Source of the DNA: Linnemannia elongata
Lineage: Eukaryota; Mortierellomycota; Mortierellomycetes; Mortierellales; Mortierellaceae
Assembly (NCBI GenBank): GCA_036320915.1
Contig: JAXBDG010000017.1
Location: 1,392,620-1,456,619, forward strand
Length of the DNA stretch: 64,000 nucleotides
Reading direction: 5' to 3'
Part shown: piece after piece, positions 1 to 64,000 of the stretch
Layout of the letters: each line of letters begins with the position of its first letter
Position numbering within the stretch: position 1 is the stretch's first letter
The notes under the pieces: model-generated
The model's database searches: none
Told to the model about the DNA's origin: nothing
What the model saw: the letters and a program-made list of their open reading frames with translations, nothing else
Position numbers and translations under genes: made by a program

Positions 1-44
1 ACTAACGCGTCTTTTTACTCGCTTACTTTCACGGTACAATCCAG

Positions 45-2418
45 GTTTACATTCGTGATCTCAAGTCGAGCAATGGCACATTCTTGAACGGAAGGAGGTT
101 GTCCGCAGAGAGTGTCGAGAGCGAACCCTTTATCCTTAACCAGAACGACAGCCTTGAGTTTGGTATCGACATCATGGACGAAGGCGGATCATGTAAGTCT
201 GATTTTTGCATACCCATTCTATCATTCTCATCCCCTTTAACAGGATTTCCGGAGTTGCGCATCTGGACATTGAAACATGCCGTGGGTGTTATGGATATAC
301 TGGATGTCTTTGTTGATGTTCTTTTTCGGCAAAATGGTGCAAGTGTGACATGCACAGTGAGCAACGGCGTGAACAACTGCATGAACCTTCGCAAAGGATA
401 TGGCTCTCGCATTAAATCTCGGTTGTGTTACAAACACGCAGCATTCAATAAGAACCAAGGAAGCTCGAAGAATAGACACTTGGAGAGCCAAGTCGAGAAA
501 ACTTTCCTTGTCCTTCTTCGGCGGGCCGATGAACATCATTCTCATGGAGCGGAAAAAGGGCTAAGAGAACAAAGAGGAGTGAGGTGTGATAGGGTGGTGA
601 GGTCATGGGCTCCTATTTTACTGCCTCAAAGGATTTGACCCCTAACTCGCCTGCATGGTCCTTGTGACAAGTGACCACGGTGCGCGCATTGACAATCATT
701 AATAATTAATTGCGCCTTTATTTCTTTGCATGTTCAAACAGTGCTCCACGAGAAGGTCGCCTGCAGGATTTACATCTCGCGCATGTCATACCCCACCCCC
801 GGAGGATCTCCTCAAGAGTAAGCAAACCTTTTTATGACTAAAACTCTCCTTACTGCCGATATTACCATCGGGTGCGTAATCAAAACCTGAACAAGGATCT
901 AACATCCCTTTACTAAAACATGATAGTTCACATGCAAAGCTCAAGACCGGTTCGCCTCTAGGATCAGGAAGCTCTAACAGGACTACAACAACCACAACAT
1001 CCGCCACTGCCGGTCAGAGCGCCAACATTGATCTCATCATCTCCCGGCTCCAGGGTGAACTGACACGGTCCCAGGAGGCCAACGCCAACCTTGGAATTCT
1101 GAAGCAAGGATTGGGAGATCTTGAAAAGTCGATTGTTGTCTCGACAAAGGAAGATGGATCCATCCCTAGCCCCAAGAGCCCAGAAGCTACCCCTGTTCAA
1201 GATGCTGCCGCCGCTGCCGCCGCCAACTACCAGAAGCAATTGGAGGAAAATACCCAGGTACTTTTTTTTCTTTGCCGTCATCGTCGCGGAAGAATTACCA
1301 TTCGGCAAGAGTTTCTTAACAAGAATGACATCTCACATTATTTTTCCTATTGCCTTAATTTGAATATGATAGGCGCACAAGGAAGAGATTGCAAAGTTGA
1401 CCAAGTCGTTGGAAGAGACACAGGCAGAACTGGACGCGTACATTCAAAAGACGCAACTGTTGGAGCCATTGGTGGCCGAGGACGAGATTCTGAGACGGGA
1501 TATCGCCCAAAGTATTGCCGAGTTGAGCAAGGTCCGTCTGGAACGTGATCTCGCCAAGGACAGCATGAACGAGCTGATCAATGAACACCAACAGGCTTTG
1601 GAGACAATGCGCAAGGAGCAAGAAATCAACTTTACGGCCCTCGAGACTGCCCACAAGGATAGCATGGACCGTTTGGTCCGTGAGGCTGCTCAGGCCCAGG
1701 AGGCCTTGACTGCCAAGTTCCACGAGGATCTTGCCCTTGCCCTTCAGGCTGCCACACCTGTCCCTGCTCCTGCACCCGTCGAGCCAGAACCTGTTGTGGT
1801 TCCTGTGCCCGTCATTGATACTTCTGCATTGGAGAAGGAGTTGGCTTTGTTGCAGGAGACGGTGGAGAAGCAAACCAAGCAGATTCAGGAGTTGCAAGTA
1901 GAAAAGACAACCATGAGCTTGGCACTGACAGAGGCCAAGAGCGAGATTTTCAAGACTGCCAAGGAGCTCAAGGAGGTTCAGGAGCGTGCTTCGCGGGAGC
2001 GGGAAGAGTTGGCTTCGTTGACACCTACTCTGGCCTCCTCGGCTGCGCTCGGCCATCACCAGAACGGCCATGTTGCCACTACGACGACAACGAAAGTGAC
2101 GTCCGCCTCCACGGCAAAGATCTCGGAGGGCAATGTCTCCAAGTACGAGTATACCTGGGCACGGTTCATGTTCTCCGCCGACAAGAACGGTCAGCACCAT
2201 CTCAAGCAGGTAACGTCTTGTGCTACTTTAAGTTTTTCTTTCTGCGCCATGGGTTGTTCTTGTTTACGATAGTATATATGGATATGTGCACTGACATGAC
2301 CAACTTTCAATTGTTCATCATCTGCTCGCTTGAATAATAGCCCTCTACGGTGTTGATGTCGGGAAGTGTGATGTTGGTCGGTCTTGGTGCATACGTCTTC
2401 TTGCGCAAGAGCAGTTAG
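45..2418 (+). CDS. FHA-domain, coiled-coil, tail-anchored protein (SLMAP/Far10-like), 5' end outside window
   Basis: Five in-window exons join in phase: 45-192, 742-817, 927-1257, 1373-2209 and 2341-2418, giving 489 codons to a TAG stop. The first exon carries the second half of an FHA domain, with the phosphopeptide-binding core DLKSSNGTFLNG followed by a beta strand ending LEFGIDIMDE. Then come a Ser/Thr-rich linker, about 350 residues of Glu/Gln/Lys/Leu-rich coiled coil interrupted by a Pro/Val stretch, and a C-terminal hydrophobic helix (SVMLVGLGAYVFL) closed by a short basic tail. FHA plus coiled coil plus tail anchor is the known layout of animal SLMAP and yeast Far9/Far10, subunits of STRIPAK phosphatase complexes on ER, nuclear or Golgi membranes. 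Membership in STRIPAK is inferred from this layout. The protein start lies left of the window. Confidence 0.85.
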
Positions 2419-3559
2419 TTCTTTTTAAAACGCTTAAACCAGGGATACGATAATTTTGCATAGAGAAAAAAAAAATACCTTCAAAATGATGATGACATTT
2501 ACAGCTGTTTAGGGACACGCCACCAACCACTTTCGCGAATTTGGCTATGAAAATAAAGAAATATCATGTACTTTTTATCTGACTGTCATGGATGGTCAAA
2601 AAGGGAAGGGAAGATGAGGTATTGTCGTCGCTCCATGATGGTTGAAGTCGAAAGTTAACAGCGTGTGTGTGTGTGTGTGTGTGTGTTAGCACCTTTAAGG
2701 TGTGCTGCTTACCTTCACCCCACACACGTCTTTTCCCCTCGTCTCGTGTTGCTGTTGCTGTTGCTGGCTGGAACGAAAGAAGTAATAAAGAAGAGAAGGA
2801 AACGAGAGAAGAATCGAGCAAAGGAAGACGGACAAAAAAAAAAGAGGCAACTTTAAGATGTTCTTTATTCGCTAGGTTATGGAATCTCCACCATTGTTGG
2901 TATCCCTTCTCCTGTATTCGACACAATAATGTGTCGAAAAAGGGGGGGGGGGTTTAAAAATGCTGCACAGGTTTTTCTTGATATCGGACTAGGATTAATA
3001 AAATAAAGAATAGGAATACAACAATACGCAGAACGAACTCGTTTGGTTGTTTGAGTCTTTATGATCATCGACATCAATTCTGAATTCAATCATTTCTTTC
3101 TTCATCCCATTCTATACTCTTGACTCGTATTCTACTTCGCTCAATCGTTCAATGAACGTCCCATCCACTAACAGGTTTGACGACAACGATGACGAGAGAC
3201 CCATTGCTATCACTCGTTGAAGGGCGACCAAACTGCTTTCTCTGTCGATAAAATACGGTCCCGGACGAGGAGGATATCAGAGCAACGACTGGTTGGAATT
3301 GTAAAACTTGTGACATCCCATTGTGCCTGACTGGTACACGCAATTGCTTCGAAATTTTTCATGAACTTCCATAGCTTCCTTCCCTTTTTCCCTTCAGGAG
3401 ACCCCCCCCTACCTTAAAAAAAAGGAACTGGGGCCCCAGGGCTGTGTGAAGAATGGGACTCGAACTAAGTAACACTTTTTTTTTTTATCCTCGCCGTTTT
3501 ATTCTTTGTTTCCTCCGTGAATGACACTATGGAGTCGTTATTTGAGCGAAAATTATCAT
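2419..3559. other. Convergent intergenic region with simple repeats
   Basis: This lies between two converging 3' ends. It holds a GT dinucleotide microsatellite (about 2662-2687), a run of 11 G (2942-2952), a C run near 3405 and a T run near 3476-3486. I see no coding sequence with recognisable similarity. A tRNA B-box-like string near 3450 on the minus strand has no matching A box or cloverleaf. Confidence 0.6.
2552..2557 (+). terminator. Poly(A) signal candidate for the FHA gene
   Basis: An AATAAA hexamer lies about 135 nt past the TAG stop at 2418, at a plausible distance for 3'-end formation. Only the motif and its position support this. Confidence 0.4.
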
Positions 3560-5721
3560 CTAGTGGTATTGTTGCTGTTGTTGGTTCTGTTGTTGGTTCT
3601 GCTGCTGTTGTTGACCATAGTACAATCCATACCCAATAAGGCTATCAGCGCTTTGAGTATTCATCTGTCGCAGCCGGGAGCCAGGGAAAAGCTCGACCAG
3701 CGAGTTGATCACCCTAGCCTCCTGCGCACGGATATTACGCACAGCCACCGACAGCGTATCAGTCGTGTCGTCGTCCGCCTGGCCCTGGGTCGGGTAGTGC
3801 GATGGTGGAGCTGCTGCATTGGAAACAGTGATCGAGGTGAAAGAAGGAGGGTGGGATTTGGGGGGTTCGAGGGTTGTTGTTGATCCGGTGGCGAAGGATT
3901 TGATGGAGGGGGCCATGGTTGAGGGGGCGGGTGTACACTTGAAGGATGCGAATGCTGAGGATGCGGGTGAAATTGAGTGGGCTAGGGATGGTTGCCGGAT
4001 GGAGCGGGTTGATGTGGATGAGATGGTTGGAGCGTAATGACGTGTGTGCCTTGGTTCATGCTGAGAGACGTGGTGGCGAATGTTGCTGAAGGATGAGTGC
4101 TGGATTGGGGGATGGTGCTCGGGTTTGAATGGTTGTGTAAAACAGGGTGCGCCGGACTTGACTGGGGTCTCGTTCAGTTCCTGCTTGCCCTCGTGCAATT
4201 GACCTTGGACTCGAGGTGACGACTGGGAGTTTCTATGACCATCAAACCGGACGTGAGTGCGTTTTGGTTGCGAAGATATAGCAGTCTGTCGCTGACTGCT
4301 GGTATCGACTCGCCTGATCGAATACTTGCCATCATGTCGACGCCCCTGCTCCAACTGAGAATATCCACCATAGCCATCCTCTGACCCACTGCCATCACCA
4401 CCATCCTCTTCAAGCCGGCTCCCTTCTTCCTCGTCCTCCTCCTCTCGTTCGTGTTCCAGTTCACGCTCACGGGCGCGCATCCAAGCCTGTGCATCTCGAG
4501 TAGGGGGAACTTCCAATATTTGCAGGTTGGCACTGTCAGTATCGCTTTCATCCGGATCAGGGGTATATCCTGACGAATTTTTCTTGACCTCTTTACCATC
4601 TTCCTTTGGAGTCTCCTGCTGTTCCTTCTCCTGGACCAAGACGCTACTGAGACTGGGTCGGTGGCGTGGCTTGAACCGGTCAGAGCCCAGTGGGTGCGAA
4701 GCCGAAAAGGATGTGGTGGCAGTAGAAGACGAGTGACCTGAGCTGGTGGTGGGGATGCGGATCAGATCGACATGACTCAGGCCATCTTCTTCTTCATCGT
4801 TGTCCTCGTAGTCTGCCTCGTTATGCCAATTGGCGGCGGGTTGGTTTGTAATGGAGCTCGCAGATGTGCTGATGTGCTCGCCCTGATTATACGTATGAGG
4901 AGAGAAACTTGCAGAAGCGGGAACAGGGACATCACGTCTCCAAGAATTGATGGATTCTTGAGACGACTTGGCCTTGGATGACTTTGAGATGGGACTGGAG
5001 CGGTTATTGAGATTGACTTCTGAAATTATGGCTGCAGCAGGGCGTGCCTCGAGTGGAGGCTTGGATGGAGTAAAAGTAGGGTCTCTCAAAGGAACGACTG
5101 ACTTGCTCTCGGCTCCGGCGCGGAAGACAGTGGCGGCTGAAGTTGTCGAAATTGCAGTGTTGACCGAGCTACTGGACACCTTTCGGGTCTGACTGAGAGG
5201 TGGGGGTCGGTTGTTCCAAAAGTCGTCACCGTTGAGTGTAGGTGTAGTCGTTTGACTATGCTGTCCTTGTGCTGGCACTTGCAACGACGATTGTTTGTCA
5301 ACGCCAGCAGCAGCTTTGGTCTGAGAGCCGAGCAGGTACGAATTCTTGACAGCCTCGGCTGCAGTTCTGGGCTTGGAGGAAGCCTGATCTCGCAATTGTT
5401 CCTGAGTAAGAGTCGTTTTTTGGTGGTTCTCGAGGATCAGAGCCGACTTTGCGATGGCAGACCGAGCCTTGGACAAAGCATATGAGGCACTCGAGGCCGA
5501 GGTGTTGACGACTGGTGGTATAATAGGTTGAGTGAGTCCATTGTTGCTGTTGTTGTCGGCACGAATGGAACCCCTATTCCTGGTAGGGGTGTTCTGACCG
5601 GGGCGTGTCTTCACACCCAAAGCTGGAACAGGTTCAGGGCCTAGTTGGTCACAGTATCACAAAGATGAAACAAAGAAGGTCAGTGCCATTTGGTTTTTTA
5701 TAGAACGGTAAAAGCAGGACG

Positions 5722-5766
<45 letters not shown>

Positions 5767-7925
5767 AAACAAAACGCGGGAAAGATGACAGGAAAACAAA
5801 TGAGAGAGCTACTGTCCATCCGGCAGCCACATCGATTGTACATGAAAGAGTGCTCGTCTTTTTCAATTGCGCATGGGCGAAGAACTGCAAAAGAGAAAAC
5901 AAAACGACAAAGAGGGATGGTTCGTATACTGCATAAAATAAAATTAAAAGAGCCCAATGTAGAAACATAAAAAAACTTACTCTGTTTGTCACCCAAATCG
6001 GGCGAAGCATCCATTCTCGTGCGCGAAAGCAAACCTGTGCCCACCCCCGCTCCTTCTGTCGTTGTTGATCCTGCTCCTGTTTTTGGCGAGGTAGCAACGA
6101 GGAGAATGGAGGTGGTGGGTTTTCCTGTTTTCAAGCCATTCGCCGCTTTTGCTGGTGCTCCTGTAGGTGTGGTCAAAGAAGTCGTAACAGCTGATGTGGT
6201 TGTCGGCTTCTTCTTTCGGTTCAGCTGCAGATCCGGACGTTCAGACTGGCTGGAGATCGAGGACGCAGACGAAGGGGTCTCATACTGACGGATCAATTTG
6301 CGGACAACACCGCTGCCCTTGATAGCCCCCGTTGCTGGTGACAAGCGCTTGTTTGTGGATTTCGCCGTCTCCTTGGGTGGGTTGTAGGATGTTGTTCCTC
6401 GAGTGGTCAAAGGATTGTGAGATGTGGAAGGTGTCCCTGTAGGAGTGGGTGCTGTCAGTGTCATTGATGGAACAACAATAGCACCGGCCTTGGCAGATCG
6501 CTTGGGCTGTTCCGCCTTGGTTGTATTCGCATGGATGACAACCGTCGAGGGGCGTACGTTAACCGTAGCCGGTGTCGAGTGAACTGGTGTCGAAGGGACA
6601 GCAGAGGGAGCTGCTGGTAGGGATGAGTGGAGTGGTGTCGAAGTAGCGGTTGGTCGGGTTGCAGTCGGTAGTTGCGCCAGAGCAGCTACAGTCAAAACAA
6701 CTGGAGTTGTAGATGTGGAGAGAGCTGCTGTCGTTGGGATCGCAGTTAATGTCGATTTGGATGCTCGCGCACGAATGTGGGCAGACTGAGTAATCTGCTC
6801 TTTCATTGTCGCTTCGGCCTTTTGGAGTTTTTCAAGGTCCTTCTCCAGTTTCCACAAGGCGGTCGAAGTCAGCGCTGCTGGTTCTGATGGTGATGGTAGT
6901 GTTGGCTCACTTGCAGTTGCAGGTGAAGATGTAATTGCTGCAATATCTGTTGTTGTAGAGGTCATCTCAACCTTAACTTCGACCTCGACCTGGGACTCGG
7001 GGGCAGGTTTCTTGCGACGACTGGAACGACGACTGGGAGGACAGGATGAGGGAGAAGTGGACTTGACAATGACAGAGTGGACACTCAGTTGCTCCTTGGT
7101 GTTCGGTGCCTGTTCGTTAACGACAACGACAGGGAAAGGGACGCTCAGTGGGTCTTTAGTTTTGGGAGAACGCTTCGCAGCGGCGACCATGACACTCGAA
7201 TGGTCCTTGGTCTTGGGCGAATTTTCAACCATAACGACAACAGGGGGTGTTGCAGTAGAAGCTGAGCTGGTGCATGGTTCGGGGAATTTTTTGTCGGTGG
7301 ATTTGGCGGCAGGCACAGACTTTGCAAAAGGAGTAATAGCCTTTGCAACCGTCTGTCCATCAGATGAAGGATAAGGAAGGACACCAGCGCCACCAGCAAC
7401 CTGAAGGGATGGCTTGATAGGATTGTGCAGATCCCGTTCGGCAGTCTTGGCTCGCACAAAACAGGCTTGCAAATAGAGCAACCCGCCTTCCTCCTGGTAC
7501 TGCTTCAAGTCATCCTGATACCCGGCGGCCCTGACCTCATAAGGCTTCAGAGAATTCCCGTGGGTGCGTCGACGAAAGGAAGGGAGTTTCGGGAGCGAGA
7601 CTTGGATGATGAGATAGTAGCGTTGAAGAAGGATCATACTCGACTTCAAGAGGTTTTCGATCTTTTTGTTGACTTTGACGGGCCGCTGGCGCATATTGAG
7701 GTTGCAGGCAGTGGAAGACGGGGCGTAGGAGAAGTGGGGGTTGAGGGCGAGGAAGATCTCATAGGCCTGTTGACGGAGGGAGAGGGCGTTTTGGGAAATG
7801 ATGGTAAGCATGTCGAGGTACTTGAAGAAGGGGATCTTGGGGTCGAGTACAGGGGCTATCTTTGTCAGCTCCAAGGGTTCGTCAACTGCCGGTAGTGTGA
7901 GGAGAGAGGATGTGGATGACATCAT
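3560..7925 (-). CDS. Large Ser/Thr/Pro-rich protein with an N-terminal helical (possibly MIT-like) domain, unknown function
   Basis: Two exons, 7925-5981 and 5640-3560, join in phase across a 340-nt GT-AG intron to give 1,341 aa. Residues 25-175 are the only folded-looking part: a helical segment (FFKYLDMLTIISQNALSLRQ), then a basic patch and further helices (SSMILLQRYYLIIQVSLPKL) ending near AERDLHNPI. The pattern faintly recalls MIT-type helical bundles of endosomal-sorting proteins, but I do not recognise a family. The rest is low complexity: Thr/Ser/Ala/Pro-rich tracts, acidic clusters, and a Gln-rich tail preceded by a short helical block (NIRAQEARVINSLVELFPG). The intron carries 41 consecutive T on the coding strand. 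ATG codons lie at residues 1 and 2; either may start translation. The gene diverges from prephenate dehydratase. Confidence 0.75.
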
Positions 7926-8633
7926 TGTGAAGGGAAGAGGGAGGCAATGTGAGAGAGGTGGGTGTGAGTGTGGAAGGAGAGGAAGGAGGGATAGGGAAGG
8001 GTAGGGGGGAAGAGAAGGAGAGGGAGAAGGGAAGCAGGGCAGGCGGAGGGAAGGAAAAAAAGGGAAAGAGATAAAAAGTTAGACGAGTGATGAGTTTATA
8101 GTTTAAATAAAGCGCGCCAGTGATCAGAAAAAATTGGTGGCGTATCACTCCGCGTTCTTTCATTGCCGGGGAACATGGGACTGATAGGATCGAGTCCTCG
8201 CCTTTATTTAAAATAGACTGGGCCAATTGATTCATTTCCACTCACTGCGCCTTTCTTGTCGTTGCATGTGTTGTTGTGGAAAGATGGTTCTTTCAAGAAG
8301 CCTTGGCCTTGGAGGAGGAAAAGGTGAACGCGTCCCTTCCTTCGTTTCTTCCTCTTTGTCTCGTTGTATGCGTTGTACAGTACGTGTTGTATCCGATCGG
8401 ATGCATACCTTGTCCAATCAGAATCGATCCTTCTTCTGTTCTGTGAAGATGGGTCACAAACAAAGTTTTGTTCCTTGGTTACTCACACGGGTCAAACCCT
8501 CTTCTTCCTTTTTCTTTGACCATTCACTTCTTTCTCTCTCTTCTTTCTTCCCTTCCTTCCTTTCTCTCATTCCATCCATTCACATTCAACACCCTCATTC
8601 CTTTCTTACTCTTTCTCTCTCATCACCACACTC
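7926..8633. promoter_or_regulatory. Divergent promoter region (unknown large protein / prephenate dehydratase)
   Basis: This 708-nt interval separates two divergent start codons. The half next to the minus-strand gene is GA-rich on the + strand, and the half before 8634 is strongly C/T-rich, as is common in front of fungal start codons. No discrete operator could be assigned. Confidence 0.5.
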
Positions 8634-9901
8634 ATGAACACAATCGGCTTTCACGTAAGTTGTCCTCTTTCACACACACCTGTTCCTACACATAAGCCTA
8701 GCTGACACTAACCCTCAATTGCTTTACAACGGTAACATAAATAGGGCGCAAATGGTGCGTATGCAGAGGACGCTATCCTCGAATTGACATCGAACCACCC
8801 CAGCTTCGCCAACCATTCCTTCACAACAGAGGGATTCGATACCATGGCCGAGGTAATGTAAATTACACGTCAATGCCGTTTGATGCTTTTCTTTGCGAGT
8901 CACCCATCGTCCCTTTCTCCTCCCTCCATGTGATTGATACTTTCCAGCTCTCCCTTGAGAGCCCTATACAAATCATCAGGGTCATAACGAGATCGACGAT
9001 TCTTACACACACTTCTTCATCTCTCTCTCTTATAGCTACTGGCAAATGTCCAGCGCGGAACAGTACGACATGGCTTGATCCCCATCGAGAACTCACTCTC
9101 AGGAACCCTCCACTCTGTCCTCGAACTCTTTGCAAAGCAAGAACCCCGTCTCTGGGTCGTGGGGGAGTACACTTGCAGCGAGTCCCACTACATCATGGCA
9201 CGCGGGGATATCGTCACGGACCTCAAGGACATTGTCGAAATCCAATCTCACCCTGCGATCTTGGAACAGTGCCAGGATTTCTTGGACGCTACGTTGCCCG
9301 AGGGTTATAGGGCTGTGTTGGCAAGCAATACAGCCACTGCTGCTGAACAAGTTGCTAGTAGCGATGAATTCGGGATGTATGTTTCTCTTTGCGTTTTTTT
9401 CTCTGAGCATGATGTGGTGGGGTGTGGATATTTGGGAATTTTTTTCACCACAAATACAAAGAACTTATACCCTTCCATTCCCACATTCAAAAAAATAGCG
9501 CGGCACTGGCAGGAAAAAGAGCAGCAACACTTCACGGCCTCACCATCCTAGGTCAGGACTCGACACCCAACAACATCACCCGGTACTGGCTCATTTCCCG
9601 CCACCCAGTCCACCAACCCGACCGACACATGTCACCCAAATCCTCTTTTGCCCTCGTCATGAAGAATCAAATCGGCGCCCTTCATCGCGTCTGTGCCTGT
9701 TTTGCGCTCCGCGATATCAACATCACAAAGCTGGAATCGCGACCGAGTTCGAGAAACATTACGAGCGCCAGTCCATGGGAGTACACGACTTATATCGATA
9801 TTGAGGGGGCTCCGGGAAATGAGGAGAATGTGAGGAGGGCAGTGGAGAATTTGAATGAGTTTACACAAAAGTGTATTCACCTTGGCTCTTACCCGAGGTA
9901 A
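8634..9901 (+). CDS. PHA2: Prephenate dehydratase with C-terminal ACT domain
   Basis: Four exons, 8634-8654, 8745-8852, 9036-9376 and 9499-9901, join in phase to 290 aa. The protein converts prephenate to phenylpyruvate in phenylalanine synthesis. It opens MNTIGFH-GANGAYAEDAI, the usual dehydratase N-terminus split by an intron after codon 7. It continues with GLIPIENSLSGTLHSVLELF, the substrate-binding block typical of the family, and ITRYWLISRHP, the end of the catalytic domain. From about residue 195 a regulatory ACT domain follows (SSFALVMKNQIGALHRVCAC, then a DINITKLESRPS strand-turn), which in relatives binds phenylalanine. The length is a little below yeast Pha2. The first coding exon is only 21 nt, and the start is fixed by the GFHGANGAY continuity. 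The gene is convergent with the F-box/WD gene, with 298 nt between stop codons. Confidence 0.95.
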
Positions 9902-10199
9902 ACTTGGGTGTTTTTTTTTTTTTTTTTTGTGACCAGCGACGGATGGTATATTTAAATTGCGGATCAAATTGTCTTTTACTAATACAAGGTTTTCTTTCAT
10001 TTTGGACCCGCATTAGATACTTGATCGGAAACGCCAGGCAATGAGATACCCTGCGCGAGACTTGACACAAAATCCCTTCAATTATCATCTTCAAATACCA
10101 TCATCGTCTCCCACAAAGAAACCCCATGACCTTGACATAGAAAAGGATACAAAAGAGCACAAAAAATACATATTGAAAATAATACAAAAAACGGTGTGC

Positions 10200-12595
10200 C
10201 TACGAGAACAACCACACCTTAACAGTACCATCGCTATTCATACTAACAATCTTCTCATCATCTGTCCCTACCCATACAAGTCCCAACCCTTCCTCCTTGT
10301 TCACCCGCGCACCCAGAGTCCAGCTCTGGGGCAAGTCGTTCATCGAAAGCGCACATTGATGGACTCGTCGCTGCTCAAGCTGATCATACTGGTTTCGATC
10401 CACCATCGTCCAAACTTTGATTGACCGGTCCATGCTTGCGCTCACCAGTCGACCGGACCGGGATTCGATCGCTACGCTTGACACGGCGCCGCAGTGGCCG
10501 TACAAGGTGGAGAGGTGGCGGAATCGGATGGGTTTTGGGTATATAGATCCACCACCTCCACCTCCTCCCCGTCCTGTTGCTTGCTTATGTGCTTTTTTGA
10601 CAGATGGGCGGGCCATGTGGAAGACGTTCATGGTGTTGTCTGGGTGTGTGGTGACAACATAGGGCGACGAAATAGTGATTGCAGAGATGGTGCCGATACG
10701 TGCGTGACCCGTAGAGTCCAAACGTGTGCTGCTAAGTGCATCTGCCAATGACGAAGGAATCCCAGAGCGCAGATATGTCTCGTCCTCCTCTCCACCGCCG
10801 CCATCGCCGCCATCGCTGCTCTCCTGATTTGAGACCGCTCGCTCAAAGTCAGACTCATCCTCGACGCCTGTTTCGATCGAGTGCCAAATAAACTGCTCGT
10901 CAAACTCAATCTCCTGTAACCTGACAGTCCATGAGCCATCCAGCAGCTGTAGTCCAAACGTGATCAATGCTCGCCACAGGGGTCGCGTCCTGTCCTTTGG
11001 TTCGCCCTGCTCAATGGTAGTTGGCTGTTGTGCAACAATAGGCCGGAGCTCTATCTCTACAGGCGAGAGTGGCGAGGATCCATAAAGACGATGCAACAGC
11101 CGACACCAATGTCGTGGTTCATCAGGGTGATTCAACGTGTGCGGGTGGTGATCCTCCTGAATCTTGTAGATCGAAATGGTGCCGTCGTCGGAACAGGTGG
11201 TCAAGATTGGATATAAAAACGATGCAGATTGGATCCCGCCCACATCGCTCCATGCCGGCAGATCCGCCGTATTTCCAATCTCCCGCAGTGTTGTCATCGA
11301 TTCTTTGTTGTCACCGAGTTCGGTTGCTTGGTCGTCTTGGTGGTGGTAGTGGAGGAGTAGGTACTCAAAGATGGAAAAATGACCCGAGTCATATCCGACC
11401 ATGACCTTCTGCCAGCCTGCCGTCGTCAAAGATTCACCTACTGCCGATGACCGATCCAGCGCCAGACAACTGATGCTCGAGGATTCCGTCCTCTTCCTTG
11501 AACTGCGATATGTCTGCCAAAACTCCGGTCGCCTCGTCGACTCTGATGGTTCTGGAAGTGTTGGTGATGACGAAGGCCTATCTCGCCCAGATTCCTGAAC
11601 GTTCATAGCAGACTTGATCCTCCAGAGGTGAACCATATCGCCTGGACTCACAATCAACAGAACAGGACCCTGAAACTGCACGATTGGCGAATGCATTCTC
11701 GCAGGCATTCCATCCACCTCAGCTGCCTCCATATCTCGGTCCAGTGAATTCCCAGCTGGGTTAAAGAACAGATGATCCTGATGAGAGAGTTGCTGGATGG
11801 AAAGGCTTGTGACTTGGGCCTGTCCTGCGATCCAATTATGGTTGAGTCGGTACAGTGCTTTCCAACACGAGTTTGAAGTTGAAGACGACGACGACGGGTC
11901 TCCATATACCATGTGCTCATCCTGTCGGTAACGGAGGTGCTGCTGCTGCTGTTGAAGATGGGTGGGTCCTGTTCGTTTCCGCTTCAAATGACGACGATCT
12001 TGGGATGTTGTGGCGGTGGCTGCGGCGGTGTTGAATTGTCCTGTCAGGACCGGTTTCGGTATCCGTCCTGCGTTCCGGAATCCTCTTGGGTAGATGAACT
12101 GGTCCTTGTAGAAGAGTCTACGCCACAACTAACATAGTCATACAAAGAGCAGGTGGGGGGGGGGCTTGAGTTAGGGATCTGTTTGAAGTCCACTGACGGA
12201 CCAGCCCGTAAGTAAATTGCAAAAAAGATTTCACAGAGATACCTTACCATTTGATCGTTGACGAGACGATACCATTGTCTAGAAACACAGGCACACTGAG
12301 CAAGTTCTGAAGGGGTGAGCAGCTCGAGGATATGGAGGGCGATCTCTTCTGAGAAAAACACCAATGGATCCTTGTGGTCGGTTTCCTTAAAGTGTCGTCC
12401 ACGTAAGACGTTTGACTGCGCACCAAGACGATTGAGTCGAGTAATGGGAGCTGATGTTGTTGTTATAGTTGTCCGTTCTGCCGATCCCTGTTCTCCTGCG
12501 GTGATTCCTGTTGCTGTTACTGTTGCTGATGTTGGTGCATGTGGTGCGACATGATGTTGCAGACGGACTTTCTTGAGAATCCTCTCGACCGGCAT
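10200..12595 (-). CDS. F-box / WD40 repeat protein (SCF substrate receptor)
   Basis: Exons 12595-12248 and 12128-10200 join in phase to 758 aa. An F-box spans residues 76-116 (DPLVFFSEEIALHILELLT, then ACVSRQWYRLVNDQM). After a basic linker the C-terminal 550 residues show degenerate WD40 blades; the clearest are GHCGAVSSVAIES...SASMDRSIKVW and the last blade ending NSDGTVKVWLF. Proteins of this architecture bind Skp1 through the F-box and present substrates to an SCF ubiquitin ligase through the propeller. The substrate is unknown. Insertions rich in Ser, Asp and Gly separate the blades. An upstream in-frame ATG at 12715 would add a hydrophobic leader out of keeping with the family, so I start at 12595. 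Confidence 0.88.
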
Positions 12596-13321
12596 TGTAA
12601 ATGAGCGAAGTGAGGGAGAGCAATGGCAAACTGTAAATTGGAATTGGAGAAGAGCGAATGAAAAGAGAATGTGTGAAAGAAGAAAAAAAATAAATGAAAA
12701 AGAGGGGTGTCCCAAGAAGGAAAGATATATGTTGGCTTGTGCATATAGTTACTCCAATCCAATTCATCTTCCCACTCCCTTTCGTCTTCCTTACCCTGTC
12801 CCTTGTCTCTATCACGTCTTTACTCCTTTCTATCCTTACACTTCTATCCGTTACTGTGTTTATCGCAAATGCCCTCCTCCAGAGCGACTATTCGAGCCAC
12901 AAGTGAAGTGAAAGGGTTAGAGAGAGGTTACTATCTTTGTCGTCCACAGCCGCCGTTATTTTATTTTTCATCAAACGTAGTTCTGATTTTGCAGTGAGAC
13001 AACACAAAAGTGATCAGCGAGGGGTGCCTAGGATCTATCAAGATCAGTAAAGGCAGAGGAGTGATGGTGCCTGCATGAGGATGATCAACCTTCTGTCGAT
13101 CGCCGATCATTCTTTGGCGGGCGAGAGAGACATTTGGAGCGACAGGCAAGAGATATATTCGTTGAATACGTTGAGGTAATTACTTATCATAAACGCAAAA
13201 ATGCACACTGCGTTCGACATTAATAACTGATATGAGGGTGCGAAAGGTTATTATACAGGGTTTAATAAATGCTATTGCGCATGCGCTCTATGGTTGCGCA
13301 ATAAAGTAAACGAACCGCCAC
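12596..13321. promoter_or_regulatory. Intergenic region upstream of the F-box/WD gene
   Basis: This holds the presumed promoter of the minus-strand F-box/WD gene and the 3' flank of the Stealth gene. It is C/T-rich on the + strand around 12,770-12,850. I see no gene or recognisable regulatory motif. Confidence 0.45.
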
Positions 13322-15665
13322 CTACTCGACTTTCTCGTAGGGCGAGGGGAGAGGGAAGCGAGTGTCCAAAAAGTCCTTGAAGAGCGTTTGGATCTCATTC
13401 TCGACAACAGGATCATCCGGGAAATCGTCGTTGATACAGAAGAACGCCTTCTGGTCCCGCCTCGCCAAAAGATTGTCTAAATCCTTCTTGGCTCCCTTGG
13501 CTCCTTGTAGCGCCATGAACGAATAGTCCGACGTCCCAAGGACATAGTTGTACCGCGCCACCTTCTCGACAACATTAGCAAACGCTTCCGAGGTCTCGTC
13601 TTCTGGCATCCATGCGCCCATGCCGCCTCTGTAAGGATCCTGCATCAGAATCTCGAGAAGGCAATCGCCGCAGTGGAACTCTTTGAATGCCAGCCGACTG
13701 AATATCCGCTTCGCTTGTTCTGCAGGAATCTGTGGGTACGTTGGGTCCACAAAATCCGGACCAAAGCAAAAGTTGACATCGAGCTTGCACTTTCGATCAT
13801 TTACCGGTTCGTAGTTTCCGTAGGGCCATTGAGGCAGGACGTCCTTGCCATTCTTGTCCTTCACGGTTTCGGTAGGGATAGTTTTCGAGGTGTCTGCATT
13901 CCGAAGCAGGTGAGGGAACCCGTCCAATCCCGATTGGCGATAGACAGTCGTGCCACTCATGCGGATGCCGATTCTGTCGAGTGTTGTCTTGTGAGCATGG
14001 ATCATGGTTGGCCGAGAGTGTTGTCGTCGAGCATACTTCGGCTGATCTTGGTTCACGTTCCAGACGTTGATCCTGTCGATCAGGATCCTGCGCTCCTCCC
14101 AGTCAAGAATGCCATCCTGATTCGTGTCCAACCGATACTGCCAGAAAGATTCCAACTGTGTCTCCCGCAGCTTCTCCATGATGTAGTGGGCCGTAAAGAA
14201 GGAGACATGGATGTCCTTGCCCTGTCCCTCGCCGCGGAACTGATGCGCGCTGGTCATCTCCAACTCCTTCGGCCAGATGGACTGAATCTCCTTGAGCATT
14301 GAGACGCTGAGAACATGGATGACGTGCGCGATGTAGGCACGATGGCGAGGTCCGAACCGCTGAGACAAGAGGTAGTTGGAATATTGCAGCGAATGCCACT
14401 CGCCAACAGTGATGGCGTTTGGATCGAAGTATCGGACAATGGGGGGAATTAAGAGTGAAGCCTCCATGTGCAAAACGTATCCGTAGAGAGGTGTCCAGAG
14501 GTCCGAGGGAAGTAGTTTCAATCCAAGAAAGATATCATCGTTCATGTACATGAACTAGCATGATGTACAACAAAAAGGATGCATGTGTTAGTTTCACCGG
14601 GTCTCGCGGAGTGTTTGTTTTTTTTTGTTCAATCCTTGTCTCCCACTATTTGTCACTCGACACTCTTGGGCCCTTCTGGCATTAAATCTGTGTCGTACAA
14701 AGTAGGGAGAGTGTCGTCAATCGCCCCTGGCTCACTTTCATCCTGATTCTCTGACATAAAAACAAAGAAAAACAAACAAACCCAATCCATTGGAAAAAAA
14801 GAAAAAGGAAGAACTTTTGGAAAAATGAACTAGGACATAGCCCATACTATTCCATCCCTCCCCTAAGTACTATTCGGTCCGTAAAATTATCCTCTTTAAC
14901 CGGTAAAAGTATCAATTGAACAAAGCTTACGATATCTGTGAGGTCAGGGATGTTAACGAACTGACTCTCGATAGCCAAGCTGTTGTAGGACGGCAAGTGG
15001 CTGGAATTGCGAAAGATGGTGTTATGGCTGACAATCTGGACCGGCGAGTCAGGCTTCTCGATAAGCCATGAAGGAATCTGGGGCTGGTTGGGTGCAACTT
15101 CGGTGGTGACAATGTGAATGCGGCGGAAGAGGTTGCTGGCATAGTCAATGGTGGATCGAAGTGAATAACGAAGTTCGTCCATGTCTCTGTATCGCCTTTT
15201 GGTGGTGGTATCAATCTGTTTGGCATTCTCGCGGAGGTACTTTTGGAACATGGGGTGGTTCGTCTGGGAGTCGAGTCTCATGGTCTGGAAGAGCGGATCG
15301 GAGCCATTGACCCAGGTATAGACGATGTCGAACTTTGAGAGGTCGTCGGTCCGTTGCTCGATCTTGCTGGGGTTGAGGGCTCGCCAGCGATACCACTGCC
15401 CTTGCCAGTCTTTGCTCGCTCGGTATCCTCGGGAACGCTCTGTGGCTGTGTCGAGCCAGTTGGGTGGCAAGGGTTTACCCGAGGAGTCTGTTGATAGGGG
15501 ATTGTAGTTGTCATCGAACGAGAACTGGCTCTTGAAGGCGTGAAAGGCGATCCAGTTGAGGGCGATAAATGAGACGGAGAGGGCAACGACGATGCACCTT
15601 GGCGAGGACCTGCACTGGCGCCTGTAGGTGACTTGCGAGTCGATCGGCGTCCTTATGTACGCCAT
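13322..15665 (-). CDS. Stealth-family sugar-phosphate (GlcNAc-1-/xylosyl-phosphate-type) transferase
   Basis: Exons 15665-14931 and 14554-13322 join in phase across a 376-nt intron to 655 aa. The protein is type II membrane: residues 18-45 include CIVVALSVSFIALNWIAFHA. Stealth region 1 is DIVYTWVNGSDP. Region 2 is RDMDELRYSLRSTIDYA, a RRIHIVTTE segment and FMYMNDDIFLG, the last formed exactly across the splice junction. Region 4 near the C-terminus is FFCINDDFPDD. An EF-hand-like loop, DTNQDGILDWEE, lies between, as in animal GNPTAB. Stealth enzymes move a sugar-phosphate from a nucleotide sugar onto a glycan; Cryptococcus Xpt1 (xylosylphosphotransferase) is a fungal member. Golgi location and the exact donor are inferred. 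The start at 15665 places a short basic N-terminus before the membrane segment. The gene diverges from the METTL22-like gene. Confidence 0.9.
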
Positions 15666-16606
15666 TTGTTGTGAGTGTGTTGAATGAGAGGAAGAGAAGG
15701 GTATGAAAGACAATGAGTAAGGTGTGAATGTAAGTTTTCGGTTTGGTAAGGTTGAAGAGAAGACGAAAGAGAAAAGTGAATGAACAAAAGGTGGTGGCGT
15801 GCAAAGAATTGGAACAGGAGAGAAAGAGAACGTGTGAGGTCGGTGGGAGAAAGGACACTAGAAGGAAGAAAAGGAAGAAGTGTGGCGGGTGTTGAATGAG
15901 GGCTAAGGCAGTGCAACCAACAGAGAGAATGTAATGTACTAAAAAAACGCCTAAGGACATGTGTAAGTCCAAGTCCAAGTACAACCTCCCTTTTTTCTTC
16001 TTTTGAGTCTTGAACCCCTATTACTTTCTCTTTGGTTTTGTTGATTGTTTATTGTCTTCATGAGAGTGTCCACTCGAGTTGCAAAATAGAGAGAGAGAGA
16101 GAGGTCGTTTGTCGTTGATATCCTTAACGGCGACCATTATTTTTATTTTTGATCTGATCCCTCGGTGAAACAGACAAGGTCATCAGTGATGGTGTCTGGA
16201 TAGGACCGACCTGTTTGAGAGAAAGGAGAAGGGGGGGGGGGGGGGGATGGAAGTGGAGTAAGTGGTTTGTGTACTCGTTCTTGTTATATTCTTGGATTTC
16301 TTGTGCTCTTGTGGATAAAAGGGGAAAGGGGTGTCGGGCACACAGGCACACAGCAGGGTTTATTGGAGTGGGTGAGTTAGAAAGGGGTTGTTATTTGTTG
16401 GTAGAAAATCAAAGAGAGGGGGGGGAGTGTTACAGAGCCAGCCCAGACGTAGTTGCAAATGACGATGACGGTAAGAGGAGAAAGGGTACATGCCAATCGC
16501 AAAGAGGAGAGGGGAAGGTAGGGACGGATAAAGATAGTTTTGCCTCTCTTTCTTTTTCTTTCATTTCTATCTTTGTCACTCCTTCTTGTCCTTCGTCGTC
16601 ATCATC
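15666..16606. promoter_or_regulatory. Divergent promoter region (Stealth / METTL22-like)
   Basis: This 941-nt gene-free interval lies between divergent starts. It holds a short GA microsatellite (about 16087-16103) and a perfect run of 16 G at 16231-16246 that could stall polymerases or form a quadruplex. No specific factor site could be assigned. Confidence 0.5.
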
Positions 16607-18277
16607 ATGAACAAGACAGGCCACCAATTCACACAGAAGGACAATACCAACGATACAGACAACAATAACAACAACTGCGACAAGGACACGGACCACAGAA
16701 ACAAAAGGCAACGGACAACAACAGAAGAAATAACCAAGAGCGAAAACAGATCTGATCAACTTGAGCACGAGGATGATCATGACGATGAAGATCAAACGAA
16801 TGAGGACGACACCGTGTTGTCAGAGGTTCACATTCACCCCGACAATGGTCTTGTAGACCGGAGGACCATCACATCAACCTTCCTACTCTCTCGGAAGGGA
16901 CAACCTATACTGGAAAGTCAACAAGAGAGCTGTTTGGACAATAGCATCAGCGTGAGCAATAGTATCACGGTGCAGGACGATGATCAAGAGAACGATAAGG
17001 ACGTGCATGACGAGGAGCTAGACCTTTGGGACTGTGCGGTGGAGATCAGGCACGCGATGGGGACAGACCTCCGAGGCGTGGGTAAGTCTGTCAGTGACAA
17101 GACTTGTAACCTGCCACGCTACTCATCTTTTTCAACTTGCCACCAATTTTTTTTCACAAACTTACTTTTCGAGTGTTGTTGTTGCTGGTGTCTATTTAGG
17201 GTCCCAGGTGTGGATGGGCTGTTTTCTGCTGATCGACTGGATCGTGCACATCCAGGAACTGCTTAATGACACCACTGTGCTCGAGATAGGCGCAGGAACA
17301 GGACTCGCCTCCATCGCCACCAATCTCCTCATCACCGTCGACCGTATCTACTGCACAGGTGAGACTTCTTGCTCTTTGTGTCCAACCCTTTTATGTGTTC
17401 ATGCAGGCATGTGCGAGGACAAGAGACTGACTCTTGCTTCACACTGGCGATGTAGATTACGATAATGATATCCTACAGAACTGCATGGCCAACATTGATC
17501 TCAACTGCGCTGCCGACAAGAAAGTCATGACTCGGAGGCTGAACTGGTTAATGGATGACCCATTGGAACCCATGGAGAATGATAGCCATACACCTGACCC
17601 CTTTGGCTGGTCGTCCCAAGAACGTCAGGACTGGAAAGATAACGGCGCCTTCATCCTCGCCGCCGATGGTACAATGACTTTCGTATTGCCTGGAATGTAT
17701 ATATTCTTGCTACATTACAACCATTTACGGCCAACCAGTGTTTTCTCACTCTGTATTGATCGTGTTGTATTTGATGAATAGTGGTGTATGATGACTCTCT
17801 GACGGATGCGTTGGTAGACTGCCTGGAGAAACTACTCTCAGAGCCTTTGCCTGTCACTCACCCACGACATTACATTGGTCGCGTCGCCTACATGACCATG
17901 GAGAAGAGGTAGGTACAAATGGCCGTTCCATTGCTACGCGACAAGCGAAGTTACCAGAAAAAGACTAACGGCCATAGTTGTTCACCCGTAGGTATAACTT
18001 CTCGTTGGATGAGCTAGCGGTGGTGGCTCAAGCGTACGAGTACTTCAAGGTCCGGATAGGGCGATCGTCGTTAATTGAGGCTGAGGAGATTGATGCGTCT
18101 ACTTTGGCTCGTCACTGCGACTATGACCGCACCAAGGACCTAGTAAGCACATTTACCATTGACTTTTTTCCTGCTAATGTTCTTCATTCATCCAGTTACT
18201 TCATAATACCATCATACTCATCATCCATGCATGTTTTTATGCTGTAGGTGTTGTTCCGGATAGGCTGTAAAGAATGA
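16607..18277 (+). CDS. METTL22-like lysine methyltransferase (seven-beta-strand fold)
   Basis: Six exons, 16607-17081, 17200-17358, 17456-17668, 17782-17908, 17992-18142 and 18248-18277, join in phase to 384 aa. Residues 1-140 are a hydrophilic Asn/Asp/Thr-rich acidic extension. The methyltransferase part starts at LWDCAVEIRHAMGTDLRGVG, continues with SQVWMGCFLLIDWIV and the SAM-binding glycine motif VLEIGAGTGLASI, then the acidic post-motif IYCTD. It has ADVVYDDSLTDALVDCL (a DVxYD-type motif) and EKRYNFSLDELAVVAQAYEY. These blocks match METTL22, which in humans methylates the zinc-finger DNA/RNA-binding protein Kin17. Kin17 as target here is inference. The last exon has only ten codons. YjbQ starts 159 nt downstream on the same strand. 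Confidence 0.88.
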
Positions 18278-18436
18278 TTTTCCGCCACCAAAGTTGCCTC
18301 TGCGCTTATCTCTCTTACATCTCGTGGTAATAATATGTAATTTGAGAACCATATATACGCACAAAAAAACTCCTTCCTTTTTTTTCTGATCACCCCGTTC
18401 CCCATTCCCAACAACTCATTCACGCATACACACACA

Positions 18437-19094
18437 ATGTCCTGGGCACAAACCGAGATTCGTCTGCCAGCAAAGAAACGCGGCTGCCACTTGGTCACGC
18501 GCGAGATTGAAAACCAATTGCCAGAACTGAAGCAATTCTCCGTCGGAATGGCCAACATCTTTTGTAAGGGCATGAATACATAAACTCATTTCGGCATTCT
18601 ATAATTGAGGCGCCACTTCTTCAAAACGAAAACGAACTAAAAGCCTTTTTTTGCTTTCCCTTCTTGCTAGTACAACATACATCGGCATCGTTGACGCTGA
18701 ACGAGAATGCTGACCCTGATGTCCGAGTTGATATGGAGATGGCATTGAACAAGATTGCCCCCGAGAACATGCCCTTTATCCATACGGACGAGGGTCCCGA
18801 CGACATGCCTGGCCATCTCAAGAGCTCCCTCATGGGCGTATCACTCAACATCCCCATTACCAAGGGCCGCCTCAACCTGGGAATGTGGCAAGGGTAAAGT
18901 GCTCGTGTCTCCTGGAAGGATATGCTTTGATTTCAGAATCTACTTCTTTGCTTGACCCCTTACCTGACAGTTCATTCTTACACTGCCCTCCCGCCTTCTT
19001 TCAATGCAATAGGATCTGGCTGTGCGAGCACCGCAACCATGCCTCTGGTCGCAGGATTGTTGTTACTATGCAGGGCGAGAAGAACCAAAAGTAG
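18437..19094 (+). CDS. YjbQ/UPF0047 family protein
   Basis: Three exons, 18437-18563, 18671-18893 and 19013-19094, join in phase to 143 aa, the usual family length of about 140. Diagnostic blocks are [38 protein letters not shown] and GTWQG-like GMWQGIWLCEHR, ending in a conserved RRIVVT strand. The family is found in bacteria, archaea and eukaryotes. Bacterial members have weak thiamine-phosphate synthase activity, but the true substrate is uncertain. Histidines in LQHTS, IHTDEG and MPGHLK form the conserved putative metal or ligand site. The short spacing on both sides puts it in a run of three + strand genes with no obvious functional link. Confidence 0.95.
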
Positions 19095-19131
19095 AGGCAG
19101 ACACCACTGCCTGACATAACATGAGCACACG

Positions 19132-19137
19132 AATAAA
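19132..19137 (+). terminator. Poly(A) signal candidate for the YjbQ gene
   Basis: AATAAA lies about 38 nt past the stop codon, with an A-rich tail directly after it. Only motif and spacing support this. Confidence 0.4.
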
Positions 19138-19339
19138 AAACTGTTGGGTTGCCGCACGTGACTCGGAATGACTCTCAACGGACATCAACGACCTTTTTTT
19201 TTTTATCTATGGCTGACTCGCAGACCTGATACTTTTTGACCATGTACCCATCCTCAGGAACACTCGCCATTCATACAGGAAGGAGAAAAACGGGCAACGA
19301 CATCAACAAGCACAGAAAAGTAGTCAACAGCGCAGCACA

Positions 19340-21032
19340 ATGACTCCAACTGGTAGTTTGCCATGGGCCTGTTTCAGGATTGTAGAGCGAAGCATGAGGA
19401 CAATGTCACAGACCTACAAGTCCCCTAACCTGAAGTCTAGCAGAGCACTTTCATCCTCTACCGCACCAATACCGACGACAAATACAATGGCATGGAAAAC
19501 AAGACAACGGAAAAGGCAATTGTCGTCAATTGCTGCAGTGGACTACGAATATGAGGTGGACCACCTCGTTATTGGCGCAGGAGTAGTTGGTCTGGCGATT
19601 GCCGAGAGATTGGCGGCAAGAGGAGGAGGGTCGACCTTATTGGTTGACAAGAACGCGGCTGCTGGACAAGAGACAAGGTACCTGGTCACAGCGCACATTT
19701 TTCAACATTAGCCCAATTGCATTGAGAAAACTGGAGTGACTAACAAGGTACTCCTTATATGATCTCTCCATAACAGTTCGAGGAATAGCGAAGTCATTCA
19801 TGCAGGACTCTACTACCCACCCGATTCGTTAAAGACGAAACTTTGTGTTCGAGGAAACGAGATGATGTACGACCTATGCGAGCGATATAACGTCAACCAC
19901 CAGCAGATCACCAAGTGGGTTGTCGGTCAGAATGAGTCCGATATCGAGTATCTGGAAAACCTCTCCAAAAAGGCGGACAGGCTGTTACCACGGACAAAGC
20001 GCATGCCAGGACCACCCACATATCTGCTGAATCAGGAGGAGATGCGCGCTCAGGAACCGTTTGTCAAGGGTAGGGTTGCATTGGTGTCGCCCAGGACCGG
20101 GATTGTTGATGTTCATGGGCTGATGCAGCTTTTGGAGGCAAGGACTCAGGATCATGGAGGGGACCTTGTTCTTCAATGCGAGGTCAAGGGTATCCAAAAG
20201 TTAGCCAGTGGAGGCTTCAAGGTGTTGATGGATACTCCCGCAGGACCTGTGGTTGTCAAGGCAGCGACAGTCATTAACAGCGCTGGGTTGCACGCGGACA
20301 AGGTGTACAACATGTTGCAGTGGCCCTCTGTATCGCCAAAAGCTATAACAGCAGATACGTTGGCTGGAGATGCGAGTATGAAGGACGCAAGTCTTGCCAA
20401 TCTGGATCTGACCCACTTTGAGTCGCCATTACCTCCATTGAAGCTGCACTACTGCAAGGGTCACTACTATGGCTACTCAGGAAAGGCATTGGTATCTCGA
20501 CTGATTTACCCTGTCCCGGACAAGAACCTGACGAGTCTCGGGACCCACCTCACCCTTGATCTGGCAGGACGGATGCGATTCGGTCCAGATGTGCTGTACG
20601 TTGACGATCCTCATGATTACTCGATCGACCTGTCGACTGTGGGCTCGAAATCATCGATGAAGTCGGTCTCTCAAGTCATTCAAACGTATCTACCATCAAT
20701 CAAGTCGTCTTCACTCTACGCCGACTATGCTGGTATCAGGTAAATGCTCCTCTATTGGATATTTGGTGGAAGGTATCTCTACTATGATAACTCACCTATC
20801 ACATCCGTTACGGAGACTTTTGTGAGACTTTGGTCTAATTATTCAAACCCGTCTGTGTTGGTGCGCCTGCACGATCGATTTCCTTAGACCGAAGCTTGCG
20901 GGACCGGGAGAGCCATTCCGAGACTTTATTATCCACCACCACGATGGGTTTGTGAATCTTGCAGGGATCGAGAGTCCCGGGTTGACATCATCGCTGGCCA
21001 TTGCAGAACATGTCGAGACACTCCTCTACTAG
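19340..21032 (+). CDS. L2HGDH: L-2-hydroxyglutarate dehydrogenase, mitochondrial
   Basis: Three exons, 19340-19677, 19777-20739 and 20888-21032, join in phase to 481 aa. It is an FAD-dependent oxidase of the DAO superfamily that turns the by-product L-2-hydroxyglutarate back to 2-oxoglutarate. A 65-residue Ser/Thr/Arg-rich N-terminus fits a mitochondrial presequence. The FAD-binding motif is [33 protein letters not shown], which covers the substrate and flavin site, is rebuilt across intron 1. Further family blocks are [43 protein letters not shown] and the C-terminal [15 protein letters not shown]. Length matches the family. The ATG at 19340 is the first of several in the presequence; translation could also start a little downstream. 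Confidence 0.95.
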
Positions 21033-21929
21033 AATCTTTTCTCAAATTGCAATGTTAAACAACATACTACAACAAGCAAATAAACGAGCAAAGCAAGCAA
21101 GTGAATATGTTAATCCATAGTAGAGCGACTAATACACCTTTACTGTCCTCTCCTTGATAGCTACGTTCCTATAATCCCTAGATAACAGTTGGTTCAAACA
21201 AACATTTGCGACTATTAGAGTGTGCATGTGCGTTTCCGCTCGGAAAAATTGGACTCTCTGTTTTTTCATTTGCGTCGACAATTAAGCATGCAGGTCAACG
21301 TCTAACTGGTGAGCGAAATGAACGCTTTGAGAGCGATGGTCTCGCGAAATGGAAGACTATAACTTTGTTACCTCTCGTCTTTCTTTTTGATAGTGAGAAA
21401 AAGGGCGAAATGGAAGAAATTCCTCACACTCTTTTATGTACGTACCCTGTCGTAAAACCATGACCACAACCACGACTACGGTCGACCATCGCCACCGGCC
21501 ATTTATCAACTTTTGCACCCTTATTTCGACCCTCATCTCTTTCATTTTTTTTCTCTCCGACCGGAGGGAGTTGTTTTGTTTGCCTGTCATCATATCAAAT
21601 GTGCCGTAGTCTCTGCGACATTGTAATGAAGAAAAGACAGAGTGAGCGCGCGCGAGATTGGCAATGAAGTTGGTGAGCCGTTGCTCCGTAAGCTGGCTCT
21701 CTTTTTCCCACTCTCTCTTTCTTTCTCTCTCTCTCTCTTTTGTCTCTCACTTGCCACCTCTTCGACATGTTTCAATGAAGTCGTTGTTGGGGTGACAAAA
21801 GAAAAAAGGTGGAATGGGATAGAAATGTCTGGTCACTGGTTTGTTGCGAATGTCTTCAAAGAAAATGCTCTCAACATCTCTCTCTCTCTCCCTCTCTCTC
21901 TCCCTCCCATTTGGAGATATTGTTATATT

Positions 21930-21967
<38 letters not shown>

Positions 21968-22060
21968 ACTTGAGAGCCACAAGTGCGGACTTTAGCACTT
22001 ATTCTTCCGAGCGCGCCTTTTCCTTTCCCTTGTCTCTTCTTTCCTTTGCCTGTCTATCTT

Positions 22061-22095
<35 letters not shown>

Positions 22096-24087
22096 GTTTA
22101 TTTTGCTTAGTACCTTTTTTTTTTTTTTTTTTTTTTTTTTTGCTAGGAGATGGAAAGCAGATGCGCTTCCTTACCTTGCGGGTGGTAAAGTTCAGGAAAA
22201 GAGAGAAAGAAAAAAGAGAGGAATTTGACACAGGGTTTGATTGCAATAAAACGACTAGTGCCGTTGTTGTGGAATGAACTCTCTGGAACGCTTCTCGGCC
22301 TTCTCTTCTCTTCTATTCTCTCTGTATTCCTTCGTGTTCTTTGTGGCCCTTCTTCTCGCTCATCACTTTTTGTTGTATTACATCCTCCTGGCTGTCTTGT
22401 TTGCCACCACGTTTACTCTTATACCTCCACCAGAATTGACAAAATGTACGAGTATATGTGATCCATTTCCAATTCCCACCTTCATTTCCTACCTAACCTC
22501 CTTCCTTTCTCCCGGATGATGACAAAAGAGAGGCAGAGAAGTAAATACAAAAGCAAAAAAGCAAATTCCTTCAAGTCAGTGGATAAACATGCGGTGACAC
22601 TAGTCCCAAACAAACCCCCTGGAAGAACCACCCAAGGTTACAGTAAGCCAAGCCATTCTAGATGTTCTTCTTATGCACTTTGCTTCCAGTTCCCCCTTGT
22701 TCCTGAGTAGCCTTTGTAACACATATCTCGCTTTCCTCTTTACTCGAGGGTTCTTCTTTTTCTTTAAGGCCACACTTTGATTGTATCTTGCTTGATTGCT
22801 ACAATCTCAATTAAAAAAAACATACGCTAAAATGTGCACTGTCGAGGCAGACTAGTACAGTTCCCAGGGGAGATGGAATGGAAACAACAACAAATAAAGA
22901 CGAATGATATCCAATCTTGTAAGCACAAGGGAGGGAAGATGGTGAAGGACTCAATTCTTATCAACATAATTTGAAAGGGAGATAGAGAGATGCGCTGCGG
23001 CAAAGATGAAAAGGAGTGGTACAGTACTCCAAACTCCAAGGAGATGATGACGATCGAAAGGGTAGAAGCTGCTTGGCCTCCTTTTTATTTCCGACGGTTT
23101 TTATTTCTCGCCAGGAACAGGGTCCTTTGTGTTTAAAATGACAGTACATTAATGCTCTGGGTAACAAACAGCCAAGCATACCAAGCGAGAAAAGCGAACG
23201 GAGTTATGGCGAGGGAATGAAAGAATACGCTGTGTACCCAAGGGAAGGAGGGGTTGAGTCGAGTGTGGGCCTGGAACTGAGGAATGGAGTGGACCTAGGT
23301 CAATTTTTTAATTATATTTTTTTCAAGCACGACACCCCTGCCCTGCCATTGCTCTCGTTGTTGTGGTCTGTCGACTGTTGAAAGTCTGTGTGAGAGCTGA
23401 GCACTTTTGAAGTACTTTGGCCACTTACACCCTTACCTTTTCTTCAAGACTAAAAATTCCTCTTTTATTCATTGCTCTTGGTTGTTGAGAGTTATCTCTT
23501 CTCACTCGCCCAGTTGGAATAGGAGTCAGTCAGTTGGTCGGTCAGTTGGATTGTGGTGGTTTTCTTTGTAGTCGACAATAGAGTTTTTTTTACAGTTCGA
23601 TTACCTTTTCATTTGGCTGGGGGGGGGATGAGCATGAGCAAGAGAGAGAGAGGGAGAGAGAGAGAACATCTCTCTTATTTTTCACACTAATAAAACGAAC
23701 AATTGACAACGGCATTGAACGGTAAACAAATGATAACAAAACTATGAATGGGACAAGTACACCAGGCAAACGGACTACACAAGTACCCCGGAGAAAAAAG
23801 AAAGGAGAATCGTTTAAAAGGAGCGACAATGTCCGCGCACCGCCCTTTTTTTTTTCTTTTCTTTTTTCTTCTCTTTCGTTTGTCCTTCACTCCTTCTCCC
23901 TTACCCCACCTTTATCACCAACTTTCTCACAACCACCCGTGGTTATTCCCTCCCCTTCCCTCGCTTGAACGGCACACCCCCCACTTGATTGACATCAACT
24001 GCCCCTCACCCCCCAACTCTCACTCCCTCAACTCGTTTCCAACTTTCCCTCAACCTTACTCCTCCTCCTCCTCCTAAAAAAATCATC
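21033..24087. other. Gene-poor, microsatellite-rich 3-kb interval
   Basis: No open frame here looks like a protein. The content is mostly simple sequence on the + strand: C/T tracts around 21,710-21,745 and 21,880-21,905, a CT dinucleotide array at 22064-22093, T runs at 21932-21965 (34 nt) and 22114-22141 (28 nt), a G run near 23,620 and a GA array near 23,640-23,665. The last 200 nt before 24088 are C/T-rich and are the likely promoter and leader of the LPMO gene. I saw no tRNA or transposon ends. Confidence 0.6.
21079..21084 (+). terminator. Poly(A) signal candidate for L2HGDH
   Basis: AATAAA lies about 47 nt past the TAG stop in an A-rich stretch. Only motif and spacing support this. Confidence 0.4.
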
Positions 24088-26142
24088 ATGAAGATTGCTA
24101 CTGGTCTCATTGTCCTCGTTTCGATGGTCGCTTCGGCCACCGCACACATGGCCTTGCTCCACCCCACCCCCCGTGGAGGCTACGGTACTAAGCAGTACAA
24201 CGGCCGCATCCACGTAAGTCTCCTTCTCCCTCTTATGCATAGTCCGCACCCTCTTGTCTTTCTCTCTTTCATATGGTCCACTTCCCCAGAACAAAGTTGC
24301 CAGTGCCATTCGTAATTTCCAGGCACCGTCGGTGACCTGAGACATGGGTTCATATACCCGACACTTTTAATCTCCCAATGTCTCTTGATCCCGTCTGCAC
24401 CCCAGCCATTCACTCTTACTCGTTCACTAAGCTCAGCGCCTCTTCACCGCGACACACTCTTACAATCTTACACCAATGCAACACAGACATACACACTAAG
24501 AGAGACGACTTCATTTCAGCCATATCCCATCGCAAAAAAAAAAAAAAAAAAAAAAACCAATATACCCGGCAACAGGACAACAATTTCCATGCTAAAAGCA
24601 CGCACAAAGGATATCCCGAAGGATAGTCGATTATGTAGTGTGTGTTCACTCTTGCATTTGTTTACATGCGTTGCATGGTGGCACAAGCATTGCAGCTGTA
24701 CATGCAATCAATAACAGACAGCAAGGGAATGGATAAATAGCCCTCCTCTGTCTCTACTTTACTTCCAATTCATCCACTTTTTTCCAATTGTGAGCTTTAC
24801 ACCAACACCCCCAACCCTGCCCACCGAGAGACATCCTCCTGCTTCGGTTGACATAATATTCTCCACATCACTGTCTCATCACACACTTCCCTCTGCGCCC
24901 CACTTTCTCCTCAGCAGCATAACACTCCTCATTATGATTGTCTGCCTGTTACAACTTCTAATCATCTCAATTCCTTTCCTTGTCATTCGAAAAATAGACC
25001 TTCATTGGCTACAAGGATAGCAAGTGGACCCAGCGTTTCCCCTGCGGTGGATACGCTCCCGGCCCCGTCACCAAGCTGAAGGCTGGTCAGATTGTCCCTG
25101 TCCGTTTCTTGGCCTCGTCCATGAAGGCTAGCCAGATCAAGACCCAGCCCAAGCCCACCAGCACCAACAAGCAGTTCTCCCAGGCTCGCCACGGTGGCGG
25201 TACCGTAAGTTCCCTTATCCTTCTGCCTTTTATTTTCGTCTTGATTGTTGTTGGTTGTTATTGTCGTTTGCAATAATTGCTCTCAGCAATTGTTATGTGT
25301 GGTCCATTTTACCCCCTCCTCACCAAATTGCAAAAACTCTAACGGATCTCTCATTTCCTTCTCTCTCTCTCCTCTCTCCCTCTGTCTCTCGTCTCTTCTC
25401 TTCATTTACTTGAATGTGCCTGTTTACTTTGTAATCGATGATAATGGAATTCTTCCCGGTCTTCTAGTGCGAGTTCTCTCTCTCGTACGACAACGGAAAG
25501 ACCTACCACTTGATCGCCACCTACACCAAGACTTGCCCCGATGGTATGTTTATTCTCTTTTCTATGTTCTCTTTCCTACGTTCATGGGCCAATGCAAAAG
25601 TAGCCTACCTATATTACGTTTTTTTTTCTTTTTTTTTTTTTTTTTTTCTTGAAAGAACATGCTCTAACCCACGTCTGTCTATGCGAATTATAAATAGCCT
25701 ACTACCAGTGGCCCGTTAAGATCCCCAAGAACGCTCCTTCCTGCAAGAAGAAGGGATGCTTGTTCGTCTGGAGGTATGTCAATCCCCCCCCCCCTTTTTC
25801 TTTTATGCACTATAGACAATGAAAATGGCTGCTATCTCGACCCTATTCTTGTCATATCATTTCCTCGCACTCTAACTAACGACGTACACAACCTCCACAC
25901 ATTTTCCTTCACAACTTTATAGCTGGACCGCCAACATCCTCCCCCAGTACTACCACAACTGTGCCGATATCGAGTTGTCCGGCAAGTCCTCCGGCGGCAA
26001 GTTGCCCAGCAAGGGCATCGCCATCGTCGACTTCAACGGCCGCAAGAAGAACGTCAAGGCCCCCGGTGACGGCATCAACCACAAGTCTGCTGGTGGTCCC
26101 TCCAAGAAGGAGATTGCCCTTAACACCGACGACAAGAACTAA
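24088..26142 (+). CDS. Secreted AA11-like lytic polysaccharide monooxygenase (copper histidine brace)
   Basis: Five exons, 24088-24213, 24998-25204, 25468-25543, 25698-25773 and 25923-26142, join in phase to 234 aa. A signal peptide (IATGLIVLVSMVASATA) is followed directly by His20, so mature cleavage would leave an N-terminal histidine, as LPMOs need for copper. The second brace histidine fits His107 in QARHGGGTCEFSLSYDNGK, which resembles the HGGGSCQ block of AA11 chitin-active enzymes. FVWSWTANILPQYYHNCADI matches the AA11 core strand with its axial Tyr. Cysteines in PCGG, TCE, TCPD, SCKKKGC and NCAD suggest disulfides. The last 55 residues are Lys/Gly-rich and may bind a polymer or anchor loosely. 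Substrate (chitin or another glycan) is inferred. Intron 1 is unusually long at 784 nt and holds a 23-nt A run. Confidence 0.85.
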
Positions 26143-26760
26143 ATTGTCTTCCTTGCCCTCTCTCCGTAACTCCCACTGTTCCTGGGGGTTACGATCGACC
26201 TTTTCTTTGCTCCTTGATTCCACTTTTTTTATATGTGTTTTTACTTTTTTTTCTTCTTCAGACGCAACTCCCCTTTTTAAGCTGCTATCTTTTGTTCCTG
26301 GATGTAGTGCACAAAGGGGACAAGACAGACCAGCATAAAAGAACAGAAAAAAACAAAAATCATGTCCCTTCCCTTTTCTTTTTATCTCTCTTTTAACAAT
26401 CCCCTGTTCTACTCTTGCTTTTTCTCTCTTTTTTTTTCTTTTTCTCTGCAAAAAAAAAAACGTTCATGTCGAATACTTGAAGTAATACTGCTCCCTGGCG
26501 GAGAAAAGAACTTTTGGTACTAGATGTGAGTGTGCTTTCGACGAGGAAACAGGAAGGAGGAAGTGTTGAAGCATGAAAAATAAATAAAATAATAAACATA
26601 ATAAAAAAACCCCCCACTCACTTTGTCTGGCACAAATCACAAAAAGGTTACCGCATTGAAAGGGTGTGTGTTAAGAAATATGCATATGATGGTATTTGTA
26701 TTATTGGTTCATTTTTGTTAAGTTCTTTGTATGCTTCTGTCGTTCTACGAAAAGAAGTTT
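26143..26760. other. Convergent intergenic region after the LPMO gene
   Basis: The 3' flanks of the LPMO (+) and FAM114A-like (-) genes meet here. The sequence is T-rich to 26,450 and A-rich after it, including AATAAA-like strings near 26,580-26,600. No gene is visible. Confidence 0.5.
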
Positions 26761-29700
26761 TTACACACCATTCAGGATGCTGAAAAAGTCATCTTCCTCT
26801 TTGACGGGTGGGCGTTGCACAGGAGGGGGACGCGGATACAACGAATACGAATGCGGGTTCGGGTTCTGGGACACTGCTGCTCCTGCTCCTCCTGTACTTG
26901 CAGAACCAATACGGCTCGGAGCTACCGATGATGCTTGCGAGACAGGTGTCTTGGGTCGCGCAGCCATCATCGGTGGGCGGGGTTGTCCTGTGCCCTGTGT
27001 AGGTCTCAATGCAGGCGAAGGAGAAAGACGGGACGATAAACCTTGAGAATTCGCCTGCTGTTGCTGCTGTTGTTGTTGCACTGGCCGCAAAGAAGGCGAA
27101 GGGGATGGTCGAGGTTGTCCTGACTGTCCAGGTTGAGCACCAGTCGCTGGTCGAACAGAAGGCGAGAATGTGGGTCGGGGAGGCTGCGCTCCAAACAGTC
27201 CAGGCGACGGCTTTAGTAAAGGAGAAGGCGAAGGAGACTGTCGGTTCATAGGCGATATCCTGGGTGAGGGTGACATCATGGGCGACATCCTAGGAGATGG
27301 TGATGCCACCCTTTGATCACTGGAAGCTGTTGAGGGGCGACGTCCTGCTGCTGTCGTAGTTGTTGCTGCTGCTGCCGCCGCTGAGGTCGATGATGTTGAT
27401 GTTGATTTGGAAGAAAGGCGAGGGCTAGGTGCAGCCGCGTGAACGCGCTTCGGATCCACTGGTACAGCGGGTCGAGAACGGGGCTTGCGAACAGTAGGCG
27501 TCAACTTGCCATACGCAACATCAATCAACAGGTCATTTCGCAACACCTCCAAAACACAAAGGGCTCCAGAATGAATAAAACCGATCGCCTCGACTGTCTC
27601 CGTATCCGTCAACAAAGACTTGATCCTGTCCAACCCCATTGCCAAATCTTCCCAGTCAAGGTTGTCCAGGGGTGTCGTCAGTCCTTTGGCTGTCTGCAGA
27701 ATAGCGTCCAGCGACTGTCGATATTGCCTGGAAATGAACTTTGTCTCCTACATCACATCGTTGTGAACAGAAGTAGAGCGAGCAGTTGGTATCATCGCAA
27801 CGAAGGCATCATACGCACCAAATATTCAACAAACGAAGAAAAACTTACTGCAATAAGGCTTCCAATGAGTTGCTGAAGAACCTTGGCCAACGCTAGAGTT
27901 TCCAACTTGGAGGCATCGTCGCTGTCGGTGGAGAGTGAAGGAGAGTTTGCAGACTTTTCTGCCACTCGAATGTTGAAGTTCTCGCCAAGTCTCAAGATCT
28001 GATCGCACGTCTTGTCTGTGAACTGGGCCAGTGCTCGCAGGCCGTCAAAGTAAACCGTCAGCAGCCTCGACTCGAAAAACTTTTTGATCGGCCCTCGTGC
28101 GAAAAAGTCCTTCTCATTTGCTCTTGTCTGATGATTATGCCACTCTAGAGTTGTAGTGATATCCAAGAGGCCGCAAACATTGATTAACGAATGAACCCAT
28201 CAACGAACCGGCAGTGCCAACAACATTACGCTCAGTTTCCCAAACTCACCTTGTTCAAAGGCATTGACATTGTCGGGGACAAGTGTAGAAAGTTTCCGTG
28301 TACAGTTCCTGAGCTGCCTCAAATGGGTGGTACCCTGGACTCCCATTTGTTCCAAAAGTGCCACCATCGCGCGAAAGTCCTTGTGTCCAGCTAGAAGATC
28401 CGCAGTCGGCTCTTTCACTGCAGTGTCCAGAGCCTGCGGCTCCAATAGTTGTTCCAAATCATCCAATTGGCCAACGTTAAGGAAATCTGGTCGAGAAGTA
28501 ATGATGACATTCACACGTGTGGACGCTGCAGATGCCAAAGATCTGAGAGACACAAGGTGAGCCTTGCCTCCTGACTCCTCAAACATGGTGACAATGTTCA
28601 TCCTAGGTGGGACCTAGTTAGATCAAAGGAACGAAGGAGAATATGTCGTTAGCATACTGCTAACATTCCGGAACCTCTCTCTGTCAATCAATGCATTGTG
28701 TATGCCAGGTACCTTGAAGGAGTTGTGTTCGTCATACACCTCGGATCCATTTGCGCTTCCTTGTCCGTGTGAAAGATGACCAGCACGCCTCTGTCATACA
28801 TCGTTGCAAAGGTGTTCGTTAGTCACTACTTAAAATCCTGTTTATAAACTCGACCAATGTATGCGGTGTAGATGCTCACTTACCACATCGGAAATAACAT
28901 CGACTGCTCTCTTGCCAAGAATCTCCAAGGCTCCAAGGCCTGTGCTGACAACATTGCCACCCACAGCCTCCAAAGTTGGGTTGGAGAGCGCCAGACGATC
29001 CATCTTGTCTGAAACGTCCTTGGCGCTGTCGGTAGACTCCCAACGCTGAGGTGTACCCCATGCTGAGGATGCGCTTCTTGTCTGCTGAAAGTCCAAGCCA
29101 GACCCATTCTTTGACTGTTGATACTGCCCAGCTTGTGTAACCTTTCTGTGAACCCCAAGAACGGCACTGCCAATAGCATTCGATGCAAAATCAAGTGTCG
29201 AAAATAAAGCCTCCGCAGGTCGTAGCTATTAAATGTCGAGAGATGTGTGGATGTGAGAAACATCGACCGCCATTGACAGATTCAAACAACATTAACATAT
29301 CGCAAGTCATACTCTTACCTCAGCGGAAGGTCTTCGGTGAGAGGGCGAGTCCGCGTGAGGTGAATCGGTGGATTGCGGCACAGAAAGATTGTTGGCGGTG
29401 CGAGAACCTTGACCCAATGAAAGACTGCCAGACCGAGGAGCTCCAAACAGATCTTTCACGTTCTTGCCCGACTCTGTTGAATACTGGCTATCTCGACTTT
29501 GTGGGCGAAGGTTATCCTGCTGACGATCCGCTTGCAGGGTCTGAAAGCCAGAGCCCGGCTTCTCCTGGTGTTTGTCCAAAGGTGGCGACATGGCCAATGG
29601 TGTCGGTAAAGGTGGTTGCTTAACTGCGGATAATGGTTTCGTCGTTGGTTCAACCTTATCAACAGCCGCTTGATCATCCCAATCATCGCCCCAAGCGTCA

Positions 29701-31064
29701 TCATCACCCCAAGCGTCGGCCGAAGCGTCAATGGCATCCTCGTTGTATGCCAGCTTGCCCTGTGAGGGAGAGACGCCATTTTTGCTGATATCTGAGGTTG
29801 GTGCAAAGGGAGGGCTGGGCTGCCTTGATGATTGGGTTGACTGCAACAAATCAGAGATGTCATCCTTGCGGTGTTCACTCTTTGGCTGGGGAAAAAGTGA
29901 CGATGTACCCGTGTTGTTGCTAGGGGGTTGTTGGTTGGGATGGTGCTGTTGATATTGTTGTTGCTGGTTTGTCAACGGATGCTTCTGGCGTTCCCGCTCA
30001 TATTCGTATTGTGGATCGAGAGACTCGTACACCTTGTCAATCTGTTCATTTGCCACGTTGCGGATACCCTGACCTGTGAATCGGAGGAATAAAGCATATG
30101 AGAATGCGAGGTTGATAAGAATGTGATGACATATCGATTACATGCATTCTTGCGCGATTTGCTACTCACCGATGGTATGCGCTTTGGAAACTACCACGTT
30201 AGGGTTCTCAATGACCTCGCTGACAGTGCTGACAGCGGTGTTGATCCAAGAACCCAGAGATCCCCAACCGCGCCCTGCTTCTTGCTGCTGCTTATTCCTT
30301 GCGGCTACAGAAGGATCGGTTGGCTTTGGCCCACTTTGCTGTTGGTAATGGGATTGGTTGGATCCAAAGTACTGTTGCTGCTGTTGCTGCTGTTGCTGCA
30401 GGTGGTGGTGTTGGGTTCGAGAAGGTTGATGCTGCTGTGTGGCTAAAAATGATGGGGCTAATGGAGGTTTGGTGGACAAGGAAGGTGAAGGAGGTTGAAA
30501 AGGGGATCCTGGAGTTGAAAACTGTCTGGGATAACCCGGGGTTGAAGTAGGAGGCGATGTCGACCTTTGCGGGTCGTCAAGTCGCTTTTGAGACAGGACA
30601 CGTTCCTGTACGCGGGCTGGCGTATTTGTTGGAGGAGTATCAATTGAAGAGTGGAGTGAAGGCACTGCAGAGCCAGCTGCCGTCATGTCTTTGAGTGAAA
30701 TGGTGTTCGGGCTAGGAGATGCATCCGAATGCACGTTGTTGGGGAACGAGTTCGAGTTGATGGACGACCGCGACTCCTGTGGCTGAGGTTGCTGCTGCCG
30801 CGGCACTTGGTTTTCTGGTTGTTGCTGTTGCTGGATAAGTTGTTGTGATGGTAGTTGAGGTGTTGGTTGCAATGGCGCCAGTTGTTGGTTGACTGCAGCA
30901 TGCTGAGCCGGTTCCTGAACCGGAGCCAAGACCTTGGACGCAGGAGTGTTTAAGAGCGAGTCGCGTTCTAGTTCTTGTTCCTGCTCGCCCTCGGATGCAC
31001 TTTCAAAGTCGTCGTCAGAGTCGTCGTCATCGGACAAGACGGGTGGATGTGGGTCGGGGGTCAT
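26761..31064 (-). CDS. FAM114A-like protein (DUF719 family) with long disordered ends
   Basis: Seven exons, 31064-30170, 30073-29319, 29225-28884, 28790-28713, 28613-28250, 28144-27849 and 27747-26761, join in phase to 1,238 aa. Family blocks: GWGSLGSWINTAVSTVSEVI and GQGIRNVANEQIDKVYESLD near residues 270-320, then GGNVVSTGLGALEILGKRAV, the hallmark FAM114 segment. Next is a helical C-domain (FEESGGKAHLVSLRSLASAA, then a four-helix-like stretch to NDLLIDVAYGKL). Human FAM114A1/2 are about 500 aa and bind Rab2 at the Golgi. Here acidic, polyGln and Pro-rich arms more than double the length: an acidic N-terminus, Asp/Trp repeats (WGDDDAWGDDWDD) and a C-terminal SPSPR-type Pro/Ser/Arg tail ending EEDDFFSILNGV. 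Rab2/Golgi function is inference. It diverges from the RNF216-like gene. Confidence 0.85.
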
Positions 31065-31526
31065 TTTACGCTTCAGCCTTGGAAAAAGGAGGATGAAGGA
31101 GGAGAAAATAGTACGAAGGAATAAAGGTCAATAGGAGTGTGTGTGAGGCAGTATTTTTACCCATGGTGTTCAAAGTTCAATTGAAGGATTGGTCATGTGA
31201 CTGTTTGCCTTTCAAATGAAGCGTCCAAGACAGAAAGACAAAGTAACGCCACCACTTTTGGCTTTATGAAAAGGAGAACACACAGTGGCAAAAAACAACA
31301 CATAACTCATCCTCTTCCCTCTTTTGACTCTTCTCGCCCATTCACTCACGCAGACTGGTTTACACGACCAGCTGCTAGGCTTTCGTTCTCACAAAGAAAG
31401 AAAAATCCCCACCAACGCAACCAAAGCAACTAAGTTTCATCCTCAATCACCCAAGAAATCACCAGCCAGGAACTGATTTATTAGTCGGCAGAATCAAAAA
31501 CCTACAACAAATTAACGACGGACAAC
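31065..31526. promoter_or_regulatory. Divergent promoter region (FAM114A-like / RNF216-like)
   Basis: This 462-nt spacer lies between two divergent ATGs and probably carries both promoters. It is A-rich and contains no clear TATA box or other assignable element. Confidence 0.5.
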
Positions 31527-34238
31527 ATGGACACGCTGGTGATGCTCTTTCCCTACCACAGTCGGACCCAACTGCAAGAGTATCTGGAAAAAGCCGGAGG
31601 AGCTGTCGAACAGGCTGTAGAAGCATTATTTGACGTGCCTACACCGAATGCCCCTGCTCCTTTAGCACCCTCTGCACCATCACGTCAGGCCAGTGTCCAA
31701 GTCTTTCACCAGTCGAACCCTCATACCCACGCCCACACCAATACCGCCAAACGACAAAAGCAGGCACCTGCTTCCACTTCGAACGGAGTAGTAGACTTGA
31801 CTTGGTCTGACGATGACGAAAATGATACAAACAAATGCTCTAACGGAGGGCTATTCCGACAAACGTCGAAGGCGGCTATTGAAATTGAGGACGACATCTT
31901 TGACTTTGACGACTTTCCTCGCCCAGAGCCTTCGACATCCAGCGCAAAGGGTTCCATCATGCCGAGCTTCGAAGACTTTCATCATCAGGAGCAAAAGCGA
32001 CTCGAGGAGAAGCGACTCAAGGAGCTGCAGCTCGAGGAAGAGCGAAAGGCTCTTGTCAACAACTTTATCTCGCATGCTCAAGTCATGTTTGACAACATCT
32101 CCACCCCGTACCTCGAACGCTTGATTGCGGAGAACCGGCCCAGAATCGCATCGGATGAAGAACTTATCGAGACCTGCATTGAAACCATCTTCAAGACCAA
32201 CGGCAAGTACCCCAAGGCCAAGAGAAAACGGGACGGCGAGGACGACGAGGACGAAGGCGACTCCTCGGGATCAGAAGAGGACTTTGGACTAGGAGGAAGT
32301 GGCAGCCATCAAGGATCCAGTACAAGCCAGTTGAATCCTCGGGCCAAGAGGGACTTTAACGAATACACCGTTCAGATGGGCCCTCAATATATGCTGGACT
32401 CGTAAGTGTGCTCTTGTCTCTCACTCAAACCACTGTGATTACTCGATAGCATATTGTGCACGACCTGACATGAACGTATATTTACGTGTTACCTTATAGC
32501 GCGGGTCAATTGTTTCAGGACTTTCCAACGTTATCAGCGACGTCCATCAGAGCAGTGCTGGGCAAGTTTCAGTATCACTACGTACCGGCGTTCGAGTATA
32601 TCAGCAGCCTCATGACCGACTTCCAAGAGCCAGGAAAGGGCAAGAAGAAGAGCACCAATGTGTGCGACATCAAGTTGATCGAAGTCAAAAAGCCACGGAA
32701 AGCCAGACCCCCTGTCCCTCTCAACACTTTGGATCCAAACTTTCGGAGGGAGCTCTTATGGATGAGAGCCAAGATCGGTAAGCCATTTGGCTGACCATGA
32801 TGATACATTATGACTGTTTTTATCATTGCGAATCTTGTCTCCTAACTTGCTACTTTGCAACTTATATGTCCTCAGAGAAAGAGCAAGCAGAGATCAACGA
32901 TGCCTTGGCCGAAGAGGAAAATTTGAGGGTCCATACCGAAAACAACAATTTGAAAGAATGGTAAGGCTCCTCTGACAGTTTTTGTTGCAAAAGGTTTTAT
33001 CCATAGTATTGTATCATGCATTAGTGATGCACCGCGTTAATATTTCCATGTCTCATGCCTTTCTCGTGAACAACGTAGTGGATGCTGCTTTGACGATGTG
33101 CCTGCGAACAGGATAGCAATGTGTGAAGAAGGACATATTTTTTGTCTGAGCTGTTCACGACGCGGCGCTGAAGTTGAGCTTGGATATCGGCGAACGGTCC
33201 TCAAGTGTATGACAGCTGGATGCACAGCGGTCTTCCCAGATTCTGAGGCAGTACTTTTCCTATCCAAGCCTGTCTTTGAGGGTCTTTTGCGAGCGCGACA
33301 GCAAAGCGAGCTTAAGATGGTAAGAGCAGGATGAAGGCATTGATCAGTGGGTCCCTGATACGAAGGGTTGGAGAACGTGTTGACTAATCAAGTTTACAAC
33401 TTTGCACGCTTTTAGGCTGGTCTGGATTCACTGGTGGAGTGTCCTTTCTGTTCGTACGCGGCGATTGTGGAGAATGACGAAGACAAGGAGTTTCGATGCC
33501 AAGGACCAAAGTGTCGAAAAGTATCCTGCCGGTTATGCAAAGCGCTTACTCACATCCCTCTTTCGTGCGAAGGTGAGTAGCTTTTATTGCCTTTTTACGT
33601 GCCAGGCGCGTTCTTTCTAAAGGCCTGTACCCGTATCTCACTCATGCTTTTAATGGCTTTTAGAATACCGCAAGGAACTGGAGAAGAATAACGTTCTTAG
33701 TGTCCAGCACAAGGTCGAGGAGGAAATGTCGCAGGCATTGATTCGCGAGTGTCCAAAATGCAAGACGCGCTTCTTCAAGACTGAAGGTATGTAGTTGCGG
33801 AGCTAATTATTTATTGTGTAGTGTTCATGGTCTATGTGTAAGAGCGTGTCATTTCAGTTATTTAACACCTTCTTTGGTGTCTGTAGGTTGCAATAAGATG
33901 ACATGTCCACAATGCCACACGCATATGTGTTATGTCTGCAAGATCAAGATTAAAGACTATTCACATTTCGACCAGTCGCCAGCAGGACAGCCAGCTCAGA
34001 AAAAGAACCGTAAGTATGCTCTTTGTTTACTCTCGGTTGATCCCCAGCTAATAATGCAGATGTTAATCTACGTCCTCTTTATTTTTTCAAACGAATACCA
34101 ATAGTGTGCAGATTGTGGGAAGACACGATTCAAAGAAACAAAGACGAGGTCAAAGCAGCGGCACAAAAGACATTACAGGAGCTGCAAACGCAGGATCCCG
34201 ACCTGGCAGCCCAAGTCCGCCTGGACATCCCAAAGTGA
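31527..34238 (+). CDS. RNF216/TRIAD3-like RBR E3 ubiquitin ligase
   Basis: Eight exons (31527-32401, 32500-32777, 32876-32960, 33079-33319, 33416-33572, 33664-33786, 33887-34009, 34105-34238) join in phase to 671 aa. The N-terminus (LVMLFPYHSRTQLQEYLEKA) looks like a CUE/UBA-type helical module. A low-complexity acidic region with SIM-like DLTWSDDDE follows. A central helical block is typical of RNF216 (SATSIRAVLGKFQYHYVPAF). The RBR starts at GCCFDDVP...CEEGHIFCLSC (RING1), continues as an in-between-RING with CPFCSYAAIVEN...CRLCK, and ends with RING2 ECPKCKTRF...GCNKMTCPQCHTHMCYVCK. The cysteine of GCNKM is the likely thioester-forming residue. Family members build ubiquitin chains by a RING/HECT hybrid mechanism. 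The helical tail after RING2 (RLWEDTIQRNKDEV) matches the RNF216-type extension. Confidence 0.92.
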
Positions 34239-35620
34239 TGCAGCTTCTGTCAGATCATACTGGGCATATGTGGGGACAACAGAGGGCAGCAGGAAATGAA
34301 AGCAACCTTGTACCATATTATCTTTTTTTTCTTTTCTATCTTCTCATCCCTGCCTCCACTGTTGGCTCTACTCACCTCGTCTCTTTCGTCCCCAACTCTT
34401 CCTGGTCACTTTTCCCCTCTCAGATCTACCAACTTCCCCCACCTCCTTCCGTCCTTTTCACCCTATTGCCCCCCCTAGCTCAACCTACTTTTCTGTTCTC
34501 TCACCCTCCTTACTTCCCCAACCTACTCCCCCCTGCATCCTATCTTTTTTTTTCATGCATAGCATCATATCCTCCATTGTTCACTTTCCTCCTTGATCTC
34601 TTTCATCTTATGCCATGATATTTCAAGGGCATACGCATGCCCTCCTACCATCCTTTTTTCCCACCTTTTGCATTTCAATTGAATAAAAGAAGTAAAAAAA
34701 AAATGTTTGCAGATACCATCTGATTACCACCACGGGATAGCCCTGGCTAAGGCTCCAAAAAACAGGTGTAAACTCGGTCCAATCTGCCCTTCTTGTTCTC
34801 GCAGAAGCGTGATCAAAAGAAGTTGTGTATGTGTAGTTTGATGTCACCCTGTAAAGAGACCTACTTGAACTACTCTGTCATTGAAACCAAAGCAATGCCC
34901 TCCCTCTAGGTTCTAATGGGTGAGCTTCTTTATGTTTCGACAGGCATCACCCAGGCCGGGTTGTTGTGTGTTTGTGTGTTGGTGATCAACGACAAAACAG
35001 AAGTGAATGAATGAGAGAAAAAGAAAAGAAAAAAATTCAAAGCCTTGTTTTTTTCCTTCGACACCAAATATGGCACACAAAACTGAGAGGCGGGTGCCAG
35101 CCACCCGCTTCTCTCTCACACTCTCCTTTGATTCCTCCCGATCAATGAACCTTCTCTCTGTACAAACTCAAACCCACTCTTCAGTCTCACCACATCTTTA
35201 GCACCTTCATCATTGCACCTTTAACGCCCACATACACACACACAACATATACAACATGCGCAATATTGTCTACACACAGCGCATATTCAGAAGTGGTTGT
35301 ATGGCTTGGCCTTTTCTTGGCGTCTTTGGCTGACTGGTTGACTGGCGGGATGGATTGGCAGATAGCGACGGTGCGCAACTGTGCAAGAAAAGTGGTAGAG
35401 AAAACCAATTGCCTTTGCACACTCTGCTCAAATAACTTGTTTACCCCCCACTTTTGTTTTTCTCGTTCTTCTTGTTCTTCTTCTCTTTTCTTCCCCTCCA
35501 TCCACTGCCTGATCACATCTCTCATTCACACTTCTTCCTATTATTCATTTCCTCCCTTCCTCAATCACTCTCTACACACAGCACACAATAAAATATACAC
35601 CGTATACAATATCATAGACC
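34239..35620. other. Intergenic region between RNF216-like and MFS genes
   Basis: Pyrimidine-rich + strand blocks cover about 34,320-34,610 and 35,440-35,580; the second is a typical C/T-rich leader in front of the MFS start. No gene, RNA or repeat family was recognised between them. Confidence 0.5.
34682..34687 (+). terminator. Poly(A) signal candidate for the RNF216-like gene
   Basis: AATAAA followed by an A run lies about 444 nt past the stop codon. The long implied 3' UTR makes this tentative. Confidence 0.25.
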
Positions 35621-37695
35621 ATGGACGATCCAGAAGCAGTCGCAGCAGCCCACGACGCACAAGAATCAACGCCCTTGCTGAGAGGAGATATCACCACCAC
35701 CAACAACAACGACAGGAGACAAGAGACCAGCCCTTACGACGACGACGGCGATACCCTCAAGTGGTATTGGCCATGGCCTGCAGCATACTGGGCAGCCATC
35801 CCCGTCATCTTCCTTGCAGGTTTAGCTGTTGGCCCCGCTATGGCCTTGACCGCGCCCTTGCTCAAAATACTCTTCTGTGAGCGAGGCATCCCAGATCTCT
35901 TCAAGGACAAGAACAGAGACCATGCCCTCCTTCTTTCAAGCGACGAGGAGGATTGTGAATCGTCAGAGTACAGTGCTGCCATTGCCAAGTTTGCAGGCGT
36001 CTTTGCTTCTCTCACCTCCGTCCTCGGTATGCATCGATCTTCCTCCTCTTCCCCTCCTTTTTTTCTTTCTTTCTTTTTTTCAACCAACGATGGATAACAT
36101 ATCACCCTTTACTATTGGATTGCCACTGCTTGCTGCACATGCAATACCAATGTTCATTTGCTGATTACCAATGCTCGACTGGTGTCTTTCTAACACTTTT
36201 TTTTTTTTTTTTTTTTGCAATTGATCCACCTATCTAGTCACCTTAACAGTCCGGTACTGGAATTCACTGAGCGACAGGATTGGGCGCAGGAAGACCATGC
36301 TGATTTGGGCTTGTGGTACGACCGTATCACTAACCTTCCCCTTGATGGTTTACTACAACAAGGGCATAAGTCTCTACTTTATCTGGGTCGGTGGTATGAT
36401 CGAGGGTTCTGCGGGTTCGATCCTGTGCCTCATTGCTCTGGTACATTCGTATGCGGCTGATGTCTCGAGCCCCGAGCAGCGCACCGTTGTCTTTGGGCGC
36501 ATGATGGCCGGATGGTACACAGGTTTAGGAATCGGGTACGTGTTTTTTTCTCTTGTGCCCGTTGGGTGATAAATAGTACAATATATTGCTTCGCAGTTTC
36601 CTATCACATTTGTGCTAACCAACACAATATGTCTCATGGAAATAGATCGGCGATTGGAGGAATGGTTGCGAAAAAGTTTGGACTGATAACGGTGTTCTGG
36701 ATGCTGCCCATTATCGCATTCATCAACGTCCTGTATGTATTGATGATCCCCGAGTCCCTAACAGCCGCCAAACTTGCAGGCAACAACCAGCCCACGATGA
36801 CCAACTCGCAGAGCCAGGCGGCCTTGATTGACGTCGACAGTAGCAACTCTGTAGGATCTAAGAACATATCTTCACGCCAACCGGTCAAACCAACTACTAC
36901 CCTTCGCCAGCCATCGTGGGTCGACCGTGTCATCCGACTATGTGTGCCCGAGCAACTACCTCACCGCCTGGGCGGCAAGTACAGTATCATTATGCTGATG
37001 TTTACCTGCTTCTTTACTCTCATGTCTGTCATGGGAGCCATGTATCAGTCGAACATCTACCTGCAATACAAGTTCAAATGGACAGGAACCGAGCTGAGCT
37101 ACTTGGGTTCCATTCAAGGTTTGAGTCGACTGGTCTCGCTGACAGTTTTGTTGCCCCTCATCAAGAAGCTTGCACCTTCAAGAGCAAAGACCAACCCTGC
37201 TCATGGAATCAAGTTTGACCTCAAGGTTTTGATCATGGGCTTGTGGCTCGAAGCCTTGACCATGCTCATCTACGCTGTCGCCCCTATTGGCGAATACTTC
37301 TACGTCGGTATGTAGCCCCACACCGTTTCAGAGCTAACATGGGTACGCCAGAGAGGTGGTGACTAATCCTCCTCAATTTTTTTGTCTTTCGCTAAAAACC
37401 ATGTGTAGGTGGCGCTACGGGAGCTATCGGATCGTTGTTCTTTCCAGCAACTCGTGGAATCCTCTCCCAGTCAGTGGCACCAGAGATGCTTGGAAAGACC
37501 TTGGGAACATTGGCGACATTCGAGTCACTGGCTGCCGTGATTGCACCAACATTGTATGCCTGGATCTACGCCCTCACCTTGAAGACCCACCCCTCACTCG
37601 TGTTCTATGTCGCTGCCGGCGTCATCATGCTCGCCTCTGGATTGGCCGTTTCCGTTGCCATTGCGCACAGAAACGAGTTGAAGCGTCGTGCCTAA
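35621..37695 (+). CDS. Major facilitator superfamily transporter
   Basis: Four exons, 35621-36026, 36238-36535, 36646-37307 and 37409-37695, join in phase to 550 aa. A 50-residue polar N-terminus with a cytosolic di-leucine-like STPLLRGD motif precedes about 12 hydrophobic segments. The MFS signature loop between helices 2 and 3 is SLSDRIGRRKTMLIWA. Helix 5/6 blocks are GGMIEGSAGSILCLIALVHS and VVFGRMMAGWYTGLGIG. The central cytosolic loop is Ser/Asn/Gln-rich. The tetracycline-resistance/SLC46-like layout and charged loop suggest a proton-coupled importer or exporter, but no substrate can be assigned. The C-terminal half has LFFPATRGILSQSVAPEMLG, a motif also typical of this group. The acidic di-leucine motif could direct it to the vacuole, which is inference. 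Confidence 0.9.
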
Positions 37696-37776
37696 GTCGA
37701 TTCATAGAAGAGTGGGGGAGGGGGGCACGAATAGCTACCATTTGGATACCTCTTTCATTATATATATGCAAATTGT

Positions 37777-37782
37777 AATAAA
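37777..37782 (+). terminator. Poly(A) signal candidate for the MFS gene
   Basis: AATAAA lies about 82 nt past the TAA stop, after a TATATATA-like efficiency element near 37,760. Motif and spacing only. Confidence 0.45.
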
Positions 37783-37983
37783 ATTCGGTGTATATATCTA
37801 TCTACGTGGTAATAGCTTGTGTAGCGGCTTTGGAGTGTTCCACCAGGTTTTGTTTATCTTTCCTTTGACCTCTTGTGTTCACCAGGCTAATTTATGTTTG
37901 AGCAATTGAAGTAGATGTTAGAACAGGTTATAATTCACTAGATGTATAAAGTTTGAAAGAATGCTATGCAAAGACGAATGATG

Positions 37984-39101
37984 TTACCTCAGGTAGGCGT
38001 TCCATGCGATACCGACGACGCTGACAAAGGGTAGGCGCAATTGAAGAGGCATGACACTAAGCATGATTCGGGGACATGATAAAATGGATGAGAGGAGAAG
38101 GAAGGAAGAAAGGAAAGAAGGGTGATAAGAATTTTGTTAGCATGCATTGCATTGATTTCGTCATTGCTACGCCCATGGTTGTATTTTTCTTGTTGGCATT
38201 ACCTAAAGTTCACGAGCTGGACCATGGGCCAAACGAGGTAGTTGGCTTGCAGTGTAGGAATAAATGTCTACGTGTAGGAAAAAAGAATGGAAGTAATGTT
38301 AGACAAAGTGTATTTAGCATGTCGATCCAGCATGTCACCAATGTTCTTTTCAAGAAACAAAAGGCATACATTGTTCAACTTGTCCTTGATCTGCTGGAGC
38401 CCTCCACCCTCAAGAACCGTGAGTCCAGTAAAGAGCATCGCAAGTCCAATGGGGGCAAAAAGGATCTGATCGGCAGTCACTCGCTTCATCGCAGGCTTCA
38501 GAGTTTGCATAATCTTGGCAGCCGCCTGCTGGTTCTGCTTGTTGCTAACAGCCTGGGCAGCGATGGGAAAGTTCTTGTCAAGGACAGTGTACCAGGTGTG
38601 GATAATGGGCGCAACCGAAAAGTTGTAAAACATGAACCGTCCTGTTCTCGCAAAATCCTGTGTAGGGGGGATCGTCTGTCGCTGCTTGTTGTGGACAAGG
38701 TCTGATTGTGAGAGTTGGTTCTCGACCTGTTGTTTTCCTTGGTGGACCAGCTCCTGCCCTTGATAAACGACCTGTCCTCCCTTCTCCTTGATGTTTTCGA
38801 GTGTTGCCGAGGCGGTCGAATCGACGCTGGTATCTTTGTGCACCGTTTGGTCAATTTTGTGCGCGAGCTCGGTGGCACCTTCTTGGACGTTGGCGGTGAC
38901 ATTTTCAACTGTCTCGTTGACCTTGTGAGAAACCTTTTCTGATGTTGTTGGAGCTGGTGTTGTCGAAGGGGTGAGGTACTTTTGGGTGAGTGTGTCCGAG
39001 ATTCCGGCGAGGAAGGCGTTGGTAACACAAATTGTCAGGATGGGTCGTGCTTGGTAGTGGCGGTTGTAGAACGCATATGCTGGCTTGAGGATCGATGCCA
39101 T
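37984..39101 (-). CDS. Mpv17/PMP22/Sym1-family membrane protein with a hydrophilic insertion
   Basis: Three exons, 39101-38370, 38267-38203 and 38056-37984, join in phase to 289 aa. Family blocks: the N-terminal YNRHYQARPILTICVTNAFL with AGISDTLTQ; ARTGRFMFYNFSVAPIIHTW; the DQILFAPIGLAM segment; and the C-terminal signature NYLVWPMVQLVNF...MPLQLRLPFVSVVGIAWNAYL. Relatives are four-helix proteins of the mitochondrial inner membrane or peroxisome; yeast Sym1 is needed under heat and ethanol stress. Ordinary members are about 180-200 aa. The extra length is a polar insertion of about 100 residues between helices 1 and 2, rich in Lys, Glu, Gln, Val and Thr (for example VSHKVNETVENVTANVQEGA). The ATG at 39101 opens the family N-terminus; the 16 codons upstream are T-rich leader. 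Confidence 0.92.
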
Positions 39102-40309
39102 TGTTGAAATAGGGAAAGAAAAAAACGTGGGGGGGTAGGAGAAATGCAAGGGTAGAGAAGAGAGGGGAAAGTGTGAGAAAAAGTCGTTGGGATTATGGGA
39201 GGTGAAAAGGGGACGTTAAATAGACTGGGGCAGGTTGGCATTTTTAATTTTTGCAAAGGGTTGTTTGCCTGTTCAGCTGCTTGGAGAAATGTAGAGTTGG
39301 TGTCATGATGATAGCGATGATGACGATTCAGAGATAAGACAAAAGACCCACGTACAGTACAGCACGACTGAAAAACCACGCTTGATTCAACATAGTGAGC
39401 ATCATTACGCCCCACGGACCACGTATCTATGTTTATGCCCCATGGCATGGCGCACTCATGCAACCTTTTTCTATTTTTATTTCCAAGGTAGAAAGAATGT
39501 GGCGTTGTTGGATAAATAGAGAGAGAGAGAGAGAGAGAGAGAGATCAGCATACGCCCGATCTGGGAGATCCCATTCCCTGTCGACTACTGATGCTCTCAC
39601 TGATCAGTTAATCAGTCAGTTCAGACCATTGATCGATGTCTCGCCTTCACAAGTTTATTCGTCTCACACTTTCATCACTTTTTTGAAGAAACAGTCGTAC
39701 CAAGAAGAAGTAGGTCTGGATGGGGATAGGGAAGTAGCATCACCCATCTGGTTCCAATTGATATTTTTTCTATCTCTGGTCAGTGGATAATGACTCGCCC
39801 TCGCCTTTACTTTCACAGCCGAAAATCAAACAACTTCCTTTGCCCTTCTCCCCCCTCTCTCGTTTTCATGACCCTCCACTGGTACCACCAGGTGCGCTCT
39901 CTCTTTTTTTTTTTTTATTGTTTGCATTTGTTGAACTCACTTTTTTTCTCCTTCCCCTCCCTTTTGCTTAACCCTACCATCACCCTTTAAACTGGATCTC
40001 ACCCTGCCCCTGTCCATTCTTCGTCCCTCTGTCCAGACCCCCGCCCGCCCTTCTCCTTGCCTTCATTCTTAGATCATTCTTTATCTATTTTAAAATTCTC
40101 TCGCCCTCTTTTTCTTTCTACCAGCCTTTCTCTTCTATACCACACGCTCACTTCTTCCCTCCACTCTTCCATGAAATAGACAATCCTCCTCTGTCATCTC
40201 TTGCATCTCTTTTTCTCATCCCCTTTTCTTCTAAACACTTTCATACCCTCCTCCCATCACCACAAGCGGATGCAGCAACGACAACAACAACTATAACAAC
40301 AAACCCCTA
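39102..40309. promoter_or_regulatory. Divergent promoter region (Mpv17-like / O-fucosyltransferase-like)
   Basis: This 1.2-kb gap lies between divergent starts. It has a GA microsatellite at 39518-39544. A long C/T-rich stretch (about 39,840-40,260) runs up to the fucosyltransferase ATG and is its likely promoter and leader. No gene is visible. Confidence 0.5.
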
Positions 40310-41923
40310 ATGAATCAAACCTGCAGACAGCTGGCCATCGTGGCCGCCTTGGGATCCTTTGTCAGCGTCCTTTTCATCCTCTACACCGTCCGCCACCAAG
40401 CACTCGACGGCCTCCTCGACCGATATGCCTCTTCTCCTTCCACCTCCTCTTCCAATAATAACAGCACCACCAACACCAACACCACTCAACCACCTGGATT
40501 AAAAGTCAACGCTCCCAAGAGCCAATGGGACCCCGAACAAAAGTACCTCGTCTACCTACCCTTCGAGGGAATCTCCAACCAGTTCTACTCCTTCCAGAAT
40601 GCCGCCACCATGGCTAAGCGTCTCAACCGCACCCTCGTCGTCCCTCCCATTACTTCCAACCGACATGATCGTCTGGGCACCAGCCAGCCCTGGAGCCACT
40701 ACATGGACCTCGAACATATGGCCTCTCACTCTGGAATCAAGGTCGTCGAATGGCACAACATCAAGACCATCGACGCCGAGTCCCGCAAGGCCATGGAAGG
40801 CGGTTCAAGAATCAACTTTCCGGAACCCTGGAAGGCTCGGGCAGAACAATTTCCCTGCCAAGTGATCCGGAACTATGGACATGACTACTTTGTGGGTGAG
40901 GACGACTCAATCGGTGCCGACTTTGCATACCAGTATCTTCTGGACCTAGTCCCTATCCCCGTCCCAGGGTTCGGACCCACCGACACTGCAGCCTATGTCC
41001 AAGATATCTTGGACGCCAACCAAAACTCGACTGAGAACGTTATCTGCTTCACCTTCACCTTCACCGCCCAGTTTCAACGCAACAAGAACCGATGGGATAT
41101 CGGATGGGAGGAAGCGGGAAAATACCTCCGCTTCTTGCCCAGGTTTGCATCCTATGTCGAGGACCTGATCGCCTACCGTTTCGGACTCTTGAAGGATACT
41201 CATATCCACCCACACCCACCTCTGGATCTTGGAAACTCAATCCTCGACAAGGGCGACTCGTCTGAAACCTTCTTGTCCAGGAAGCCCGACTTTCCAGAAT
41301 ACATCGCCATCCACTTGCGACGTGGAGACATTGCAGTCAAATGCCTCGACCAACCCAAGGGCGACTGCATCGTCCCCCTCTCAGAGTACAAGAGCCACGT
41401 TGACGCCATCCTCGCCACCATCCCCAAGGACAAAACCCCACCCAACGTAGTCCTCGTCTCAGACACACAATCGGCAGAGGAAAAGGCAACCATCGACGGC
41501 TACGGATGGTACCGTCTCGACCACTCCGTTGACGAAAATCTGGTCGATGCCTCCAAGGTTCTCGGCCCCTTCAGTCCAGCTTTCATCGACTCTGCAGTTC
41601 TGACAGGACGAGGTGCACGCTGGGTCATTGGAAGTCGTCGTTCGACCATGTCCTGGCTGGCCGCCATGCGCATCACAAGCTGGAACAACTTGACCATTAT
41701 ATACCCCAAGCAGACTGCTCAAGAAGTGGCCCAAGAAAGGGCCACAGGATTCAATGCTTCTGCGCCCCTCAACCTTGCACCACGTCACTCCACAGGATCT
41801 TTTCGTCGCAGCAAGAGGCGGTACTATAGCGTCGATGATGGCGAGGTGGAAGAAGACTACGTATTTACTTGGGATAGACACGAACATCATTATTTCGAAA
41901 TGGCCGGCCCCTCTTACAAATAA
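40310..41923 (+). CDS. GDP-fucose protein O-fucosyltransferase-like type II membrane protein
   Basis: Single exon, 537 aa. Residues 8-28 form a signal anchor (LAIVAALGSFVSVLFILYTV), followed by a Ser/Asn/Thr stem, the usual Golgi/ER type II layout. The catalytic domain begins YLVYLPFEGISNQFYSFQNA, with the N-terminal GxxNQ-like element of O-FucT enzymes, then AKRLNRTLVVPP. The nucleotide-sugar motif is YIAIHLRRGDIAVKCL, where the arginine pair contacts GDP-fucose in relatives, and VVLVSDTQSAEEK follows. The segment RGARWVIGSRRSTMSWLAAM is the third conserved block. Fucose is a known component of Mucoromycota walls and glycans, which fits. Whether the acceptor is a protein or a glycan cannot be told from sequence. 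Its 3' end lies 139 nt from the 3' end of MRE11 on the other strand. Confidence 0.88.
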   Translation: MNQTCRQLAIVAALGSFVSVLFILYTVRHQALDGLLDRYASSPSTSSSNNNSTTNTNTTQPPGLKVNAPKSQWDPEQKYLVYLPFEGISNQFYSFQNAATMAKRLNRTLVVPPITSNRHDRLGTSQPWSHYMDLEHMASHSGIKVVEWHNIKTIDAESRKAMEGGSRINFPEPWKARAEQFPCQVIRNYGHDYFVGEDDSIGADFAYQYLLDLVPIPVPGFGPTDTAAYVQDILDANQNSTENVICFTFTFTAQFQRNKNRWDIGWEEAGKYLRFLPRFASYVEDLIAYRFGLLKDTHIHPHPPLDLGNSILDKGDSSETFLSRKPDFPEYIAIHLRRGDIAVKCLDQPKGDCIVPLSEYKSHVDAILATIPKDKTPPNVVLVSDTQSAEEKATIDGYGWYRLDHSVDENLVDASKVLGPFSPAFIDSAVLTGRGARWVIGSRRSTMSWLAAMRITSWNNLTIIYPKQTAQEVAQERATGFNASAPLNLAPRHSTGSFRRSKRRYYSVDDGEVEEDYVFTWDRHEHHYFEMAGPSYK

Positions 41924-42062
41924 ACATGATATAATCATTTTTTGTACTTTTATTCTTGTGTTTCAGCGTGTTTTGTAAATCTTCCATACGCCTCGTACTC
42001 TGTTCAACACCACCCAGAAGAGCCGGACAAGAACAAAAGAAAAAGACAATTGTCGAGAATGA

Positions 42063-45000
42063 TTAGAAGAGTTTCTTCTTACGACTTCCAATCGACGCGA
42101 CAAGACGCGACGGTGCTTGGCTGGATCCTTGGCTGCTGATCTGGCTTGCATTCTGTGCTCCTGCTCGTCCCTTCGGTGCCGGTGCAGCTCGTGTACTTGC
42201 ACTTGTGCCTTGATCTTGAACAATCGCTGCCGCTGCCGCTGCAGCTGCTGCTGCCGCCTCCATCTTTTTAGCTGCTGCTGTTGCTCTTGGTTTGGGCGCA
42301 GCCTTTGGCTTTGGAGGACTATTTAGGCGGTAAATGAAAAGGAGATAAAAAGGGGTCGTTTCACCAGTTAGCATCGCCTATTCCGATTTGTCCGAGCACT
42401 ATGTTCCTGATAACAACAAGAAAAAAAGGTGTACCTTTTGGCGTGTGCTTTGCCCTTGGCGCGGGTACCAGCCTTGGGAACCAAAAAATCATCCTCTTCA
42501 TCCTCGCCACCGGTTTGGTCATTGGTAACCGAGGCTTCGTCATCACTGTCCAGAACCACATGCGTCTGTTTGCGAGGGCTTCGACTTCTTGCAAGCACTG
42601 GCTTTTGATAGTCATCATCATCATTCCCTCCTTGCTCCTCGGTTTCGTCCTCCTCATGCGAGTCTTCTGCCACAATTGTCCGAGTTCGTGTGGAGGTGGT
42701 TCTAGGAGCAGGTGGTGTGGTCGCTTTGCGAACAGGACGTTTCGCATTGCTTCCGGCGGTACTGACCGTTGCCTGCCTCCGAGGGCTCCTTGCTCTTGGT
42801 GCTGCTTTGCCCTTTGTCTTCTTAGCCTCAGCCTCTGATGCCATACTCTCCTCGTCGTCGTCATTTGTATGATCTACATCCATATCGTTGCCATCATCAT
42901 CGCGACTCGTCCGTTTCTATTGGTTTGAGTTGCAAATATATGTCAGAAAAATTCGCCTCCGTTTTCCAAGTAAGGAATCATTCTGAGCAATATACTTACG
43001 TGATCTAAAAGTCCGCCGTTGGGGTGGTCGTTTGCATATTTCTCTGCCTGCAGGTCTTTTTCCTTGTTGATCTAATACGCAAAAAGCGATAGCGAATACG
43101 AAGACAAAAGCGTTAGGCCTTGACATATATCTCCTAATACTCCTCCTGGACGATTTTTGCTGGAAAGACAGACTTACCTCTTTCAAAAGCGCTTCCTCGA
43201 GCTCAATGTTTTGTTTTGTACGCATCACCTTTTGCATCCTATCAAGTGAACTGACGACAAAACTAGAGAAAAACATGGTCAAGGTACACTTGGCATTAGT
43301 GATACGAGTAGATATCTGTCGCTACGCATCGAGAAGGAAACTGTTCAGACCACGCTCTTACTCTTTCACGGCATCTTTTTCGTCCTTCTCCACATATATC
43401 CGAACGGCATCGGCCAACTGCATTTCGGGCAAGATGCTCAAATTCTGTGCAGAGAGGTATTTTTGGACCAGGTTCTCCACCTTCAGCGTGTCCAGCTTCT
43501 CGGTCGGTTCTACATGGTCAATCTCAGCCTTTGTCTTTGAAGCAACTATCCGATGAAGTGTCAAGGTACGGAAGCAAGGGTGAGCGACATATAATATGGA
43601 TACTCTTGCACAATAGAGTATCTTCGCAGCAAATATGGGAGTTGCTTACTAGTCTTGTTAAAAGCCGTCTTCCGCCTGTAAAACTGAACAATGTCGCGTG
43701 GGTTGGCCACCGTGTCCACAAATTCCTGGCCAAAACGCTGTGGGTTGAAAATCTCATATCCTCCGCTGTACTCGACCTGTAATGAAAAACACAGAATGTG
43801 CGCGCGTGGTAAGTTAACGTGTCGACGAGAGAAGCGCGAAGCAGGTGGAGAATCCAATTTGATATGATACATTATATCATACCTTGAGGCGGACAAGCGG
43901 TTTTGGAATCTCAGTTAGCTGGTCACCACAATGGTCTTGATTTGTATCGTCTTCGTCACTTTCACCCTCAGGGTCCATGCGTCGTTTCCGTGCAGTATTA
44001 CCATTTTTATTCAGCCATTCAGCCTTGGCCTCCTCAACAAGTTCCCGGACCTAATAGCGAGCCATTGTCAGTGGTCAGATCTTGTAGGTCATGTCTCGAT
44101 CCATCTTTAATCTTTGTAAAACAGCGCAAACACGAACGCTCACCTTTCTGGAAATCAAGCTGTTGACCTTTTGTTGGTTGGTAGGGTCAACCTGATGATC
44201 GGCAAGAACGAGGTCCCCCATGATAAATGGTCGGACAGAAGCCAGGCGGATCTTATCCAGTTTGAACTTGCCCCGACAAATCTTGAGCAAGGCGACGTGT
44301 TTCTCCTTGGACTCTCCTTCTGACAAACTTGTCGCGACGGAAGAGCCAGGTTGACTCACATGAAAGCCTTGCTGTGGGTTGTAGACAGGGTCAATAAGGC
44401 ACTCGTGCTCATGCCCCCAAATCACCAGGTTGATAAAGTCATCCAAGAATGCCTCTGGAATATAGCTCTTAGGTCCATGCATGACTCTATTGTGTGTGCG
44501 GACGAAATTAATAATCCAAAATGATCACTTATCCCATTCAATATGGTTGACCAAAAGTCTTCAATTCAGTACCAAGAAAGATGTCTTACCGGTTTTGATG
44601 TAAGACAAGCATATTGTACCAGGGCTCCTCTTCCTCGTCCTCCTCCGGCCGCATCAGTTTCACGTTACGGCGTAAAAAGGTTTGGTGAAGACGCTCGTCG
44701 CGGATGTTGCCAATGCCAAAAAGCGCAAGTCGGCTGGCTCCTTTTTGGAACAGGATCGGTTTAACAACCACGTTGTCTATTTCCTGTGAGCGTCCAAAAT
44801 AGTTGACAAGTCCATTCATCGCGAGCTGGTCCAGAGCACACAGATTTCCATCTCCTGCAGGATCGTCATGGTTGCCGTGGATTGAGAACACTGGAATAGC
44901 GATATTCAGATTGGCATCCATGTAGTTGACATTTTCGATTCTATTAATATTGTTGACGCTGGCATTAATAACAAAAGCAAAAAAGGGTACATAAAGTACA

Positions 45001-45633
45001 ACAGGCAGTGCTCGCTTACCCTTCAGGAAAGTTGTCGGCAGGGTCGCTGAGGAACTCGAGACTGATGGGCTTATCGCCCAGACAGTACTGCTTTAACAGC
45101 CTCGTCGTGTTGTAGAGTGTTTTCCGTGATGGTTTGTTATCGTGAAAGAGGTCGCCTCCGAGCAAAATCATGTCTACCTGCGATTATTTAGTCGAGATGA
45201 TTGGAGTGGGTGACAAGAGTTAGCATTGAACCCTTTGGAGGACGCGTTTGCAAGTACCTGACTGCATCAATGTGCAGCCATAGTGTCACTTGCCTCGGAC
45301 TCAGCAGCAAGCTTGAGAATCTCCTCGAAGGCTTTGAACGAATCATCGCCTCGCACGGGATCCTTTTCTAGGTAACCCAGGTGGTTGTCTGTTGCCACCA
45401 AAATCGAGAATGTGTCCTGCTCTTCTCCTTCGCCTTGGCTCAGCTGCGACGCATTGTTTTGTTCCAGCCTATGTCAGTTCAACGTAGCAAAGTGGAAAAT
45501 TTCACACAAGACACGTTAATACGGAGTTGATTCGTATTTTTGTCTATACAGATTTCGAGCATGAGAATGCGGAGGGTTGATGTTAATTATAAAGGTTGAT
45601 TTGACGTTACATGTCAGGGCTCAAATCGTCCAT
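42063..45633 (-). CDS. MRE11: MRE11 double-strand-break repair nuclease
   Basis: Twelve exons join in phase to 807 aa: 45633-45611, 45468-45294, 45177-45020, 44940-44590, 44486-44144, 44050-43883, 43776-43650, 43545-43362, 43262-43178, 43071-43000, 42916-42435, 42318-42063. Phosphoesterase motifs are present: [15 protein letters not shown] (I), [16 protein letters not shown] (II), [11 protein letters not shown] (III, catalytic His), [11 protein letters not shown] (IV) and [16 protein letters not shown] (V). The capping domain ([20 protein letters not shown]) follows, then [20 protein letters not shown]. The acidic and basic disordered tail ends [15 protein letters not shown], with Ala-rich and Ser-Pro-Arg segments. 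MRE11 works with RAD50 and NBS1/Xrs2 in end resection, checkpoint signalling and telomere care. Intron 2 has a GC donor (GAG|GCAAGT). The first exon is only 23 nt. Confidence 0.97.
45178..45293 (-). other. GC-AG intron in MRE11
   Basis: The 116-nt intron starts GCAAGT and ends CAG. Using it joins [16 protein letters not shown] to [13 protein letters not shown], the unbroken MRE11 motif II region. Reading through instead meets a stop within ten codons. There is no GT donor nearby that keeps the frame. Confidence 0.88.
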
Positions 45634-45904
45634 GATGAGGGGTTAGTGATTCCTTGTTTGTTTTCTGCTAATTGAGGTGGCTGTTTCCAAAGTGTTGAAG
45701 TTGCTGCAGTTGCGCAGTGGACAGGAGGTGATGTTGTTGTTGTCGGAGGTGTTGAAGAAAAGTGCGAATGGTACAGAAGAAAAAAGAAGGGAGACGCAAA
45801 AACAATAGAAAGAGCATCTTATTTATTTTTCCTGAATGATTTTTTGGTGGCAAAAATGATTGGTATGAATGAAGTATGTGACAAATGGAATGAAAATGAG
45901 GGGA

Positions 45905-48586
45905 CTAATCTTCGGCAGCAGGCTCCTCGGTGGGGACAGTGAGTTGCTTGAGGAGGGTCTCCATCTCCTTCTGACGCTCCTCCATCCTGGCAATGCTGGC
46001 CAACAGCGTTTGAACTAACGCTTCACTCACAGCGGGTCCAGCCGAGGCACTCGAGGCGACAGCGGCAGCAGCAGCTGCATCTGCACGCTCGTCCTCATCC
46101 GACGAGGACGATGCTTCCTCAGCGCGGGCAGCGGCGGCAGCGGCCTTGGCGCGGGTCTCATTCTCCTTGACACGGCGACGCTGGAAGTCAGCAAAGCTCT
46201 CGTTGGCGGGTCCATATGACTTCCAGCCAGTGAAGACAGCATCTGCAACGACTCCTTCCTCGCCGTTCGCAACCTGGATGGCGGTCTCGCCCGACACTGC
46301 AGCAGCATCCTCGTCATTGCTCTCGATCATGAAGAGGTCCTCGACACTGATATCATCCAAAGTCAAATGGCGGTAACGGCGCCGACCTCCCTGAATGTCA
46401 TCGTCATCGTTGGTGTCCCTAAGCTTCTCGTAGCGCTTTTGTTCGCCGTGGGCAATAGTCAGGACGGGGATCCAGAAGAGAGTGCCCATGATGACACGGT
46501 TGAGCGACTTGTAGTTCTCCTTGGACAGAATGAGTGAGAAAGGAATGACAAAGAAGACCTCGATCAAGTTGAAGGGGGCGGCATAAGGGAACTGATCAGG
46601 AGACTTCAAGTACGAGAAGACCTTGAAGGTGAACAAGGCTAGGTATTCCTTCTCGGACGAGTCGGTAATGTTGGTGTACGAAGAGTTGAAGAGGGCAATC
46701 AAGAGGTTGAGCAAAATGATCGAGGTCAAGAACAGGTAAAGGGCAAAGACCCAGAATCCGTACTTGTTATCGAGACCTTCAGCAAGCTCCCAGTCGGGGT
46801 CCTGAAGGAAACCACGCACCAGGAGCGAGAAGGCCGCGTTCAGGTCTTTGGTTTTCTGTTTTTGGAGAGCGAAGAAGCTTTGGAGGAATCCGATGAACAC
46901 CCAGGCGAGGAGCCAGAAAAACATGATTCCGTCCTTCAACATCTTTTGCAATACCATCACCATTGTTCCTATCGGGATTCAGGAAGGAAAAGAAAAGGCG
47001 TTAGTCGTGTTTATGTGGATTGTTCAGTGAAGACAGGTTCGTTGTAGTATAATATGATCCTGCCTAACTTACCAAAGTACTGATTGCCATCCAGCAAGGA
47101 GAGCGTTTTGACCCACAAAAAGACGGCGAGGAGAGCTTGGAGATCGTACGCAATGTCGTTGTATTGCTCGATTTTAGTCTTATCAGTGAGAATGTAAGAG
47201 GCGGTGAAACGGAACGAGAACGAGACCATGAACATGGAGTAGGAGATGATGTTGATCCAGTGCCAAATGCTGCCAAGGAAAAAAGCCGTGCCTCCCTCAA
47301 AGATCTATTCCACAGTGATTGATGTCATGGTTATTATTGACGTGCTCATGCTGGCAATACATGTCAAACGTGCATCAAACGATGAAGGTGTTGTTTTTTT
47401 TTTGTTGCTTACCAGACGGAACTCCTCAAAAATATAACCACAGACAAAGATATACATGAGCCATTCGATAATGTTGGGGCTTGGGGACTGGTTGTTGACG
47501 ACAAAGGAGTACATTGCCAAGAAGAAGATAAACAGCGCAATCTTCATGTTGTTTTGGTACCTATTCGGTCACAAACAAATAGTGTGGAGAGTTAGAGTCC
47601 GAATAAAAGAACGTAGATCCCATTCAGAATAAAATAATAGAGTAAACAGAGAGAAATAGAGAGAGGGATTGAGAAAGAGAGAGAAGGGGAGAGTGAAAGA
47701 GACAGAGAGAGATTTTCCTCCAAAACTCTTCCATGCCAGATCCTGTTCACTTGTGTTTTCATCCCAGTATTGCCATTGGGTCCAACTCATTTTGCTTGCC
47801 TGCAATATCAATTCAATGCGTCAACCTAGTGGCTATAGAAGCAAGCACTTACTTGGGAACGCTGAGACGACCAATGTCGAACCAATCCATCAAACCACGG
47901 CGGGAACGACGGAGACCATTGTATTCGATAAAGCGGATGCGAGACTCATCATCCTCGACCTGAAGAATAAGACCGGTCCAGAGTGCCTGAACACAGCGCT
48001 GGATCTCAATGTCGGCAATGAAGTCTGTTGCATGGACACGGATGGCGATTTCAATGGCGTTCTCGGCAGTGTTACGCTCCTCACCAGCGGCATAGTAAGG
48101 ACGGGTGAGGACATGGCAGTAGGTACCCATTCGGTCCTTGTCGACAAAGGCCTTTGTGACAGCAGCAGCAGCGACCTGGCAGACCTCGGCACGACGGTCG
48201 AGGAGTCTCTTGCGTCCGACGTCACGTTGACCCTCGGCGACCATAGTCTCAATACAGCGGAGAAGACCGTAGACGACCTCCTGGCCAAGACTGCAGAGGT
48301 ACTCGACAACCTCGTCGGTGACGACTTCGTCCTCGACATTGGAACAGTCGACGAGGGAGTTGATGAGGGTAAAGAGCCGGGGTAGGAGAGCATGGACTCG
48401 CTTAGGAGCGGAAGAGGACGAGTTGATGTGGTGTCCGTTGGGGATCTCGTTTTCGATGAGGTTGCGAATGTTTCCTACGACGTCGCGGTGAGATCTCTGG
48501 TCATGGTGGTTGTGTTGTTCATGGTCATTGTTGTCTTGGTCCTGAAGGAGCGGGGTGTGCTCGTGGTCCTGGTCGTTGTCAGCCAT
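45905..48586 (-). CDS. YVC1: YVC1/TRPY-like vacuolar TRP cation channel
   Basis: Four exons, 48586-47853, 47560-47413, 47304-47073 and 46968-45905, join in phase to 725 aa. The acidic, His/Asn/Gln-rich cytosolic N-terminus has a TPLLQDQ motif, followed by a helical pre-channel domain (PRLFTLINSLVDCSNVEDEV; RRAEVCQVAAAAVTKAF). Six membrane segments follow: IALFIFFLAMYSFVV; IIEWLMYIFVCGYIF; WINIISYSMFMVSFSF; LLAVFLWVKTLSLL; MFFWLLAWVFIGFLQSFFA; and VFALYLFLTSIILLNLLIAL. The pore loop lies between the last two. IALFNSSYTNI after S6 is the TRP-type gate region. The C-terminus is charged and Ala-rich, ending in a coiled coil (IARMEERQKEMETLLKQL). Yeast Yvc1 releases vacuolar calcium upon hyperosmotic shock; the same role is inferred. 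The in-frame upstream ATG at 48769 would add a low-complexity leader, so I start at MADNDQ. Confidence 0.92.
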
Positions 48587-49350
48587 GTCGTGGAGATCGA
48601 CTCTTTCTTTTTTTTTTTTTTCCGAAGGATGGGGAAAGAGAAGAGAAGGATGAATGAAGAGAAGGGAAGGAAGAAAAAGAAGAGAGGAAAGAAAAGGAGA
48701 AAAAGAAAGAGAGGAATAATAAGTATGTGAGGACGGGAACCGTTGAAAGGGAAAAAGTGTTGTTCCCACACTGTGCGTGTGCCTTTTCTATTTCATTCTT
48801 ATTCATGCAAAAGGATTCCTTTCTAGACTCACTTCCTTCCTTCCTTCACATCGATGCAAACAACAACAAGCACAACTCCATAAAATAAGAAAAAAAAAAA
48901 AAAAAAAAGCCTCGCCCTCCTTGTTTCTCTCTTCCAATCGCTCTCATCTCTCTTCCCCTTTGTCTCCTTCTTCCCGTCCCTGCATCCAACTTGTACCTCT
49001 CTCACTTTTTCACTTTTCACTTTTTCGCATTCCTTCCCAGCCAGCCCCGTTCAAGCCAGATATCCAGCCCATTGCTGAGCTTCATCTCACTCTCTCATGT
49101 TGTTGGACCACTCCAAATAACACACTCAACTCCGCCTGTCTGGTAAGAAAGGAAAACTTTACTGCCACAAACAGTTGTCTTACCTCATCGGCATTTGTGC
49201 GTGCTCGGTCCCTCACGCGACAACAAAGAAAGGACTCTTCAAGTCCAAGAATCCATGTTGCATAACGCAGATGAGTGTCTCCGCACAGTCGCAACGCTTC
49301 AATTGGTCAAAGACACAAGAAAAAATAGCTGGGGTATATTGTTAAGATGT
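48587..49350. promoter_or_regulatory. Intergenic region upstream of YVC1
   Basis: This is the presumed YVC1 promoter and the 3' flank of the esterase gene. It has an A run at about 48,892-48,908, GA-rich sequence at 48,625-48,715 and C/T-rich sequence further out. No gene is supported here. Confidence 0.45.
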
Positions 49351-51372
49351 TTACGACTGGAGTTGAACGAGAACAGCTTGGCCGCCGCCAAGTTTGCCGA
49401 CGCGGGCCTCCCAACCAACAACGACGTCGTCCTCCAGGGCACGGAGCCGACCATCTACACTAACCCGGTAGCTGCTCTTCTTCTCCACTCCCTCGCCACC
49501 AATAGTGACCTGACGAATAAAGTCGGCCGAACGCTGGACTGCATCTGCTGCACTTGGCAAAAAGTCAAACATCTGGAAGACGTGAGGCATATCGTCATAG
49601 ATGAGCAATTGAATTGGGGCCGATGCGTTAGCATTCTTTTTCGCAAAAACAATCGACTCGTCCCTCAACATCTCTCCATCTCCTGTGATCTGTTTTTATC
49701 AAGGTATTTTTTGAAAGAGATGTCCATGTTAGCATCAAGACATAAATTAAAAAAATATGAGGCACGATAGCAAAACGACTACAGCATAATAAACACGAGC
49801 AATACAGTCCCAATTGAAAATAAAACGTACCACAAGCATTGGGCAGGCTCCCTCCAAGTTCTTCTCCACAAGGGGCGAGACATATGTGCAGTCAAGTACA
49901 GCATTGCTTGCATAGTACTGAATCTCGGGCAGATCGGGGTGGTGTTGCATCACATAGTCAGCTTCGACGGCCTCTGCCAATTTGGCAATCCTCTTCAGCG
50001 ATCCCTGTCCGCCCTGAGTGAATCCCTCTGCTGGCAGATAGTCGCTTCCTGCGTTAAGTAGGACCGATGGCATCGAGTGCAGCAAGTCCAACCTAATATA
50101 TCGTTTTGTGCATCGCAATTGATTAGTTTAAGTGCTTGGTGATCCCTCAGGCAGCAGAGATAGTATAGGAATAAGACGGTTACTTACCAGGGACTCCAGC
50201 CGATAACTCCAGCGGGGACAGGGAGCCCGGCATCACGGATAGCAAGCATTGTTCCGTATGTGAGTCCTATTGCGTCAATGTTGTCCATTATACGTCGTAT
50301 TAGTATCTGAGATAGATTTGTGTGCTTGTTTCTAATGCACTTGGGAAAATAAAGTGAGGCAGAGAAACTTGCCTCCTCCGGCAGAGTCGCCCATGATGAC
50401 AATGTTTTTGGGGTCGATAGGGGCAAAGCCAGAGTCGGCTGGAGGGTTGAGCAGGTACAAGTAGGCCGACAATGCATCCTGAACAGCTGCTGGGAAAGGC
50501 GAGTCCGGTGCTAGTCTGTACTCTAGCGCTAGATTTAAGGCAGATGGATGTCGTTAGTTCATGTCTATCTTTTTTACTTCATCCTGTTTGTGTTCATTTT
50601 CTAAAACGACAAATTTGTCCAGATCTCCTTCATTCTAGTCTTTATTGTTGATTGGGAATCATTCCCTCTTGTCAGTCCGTTCGTCTTACTTCTCCATTGC
50701 TCCTCTTCTGGTTTTTTTTTCTTCTTTCTTCACTTTCCTCATTTTTCCTTTCATCGGCTGTCTCTTTGTCTCTCTTTCATTCTTCATTGGCTGTATCTCT
50801 ATCGACATACTCCCCCTGAGATAACATGATAACTTACAAAAGACTTTTGCACCGGCGTGACGGGACATGTGCCAGGTGGCCCAACGGTGGGTACGAACGG
50901 ATGCGAGAAAGTATCCTCCACCATGAAGATAGAGGATGGTGCGGCCTTCTCTGTAGTTGTCATCCTTGACTTTAGTCTCGGTCCATTCTCCCATTAGAGG
51001 CTCAGCAGCAGCAGGATCTTGCTTCCAGTCCCATCCAAGCTTAGTAGTATCAATTCCTTGAAGACTCAAGAGTCGCTCCATGATCTCGGCAGCCTTTTCT
51101 CTATATTCCTTCGGGACAATAGCCTCGGTGGCGATGGCTCCTTCGTTGACAGGGGCCTTTTCATCGGTCATCTTGGACATAATCTGAGATTGACTGACGG
51201 GGACCTCGTTCAGGTGAGCGAGAAATGCTCGTAGGAGGGCCATGGTGACTGAGAATCGATATGACCAGGAGGGCTTTACAGGACCGTAGGCGTAGTGGAC
51301 CAGGGTTGTCGAGACTAGCAAAGGCACCTTGGGGACCAACAGACGGGCCATTGTTACAACTCTTGAGGCCAT
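49351..51372 (-). CDS. Alpha/beta-hydrolase esterase, hormone-sensitive-lipase type
   Basis: Five exons, 51372-50838, 50528-50373, 50266-50188, 50092-49831 and 49689-49351, join in phase to 456 aa. The oxyanion-hole motif is YLHGGGYFLAS and the nucleophile motif is VIMGDSAGGGLTYG, restored exactly by splicing. The acidic residue fits TGDGEMLRDES and the catalytic histidine DDMPHVFQMF, giving a complete Ser-Asp-His set. YRLAPDSPFPAAVQDALSAY is the family block before the nucleophile. A hydrophobic N-terminal segment (LLVPKVPLLVSTTLVHYAYG) may anchor it at a membrane, as in fungal sterol-ester or steryl-acetyl hydrolases. The substrate is unknown. Intron 2 has a GC donor. For intron 4 the acceptor at 49690 is preferred because it keeps frame (VITGDGEML). 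A TATA-like site lies upstream. Confidence 0.92.
50267..50372 (-). other. GC-AG intron in the esterase gene
   Basis: This 106-nt intron starts GCAAGT and ends TAG. Splicing rebuilds the nucleophile elbow GDSAGGGLTYG without loss or gain of residues. The donor context AG|GCAAGT is the same as in MRE11. Confidence 0.85.
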
Positions 51373-52225
51373 AGTTGTAGTGTGCTGGTGTTGTTTTTGG
51401 TGAATGCGAAGTTGAATGCGTGAATCAGGCGTGATGGGTGAAAGTGAATGAGGGGAGATGAGTTAGAGAAGTAGTGAGAAGGAGGAGGAGGAATCTTATA
51501 TTTATACGCTATTGTCGGACGTGTAAAAAGTCAAAAGTCAAAAGAAAACCTGTTTGTCCTTTATTATTTTGTCGATGATGCCGTGTGCCTCGTGCGTATC
51601 TCACTCTCTTTGTTCTTCAAAAGCTTTTTTCTCTAGCCCCTATTTTTTCCTGCTTCTCTCAATAGACAGGCATGATGCGATTCAGCATGTGCCAGTTGCA
51701 TCTTTGTTGGAGATAGAATCATCCATTAACACTTGAAATGAAGAAAGAACAGAACAGTTTACTCAACGGGATAATTATCCCTTTCATTTTCGTGTATGCG
51801 TATGCGTGTTTGGCCCATATAATTTTCTTGTACTGTACGCTTGTGATCGATCGAATTAGAAGCAAGAGAATGAACTGTCTCGGGTTGAATGTTCAACCTT
51901 GCCCCTTATCTTACTGCCTGTCCCCCACATTCCCTCTAACTCTAGACCAACACCATTTTTTGATTCACCGCAAAGCTCCAGGGAATTTGATCTGTCCCCT
52001 TAAAAAACAGGGCGCCGCCATCAGACAACTCTTACTATTCACAACTGATCGGTAATAAAATCACCCTCGCCCTCCATCATTCCTTCTCTGATGACTATCG
52101 ATCTCCATCCTTTAGTCGAATGAAAGAAATATTTATTTTTTCACTTGTAGTGCGCATTCGATATTTGACGAGGTATGAGAAAAGGGGGAGGAAGAAGAAA
52201 AATAGCAGCTGATATTGAGATGAAC
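51373..52225. promoter_or_regulatory. Intergenic region upstream of the esterase gene
   Basis: This 853-nt gap separates the esterase start from the protease stop, both on the minus strand. Apart from the TATA-like site near 51,500 it shows a short GGA repeat near 51,480 and no coding sequence. Confidence 0.45.
51497..51506 (-). promoter_or_regulatory. TATA-like element upstream of the esterase gene
   Basis: Read on the minus strand the site is TATAAATATA, about 125 nt before the ATG at 51372. Spacing and sequence fit a TATA box. There is no transcript data. Confidence 0.4.
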
Positions 52226-53503
52226 CTAGTACTTGATGGGGGCGATGCCGACACTGGGGGATGAGGTCTGGGAAAAAACACAGTAGTTGTTCTTGATGAA
52301 CACGTCTCCGAGGATCCAGAGATCCTCTTGACCGCCTTGGATACCCGAGTAGCACAAACCATCACCAACATCCTGGTAAGCAAGATCAGCCAGCGCGACA
52401 TGGAAATCAGATCCCCCCATGTTGAACGAGACTCGTTGGGTAGTGTCGTCGCGAATCGAACAAGGGACGAGCCATCCGTTGCCAGACTCGAAGACAGCAT
52501 TGGGGATGTTATCGTGAACAGCCGCAGCAGCGGCATTGCTGATGATGATGAGGGTGGTGCCCGTGTCGATGATACCCTCGGAGGCTTGGTTGAGTGAATG
52601 CCCATTGAAGAGCGCGTCACGGATGGCAACTTGCCAGTATCCCTTTCGGGTAACAGGGACATATTTCAATGAACCAGTGAACTTGCTAGTATCGATACCC
52701 CCAAAGAGATACTCGCCACCGTCGCCGTTGAAGAGCCGCTGTGACGGGAGAAAGACCGAGACGACAGGCTGGACAAGGAGACCGGCAGCAATAACGTTAT
52801 CCATGAAAGTCTTGACGCCTCTGACAGACTCGATGCTGTTGAAACCAAGGCCAAAAAGTCCGTCTTCAGGAGATTTTCCAAACTGAGACGACTCCTCAGT
52901 AGCCAGGCCGATCGTTTGCCGGACTTGCAGTCCTCCAACATTCATCATGTCCGATCCGAGGTATCCAGAGGAAGATGAGCCATCGCCATAGCCCATGCTC
53001 CATCCTCGACCGTCCTTTTGGAAAGTTGACGACTGAGCCGAGTTGAAGCGAGTGTGCTTTTTGCAAGCCGGGGTATTGCAGGTGCTCGACGGGAACCACG
53101 TATCCGACGATCCCTATCGGTTGAAAGTAAAGGATAATTCGGTCGGTGAGTGACCATTCTTCACTGTTCATTCGAATAATACGAGAGAGAATTAAAGTTT
53201 TCTTACTGTGTCAAAGTTCAGCTTGAGGGCTTGAGCAGGAGTGCCGACAGAGACAGTGCCATAATACTCCAGGTCGGGGTAGACGTCAGTCAAAGGAACA
53301 CTCCCGATGGATCCAACAAGAACCTTGAGGTCAGGGTAACGCCTGTTCAATTTTGCAACTTGGGCTTGAGCATTGGGCTTGAAGTAAGGGTTGCGGGTGA
53401 GGGGGACGGCATAGGTCGTAGTTCGGTTGTTGATATTGATGGGCGAAGCACTAGCCACTGACGCGGTTGCAACTGTCAGAGAGATGAGGGGAATGAGTTT
53501 CAT
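52226..53503 (-). CDS. Secreted pepsin-like aspartic protease
   Basis: Exons 53503-53207 and 53113-52226 join in phase to 394 aa. A signal peptide (LIPLISLTVATASVASA) is followed by a propeptide with basic residues (YAVPLTRNPYFK) and the mature N-terminal strand EYYGTVSVGTPAQALKLNF. The first catalytic motif FDT-GSSDTWFPSSTC is split by the intron directly after FDT. The flap is SMGYGDGSSSSGYLG. The second catalytic motif is EGIIDTGTTLIIIS. The C-terminal WILGDVFIKNNYCVFSQ and GIAPIKY are standard for rhizopuspepsin-like enzymes. Length is typical. It is likely secreted for protein digestion at acidic pH. Two 12-bp direct repeats lie upstream. Confidence 0.96.
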
Positions 53504-54627
53504 TTTGTATATCTTGAGAGACTAGGAGAAGGTAAGAGGTAGAAAGAAGCAGAGAAGGCGGTGGTGATCGAGGTAGCTGTAGAATAATAAACGAGACGAA
53601 GGTGGAGTATTTGTATTGTTTTTCTAGGGAGTTGAGGATGAGCATGCAGCCGTGCATAGAAGTAGCCATGATCTACTCTCTGTTCCTGAAAATAACAGCC
53701 AGGGGACCAAGGGGTTGTTGCCCCTGAGTAACCGCTATTGGCCCTGAGTAACCATTGTGCCTTGGTAAATACTATGAACACCCTTTTTTTACTGCTCATT
53801 AGGGTTGGCTATTTTCGGTCCCATGGGTTTTTGTTACTGTCAGCTTCGAGGCACATAGAATGGGTGACCTTGCATGGTGGCGTGTAGGGTGATCATGAGT
53901 TGGATTTATTGTTACTGCCTAGCTGGTTCCTGTGCCATGTTTTTTTGTTGGCTGGATCATGCGTGCTTTTGGACGCTTCGACTCCTCTGGATCATGAACA
54001 AGAAAAAGGAGGTCAAGAGAGAATGATGGCCATCGGTACATTCAGTGCAAGAAAAGGGAGACTGAGAAGGGGACAGACAGGGATAGAATGACTACACATA
54101 TTAGCCCGTCGGTCACCAGTATGTGCTTATGAGGCTTACGAATAGGGTAGGCAAGAACTCATCTCGGGGTTGGGGGGTCATAAGCATAAGTCCTCGTTAT
54201 ATGATTGATGCCAAAGTGGTGCTTAGAAAGGAGAGCAAAAAGGAGATGAGCATAAGGCATTGTCTGCTGTTTTATCCTTTTGCCCTTTTTTATTTTCGTA
54301 TGCAAAGTCGTATTGCTCTTTTGTCTTTATTTCACTCCCCTACCTACAGCTTCCCCCCACCCATGTAACTCCCTCCCAGGACATCCCTTACCTAACCCTC
54401 AAACATCAGACCTGACCAAGCGTCATTCGCCACATCCATCAGTCTGCCCCCCTGGGGCGCTCCCTCTCAACTCATCCCCAATTCAGACCCGGGAAAGAAG
54501 GGGGGACAACAAACCGCAGTGGGAAAATGAAACGTAATTGAACATCTAATATCAACAATGAGCAGCCCCATCAAGAGGCGCCTGATGCGTAGCGTAATAG
54601 TTAATGCTGTGGAGGTGGTGTGGGGCG
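53504..54627. other. Intergenic region between protease gene and Fanzor remnant
   Basis: No supported gene. It contains the 12-bp repeats near 53,722-53,753 and a C-rich stretch around 54,340-54,490. The last 200 nt would be the 3' flank of the Fanzor-like remnant, where a guide RNA would be encoded if the element had been complete. I could not identify terminal inverted repeats. Confidence 0.45.
53722..53753. repeat. Paired 12-bp direct repeat upstream of the protease gene
   Basis: CCCTGAGTAACC occurs at 53722-53733 and 53742-53753, 20 bp start to start. It lies about 220 bp upstream of the protease ATG. The first copy overlaps a small GGGG/CCCC inverted repeat. The spacing of two helical turns suggests a paired protein-binding site, but this rests on position alone. 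Confidence 0.35.
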
Positions 54628-55232
54628 TCAGAGCTCTTGTGGCCAAGAGAAATCTGTCATCCATTGTAATGCTGCATGAGCCATATTGTGCGCCCCGTTA
54701 TGGTCACGGTCCCTGGCTCGGTTGCATTGTGTGCATTGGATGGAGCGACGGTCCATGGTGACATGGTCCTCACTCTTGGTGTGGCATTGACAGCACGATT
54801 TAGACGTGAAGTACTCGTCTGCCGACACGATCACAAACCCCAAGGCCTCCAACTAAAGTTATGCAAGGCAAGAGAAGAACAGCAAAGGTAAGCATTGGGT
54901 TTGATACGTCATTTTTGCTAGACAATAAAACAACAGGGGGAAAAGTGAATATCATTATGCTCACCTTGATCTTCAGCTTCTTGAAGAACTGCAAATGTCG
55001 AATAGGCCGACCGGGCCTGAATGTGAAGTTGCCATCGCCAGCAACAAACAAGGGGCGCACCCCTTCGTCTTCCTCTCTCCATTTGCCCTTGATTCCACAT
55101 GAGCGGATGACGGCACCGACAACCTTGTTTAGTGTAGCGTTCTGAGCCTACCTCAGATTCCTTTTCTTGACTTTAGATATAATGGAATTGTAGAAGGCTC
55201 GAAGCCGCTTGACACCGGAAGTTTTACATTTA
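54628..55232 (-). pseudogene. 3' remnant of a Fanzor/TnpB-like RNA-guided nuclease gene
   Basis: Two exons, 55147-54965 and 54852-54628, join in phase across a 112-nt GT-AG intron (136 codons including the stop). Exon 1 carries GDGNFTFRPGRPIRHLQFF, like the GDGSF block of Fanzor and TnpB proteins. Exon 2 carries VIVSADEYFTSKSCCQCHT, then IQCTQCNRARDRDHNGAHNM. This is the OrfB-type zinc ribbon with two CxxC pairs, followed by the RuvC-III Asp in DHNGAHN. The same frame extends 5' of exon 1 with similar-looking sequence (RLRAFYNSIISKVKKRNLR) but is broken by TAG at 55148-55150. It meets the F-box/LRR stop near 55,232. RuvC-I and the RNA-binding N-terminal part are missing, so independent nuclease activity is not expected. 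The spliceosomal intron argues for eukaryotic Fanzor rather than bacterial contamination. Confidence 0.82.
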
Positions 55233-56846
55233 TTCAGAGGATGAAGAAAGGACTCTTACATAGCTAATAATGCCAAACCGAACGTACTTCAAAGAAGACA
55301 AAGAGCCAATCGCATCACCTACAATTCTCTTGAAATGAGCGCTGCACCAGCCTGCACAATCGTCAGAACCGAAGGCCAGATGCACCTCACGCCAACCGGG
55401 CCTAAAAATGTAGGCCTGAGGGTCGTTGTAATCTTCAAACTCTGGGTCCCATTCAATACTGGCCCTCGATGTCCTCTCATTGCTTTCATAGTCTTCATCA
55501 CCCTCGTGCAAGTGATTATTCTCTCCCGCGAGTGTGAATCCATTGAACGTCACACTCTCCAGGCCCGGACATGTCACCAGTTTGTTCAGAAATAGCAATG
55601 GTTGTCGACGGTCACACGGTTCTCGTCTAAAGTGCACCGCCACCGCCAGATGTTTGAGTTGACTGCACTGCTCCAGGATTGTGCCCAAGTTGCTGAAGGA
55701 ATCCCGATAGTTATCGTCACGAATATTCAGCTCCAGGGTCTCGAGACAGTCCCAGTGCACTGACAAAGCCTCCATGAAAGTGTTGTCCAGCCTCAATCCA
55801 CGCAGCGAGGCATGGACCAAGTGTCCTGGAGCGCAAGCGTTGAGGAGGTGAAGAGCAGTAACACCCCATTGATGAAGCCGCCAAGTTTTCTCTTCCCAGT
55901 CGTTGCCATGCTTAATCGTTTGCAGGCGTGGGCAGGACTTACGCAAAGTCAGACCCAGTGCCTTGCCCGTACTCCCCAAAAGGTCTCCAAACACAGCCGT
56001 CTCCAGAGCAGGAGCAATGTCAATTAACCAATAGAGCGTCAGCGGGCAACGGTTATGCTCAACATCCAGATGGAGCGTCTTGAGCTTGGTAAGCCTAATA
56101 CGCCTACACATCTGCTCCATCGTCTTAAACTCCTCGACTCCTGTTTCCATCGACGTTATAACCGTATATCGCGACTTGCCCGTGTCATCCCGTTTTGAGC
56201 GTTTGAGTAGAATGGAGTCACAGCGGGTCAGGCGGAGCTCCTCGAGGTGTTCTGCATTCTTGGCCAAGGCGCGGTAGAGATACTTGGTAAGAAAGGTCCA
56301 GTCATCGAGACCCAGGTATCGCAGTCGCTGGAGAGATAAAATACTCGCAAAGTCCTTCAACTCCCCTCGCGATAAATTCTTGCGGTCTCGCGCCCAATGA
56401 AGCACACGCAGTCCGGGGTGGGCGAGGATCAGGCGTTTAGCCCAAGTACTGTCAACGTCGGCAGACAGACGGAGCTCTTGGAGGCGAGAGCAATTGAGCT
56501 TAGGTGGATCGTCTATTCGACTAAATCGCGTATAATAGCTTGAGAGGTCGAGGAAGCGAATGTAAAAACTGTTTTTCTGGACAATATCGACAGGAATTTC
56601 GTACTCTTCATTGTCAATACATTCGTAGGCGTTGCCGAGAGACTTGACGGCAGATTCGACATAGACGGACCATAGGAGCGGTGTAAGGGTTGTGCGGAAG
56701 AGACGGTTGACGGATATGGCTGCGAGGAGATCTTTTGGTTTTAAGAGCCAGACGTCCTCGTAGGCTAAATGTACAGATTCCCAGAGTGGGATAAACTGAC
56801 CGATGGCGAGAACGATTTCGTAGAGGGAAAGTGGATGCGTGTTCAT
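55230..56846 (-). CDS. F-box/LRR-type protein, Mortierella-style
   Basis: Single exon of 538 aa as an unspliced model. The N-terminus (HPLSLYEIVLAIGQFIPLWE, then LLAAISVNRLFRTTLTPLLW) is a divergent F-box. The remainder is Leu-rich repeat-like, with recurring LxxLxLxxC/N strands such as LQELRLSADVD, LRVLHWARD, LRYLGLDDWTF, LKTLHLDVEHN and LETLELNIRDD. Such proteins form large families in Mortierellaceae and are presumed SCF substrate receptors; no substrate is known. The C-terminal codons overlap a possible splice donor (AGCTAT|GTAAGA, exon end 55260). That donor would replace the last ten residues with the Fanzor-like exons downstream, in phase. The ATG at 56846 is chosen because the F-box-like block starts directly after it. 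Confidence 0.85.
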   Translation of the reverse strand: MNTHPLSLYEIVLAIGQFIPLWESVHLAYEDVWLLKPKDLLAAISVNRLFRTTLTPLLWSVYVESAVKSLGNAYECIDNEEYEIPVDIVQKNSFYIRFLDLSSYYTRFSRIDDPPKLNCSRLQELRLSADVDSTWAKRLILAHPGLRVLHWARDRKNLSRGELKDFASILSLQRLRYLGLDDWTFLTKYLYRALAKNAEHLEELRLTRCDSILLKRSKRDDTGKSRYTVITSMETGVEEFKTMEQMCRRIRLTKLKTLHLDVEHNRCPLTLYWLIDIAPALETAVFGDLLGSTGKALGLTLRKSCPRLQTIKHGNDWEEKTWRLHQWGVTALHLLNACAPGHLVHASLRGLRLDNTFMEALSVHWDCLETLELNIRDDNYRDSFSNLGTILEQCSQLKHLAVAVHFRREPCDRRQPLLFLNKLVTCPGLESVTFNGFTLAGENNHLHEGDEDYESNERTSRASIEWDPEFEDYNDPQAYIFRPGWREVHLAFGSDDCAGWCSAHFKRIVGDAIGSLSSLKYVRFGIISYVRVLSSSSE

Positions 56847-58560
56847 CGTGGGCGGCAAAGAAGGAGCGAGGCAGGTTATTTTTCTTGTGCCTGGGACAAA
56901 CACCTTCCTTTTATTCAATTATCAATGAAAACTCGCATAATGCCACTAATCAAGGCGAGAGATGAAAAGGATGTGGTAGCGGTGGCAAGGGGATAAAGGT
57001 GTGGGAATGGTGGCAAAGAAAAAGTGGAAAAAGAGCAAGATAGGACCTGGGAGCGGTGGCAAAGACGAGGGCGAGAAAGAAAGGAGTGCGGTGGCAAAGG
57101 TGGAGAAATTCCGAGATTGTTGACCATTTGCACAAAAAGGATAATTTAGCACCGAATTGCAAAAGGCAACAAATAGAAAGATAGAACAAGCAGACAGCGA
57201 ATGCTAACAAACAAAGAAAACAATACAAATATTTTATCAGACCTGTTGCCATTCAGCAGTGTACTTCTTTCGCATTGCGCTAGTGAGTGAAGAAAATGAT
57301 GTTATCACTTATCAATCGAACATCGACCACTTGTAGATAACCACACCTACGACAACCCGACCTCGGAACGTCCACTGTGAACATCTCCTATGCTCCTTTG
57401 GAAAGTAGCACCCACGCATTCTTAAAAAAGTGAATTTACGTGTTTAGACCTCCTCATGTTGGCTGTTGAGAGGTGAAGATACTTGGTACCTCTTCTCTCC
57501 CTCTCCATATCACCTTCCACATATTGCTGTCATATAGAAAAATAGAGTGACCAAAGGGGCGGGGGCATGGTGCAACTTTATAAAGAGTGGAAGGAAGGGA
57601 CAGAGATATATTTTTTGGTATTGATTGACTAATGAAAAGAAAACCATACTGGTCAGGGCGCAAAATGTTCATTACTCTTCCATCCTCATTTGATACTCGA
57701 TCGGACGCACCCTCCGTCCTCCGCAAAGACACACGCACGAGAGGGCGAGTAAATGATGATATGAAGGAAAAGGAAGAAGAAGCAAAAGAAGATGAAGCGA
57801 GAACCAGACAAGCTGTTGATCAGTCATTCGACTTTGAGTAAAAGCAAAGAGGATGTTTTTTTATTGTTTGTATAAAAGAGAGTGGATCTGTCTGTGATTC
57901 TAAACGATAAGCTGATTACATGGCAAGATGAATGCTAGGAGTGTGAGTGTTGATCGGAAATGAAAAGGTAGGGACAGTATGGGAGAGAGTGGATTTTAGC
58001 CCCCCCTTTTTCTCAACTTTTTTTCTTTGTTTTGTTTCCCACGCAGATCATGGATAAAGAAAATAGTGTTGCTTGCTTGGACACCCTTTCACACAACTCG
58101 AAAGGCTAAGCAGGTAAGGAGACAAAACGGATCGATGTGGGAATGAAACGCTCACACTCTATCAGTCTCACTCGCTGATGAATAATGTTAATCACAATGG
58201 CAATCATGAAAGGACATAGACCATGGAAGTACTTAGTCCGTTCCCACGCAGAACACTGTCGTGCTCTGCTACCCTTTCACTTCTCTCTTCCACTGGTGTG
58301 CTCTGATTCCCTTTCACTCCTCTCTTTCTCTGTCACGCTCTGCTTCTCTTTCAATACTCTCTTTCTCTGTCGTATTCTGTTTTCCTTTCACTTCGCCCAA
58401 TTATCGTTCATCACTTTTTCTACTTTCTCACCCCATTTTTGAGAGTGCGAGTGCGCGTGTTTGTGCATGTGTGTTGCTTGATGCGAGGCGGGTGAAGATG
58501 ACGAGGGTGTGCGTGCGTGTGTTTATATGTGTTGATTCGAAGGCAGGGTGGATGTGTTGA
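56847..58560. other. Subtelomeric gene-free region with degenerate short repeats
   Basis: No credible gene. Near 56,981-57,099 the motif GGTGGCAAAG recurs four times (56981, 57009, 57055, 57090). At 58,261-58,400 a C/T-rich unit of 35-38 bp beginning GTGCTCTG repeats about four times. Between 58,440 and 58,560 the sequence is GT/GC-rich and then switches to the long purine tract. Confidence 0.55.
58261..58405. repeat. Degenerate C/T-rich minisatellite, 35-38 bp unit
   Basis: Unit starts lie at about 58261, 58298, 58336 and 58371. Each has a CTCTG-like start followed by C/T-rich sequence with TTTCA and CTCTCTTTCTC elements. Copies differ at many sites. The pyrimidines lie on the + strand, opposite to the following 4.6 kb. 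Confidence 0.5.
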
Positions 58561-60700
58561 GTGTGGAATGAAACGAGAGTGGGAGACAGATGAGAGAGAG
58601 AGGAAGTGTGGACGGGAACAAAAGTGATGTGAAGGGAAGAGGGGAGGGAAAAGGGGGAGAGGATAAGTGAGAGACGGGAACGGGAAAAGAGAGACAAAGC
58701 ATGGTTATTCTGTGAGAGGCAAGAGAAACGAAGCAAAAAAGACCCCACTCCTCCCAACGCGAAAGAAAAGGAGCACAAAAGAGATTGAGTGGCAAGACGT
58801 CTAAGCGCACGATTATGATCAAGGGAGTCAACAAAAGATGAACGGAAAAAAAAGAATTCAAGGAGGTAAAAGCCAGGTGGAGAATGAGGTCGCGAAAAGA
58901 GAACAGATGACGTTCTGAATGATTGTTAAAAGTTGAGGGAAAGAAGGAACATTGATTCCCTTGAAAAAAAAGGTGTTGGTGATGAGTAAATAGACAGGAA
59001 ATACAAACAAAGAACGGGAGAGAGAGAGAGGAATAGGACAGAGAAAAGAAATAGCGAGAAGGAGAGGAGAAGAAGGAAGAGGGAGAGGTAGTGACGTGAG
59101 TGAGAAAAGGCAAATTACGTGGAGGAAAATCTCTTGCAAAAGTAGGAATGGGAAAGAAACGGGAAGATGGTAACGAGAAGGAGGACAATGGAGAGAGAGA
59201 GTGAGGGAGAGGAAAGAAGAAGGGAGAACAAAAAAGAGGTACAGAACGGGGGGGATTCATGAGGGAGGATGGAGGCAAAAGAACAATGGGTTGCTGCAGA
59301 CAGTGACATAAAAAAGAAAGTAGACAGCAGAAAAACAAAAAAAAAGAAAAAAGAAGGAAGAGGAAGACAGAATAGAAAAAGAAGACAAAAGAAGAAGACA
59401 GAAGGGAAAGAAATAAAGAGAAAGAAAAGAGAGAGACAGAAAAGGGAGAAATTGAGACGACACTTTTGATGAAAAAAAGTGGAGAACGAGAGAGTCTTGT
59501 GTGTGAACCGATAGAATGAGATTGCAAGAGTAAAAGGATGAGGTTGTGGATGATTGTGAGGATTGAGAAAAATGAATGTTGCTTAATCATGACCTTGCTG
59601 TTGATGATGAGGTGGAAATGGAGAGTGTTTCAGGAAAAAAGAAAGAGAAAGGAAGAGAGGGGAGGAGGGGTTGGAAGGAGGAGGGAAGAAAACGGAAGAA
59701 CAACAACAGAAGAAAAAAAGCAAAAAAAAAGAGCGAAGGAGAGAGGGGAAAAGAAGGGCATAAAGGGAGTTGGAAAAAAAAACGGGATAAGAAAGAGAAG
59801 AGAGCAAGAATGCGTGAAAGAGAGAGGGAGGGAGAAAGGTTCTTTGCAAGAAAGAATGAGGCAAGACAGAAGAAAAAAGTAACAAAGAGAATGAAAAAGA
59901 TTGCGTCGCAAGTTAACCCAGCTGATTGTTGATGATCAAAGGAATCGACACAATGATGAACAGAAAAGGGAATGAAGAAGTAAGAAAAAGAAGAGGACGC
60001 GTTTGCCTGAGAACAAAGGATGATGTTATGTCGTCTTGCGATTGGGGAGAAGAGAATGTTGATTCGTTAGCAGAAGGCCGTTGATGCAGTGCGTATGGAG
60101 GAAAAGTAACAGAGAAAAGAGAATGAGAAGGGAAAACGCGATTAAAGAGGCAGGAAGGAAAGAGAGAGTAAGTGGGAGCGTGAAAAAAGGTCGGTAGTTT
60201 GAGGACTTGTAACCAGGGAGGGAGTAAAAGAGAAAGAAAAAAAGTAGAACAAGCCAGAGTGTGAAATGATGCATGTGAGTATTGATGATCAAAGGAAGCA
60301 AAACACATGATTAGTGGTGGGAGGAAGCAAACAAGATGAAGAATGAGAGAGCAAGAGGAAAACGGATGAGGCAGTGAATAGTTGTGACGTTGGCGGTGAG
60401 GGAATGAGTATTAACTTGCAAACAGATGATGGTGGGTGAGCATTTAAAGAAAAGCGATGCATATAAAAAAGGATAGGTAGGAGAGAAAGTGTGGAAAAGT
60501 GATTGCCGTGTAGTCTTCTTGAATGGAGATTGGAAATACAAAATAGAAACAAACACAGCAAGAGAATACAAATGAAGGTAGAAAACGAGGGATGTCCGAT
60601 GAGTTCATTCAAGTTACAGAAGGAAGGCGAAAGAGAAGGACAAAGCAGATGAGTAAGAGGAATGAGTAATTGTTGTTAATGAGACGAGTAACAAAGAACA
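58560..60700. other. Polypurine-rich subtelomeric tract without regular units
   Basis: Over 2.1 kb the + strand is mainly A and G with few C/T interruptions. I see no regular unit here. Long open frames on the minus strand (for example 59590-58523) consist of Ser/Leu/Phe/Pro runs and follow from composition, because stop codons need purines on that strand. Confidence 0.65.
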
Positions 60701-60808
60701 GTGTTAGATGCAAAAAAGAATGAAGAGAGAAAAGTGAAGAAAAATGGACAGGAGAGAGAGTCAAAAAAATATGGGTAGAGAGTAAAGAGAAAGAAAAGGG
60801 GAAAAAAA

Positions 60809-60810
<2 letters not shown>

Positions 60811-60847
<37 letters not shown>
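60811..60847. repeat. GA dinucleotide microsatellite
   Basis: A near-perfect AG array of about 37 nt sits at the start of the regular purine repeats. Confidence 0.85.
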
Positions 60848-60848
<1 letters not shown>

Positions 60849-61039
60849 CAGAGATAAAAAAGAAACAAAGATAGAAAAACAACAAAAAAAGAAAGGGAAA
60901 GGAAAGAGAAGGTTAGAGAGGCAGATAGGAAGAAAAAGCAAACAGAAAAAGCAAAAGAAAAAAAAGAGTGGAAAAAGAAAACCGAGTGTAAAGAATGAAA
61001 AAAAAGGTCTAGAAGGAAAAAAAATGAAAATAAAGAAAA

Positions 61040-63050
61040 AAAAAAGATTGTAGAGAAAGACAAAGGAGCGTAGAGAAGGAAAAAAGAGTGTAGAGAGAGA
61101 CAAAAGAGCGTAGAGAAGGAGAAAAAAAGTGTTGAGAGTGAAAAAAAGTGTAGAGTAAGAAAAAAAAGTGTGGAGGGAGAAAAAAAAGTGTAGAGGAAGA
61201 AAAAAATGAAGAGAGAAAAAAAAAGTGCAGAGAGAGAAAAAAGTGTAGAGAGATAAAAAAAATATTGAGGGAGAAAAAGAAGTGTCGAGGGAGAAAAAAA
61301 GAGTGGAGAGAGAAAAACAGTGTAGAGGGAGAAAAAAAAGTGTAGAGGGAGAAAAAAAGCGCCAGAGAGAATAAAGAGTGTAGAGAGAGAAAAAAAAGTG
61401 CAGAGAGAGAAAAATAGTACAGAGAGAGAAAAAAAGTGTAGAGAGAGAAAAAAAAGTGCAGAGAGCGGAACAAAAAAGTACAGAGAGAGAAGAAAAAGTG
61501 TAGAAGAAAAAAAGTGCAGAGAGTGAAAAAAAAGTGTAGAGAGAGGAAAAAAGTGAAGGAGAAAAAAAGTGCAGAGAAAAAAAAAAGTGCAGAGAGAGAA
61601 AAAAAGTGTGGGGGGAGAAAAAAAAGAGCAGACAGAGAAAAAAAGATGCAGACAGAAAAAAAAAGTATAGAGAGAGAAAAAAACGTGTAGAGAGAGAAAA
61701 AAAGTGTAGAGAGAAAAAAAATAGAGCAGAGAGTAAAAAAAGAGCAGAGAGGGAAAAAAAAGTGTAAAGAGAGAAAAAAAACTGCAGCGAGAGGAGAAAA
61801 AGTGTAAAGAGAGAAAGAAAAGTATTGAGAGATAAAAAAAAGTGTGAAGGGAGAAAAAAAAGTACAGACAGAGAAAAAAAGTGCAGAGAGTGAAAAAAAA
61901 GTGTAGAGAGAGAAAAAAAGTATAGGGGGAGAGAAAAAAGAATAGAGAGAGAAAAAAGATGCAGAGAGAGAAAAAAAAATGTAGAGAGAGAAAAAAAAGT
62001 GTAGAGAGAGAAAAAAAAGTGTAGAGAGAGAAAAGTGTAGGGGGAGAAAAAAAAGAGCAGCGAGGGAAAAAAAGGTGCAGAAAGAGAAGAAAAGTGTAGA
62101 GAGAGAAAAAAAAAGTATAGAGAGAGAAAATAAGTGCAGAGAGAGAAAAAAAAGTATAGAAAGAGAAAAAAAGTGTAGGGGGAGAAAAAAAGGAGCAAAG
62201 AGAGAGAAAATGATGCAGAGAGAGAAAAAAACTGTAAAGAGAGAAAAAACGTGTAGAGAGAGAAAAAAAGTGTAGAGGGAGAAAAAAAGTGCAGAGATAG
62301 AAAAAAAAAGTATAGAGAGAGAAAAAAAAGTGTAGAAACGAAAAAAATTGCAGAGGGAGTAAAAAAAGTGTAATGAGAGAGAAAAAGTGCAGAGAGAGAA
62401 AAAAAAGTGTAGAGAGAGAAAAAAAGTGTAGAGGGAGAAAAAAAGTTTAGGGGGAGAAAAAAAAGTATAGAGAGAGAAAAAAAGATGCTGAGAGAGAAAA
62501 AAAGATGCTGAGAGAGAAAAAAAGTGTATTGAGAGAAAAAAAGTGTAGAGGGAGAAAAAAAGTTTAGGGGGAGAAAAAAAAGTATAGAGAGAGAAAAAAA
62601 GATGCTGAGAGAGAAAAAAAGATGCTGAGAGAGAAAAAAAGTGTATTGAGAGAAAAAAAGTGTAGAGGGAGAAAAAAAAGTGCAGGGAGAGAAAAAAAAA
62701 TACAGAGAGAGAAAAAAAAGTGTGGAAACGAAAAAAATTGCAGAGGGAGGAAAAAAAGTGTAGAGAGGGAAAGAAATGTGTTGAGAAAGAAAAAAAGTGT
62801 ACAGGGGGAAAAAAAAGTGCAGAGAGAGAAAAAAAGTGTACACAGAGAAAAAAAAGTGTAGTGTAAGAAAAAAAAATTCAGAGAGCAGAAAGAACAAGTG
62901 TAAAAAGGTGTAGGGAGAAAAAAAAAGACGTAGAGAGATAAAAAAAAGTATACAAAGAGAAAAAAGACTTTGTAGAGAAAAAAAAGGAGTAAAGAGAAAA
63001 AAAAGGTGCTGGGGGAGAAAAAAAGCTTAGGAGAGAAAAAAAGCATACAC
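61040..63050. repeat. Purine-rich subtelomeric minisatellite, unit about 19-21 bp
   Basis: About 100 degenerate copies of a unit close to GTGTAGAGAGAGAAAAAAA run over 2 kb. Variation is in the GTGTAG half (GTGCAG, GTATAG, GATGCAG, GAGCAG) and in the length of the A run. Unit length varies between 18 and 22 bp. A larger internal duplication is visible near 62,463-62,690. The minus strand stays open for 762 codons, translating as Phe/Ser/Leu/Tyr/Thr heptads. Confidence 0.85.
62463..62690. repeat. 118-bp higher-order duplication inside the purine minisatellite
   Basis: The block starting AGTATAGAGAGAG at 62463 and containing two GATGCTG units and one GTGTATTG unit recurs almost exactly at 62581. 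Another pair of related segments (GAAACGAAAAAAATTGCAGA) lies near 62,335 and 62,723. Confidence 0.7.
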
Positions 63051-63800
63051 GGAACAATAACAACACTAGCAAGCATATACAATGATAAAACATGAAACGC
63101 TTTCATAAACAGGGGCTGTATGTTTGTAAAGGGAGCCAATGAAAAGAAAAAAAAGAAGTGAAAAAAATTAAAAACAGTTGAAAAAAAAAATTAAAAAAAA
63201 TCGTTACACCATCGTTACCCTCATATTACAACTTTATCATTGCCAGTAACATAGAAAGGGATGAAACCTTTAGAATATGTACAATTGAGCACACGTTGTT
63301 TAAAAAGAAAGCAAAAGAAAAAAAAATTGAAAAAAAATTCCAATACGTTAACTATCTTGGTTTCAACCAAGCCATCAGCAGTAAGCATTGACTCAGATAT
63401 AACTTATAAACCTTAACAACGTGCATGGCATATGCAAAGAGAAATAAGAAAGAAAAGAATAAAAACAGAAAAGAAGAAGAATAAAATTCGAGACAGTTCT
63501 TAGATCTTTTCATTTCAACCATTCAATTACCGGTAAGCATATACGGATATGATAAAATGCAAACTGAAACAAGAACGTGTGCAATATATGATCAGAGATT
63601 ATAATAAGAAACCAAAAACATGAAAAATAGAGGAATAAATAAATTTCAGAATAAAGATATTCTTGCTTTAACAATGCCATCACCATTGTTCATAGACTGA
63701 GATGCAAGCTTAAAGATTTGCATATGCAGGTATAATGTTAATAAGACATCAAAATAAATAATCAGAAAAAATAGTTAAATGAATAAAAAATTAAGAATAG
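63050..63800. repeat. Degenerate ~150-bp AT-rich subtelomeric tandem repeat, about five copies
   Basis: A motif like CAACC(A)...CAGTAAGCATA...GATAT recurs with anchors near 63069, 63245, 63381, 63533 and 63688. Spacings are about 176, 136, 152 and 155 bp. Copies three and four also share a downstream ACGTGCATGG/ACGTGTGCAA-like element. A-rich spacers separate the copies. Confidence 0.6.
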
Positions 63801-63838
63801 TCCATATAAAAATTCGCAGACTCTTTTTTACCACGTTG

Positions 63839-64000
63839 TGGGTTTTTTAGGGTTTTTTAGGGTTTTTTAGGGTTTTTTAGGGTTTTTTAGGGTTTTTTAG
63901 GGTTTTTTAGGGTTTTTTAGGGTTTTTTAGGGTTTTTTAGGGTTTTTTAGGGTTTTTTAGGGTTTTTTAGGGTTTTTTAGGGTTTTTTAGGGTTTTTTAG
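63839..64000 (+). repeat. Telomere: 16 perfect copies of the decamer TTTTTTAGGG
   Basis: Sixteen 10-bp units without a single variant run to the last base of the window. The G-rich strand reads 5' to 3' toward the right end, as expected at a right chromosome end. The unit equals the common fungal TTAGGG with four extra T. No canonical TTAGGG arrays occur next to it. The junction sequence ACCACGTTGTGGG is unique. Confidence 0.95.

What the first reader, a model, noticed from the sequence alone, without database searches (positions are those of the whole stretch)
54628..55232. Remnant of a Fanzor (eukaryotic TnpB-like, RNA-guided nuclease) gene
The fragment has the OrfB zinc ribbon (CCQCH...CTQC), a RuvC-III-like DHNGAHN and a GDGNF block, split by a proper spliceosomal intron. 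Fanzors are programmable eukaryotic nucleases carried by transposons. Only the C-terminal part is left, next to an F-box gene about 9 kb from a telomere. Intact relatives may exist elsewhere in this genome.
Basis: partly seen in the sequence, partly recalled or inferred. Interest (0 to 1): 0.85.

Follow-up and report, generated by a model that had tools for sequence, protein, structure and literature searches.

The report
Dead Fanzor tail at chromosome ends
A decayed back end of a Fanzor, the RNA-guided DNA cutter of eukaryotic jumping genes, sits in a stretch of DNA copied onto several chromosome ends of a soil fungus, and many related genes elsewhere in that genome appear to carry an unusual second DNA-cutting domain.

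Summary
Confirmed: window 54628-55147 (-) encodes a spliced 135-residue Fanzor C-terminus (PF07282 E 2.4e-13) with the Fanzor-type glutamate before the zinc ribbon. The host is Linnemannia elongata. The tail sits at the inner edge of a block shared by eight contig ends, three with telomere arrays, downstream of one F-box-like gene. All eight copies lack the Fanzor N-terminus including RuvC-I, and each has at least one stop, indel or deletion; six of eight have lesions beyond the shared upstream TAG. So it is a relic. The block's inner border lies near the Fanzor element's own right end. Two facts resist 'inert': excess synonymous change in the zinc-ribbon exon (P 0.005), and six public gene models that run from the F-box gene into the tail, only one with the whole ribbon. 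Relatives: 30 of 45 interior Fanzor-type matches have a FEN1/XPG-like match 2.9-3.4 kb upstream. One 4.7-kb TIR transposon encodes both in one predicted 1322-residue protein. Three paper searches showed no report of such a fusion.

The parts
54965..55147 (-). Fanzor relic exon 1 (AQNATLNK...KKLKIK), with the GDGNF block
   Evidence: homologous to P0001/P0002
54853..54964 (-). spliceosomal intron GTGAGC...TTTAG, 112 bp, phase 0; same position and phase as intron 4 of the XPG-Fanzor transposon L047
   Evidence: junction used in public models P0002, P0048, P0050, P0063
54631..54852 (-). Fanzor relic exon 2: alternative catalytic Glu (DEYFTSKS), zinc ribbon CCQC...CTQC, RuvC-III RDRDHNGAHN
   Evidence: PF07282 E 1.2e-10 for exon 2 alone; signature regex met
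54628..54630 (-). stop codon of the relic frame (TGA)
54525..54627 (-). 3' flank of the relic up to the inferred right end of the element, also the centromere-proximal border of the shared subtelomeric block
   Evidence: interior relics C5 and C8 (C8:750891-750936) stop within a few bases of where subtelomeric copies stop
55148..55150 (-). in-frame TAG just upstream of exon 1, shared by 5 of 8 aligned copies
55151..55216 (-). further Fanzor sequence upstream of the TAG (VKRLRAFYNS...), start of Fanzor homology; truncation junction about 55216-55226
   Evidence: P0002 matches from residue 94; F-box paralogue L051 is similar up to about AATAAATTGTAA
55230..56846 (-). F-box/LRR-like ORF of 538 aa (stop included), open in 6 of 8 aligned copies; neighbour in all eight
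54525..64000 (.). shared subtelomeric block (Fanzor tail, F-box-like gene, AG-rich satellite, telomere)
   Evidence: all-against-all BLAST of 8 contig ends
63840..64000 (.). telomere array (TTTTTTAGGG)n, 16 copies

Best explanation
This is the non-functional C-terminal remnant of a Fanzor gene. A Fanzor element once lay beside an F-box-like gene near a chromosome end and lost its N-terminal part, including RuvC-I and whatever preceded it, before the block multiplied (inferred from the junction found at nine contig ends). The region from telomere to Fanzor right end was then copied onto other chromosome ends, probably by ectopic recombination or break-induced replication, and the Fanzor piece decayed there. 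The inner border lies at the element's right end, perhaps because other Fanzor copies served as the homology at which ends were exchanged (inferred). It makes no nuclease today: the RuvC triad cannot be completed. Shown: family, intron, truncation, block, border, lesions. Inferred: order of events and exchange mechanism.
For: PF07282 and Fanzor signature. The best genome matches come from eight places, all 6-15 kb from contig ends and reading away from them. The eight ends share the block, mostly at 80-97% identity with some pieces at 72-79%; three of the eight show the telomere array, the other five contigs stop inside the block. The F-box gene/Fanzor junction is at the same place in the eight aligned copies and at a ninth end, C12 start. 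Lesions: shared TAG in 5 of 8; further stops, indels or deletions in six (C6, C27, C3, C32, C31, C12); C2 and the window copy have only the shared TAG, the window copy also ending nine residues earlier than C6 and C2. One interior F-box paralogue ends at its own stop with no Fanzor in the 256 bases fetched behind it. Two interior relics stop at the same 3' point as the block, a third roughly so.
Against: Exon 2 has 17 synonymous, 16 missense and 3 stop events in 7 copies where 26% synonymous is expected (P 0.005), pairwise dN/dS 0.15 (95% 0.07-0.30): some constraint on the zinc ribbon after the copies diverged. Exon 1 shows none by event count (21:35:2 in 8 copies, P 0.15), though its pairwise dN/dS is 0.51 (0.31-0.85). 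Six of the 17 fetched public models of the F-box family run into the Fanzor tail. Caveats: events are few and not independent, and one search tested seven subsets without correction.
Confidence: 0.77

Rival explanations
1. The tail has been captured as 3' exons of the subtelomeric F-box-like gene, giving some F-box proteins a Fanzor zinc ribbon that binds nucleic acid but cannot cut.
For: A donor-like TATGTAAGAG near the end of the F-box ORF is kept in 7 of 8 copies and, by my reading of the window copy, joins in phase 0 to exon 1 or exon 2. Public gene models P0044, P0045, P0048, P0050, P0060 and P0063 run from F-box into tail. Excess synonymous change in exon 2.
Against: The six models use several different junctions, as expected of automatic predictors stitching neighbouring ORFs; only P0063 holds the whole zinc ribbon, and it holds just 24% of the F-box query and leaves the F-box frame before the tail; P0045 ends before exon 2 and P0050 skips the ribbon. 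The paralogue on C32 reads to its own stop at the same place. In four of eight copies exon 2 is broken within or before the ribbon (C3, C32, C31, C12). The other 11 of 17 fetched models do not show the tail (four of them interior-type paralogues, some partial).
Confidence: 0.18
2. The tail is an independent small gene or an omega-RNA source that still helps other Fanzors in trans.
For: The 3' flank to the element end is similar between interior and subtelomeric copies.
Against: Exon 1 has no start codon in frame. Of four 3' stretches of 112-119 nt folded, three are no better than shuffles (z -0.08, -0.05, +1.44) and one slightly better (z -1.17, 28 of 200 shuffles as good). A small hairpin pairs in 93% of cells but its covariation score is reached by 103 of 500 shuffles.
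Confidence: 0.03
3. An unrelated zinc-ribbon protein that resembles TnpB by chance.
For: None beyond the short length; weaker sub-cut-off Pfam matches (FAM27, SLH) also appear.
Against: PF07282 at nearly twice its cut-off, Fanzor regex, intron shared with a Fanzor transposon, a homologue that extends upstream to a DPG motif.
Confidence: 0.01

Closest known systems
Fanzor1 proteins of fungi (SpuFz1 of Spizellomyces, PpFz of Parasitella)
   Same: TNB zinc ribbon, alternative catalytic Glu, RuvC-III Asp, eukaryotic gene. The Fanzor half of a related public protein, P0005, has SpuFz and PpFz chains as its top six structural matches (E 4e-7 to 1.6e-4).
   Different: The window copy lacks the N-terminal half and RuvC-I. 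The P0005 model is low confidence (pLDDT 60.9) and the TM-scores of those six are 0.25 or less, so that match is only supporting.
Bacterial TnpB (IS200/605, IS607) and Cas12f
   Same: Zinc ribbon; most PDB sequence hits are of this group.
   Different: Glu position is of Fanzor type, and the gene has a spliceosomal intron.
P0002 (K457DRAFT_1838031, L. elongata AG-77) and P0001 (Mortierella sp. GBA39), short public proteins
   Same: 64% and 76% identity to the relic; same splice junction in P0002.
   Different: P0002 begins at a RuvC-I DPG motif that the window copy has lost.
XPG-Fanzor transposon of the same genome (L047 family)
   Same: Homologous C-terminus, intron at the same place and phase.
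   Different: Only about 36% identical to the relic; RuvC-I reads TLDGGQ rather than DPG; carries an N-terminal FEN1/XPG-like domain.
Subtelomeric repeat blocks such as yeast Y' elements (recalled)
   Same: Long homologous block next to the telomere on several chromosome ends, holding a gene.
   Different: Inner border lies at a transposon end; content is an F-box-like gene and a Fanzor tail.

Membership tests
Fanzor | TNB / OrfB zinc ribbon (PF07282) | tested here: met
   E 2.4e-13, above the curated cut-off
Fanzor | Catalytic Glu six residues before the zinc ribbon (Ealt), then RuvC-III Asp | tested here: met
   Regex from PMC10711439 (passage) met in the window copy and 5 others, 6 of 8
Fanzor | RuvC-I DPG | tested here: not met
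   Region absent: Fanzor homology starts downstream of it; present in the AG-77 relative P0002. So: relic of a Fanzor, not a working Fanzor
Fanzor | REC/WED N-terminal half | tested here: not met
   The F-box-like ORF lies where it would be
Fanzor | Eukaryotic gene | tested here: met
   GT-AG intron, fungal genome
Fanzor | Lies in a transposon with defined ends | tested here: inconclusive
   Right end inferred from interior relics and subtelomeric copies; left end lost
Fanzor | omega-RNA at the 3' end | tested here: inconclusive
   No clear folding or covariation signal
Fanzor | RNA-guided DNA cutting | not testable with these tools
   Needs bench work
XPG-Fanzor fusion (relatives, not the window copy) | XPG/FEN1 domain in the same gene as TNB | tested here: met
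   L047: four in-frame GT-AG introns give 1322 aa, XPG_I there below its cut-off (17.8 against 24.9 bits); of 7 public proteins scanned, PF07282 passes in 7 and an XPG model passes in 2, P0011 and P0024; FEN1 fold, best E 4.4e-9
XPG-Fanzor fusion | XPG domain upstream of the window relic | tested here: not met
   None of the matches lies within 6 kb upstream of any of the 8 subtelomeric copies; the N-terminus is lost, so ancestry is open

The most novel reading that the evidence does not exclude
Linnemannia's live Fanzors, kin of this tail, form a two-nuclease class not found in my paper searches, in which a FEN1/XPG-type 5' nuclease and an RNA-guided Fanzor are one protein on a TIR transposon; and the subtelomeric tail has been re-used as an exon that gives chromosome-end F-box proteins a Fanzor zinc ribbon. 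The probability given is for both together; for the XPG-Fanzor fusion alone I would say 0.9.
Probability: 0.17. Interest if true: 0.82.

Novelty: new member of a known kind. Interest (0 to 1): 0.5.

Why it matters
The fragment itself is a dead member of a known family. It matters as a marker: it suggests that Fanzor elements took part in the build-up of fungal subtelomeres, and it leads to 30 Fanzor-type loci in the same genome that have a flap-nuclease-like match a fixed distance upstream. If that two-nuclease protein is real and active, it offers a direct test of how a Fanzor helps its transposon: RNA-guided cutting and processing of a 5' flap by the same protein.

Tried and rejected
Rejected: unrelated zinc ribbon; F-box/Fanzor fusion as the leading reading, because an F-box paralogue ends at its own stop and the fused public models disagree on the junction; omega-RNA hairpin. 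A first 3'-end alignment used wrong coordinates for one copy and was redone. The model of the Fanzor half, P0005, has pLDDT 60.9 and pTM 0.46; its structural matches are used only as support. Asking whether further XPG_I matches lie near other Fanzor loci failed: the tool was busy five times, and a second query was not repeated.

Papers. Searches: Fanzor + Mortierella 0; Fanzor 82, 40 listed; Fanzor + XPG 0; TTTTTTAGGG + telomer 27, 20 listed; Fanzor + flap endonuclease 2, listing only, off the topic by title; Fanzor + Linnemannia 0; Mortierell + telomer + subtelomer 2, listing only; Fanzor + subtelomer 3, 2 listed, listing only; TnpB + XPG + transposon + fungal 1, listing only, on Cas12a. Passages only were seen of PMC10711439, PMC3627910, PMC10432273, PMC11423790, PMC10100673 and PMC10767889; the word XPG is in the main text of none of the first four. 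A 2023 Science Advances survey of eukaryotic RNA-guided nucleases (recalled) is not held, so the fusion could be described there or in other papers outside this library.

Full report
Where it is. The window is the last 64 kb of contig C9 of a 51.1-Mb, 32-contig genome. Public proteins named F5H01DRAFT of Linnemannia elongata lie on contigs of exactly the lengths of C32, C12, C2 and C31 (lengths), so the host is that fungus (Mortierellaceae). Contig C9 ends in 16 copies of TTTTTTAGGG.

The observation. The spliced 135 residues hit PF07282 at E 2.4e-13. Exon 2 carries E-x6-CxxC-x16-CxxC-x4-D, the signature of the rearranged Fanzor-type active site (passages of PMC10711439; tested). RuvC-I is absent from the window copy. 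The only two public proteins found with the relic are 172 and 221 residues long; the longer, from strain AG-77, starts at a DPG motif. The relic therefore most likely stems from a Fanzor with RuvC-I.

The setting. Of 64 match rows in the genome, the best come from the ends of C9, C6, C27, C2, C3, C32, C31 and C12, 6-15 kb from the contig end, all reading away from it. These eight ends share a block, mostly at 80-97% identity with some pieces at 72-79%. Telomere arrays are seen at three of the eight, C9, C3 and C31; the other five contigs stop inside the block, so that these are chromosome ends is inferred. Within the block an F-box-like ORF lies directly upstream of the Fanzor tail; it is open in six of eight copies and broken in C2 and C31. 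A ninth contig end, C12 start, has the F-box-like gene and the start of the Fanzor tail. The block's inner border is about 95-105 bp past the stop. With the window's tail as query, subtelomeric copies C6, C27, C3, C2 and C31 stop at query bases 705-716, and so do two interior relics, on C5 and C8, both at 712; neither has an F-box-like match nearby. A third interior relic on C8 is similar up to about there in the alignment but matched only to base 631 in the search. That point is therefore probably the right end of the Fanzor element. C32 stops earlier (655) and C12 end is deleted from 455.

Decay. Beyond the missing N-terminus: a TAG before exon 1 in 5 of 8 copies (C9, C6, C27, C2, C31); a TGA in exon 1 of C6; a TAG in exon 1 and loss of most of exon 2 in C12; stops near the C-terminus in C27 and C3, plus a 1-bp deletion at the start of exon 2 in C3; indels and a TGA in C32; a 1-bp insertion and a TAA in C31. 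Every copy thus has at least one lesion and six have more than, or other than, the shared TAG. The window copy has the shared TAG and a stop nine residues earlier than in C6 and C2.

Evidence that does not fit a plainly inert relic. Counting changes in exon 2 over 7 copies (C12 left out) gives 17 synonymous, 16 missense and 3 stops, where 26% synonymous is expected (P 0.005). In five copies (C32, C31 and C12 left out) it is 13:5:2 (P 0.0003). Exon 1 is 21:35:2 in 8 copies (P 0.15) and 6:13:1 in the five (P 0.55). The F-box-like ORF is 71:123:1 in its six open copies (P 0.014). In shifted frames exon 2 gives 6:25:3 and 7:23:4. Pairwise dN/dS is 0.15 in exon 2 (0.07-0.30), 0.51 in exon 1 (0.31-0.85) and 0.53-0.57 in the F-box-like ORF. 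The events are few, the copies related and seven subsets were tested, so I read this as a hint. Distances in the F-box part and in the Fanzor part are weakly to moderately correlated (r -0.00 to 0.62 over eight pairs of regions), and the two trees differ, so the block is mosaic. One reading is that the Fanzor part at some ends comes from elements that were once active, with ends exchanged inside Fanzor copies; this is inference.

Exon capture. Of 17 public proteins of the F-box family whose letters I printed, out of 28 found, six run into the Fanzor tail: P0044, P0045, P0048, P0050, P0060, P0063. P0050 uses the TATGTAAGAG donor but then skips the zinc ribbon, P0060 jumps straight to exon 2 and ends inside the ribbon, P0045 stops before exon 2, and only P0063 holds the whole ribbon. 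The other 11 do not show the tail. The interior paralogue on C32 ends with YVKVLSSSS and a stop, with no Fanzor in the 256 bases behind it. I therefore keep capture as a rival at 0.18.

Relatives with a second nuclease domain. Four copies of a 4.7-kb element were compared. L047, L048 and L050 are 99.0-99.96% identical over about 4.7 kb; L049 is 99.3-99.95% identical to them over 4.4 kb but has lost part of its 5' region. L047 and L048 have inverted repeats beginning GGCTGCAGGACAAT at both ends; L050 is altered by a few bases at one end and L049 keeps only GGCTGCAG at its 5' end. By my reading of the flanks all four have 8-bp duplications (8-9 in L049). On L047 and L048 four GT-AG introns join five exons in frame into 1322 residues, on L050 into 1328; L049 lacks the start. 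The last intron has the position and phase of the relic's intron. The C-terminus is a Fanzor TNB (E 1.1e-10); XPG_I scores 17.8 bits there, below its cut-off of 24.9. The N-terminal exon matches Rad2 (E 1.8e-5), and its model (pLDDT 78.9) matches FEN1, EXO1 and Rad2 structures, best E 4.4e-9. Acidic residues at positions that I recall as FEN1 catalytic ones are invariant or nearly so in an alignment of 15 proteins. Of seven public proteins scanned, an XPG model passes its cut-off in two, P0011 (Linnemannia gamsii) and P0024 (Benniella); P0007 (Podila verticillata) narrowly misses (23.5 against 24.9), P0013 and P0014 have weaker hits, P0042 and P0002 none. Genome-wide, 30 of 45 interior TNB loci have an XPG match 2.9-3.4 kb upstream on the same strand, and 30 of 37 XPG matches are so placed (from the 64 rows I set aside 17 subtelomeric rows and 2 extra pieces of the C5 locus, from the 38 rows one split piece; both searches score only the best candidates, so these are lower bounds). 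None of the 8 subtelomeric copies has one. In the 40 proteins the Fanzor glutamate regex is met by 16 and a RuvC-I of the form D[G/A]GQ, not DPG, is found in 23 (many of the 40 are partial). Among the relic's nearer kin, C11 (42% identical) has an XPG match upstream; for C12:1.11 Mb (41%) and C27:681 kb (45% over 53 residues) none was found. So an XPG-bearing ancestor for the relic is possible, not shown.

Verdict. The finding is right as far as it goes: a Fanzor remnant. It is a decayed part of a multiplied chromosome-end block. Its main value is as a pointer to a Fanzor class with a flap-nuclease-like domain that my paper searches did not turn up.

Noticed in passing
L047:4710-9394 (C1, about 2.469-2.474 Mb) and near-identical copies L048, L049, L050: Recently mobile 4.7-kb TIR transposon whose single predicted gene fuses an N-terminal FEN1/XPG-like nuclease domain to a Fanzor; related proteins with both domains in other Mortierellaceae.
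   Followed up: yes
window 63840-64000; also C3 start and C31 end: Telomere repeat is the 10-mer TTTTTTAGGG; two papers (passages seen) name this motif for the plant Cestrum elegans, and the word Mortierella is not in their main texts.
   Followed up: partly
window 60954-63042: About 2 kb of an AG-rich satellite with a period of about 20 bp, on the telomere side of the F-box-like gene.
   Followed up: no
C32:2.45-2.55 Mb and C1:2.7-2.9 Mb: Clusters of interior matches to the subtelomeric F-box-like gene.
   Followed up: partly
L024:194-1272 (within C12:1.110-1.114 Mb): ORFs that look like a Tc1/mariner transposase (recalled motif, not tested) lying between a Fanzor-like upstream piece and a TNB exon.
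   Followed up: no
L021 (C27:679884-683030): Divergent Fanzor relative with a RuvC-I DPG motif; its TNB match has stops inside.
   Followed up: partly
window 52226-53521 (-): ORFs that look like a pepsin-type aspartic protease (recalled motif, not tested).
   Followed up: no
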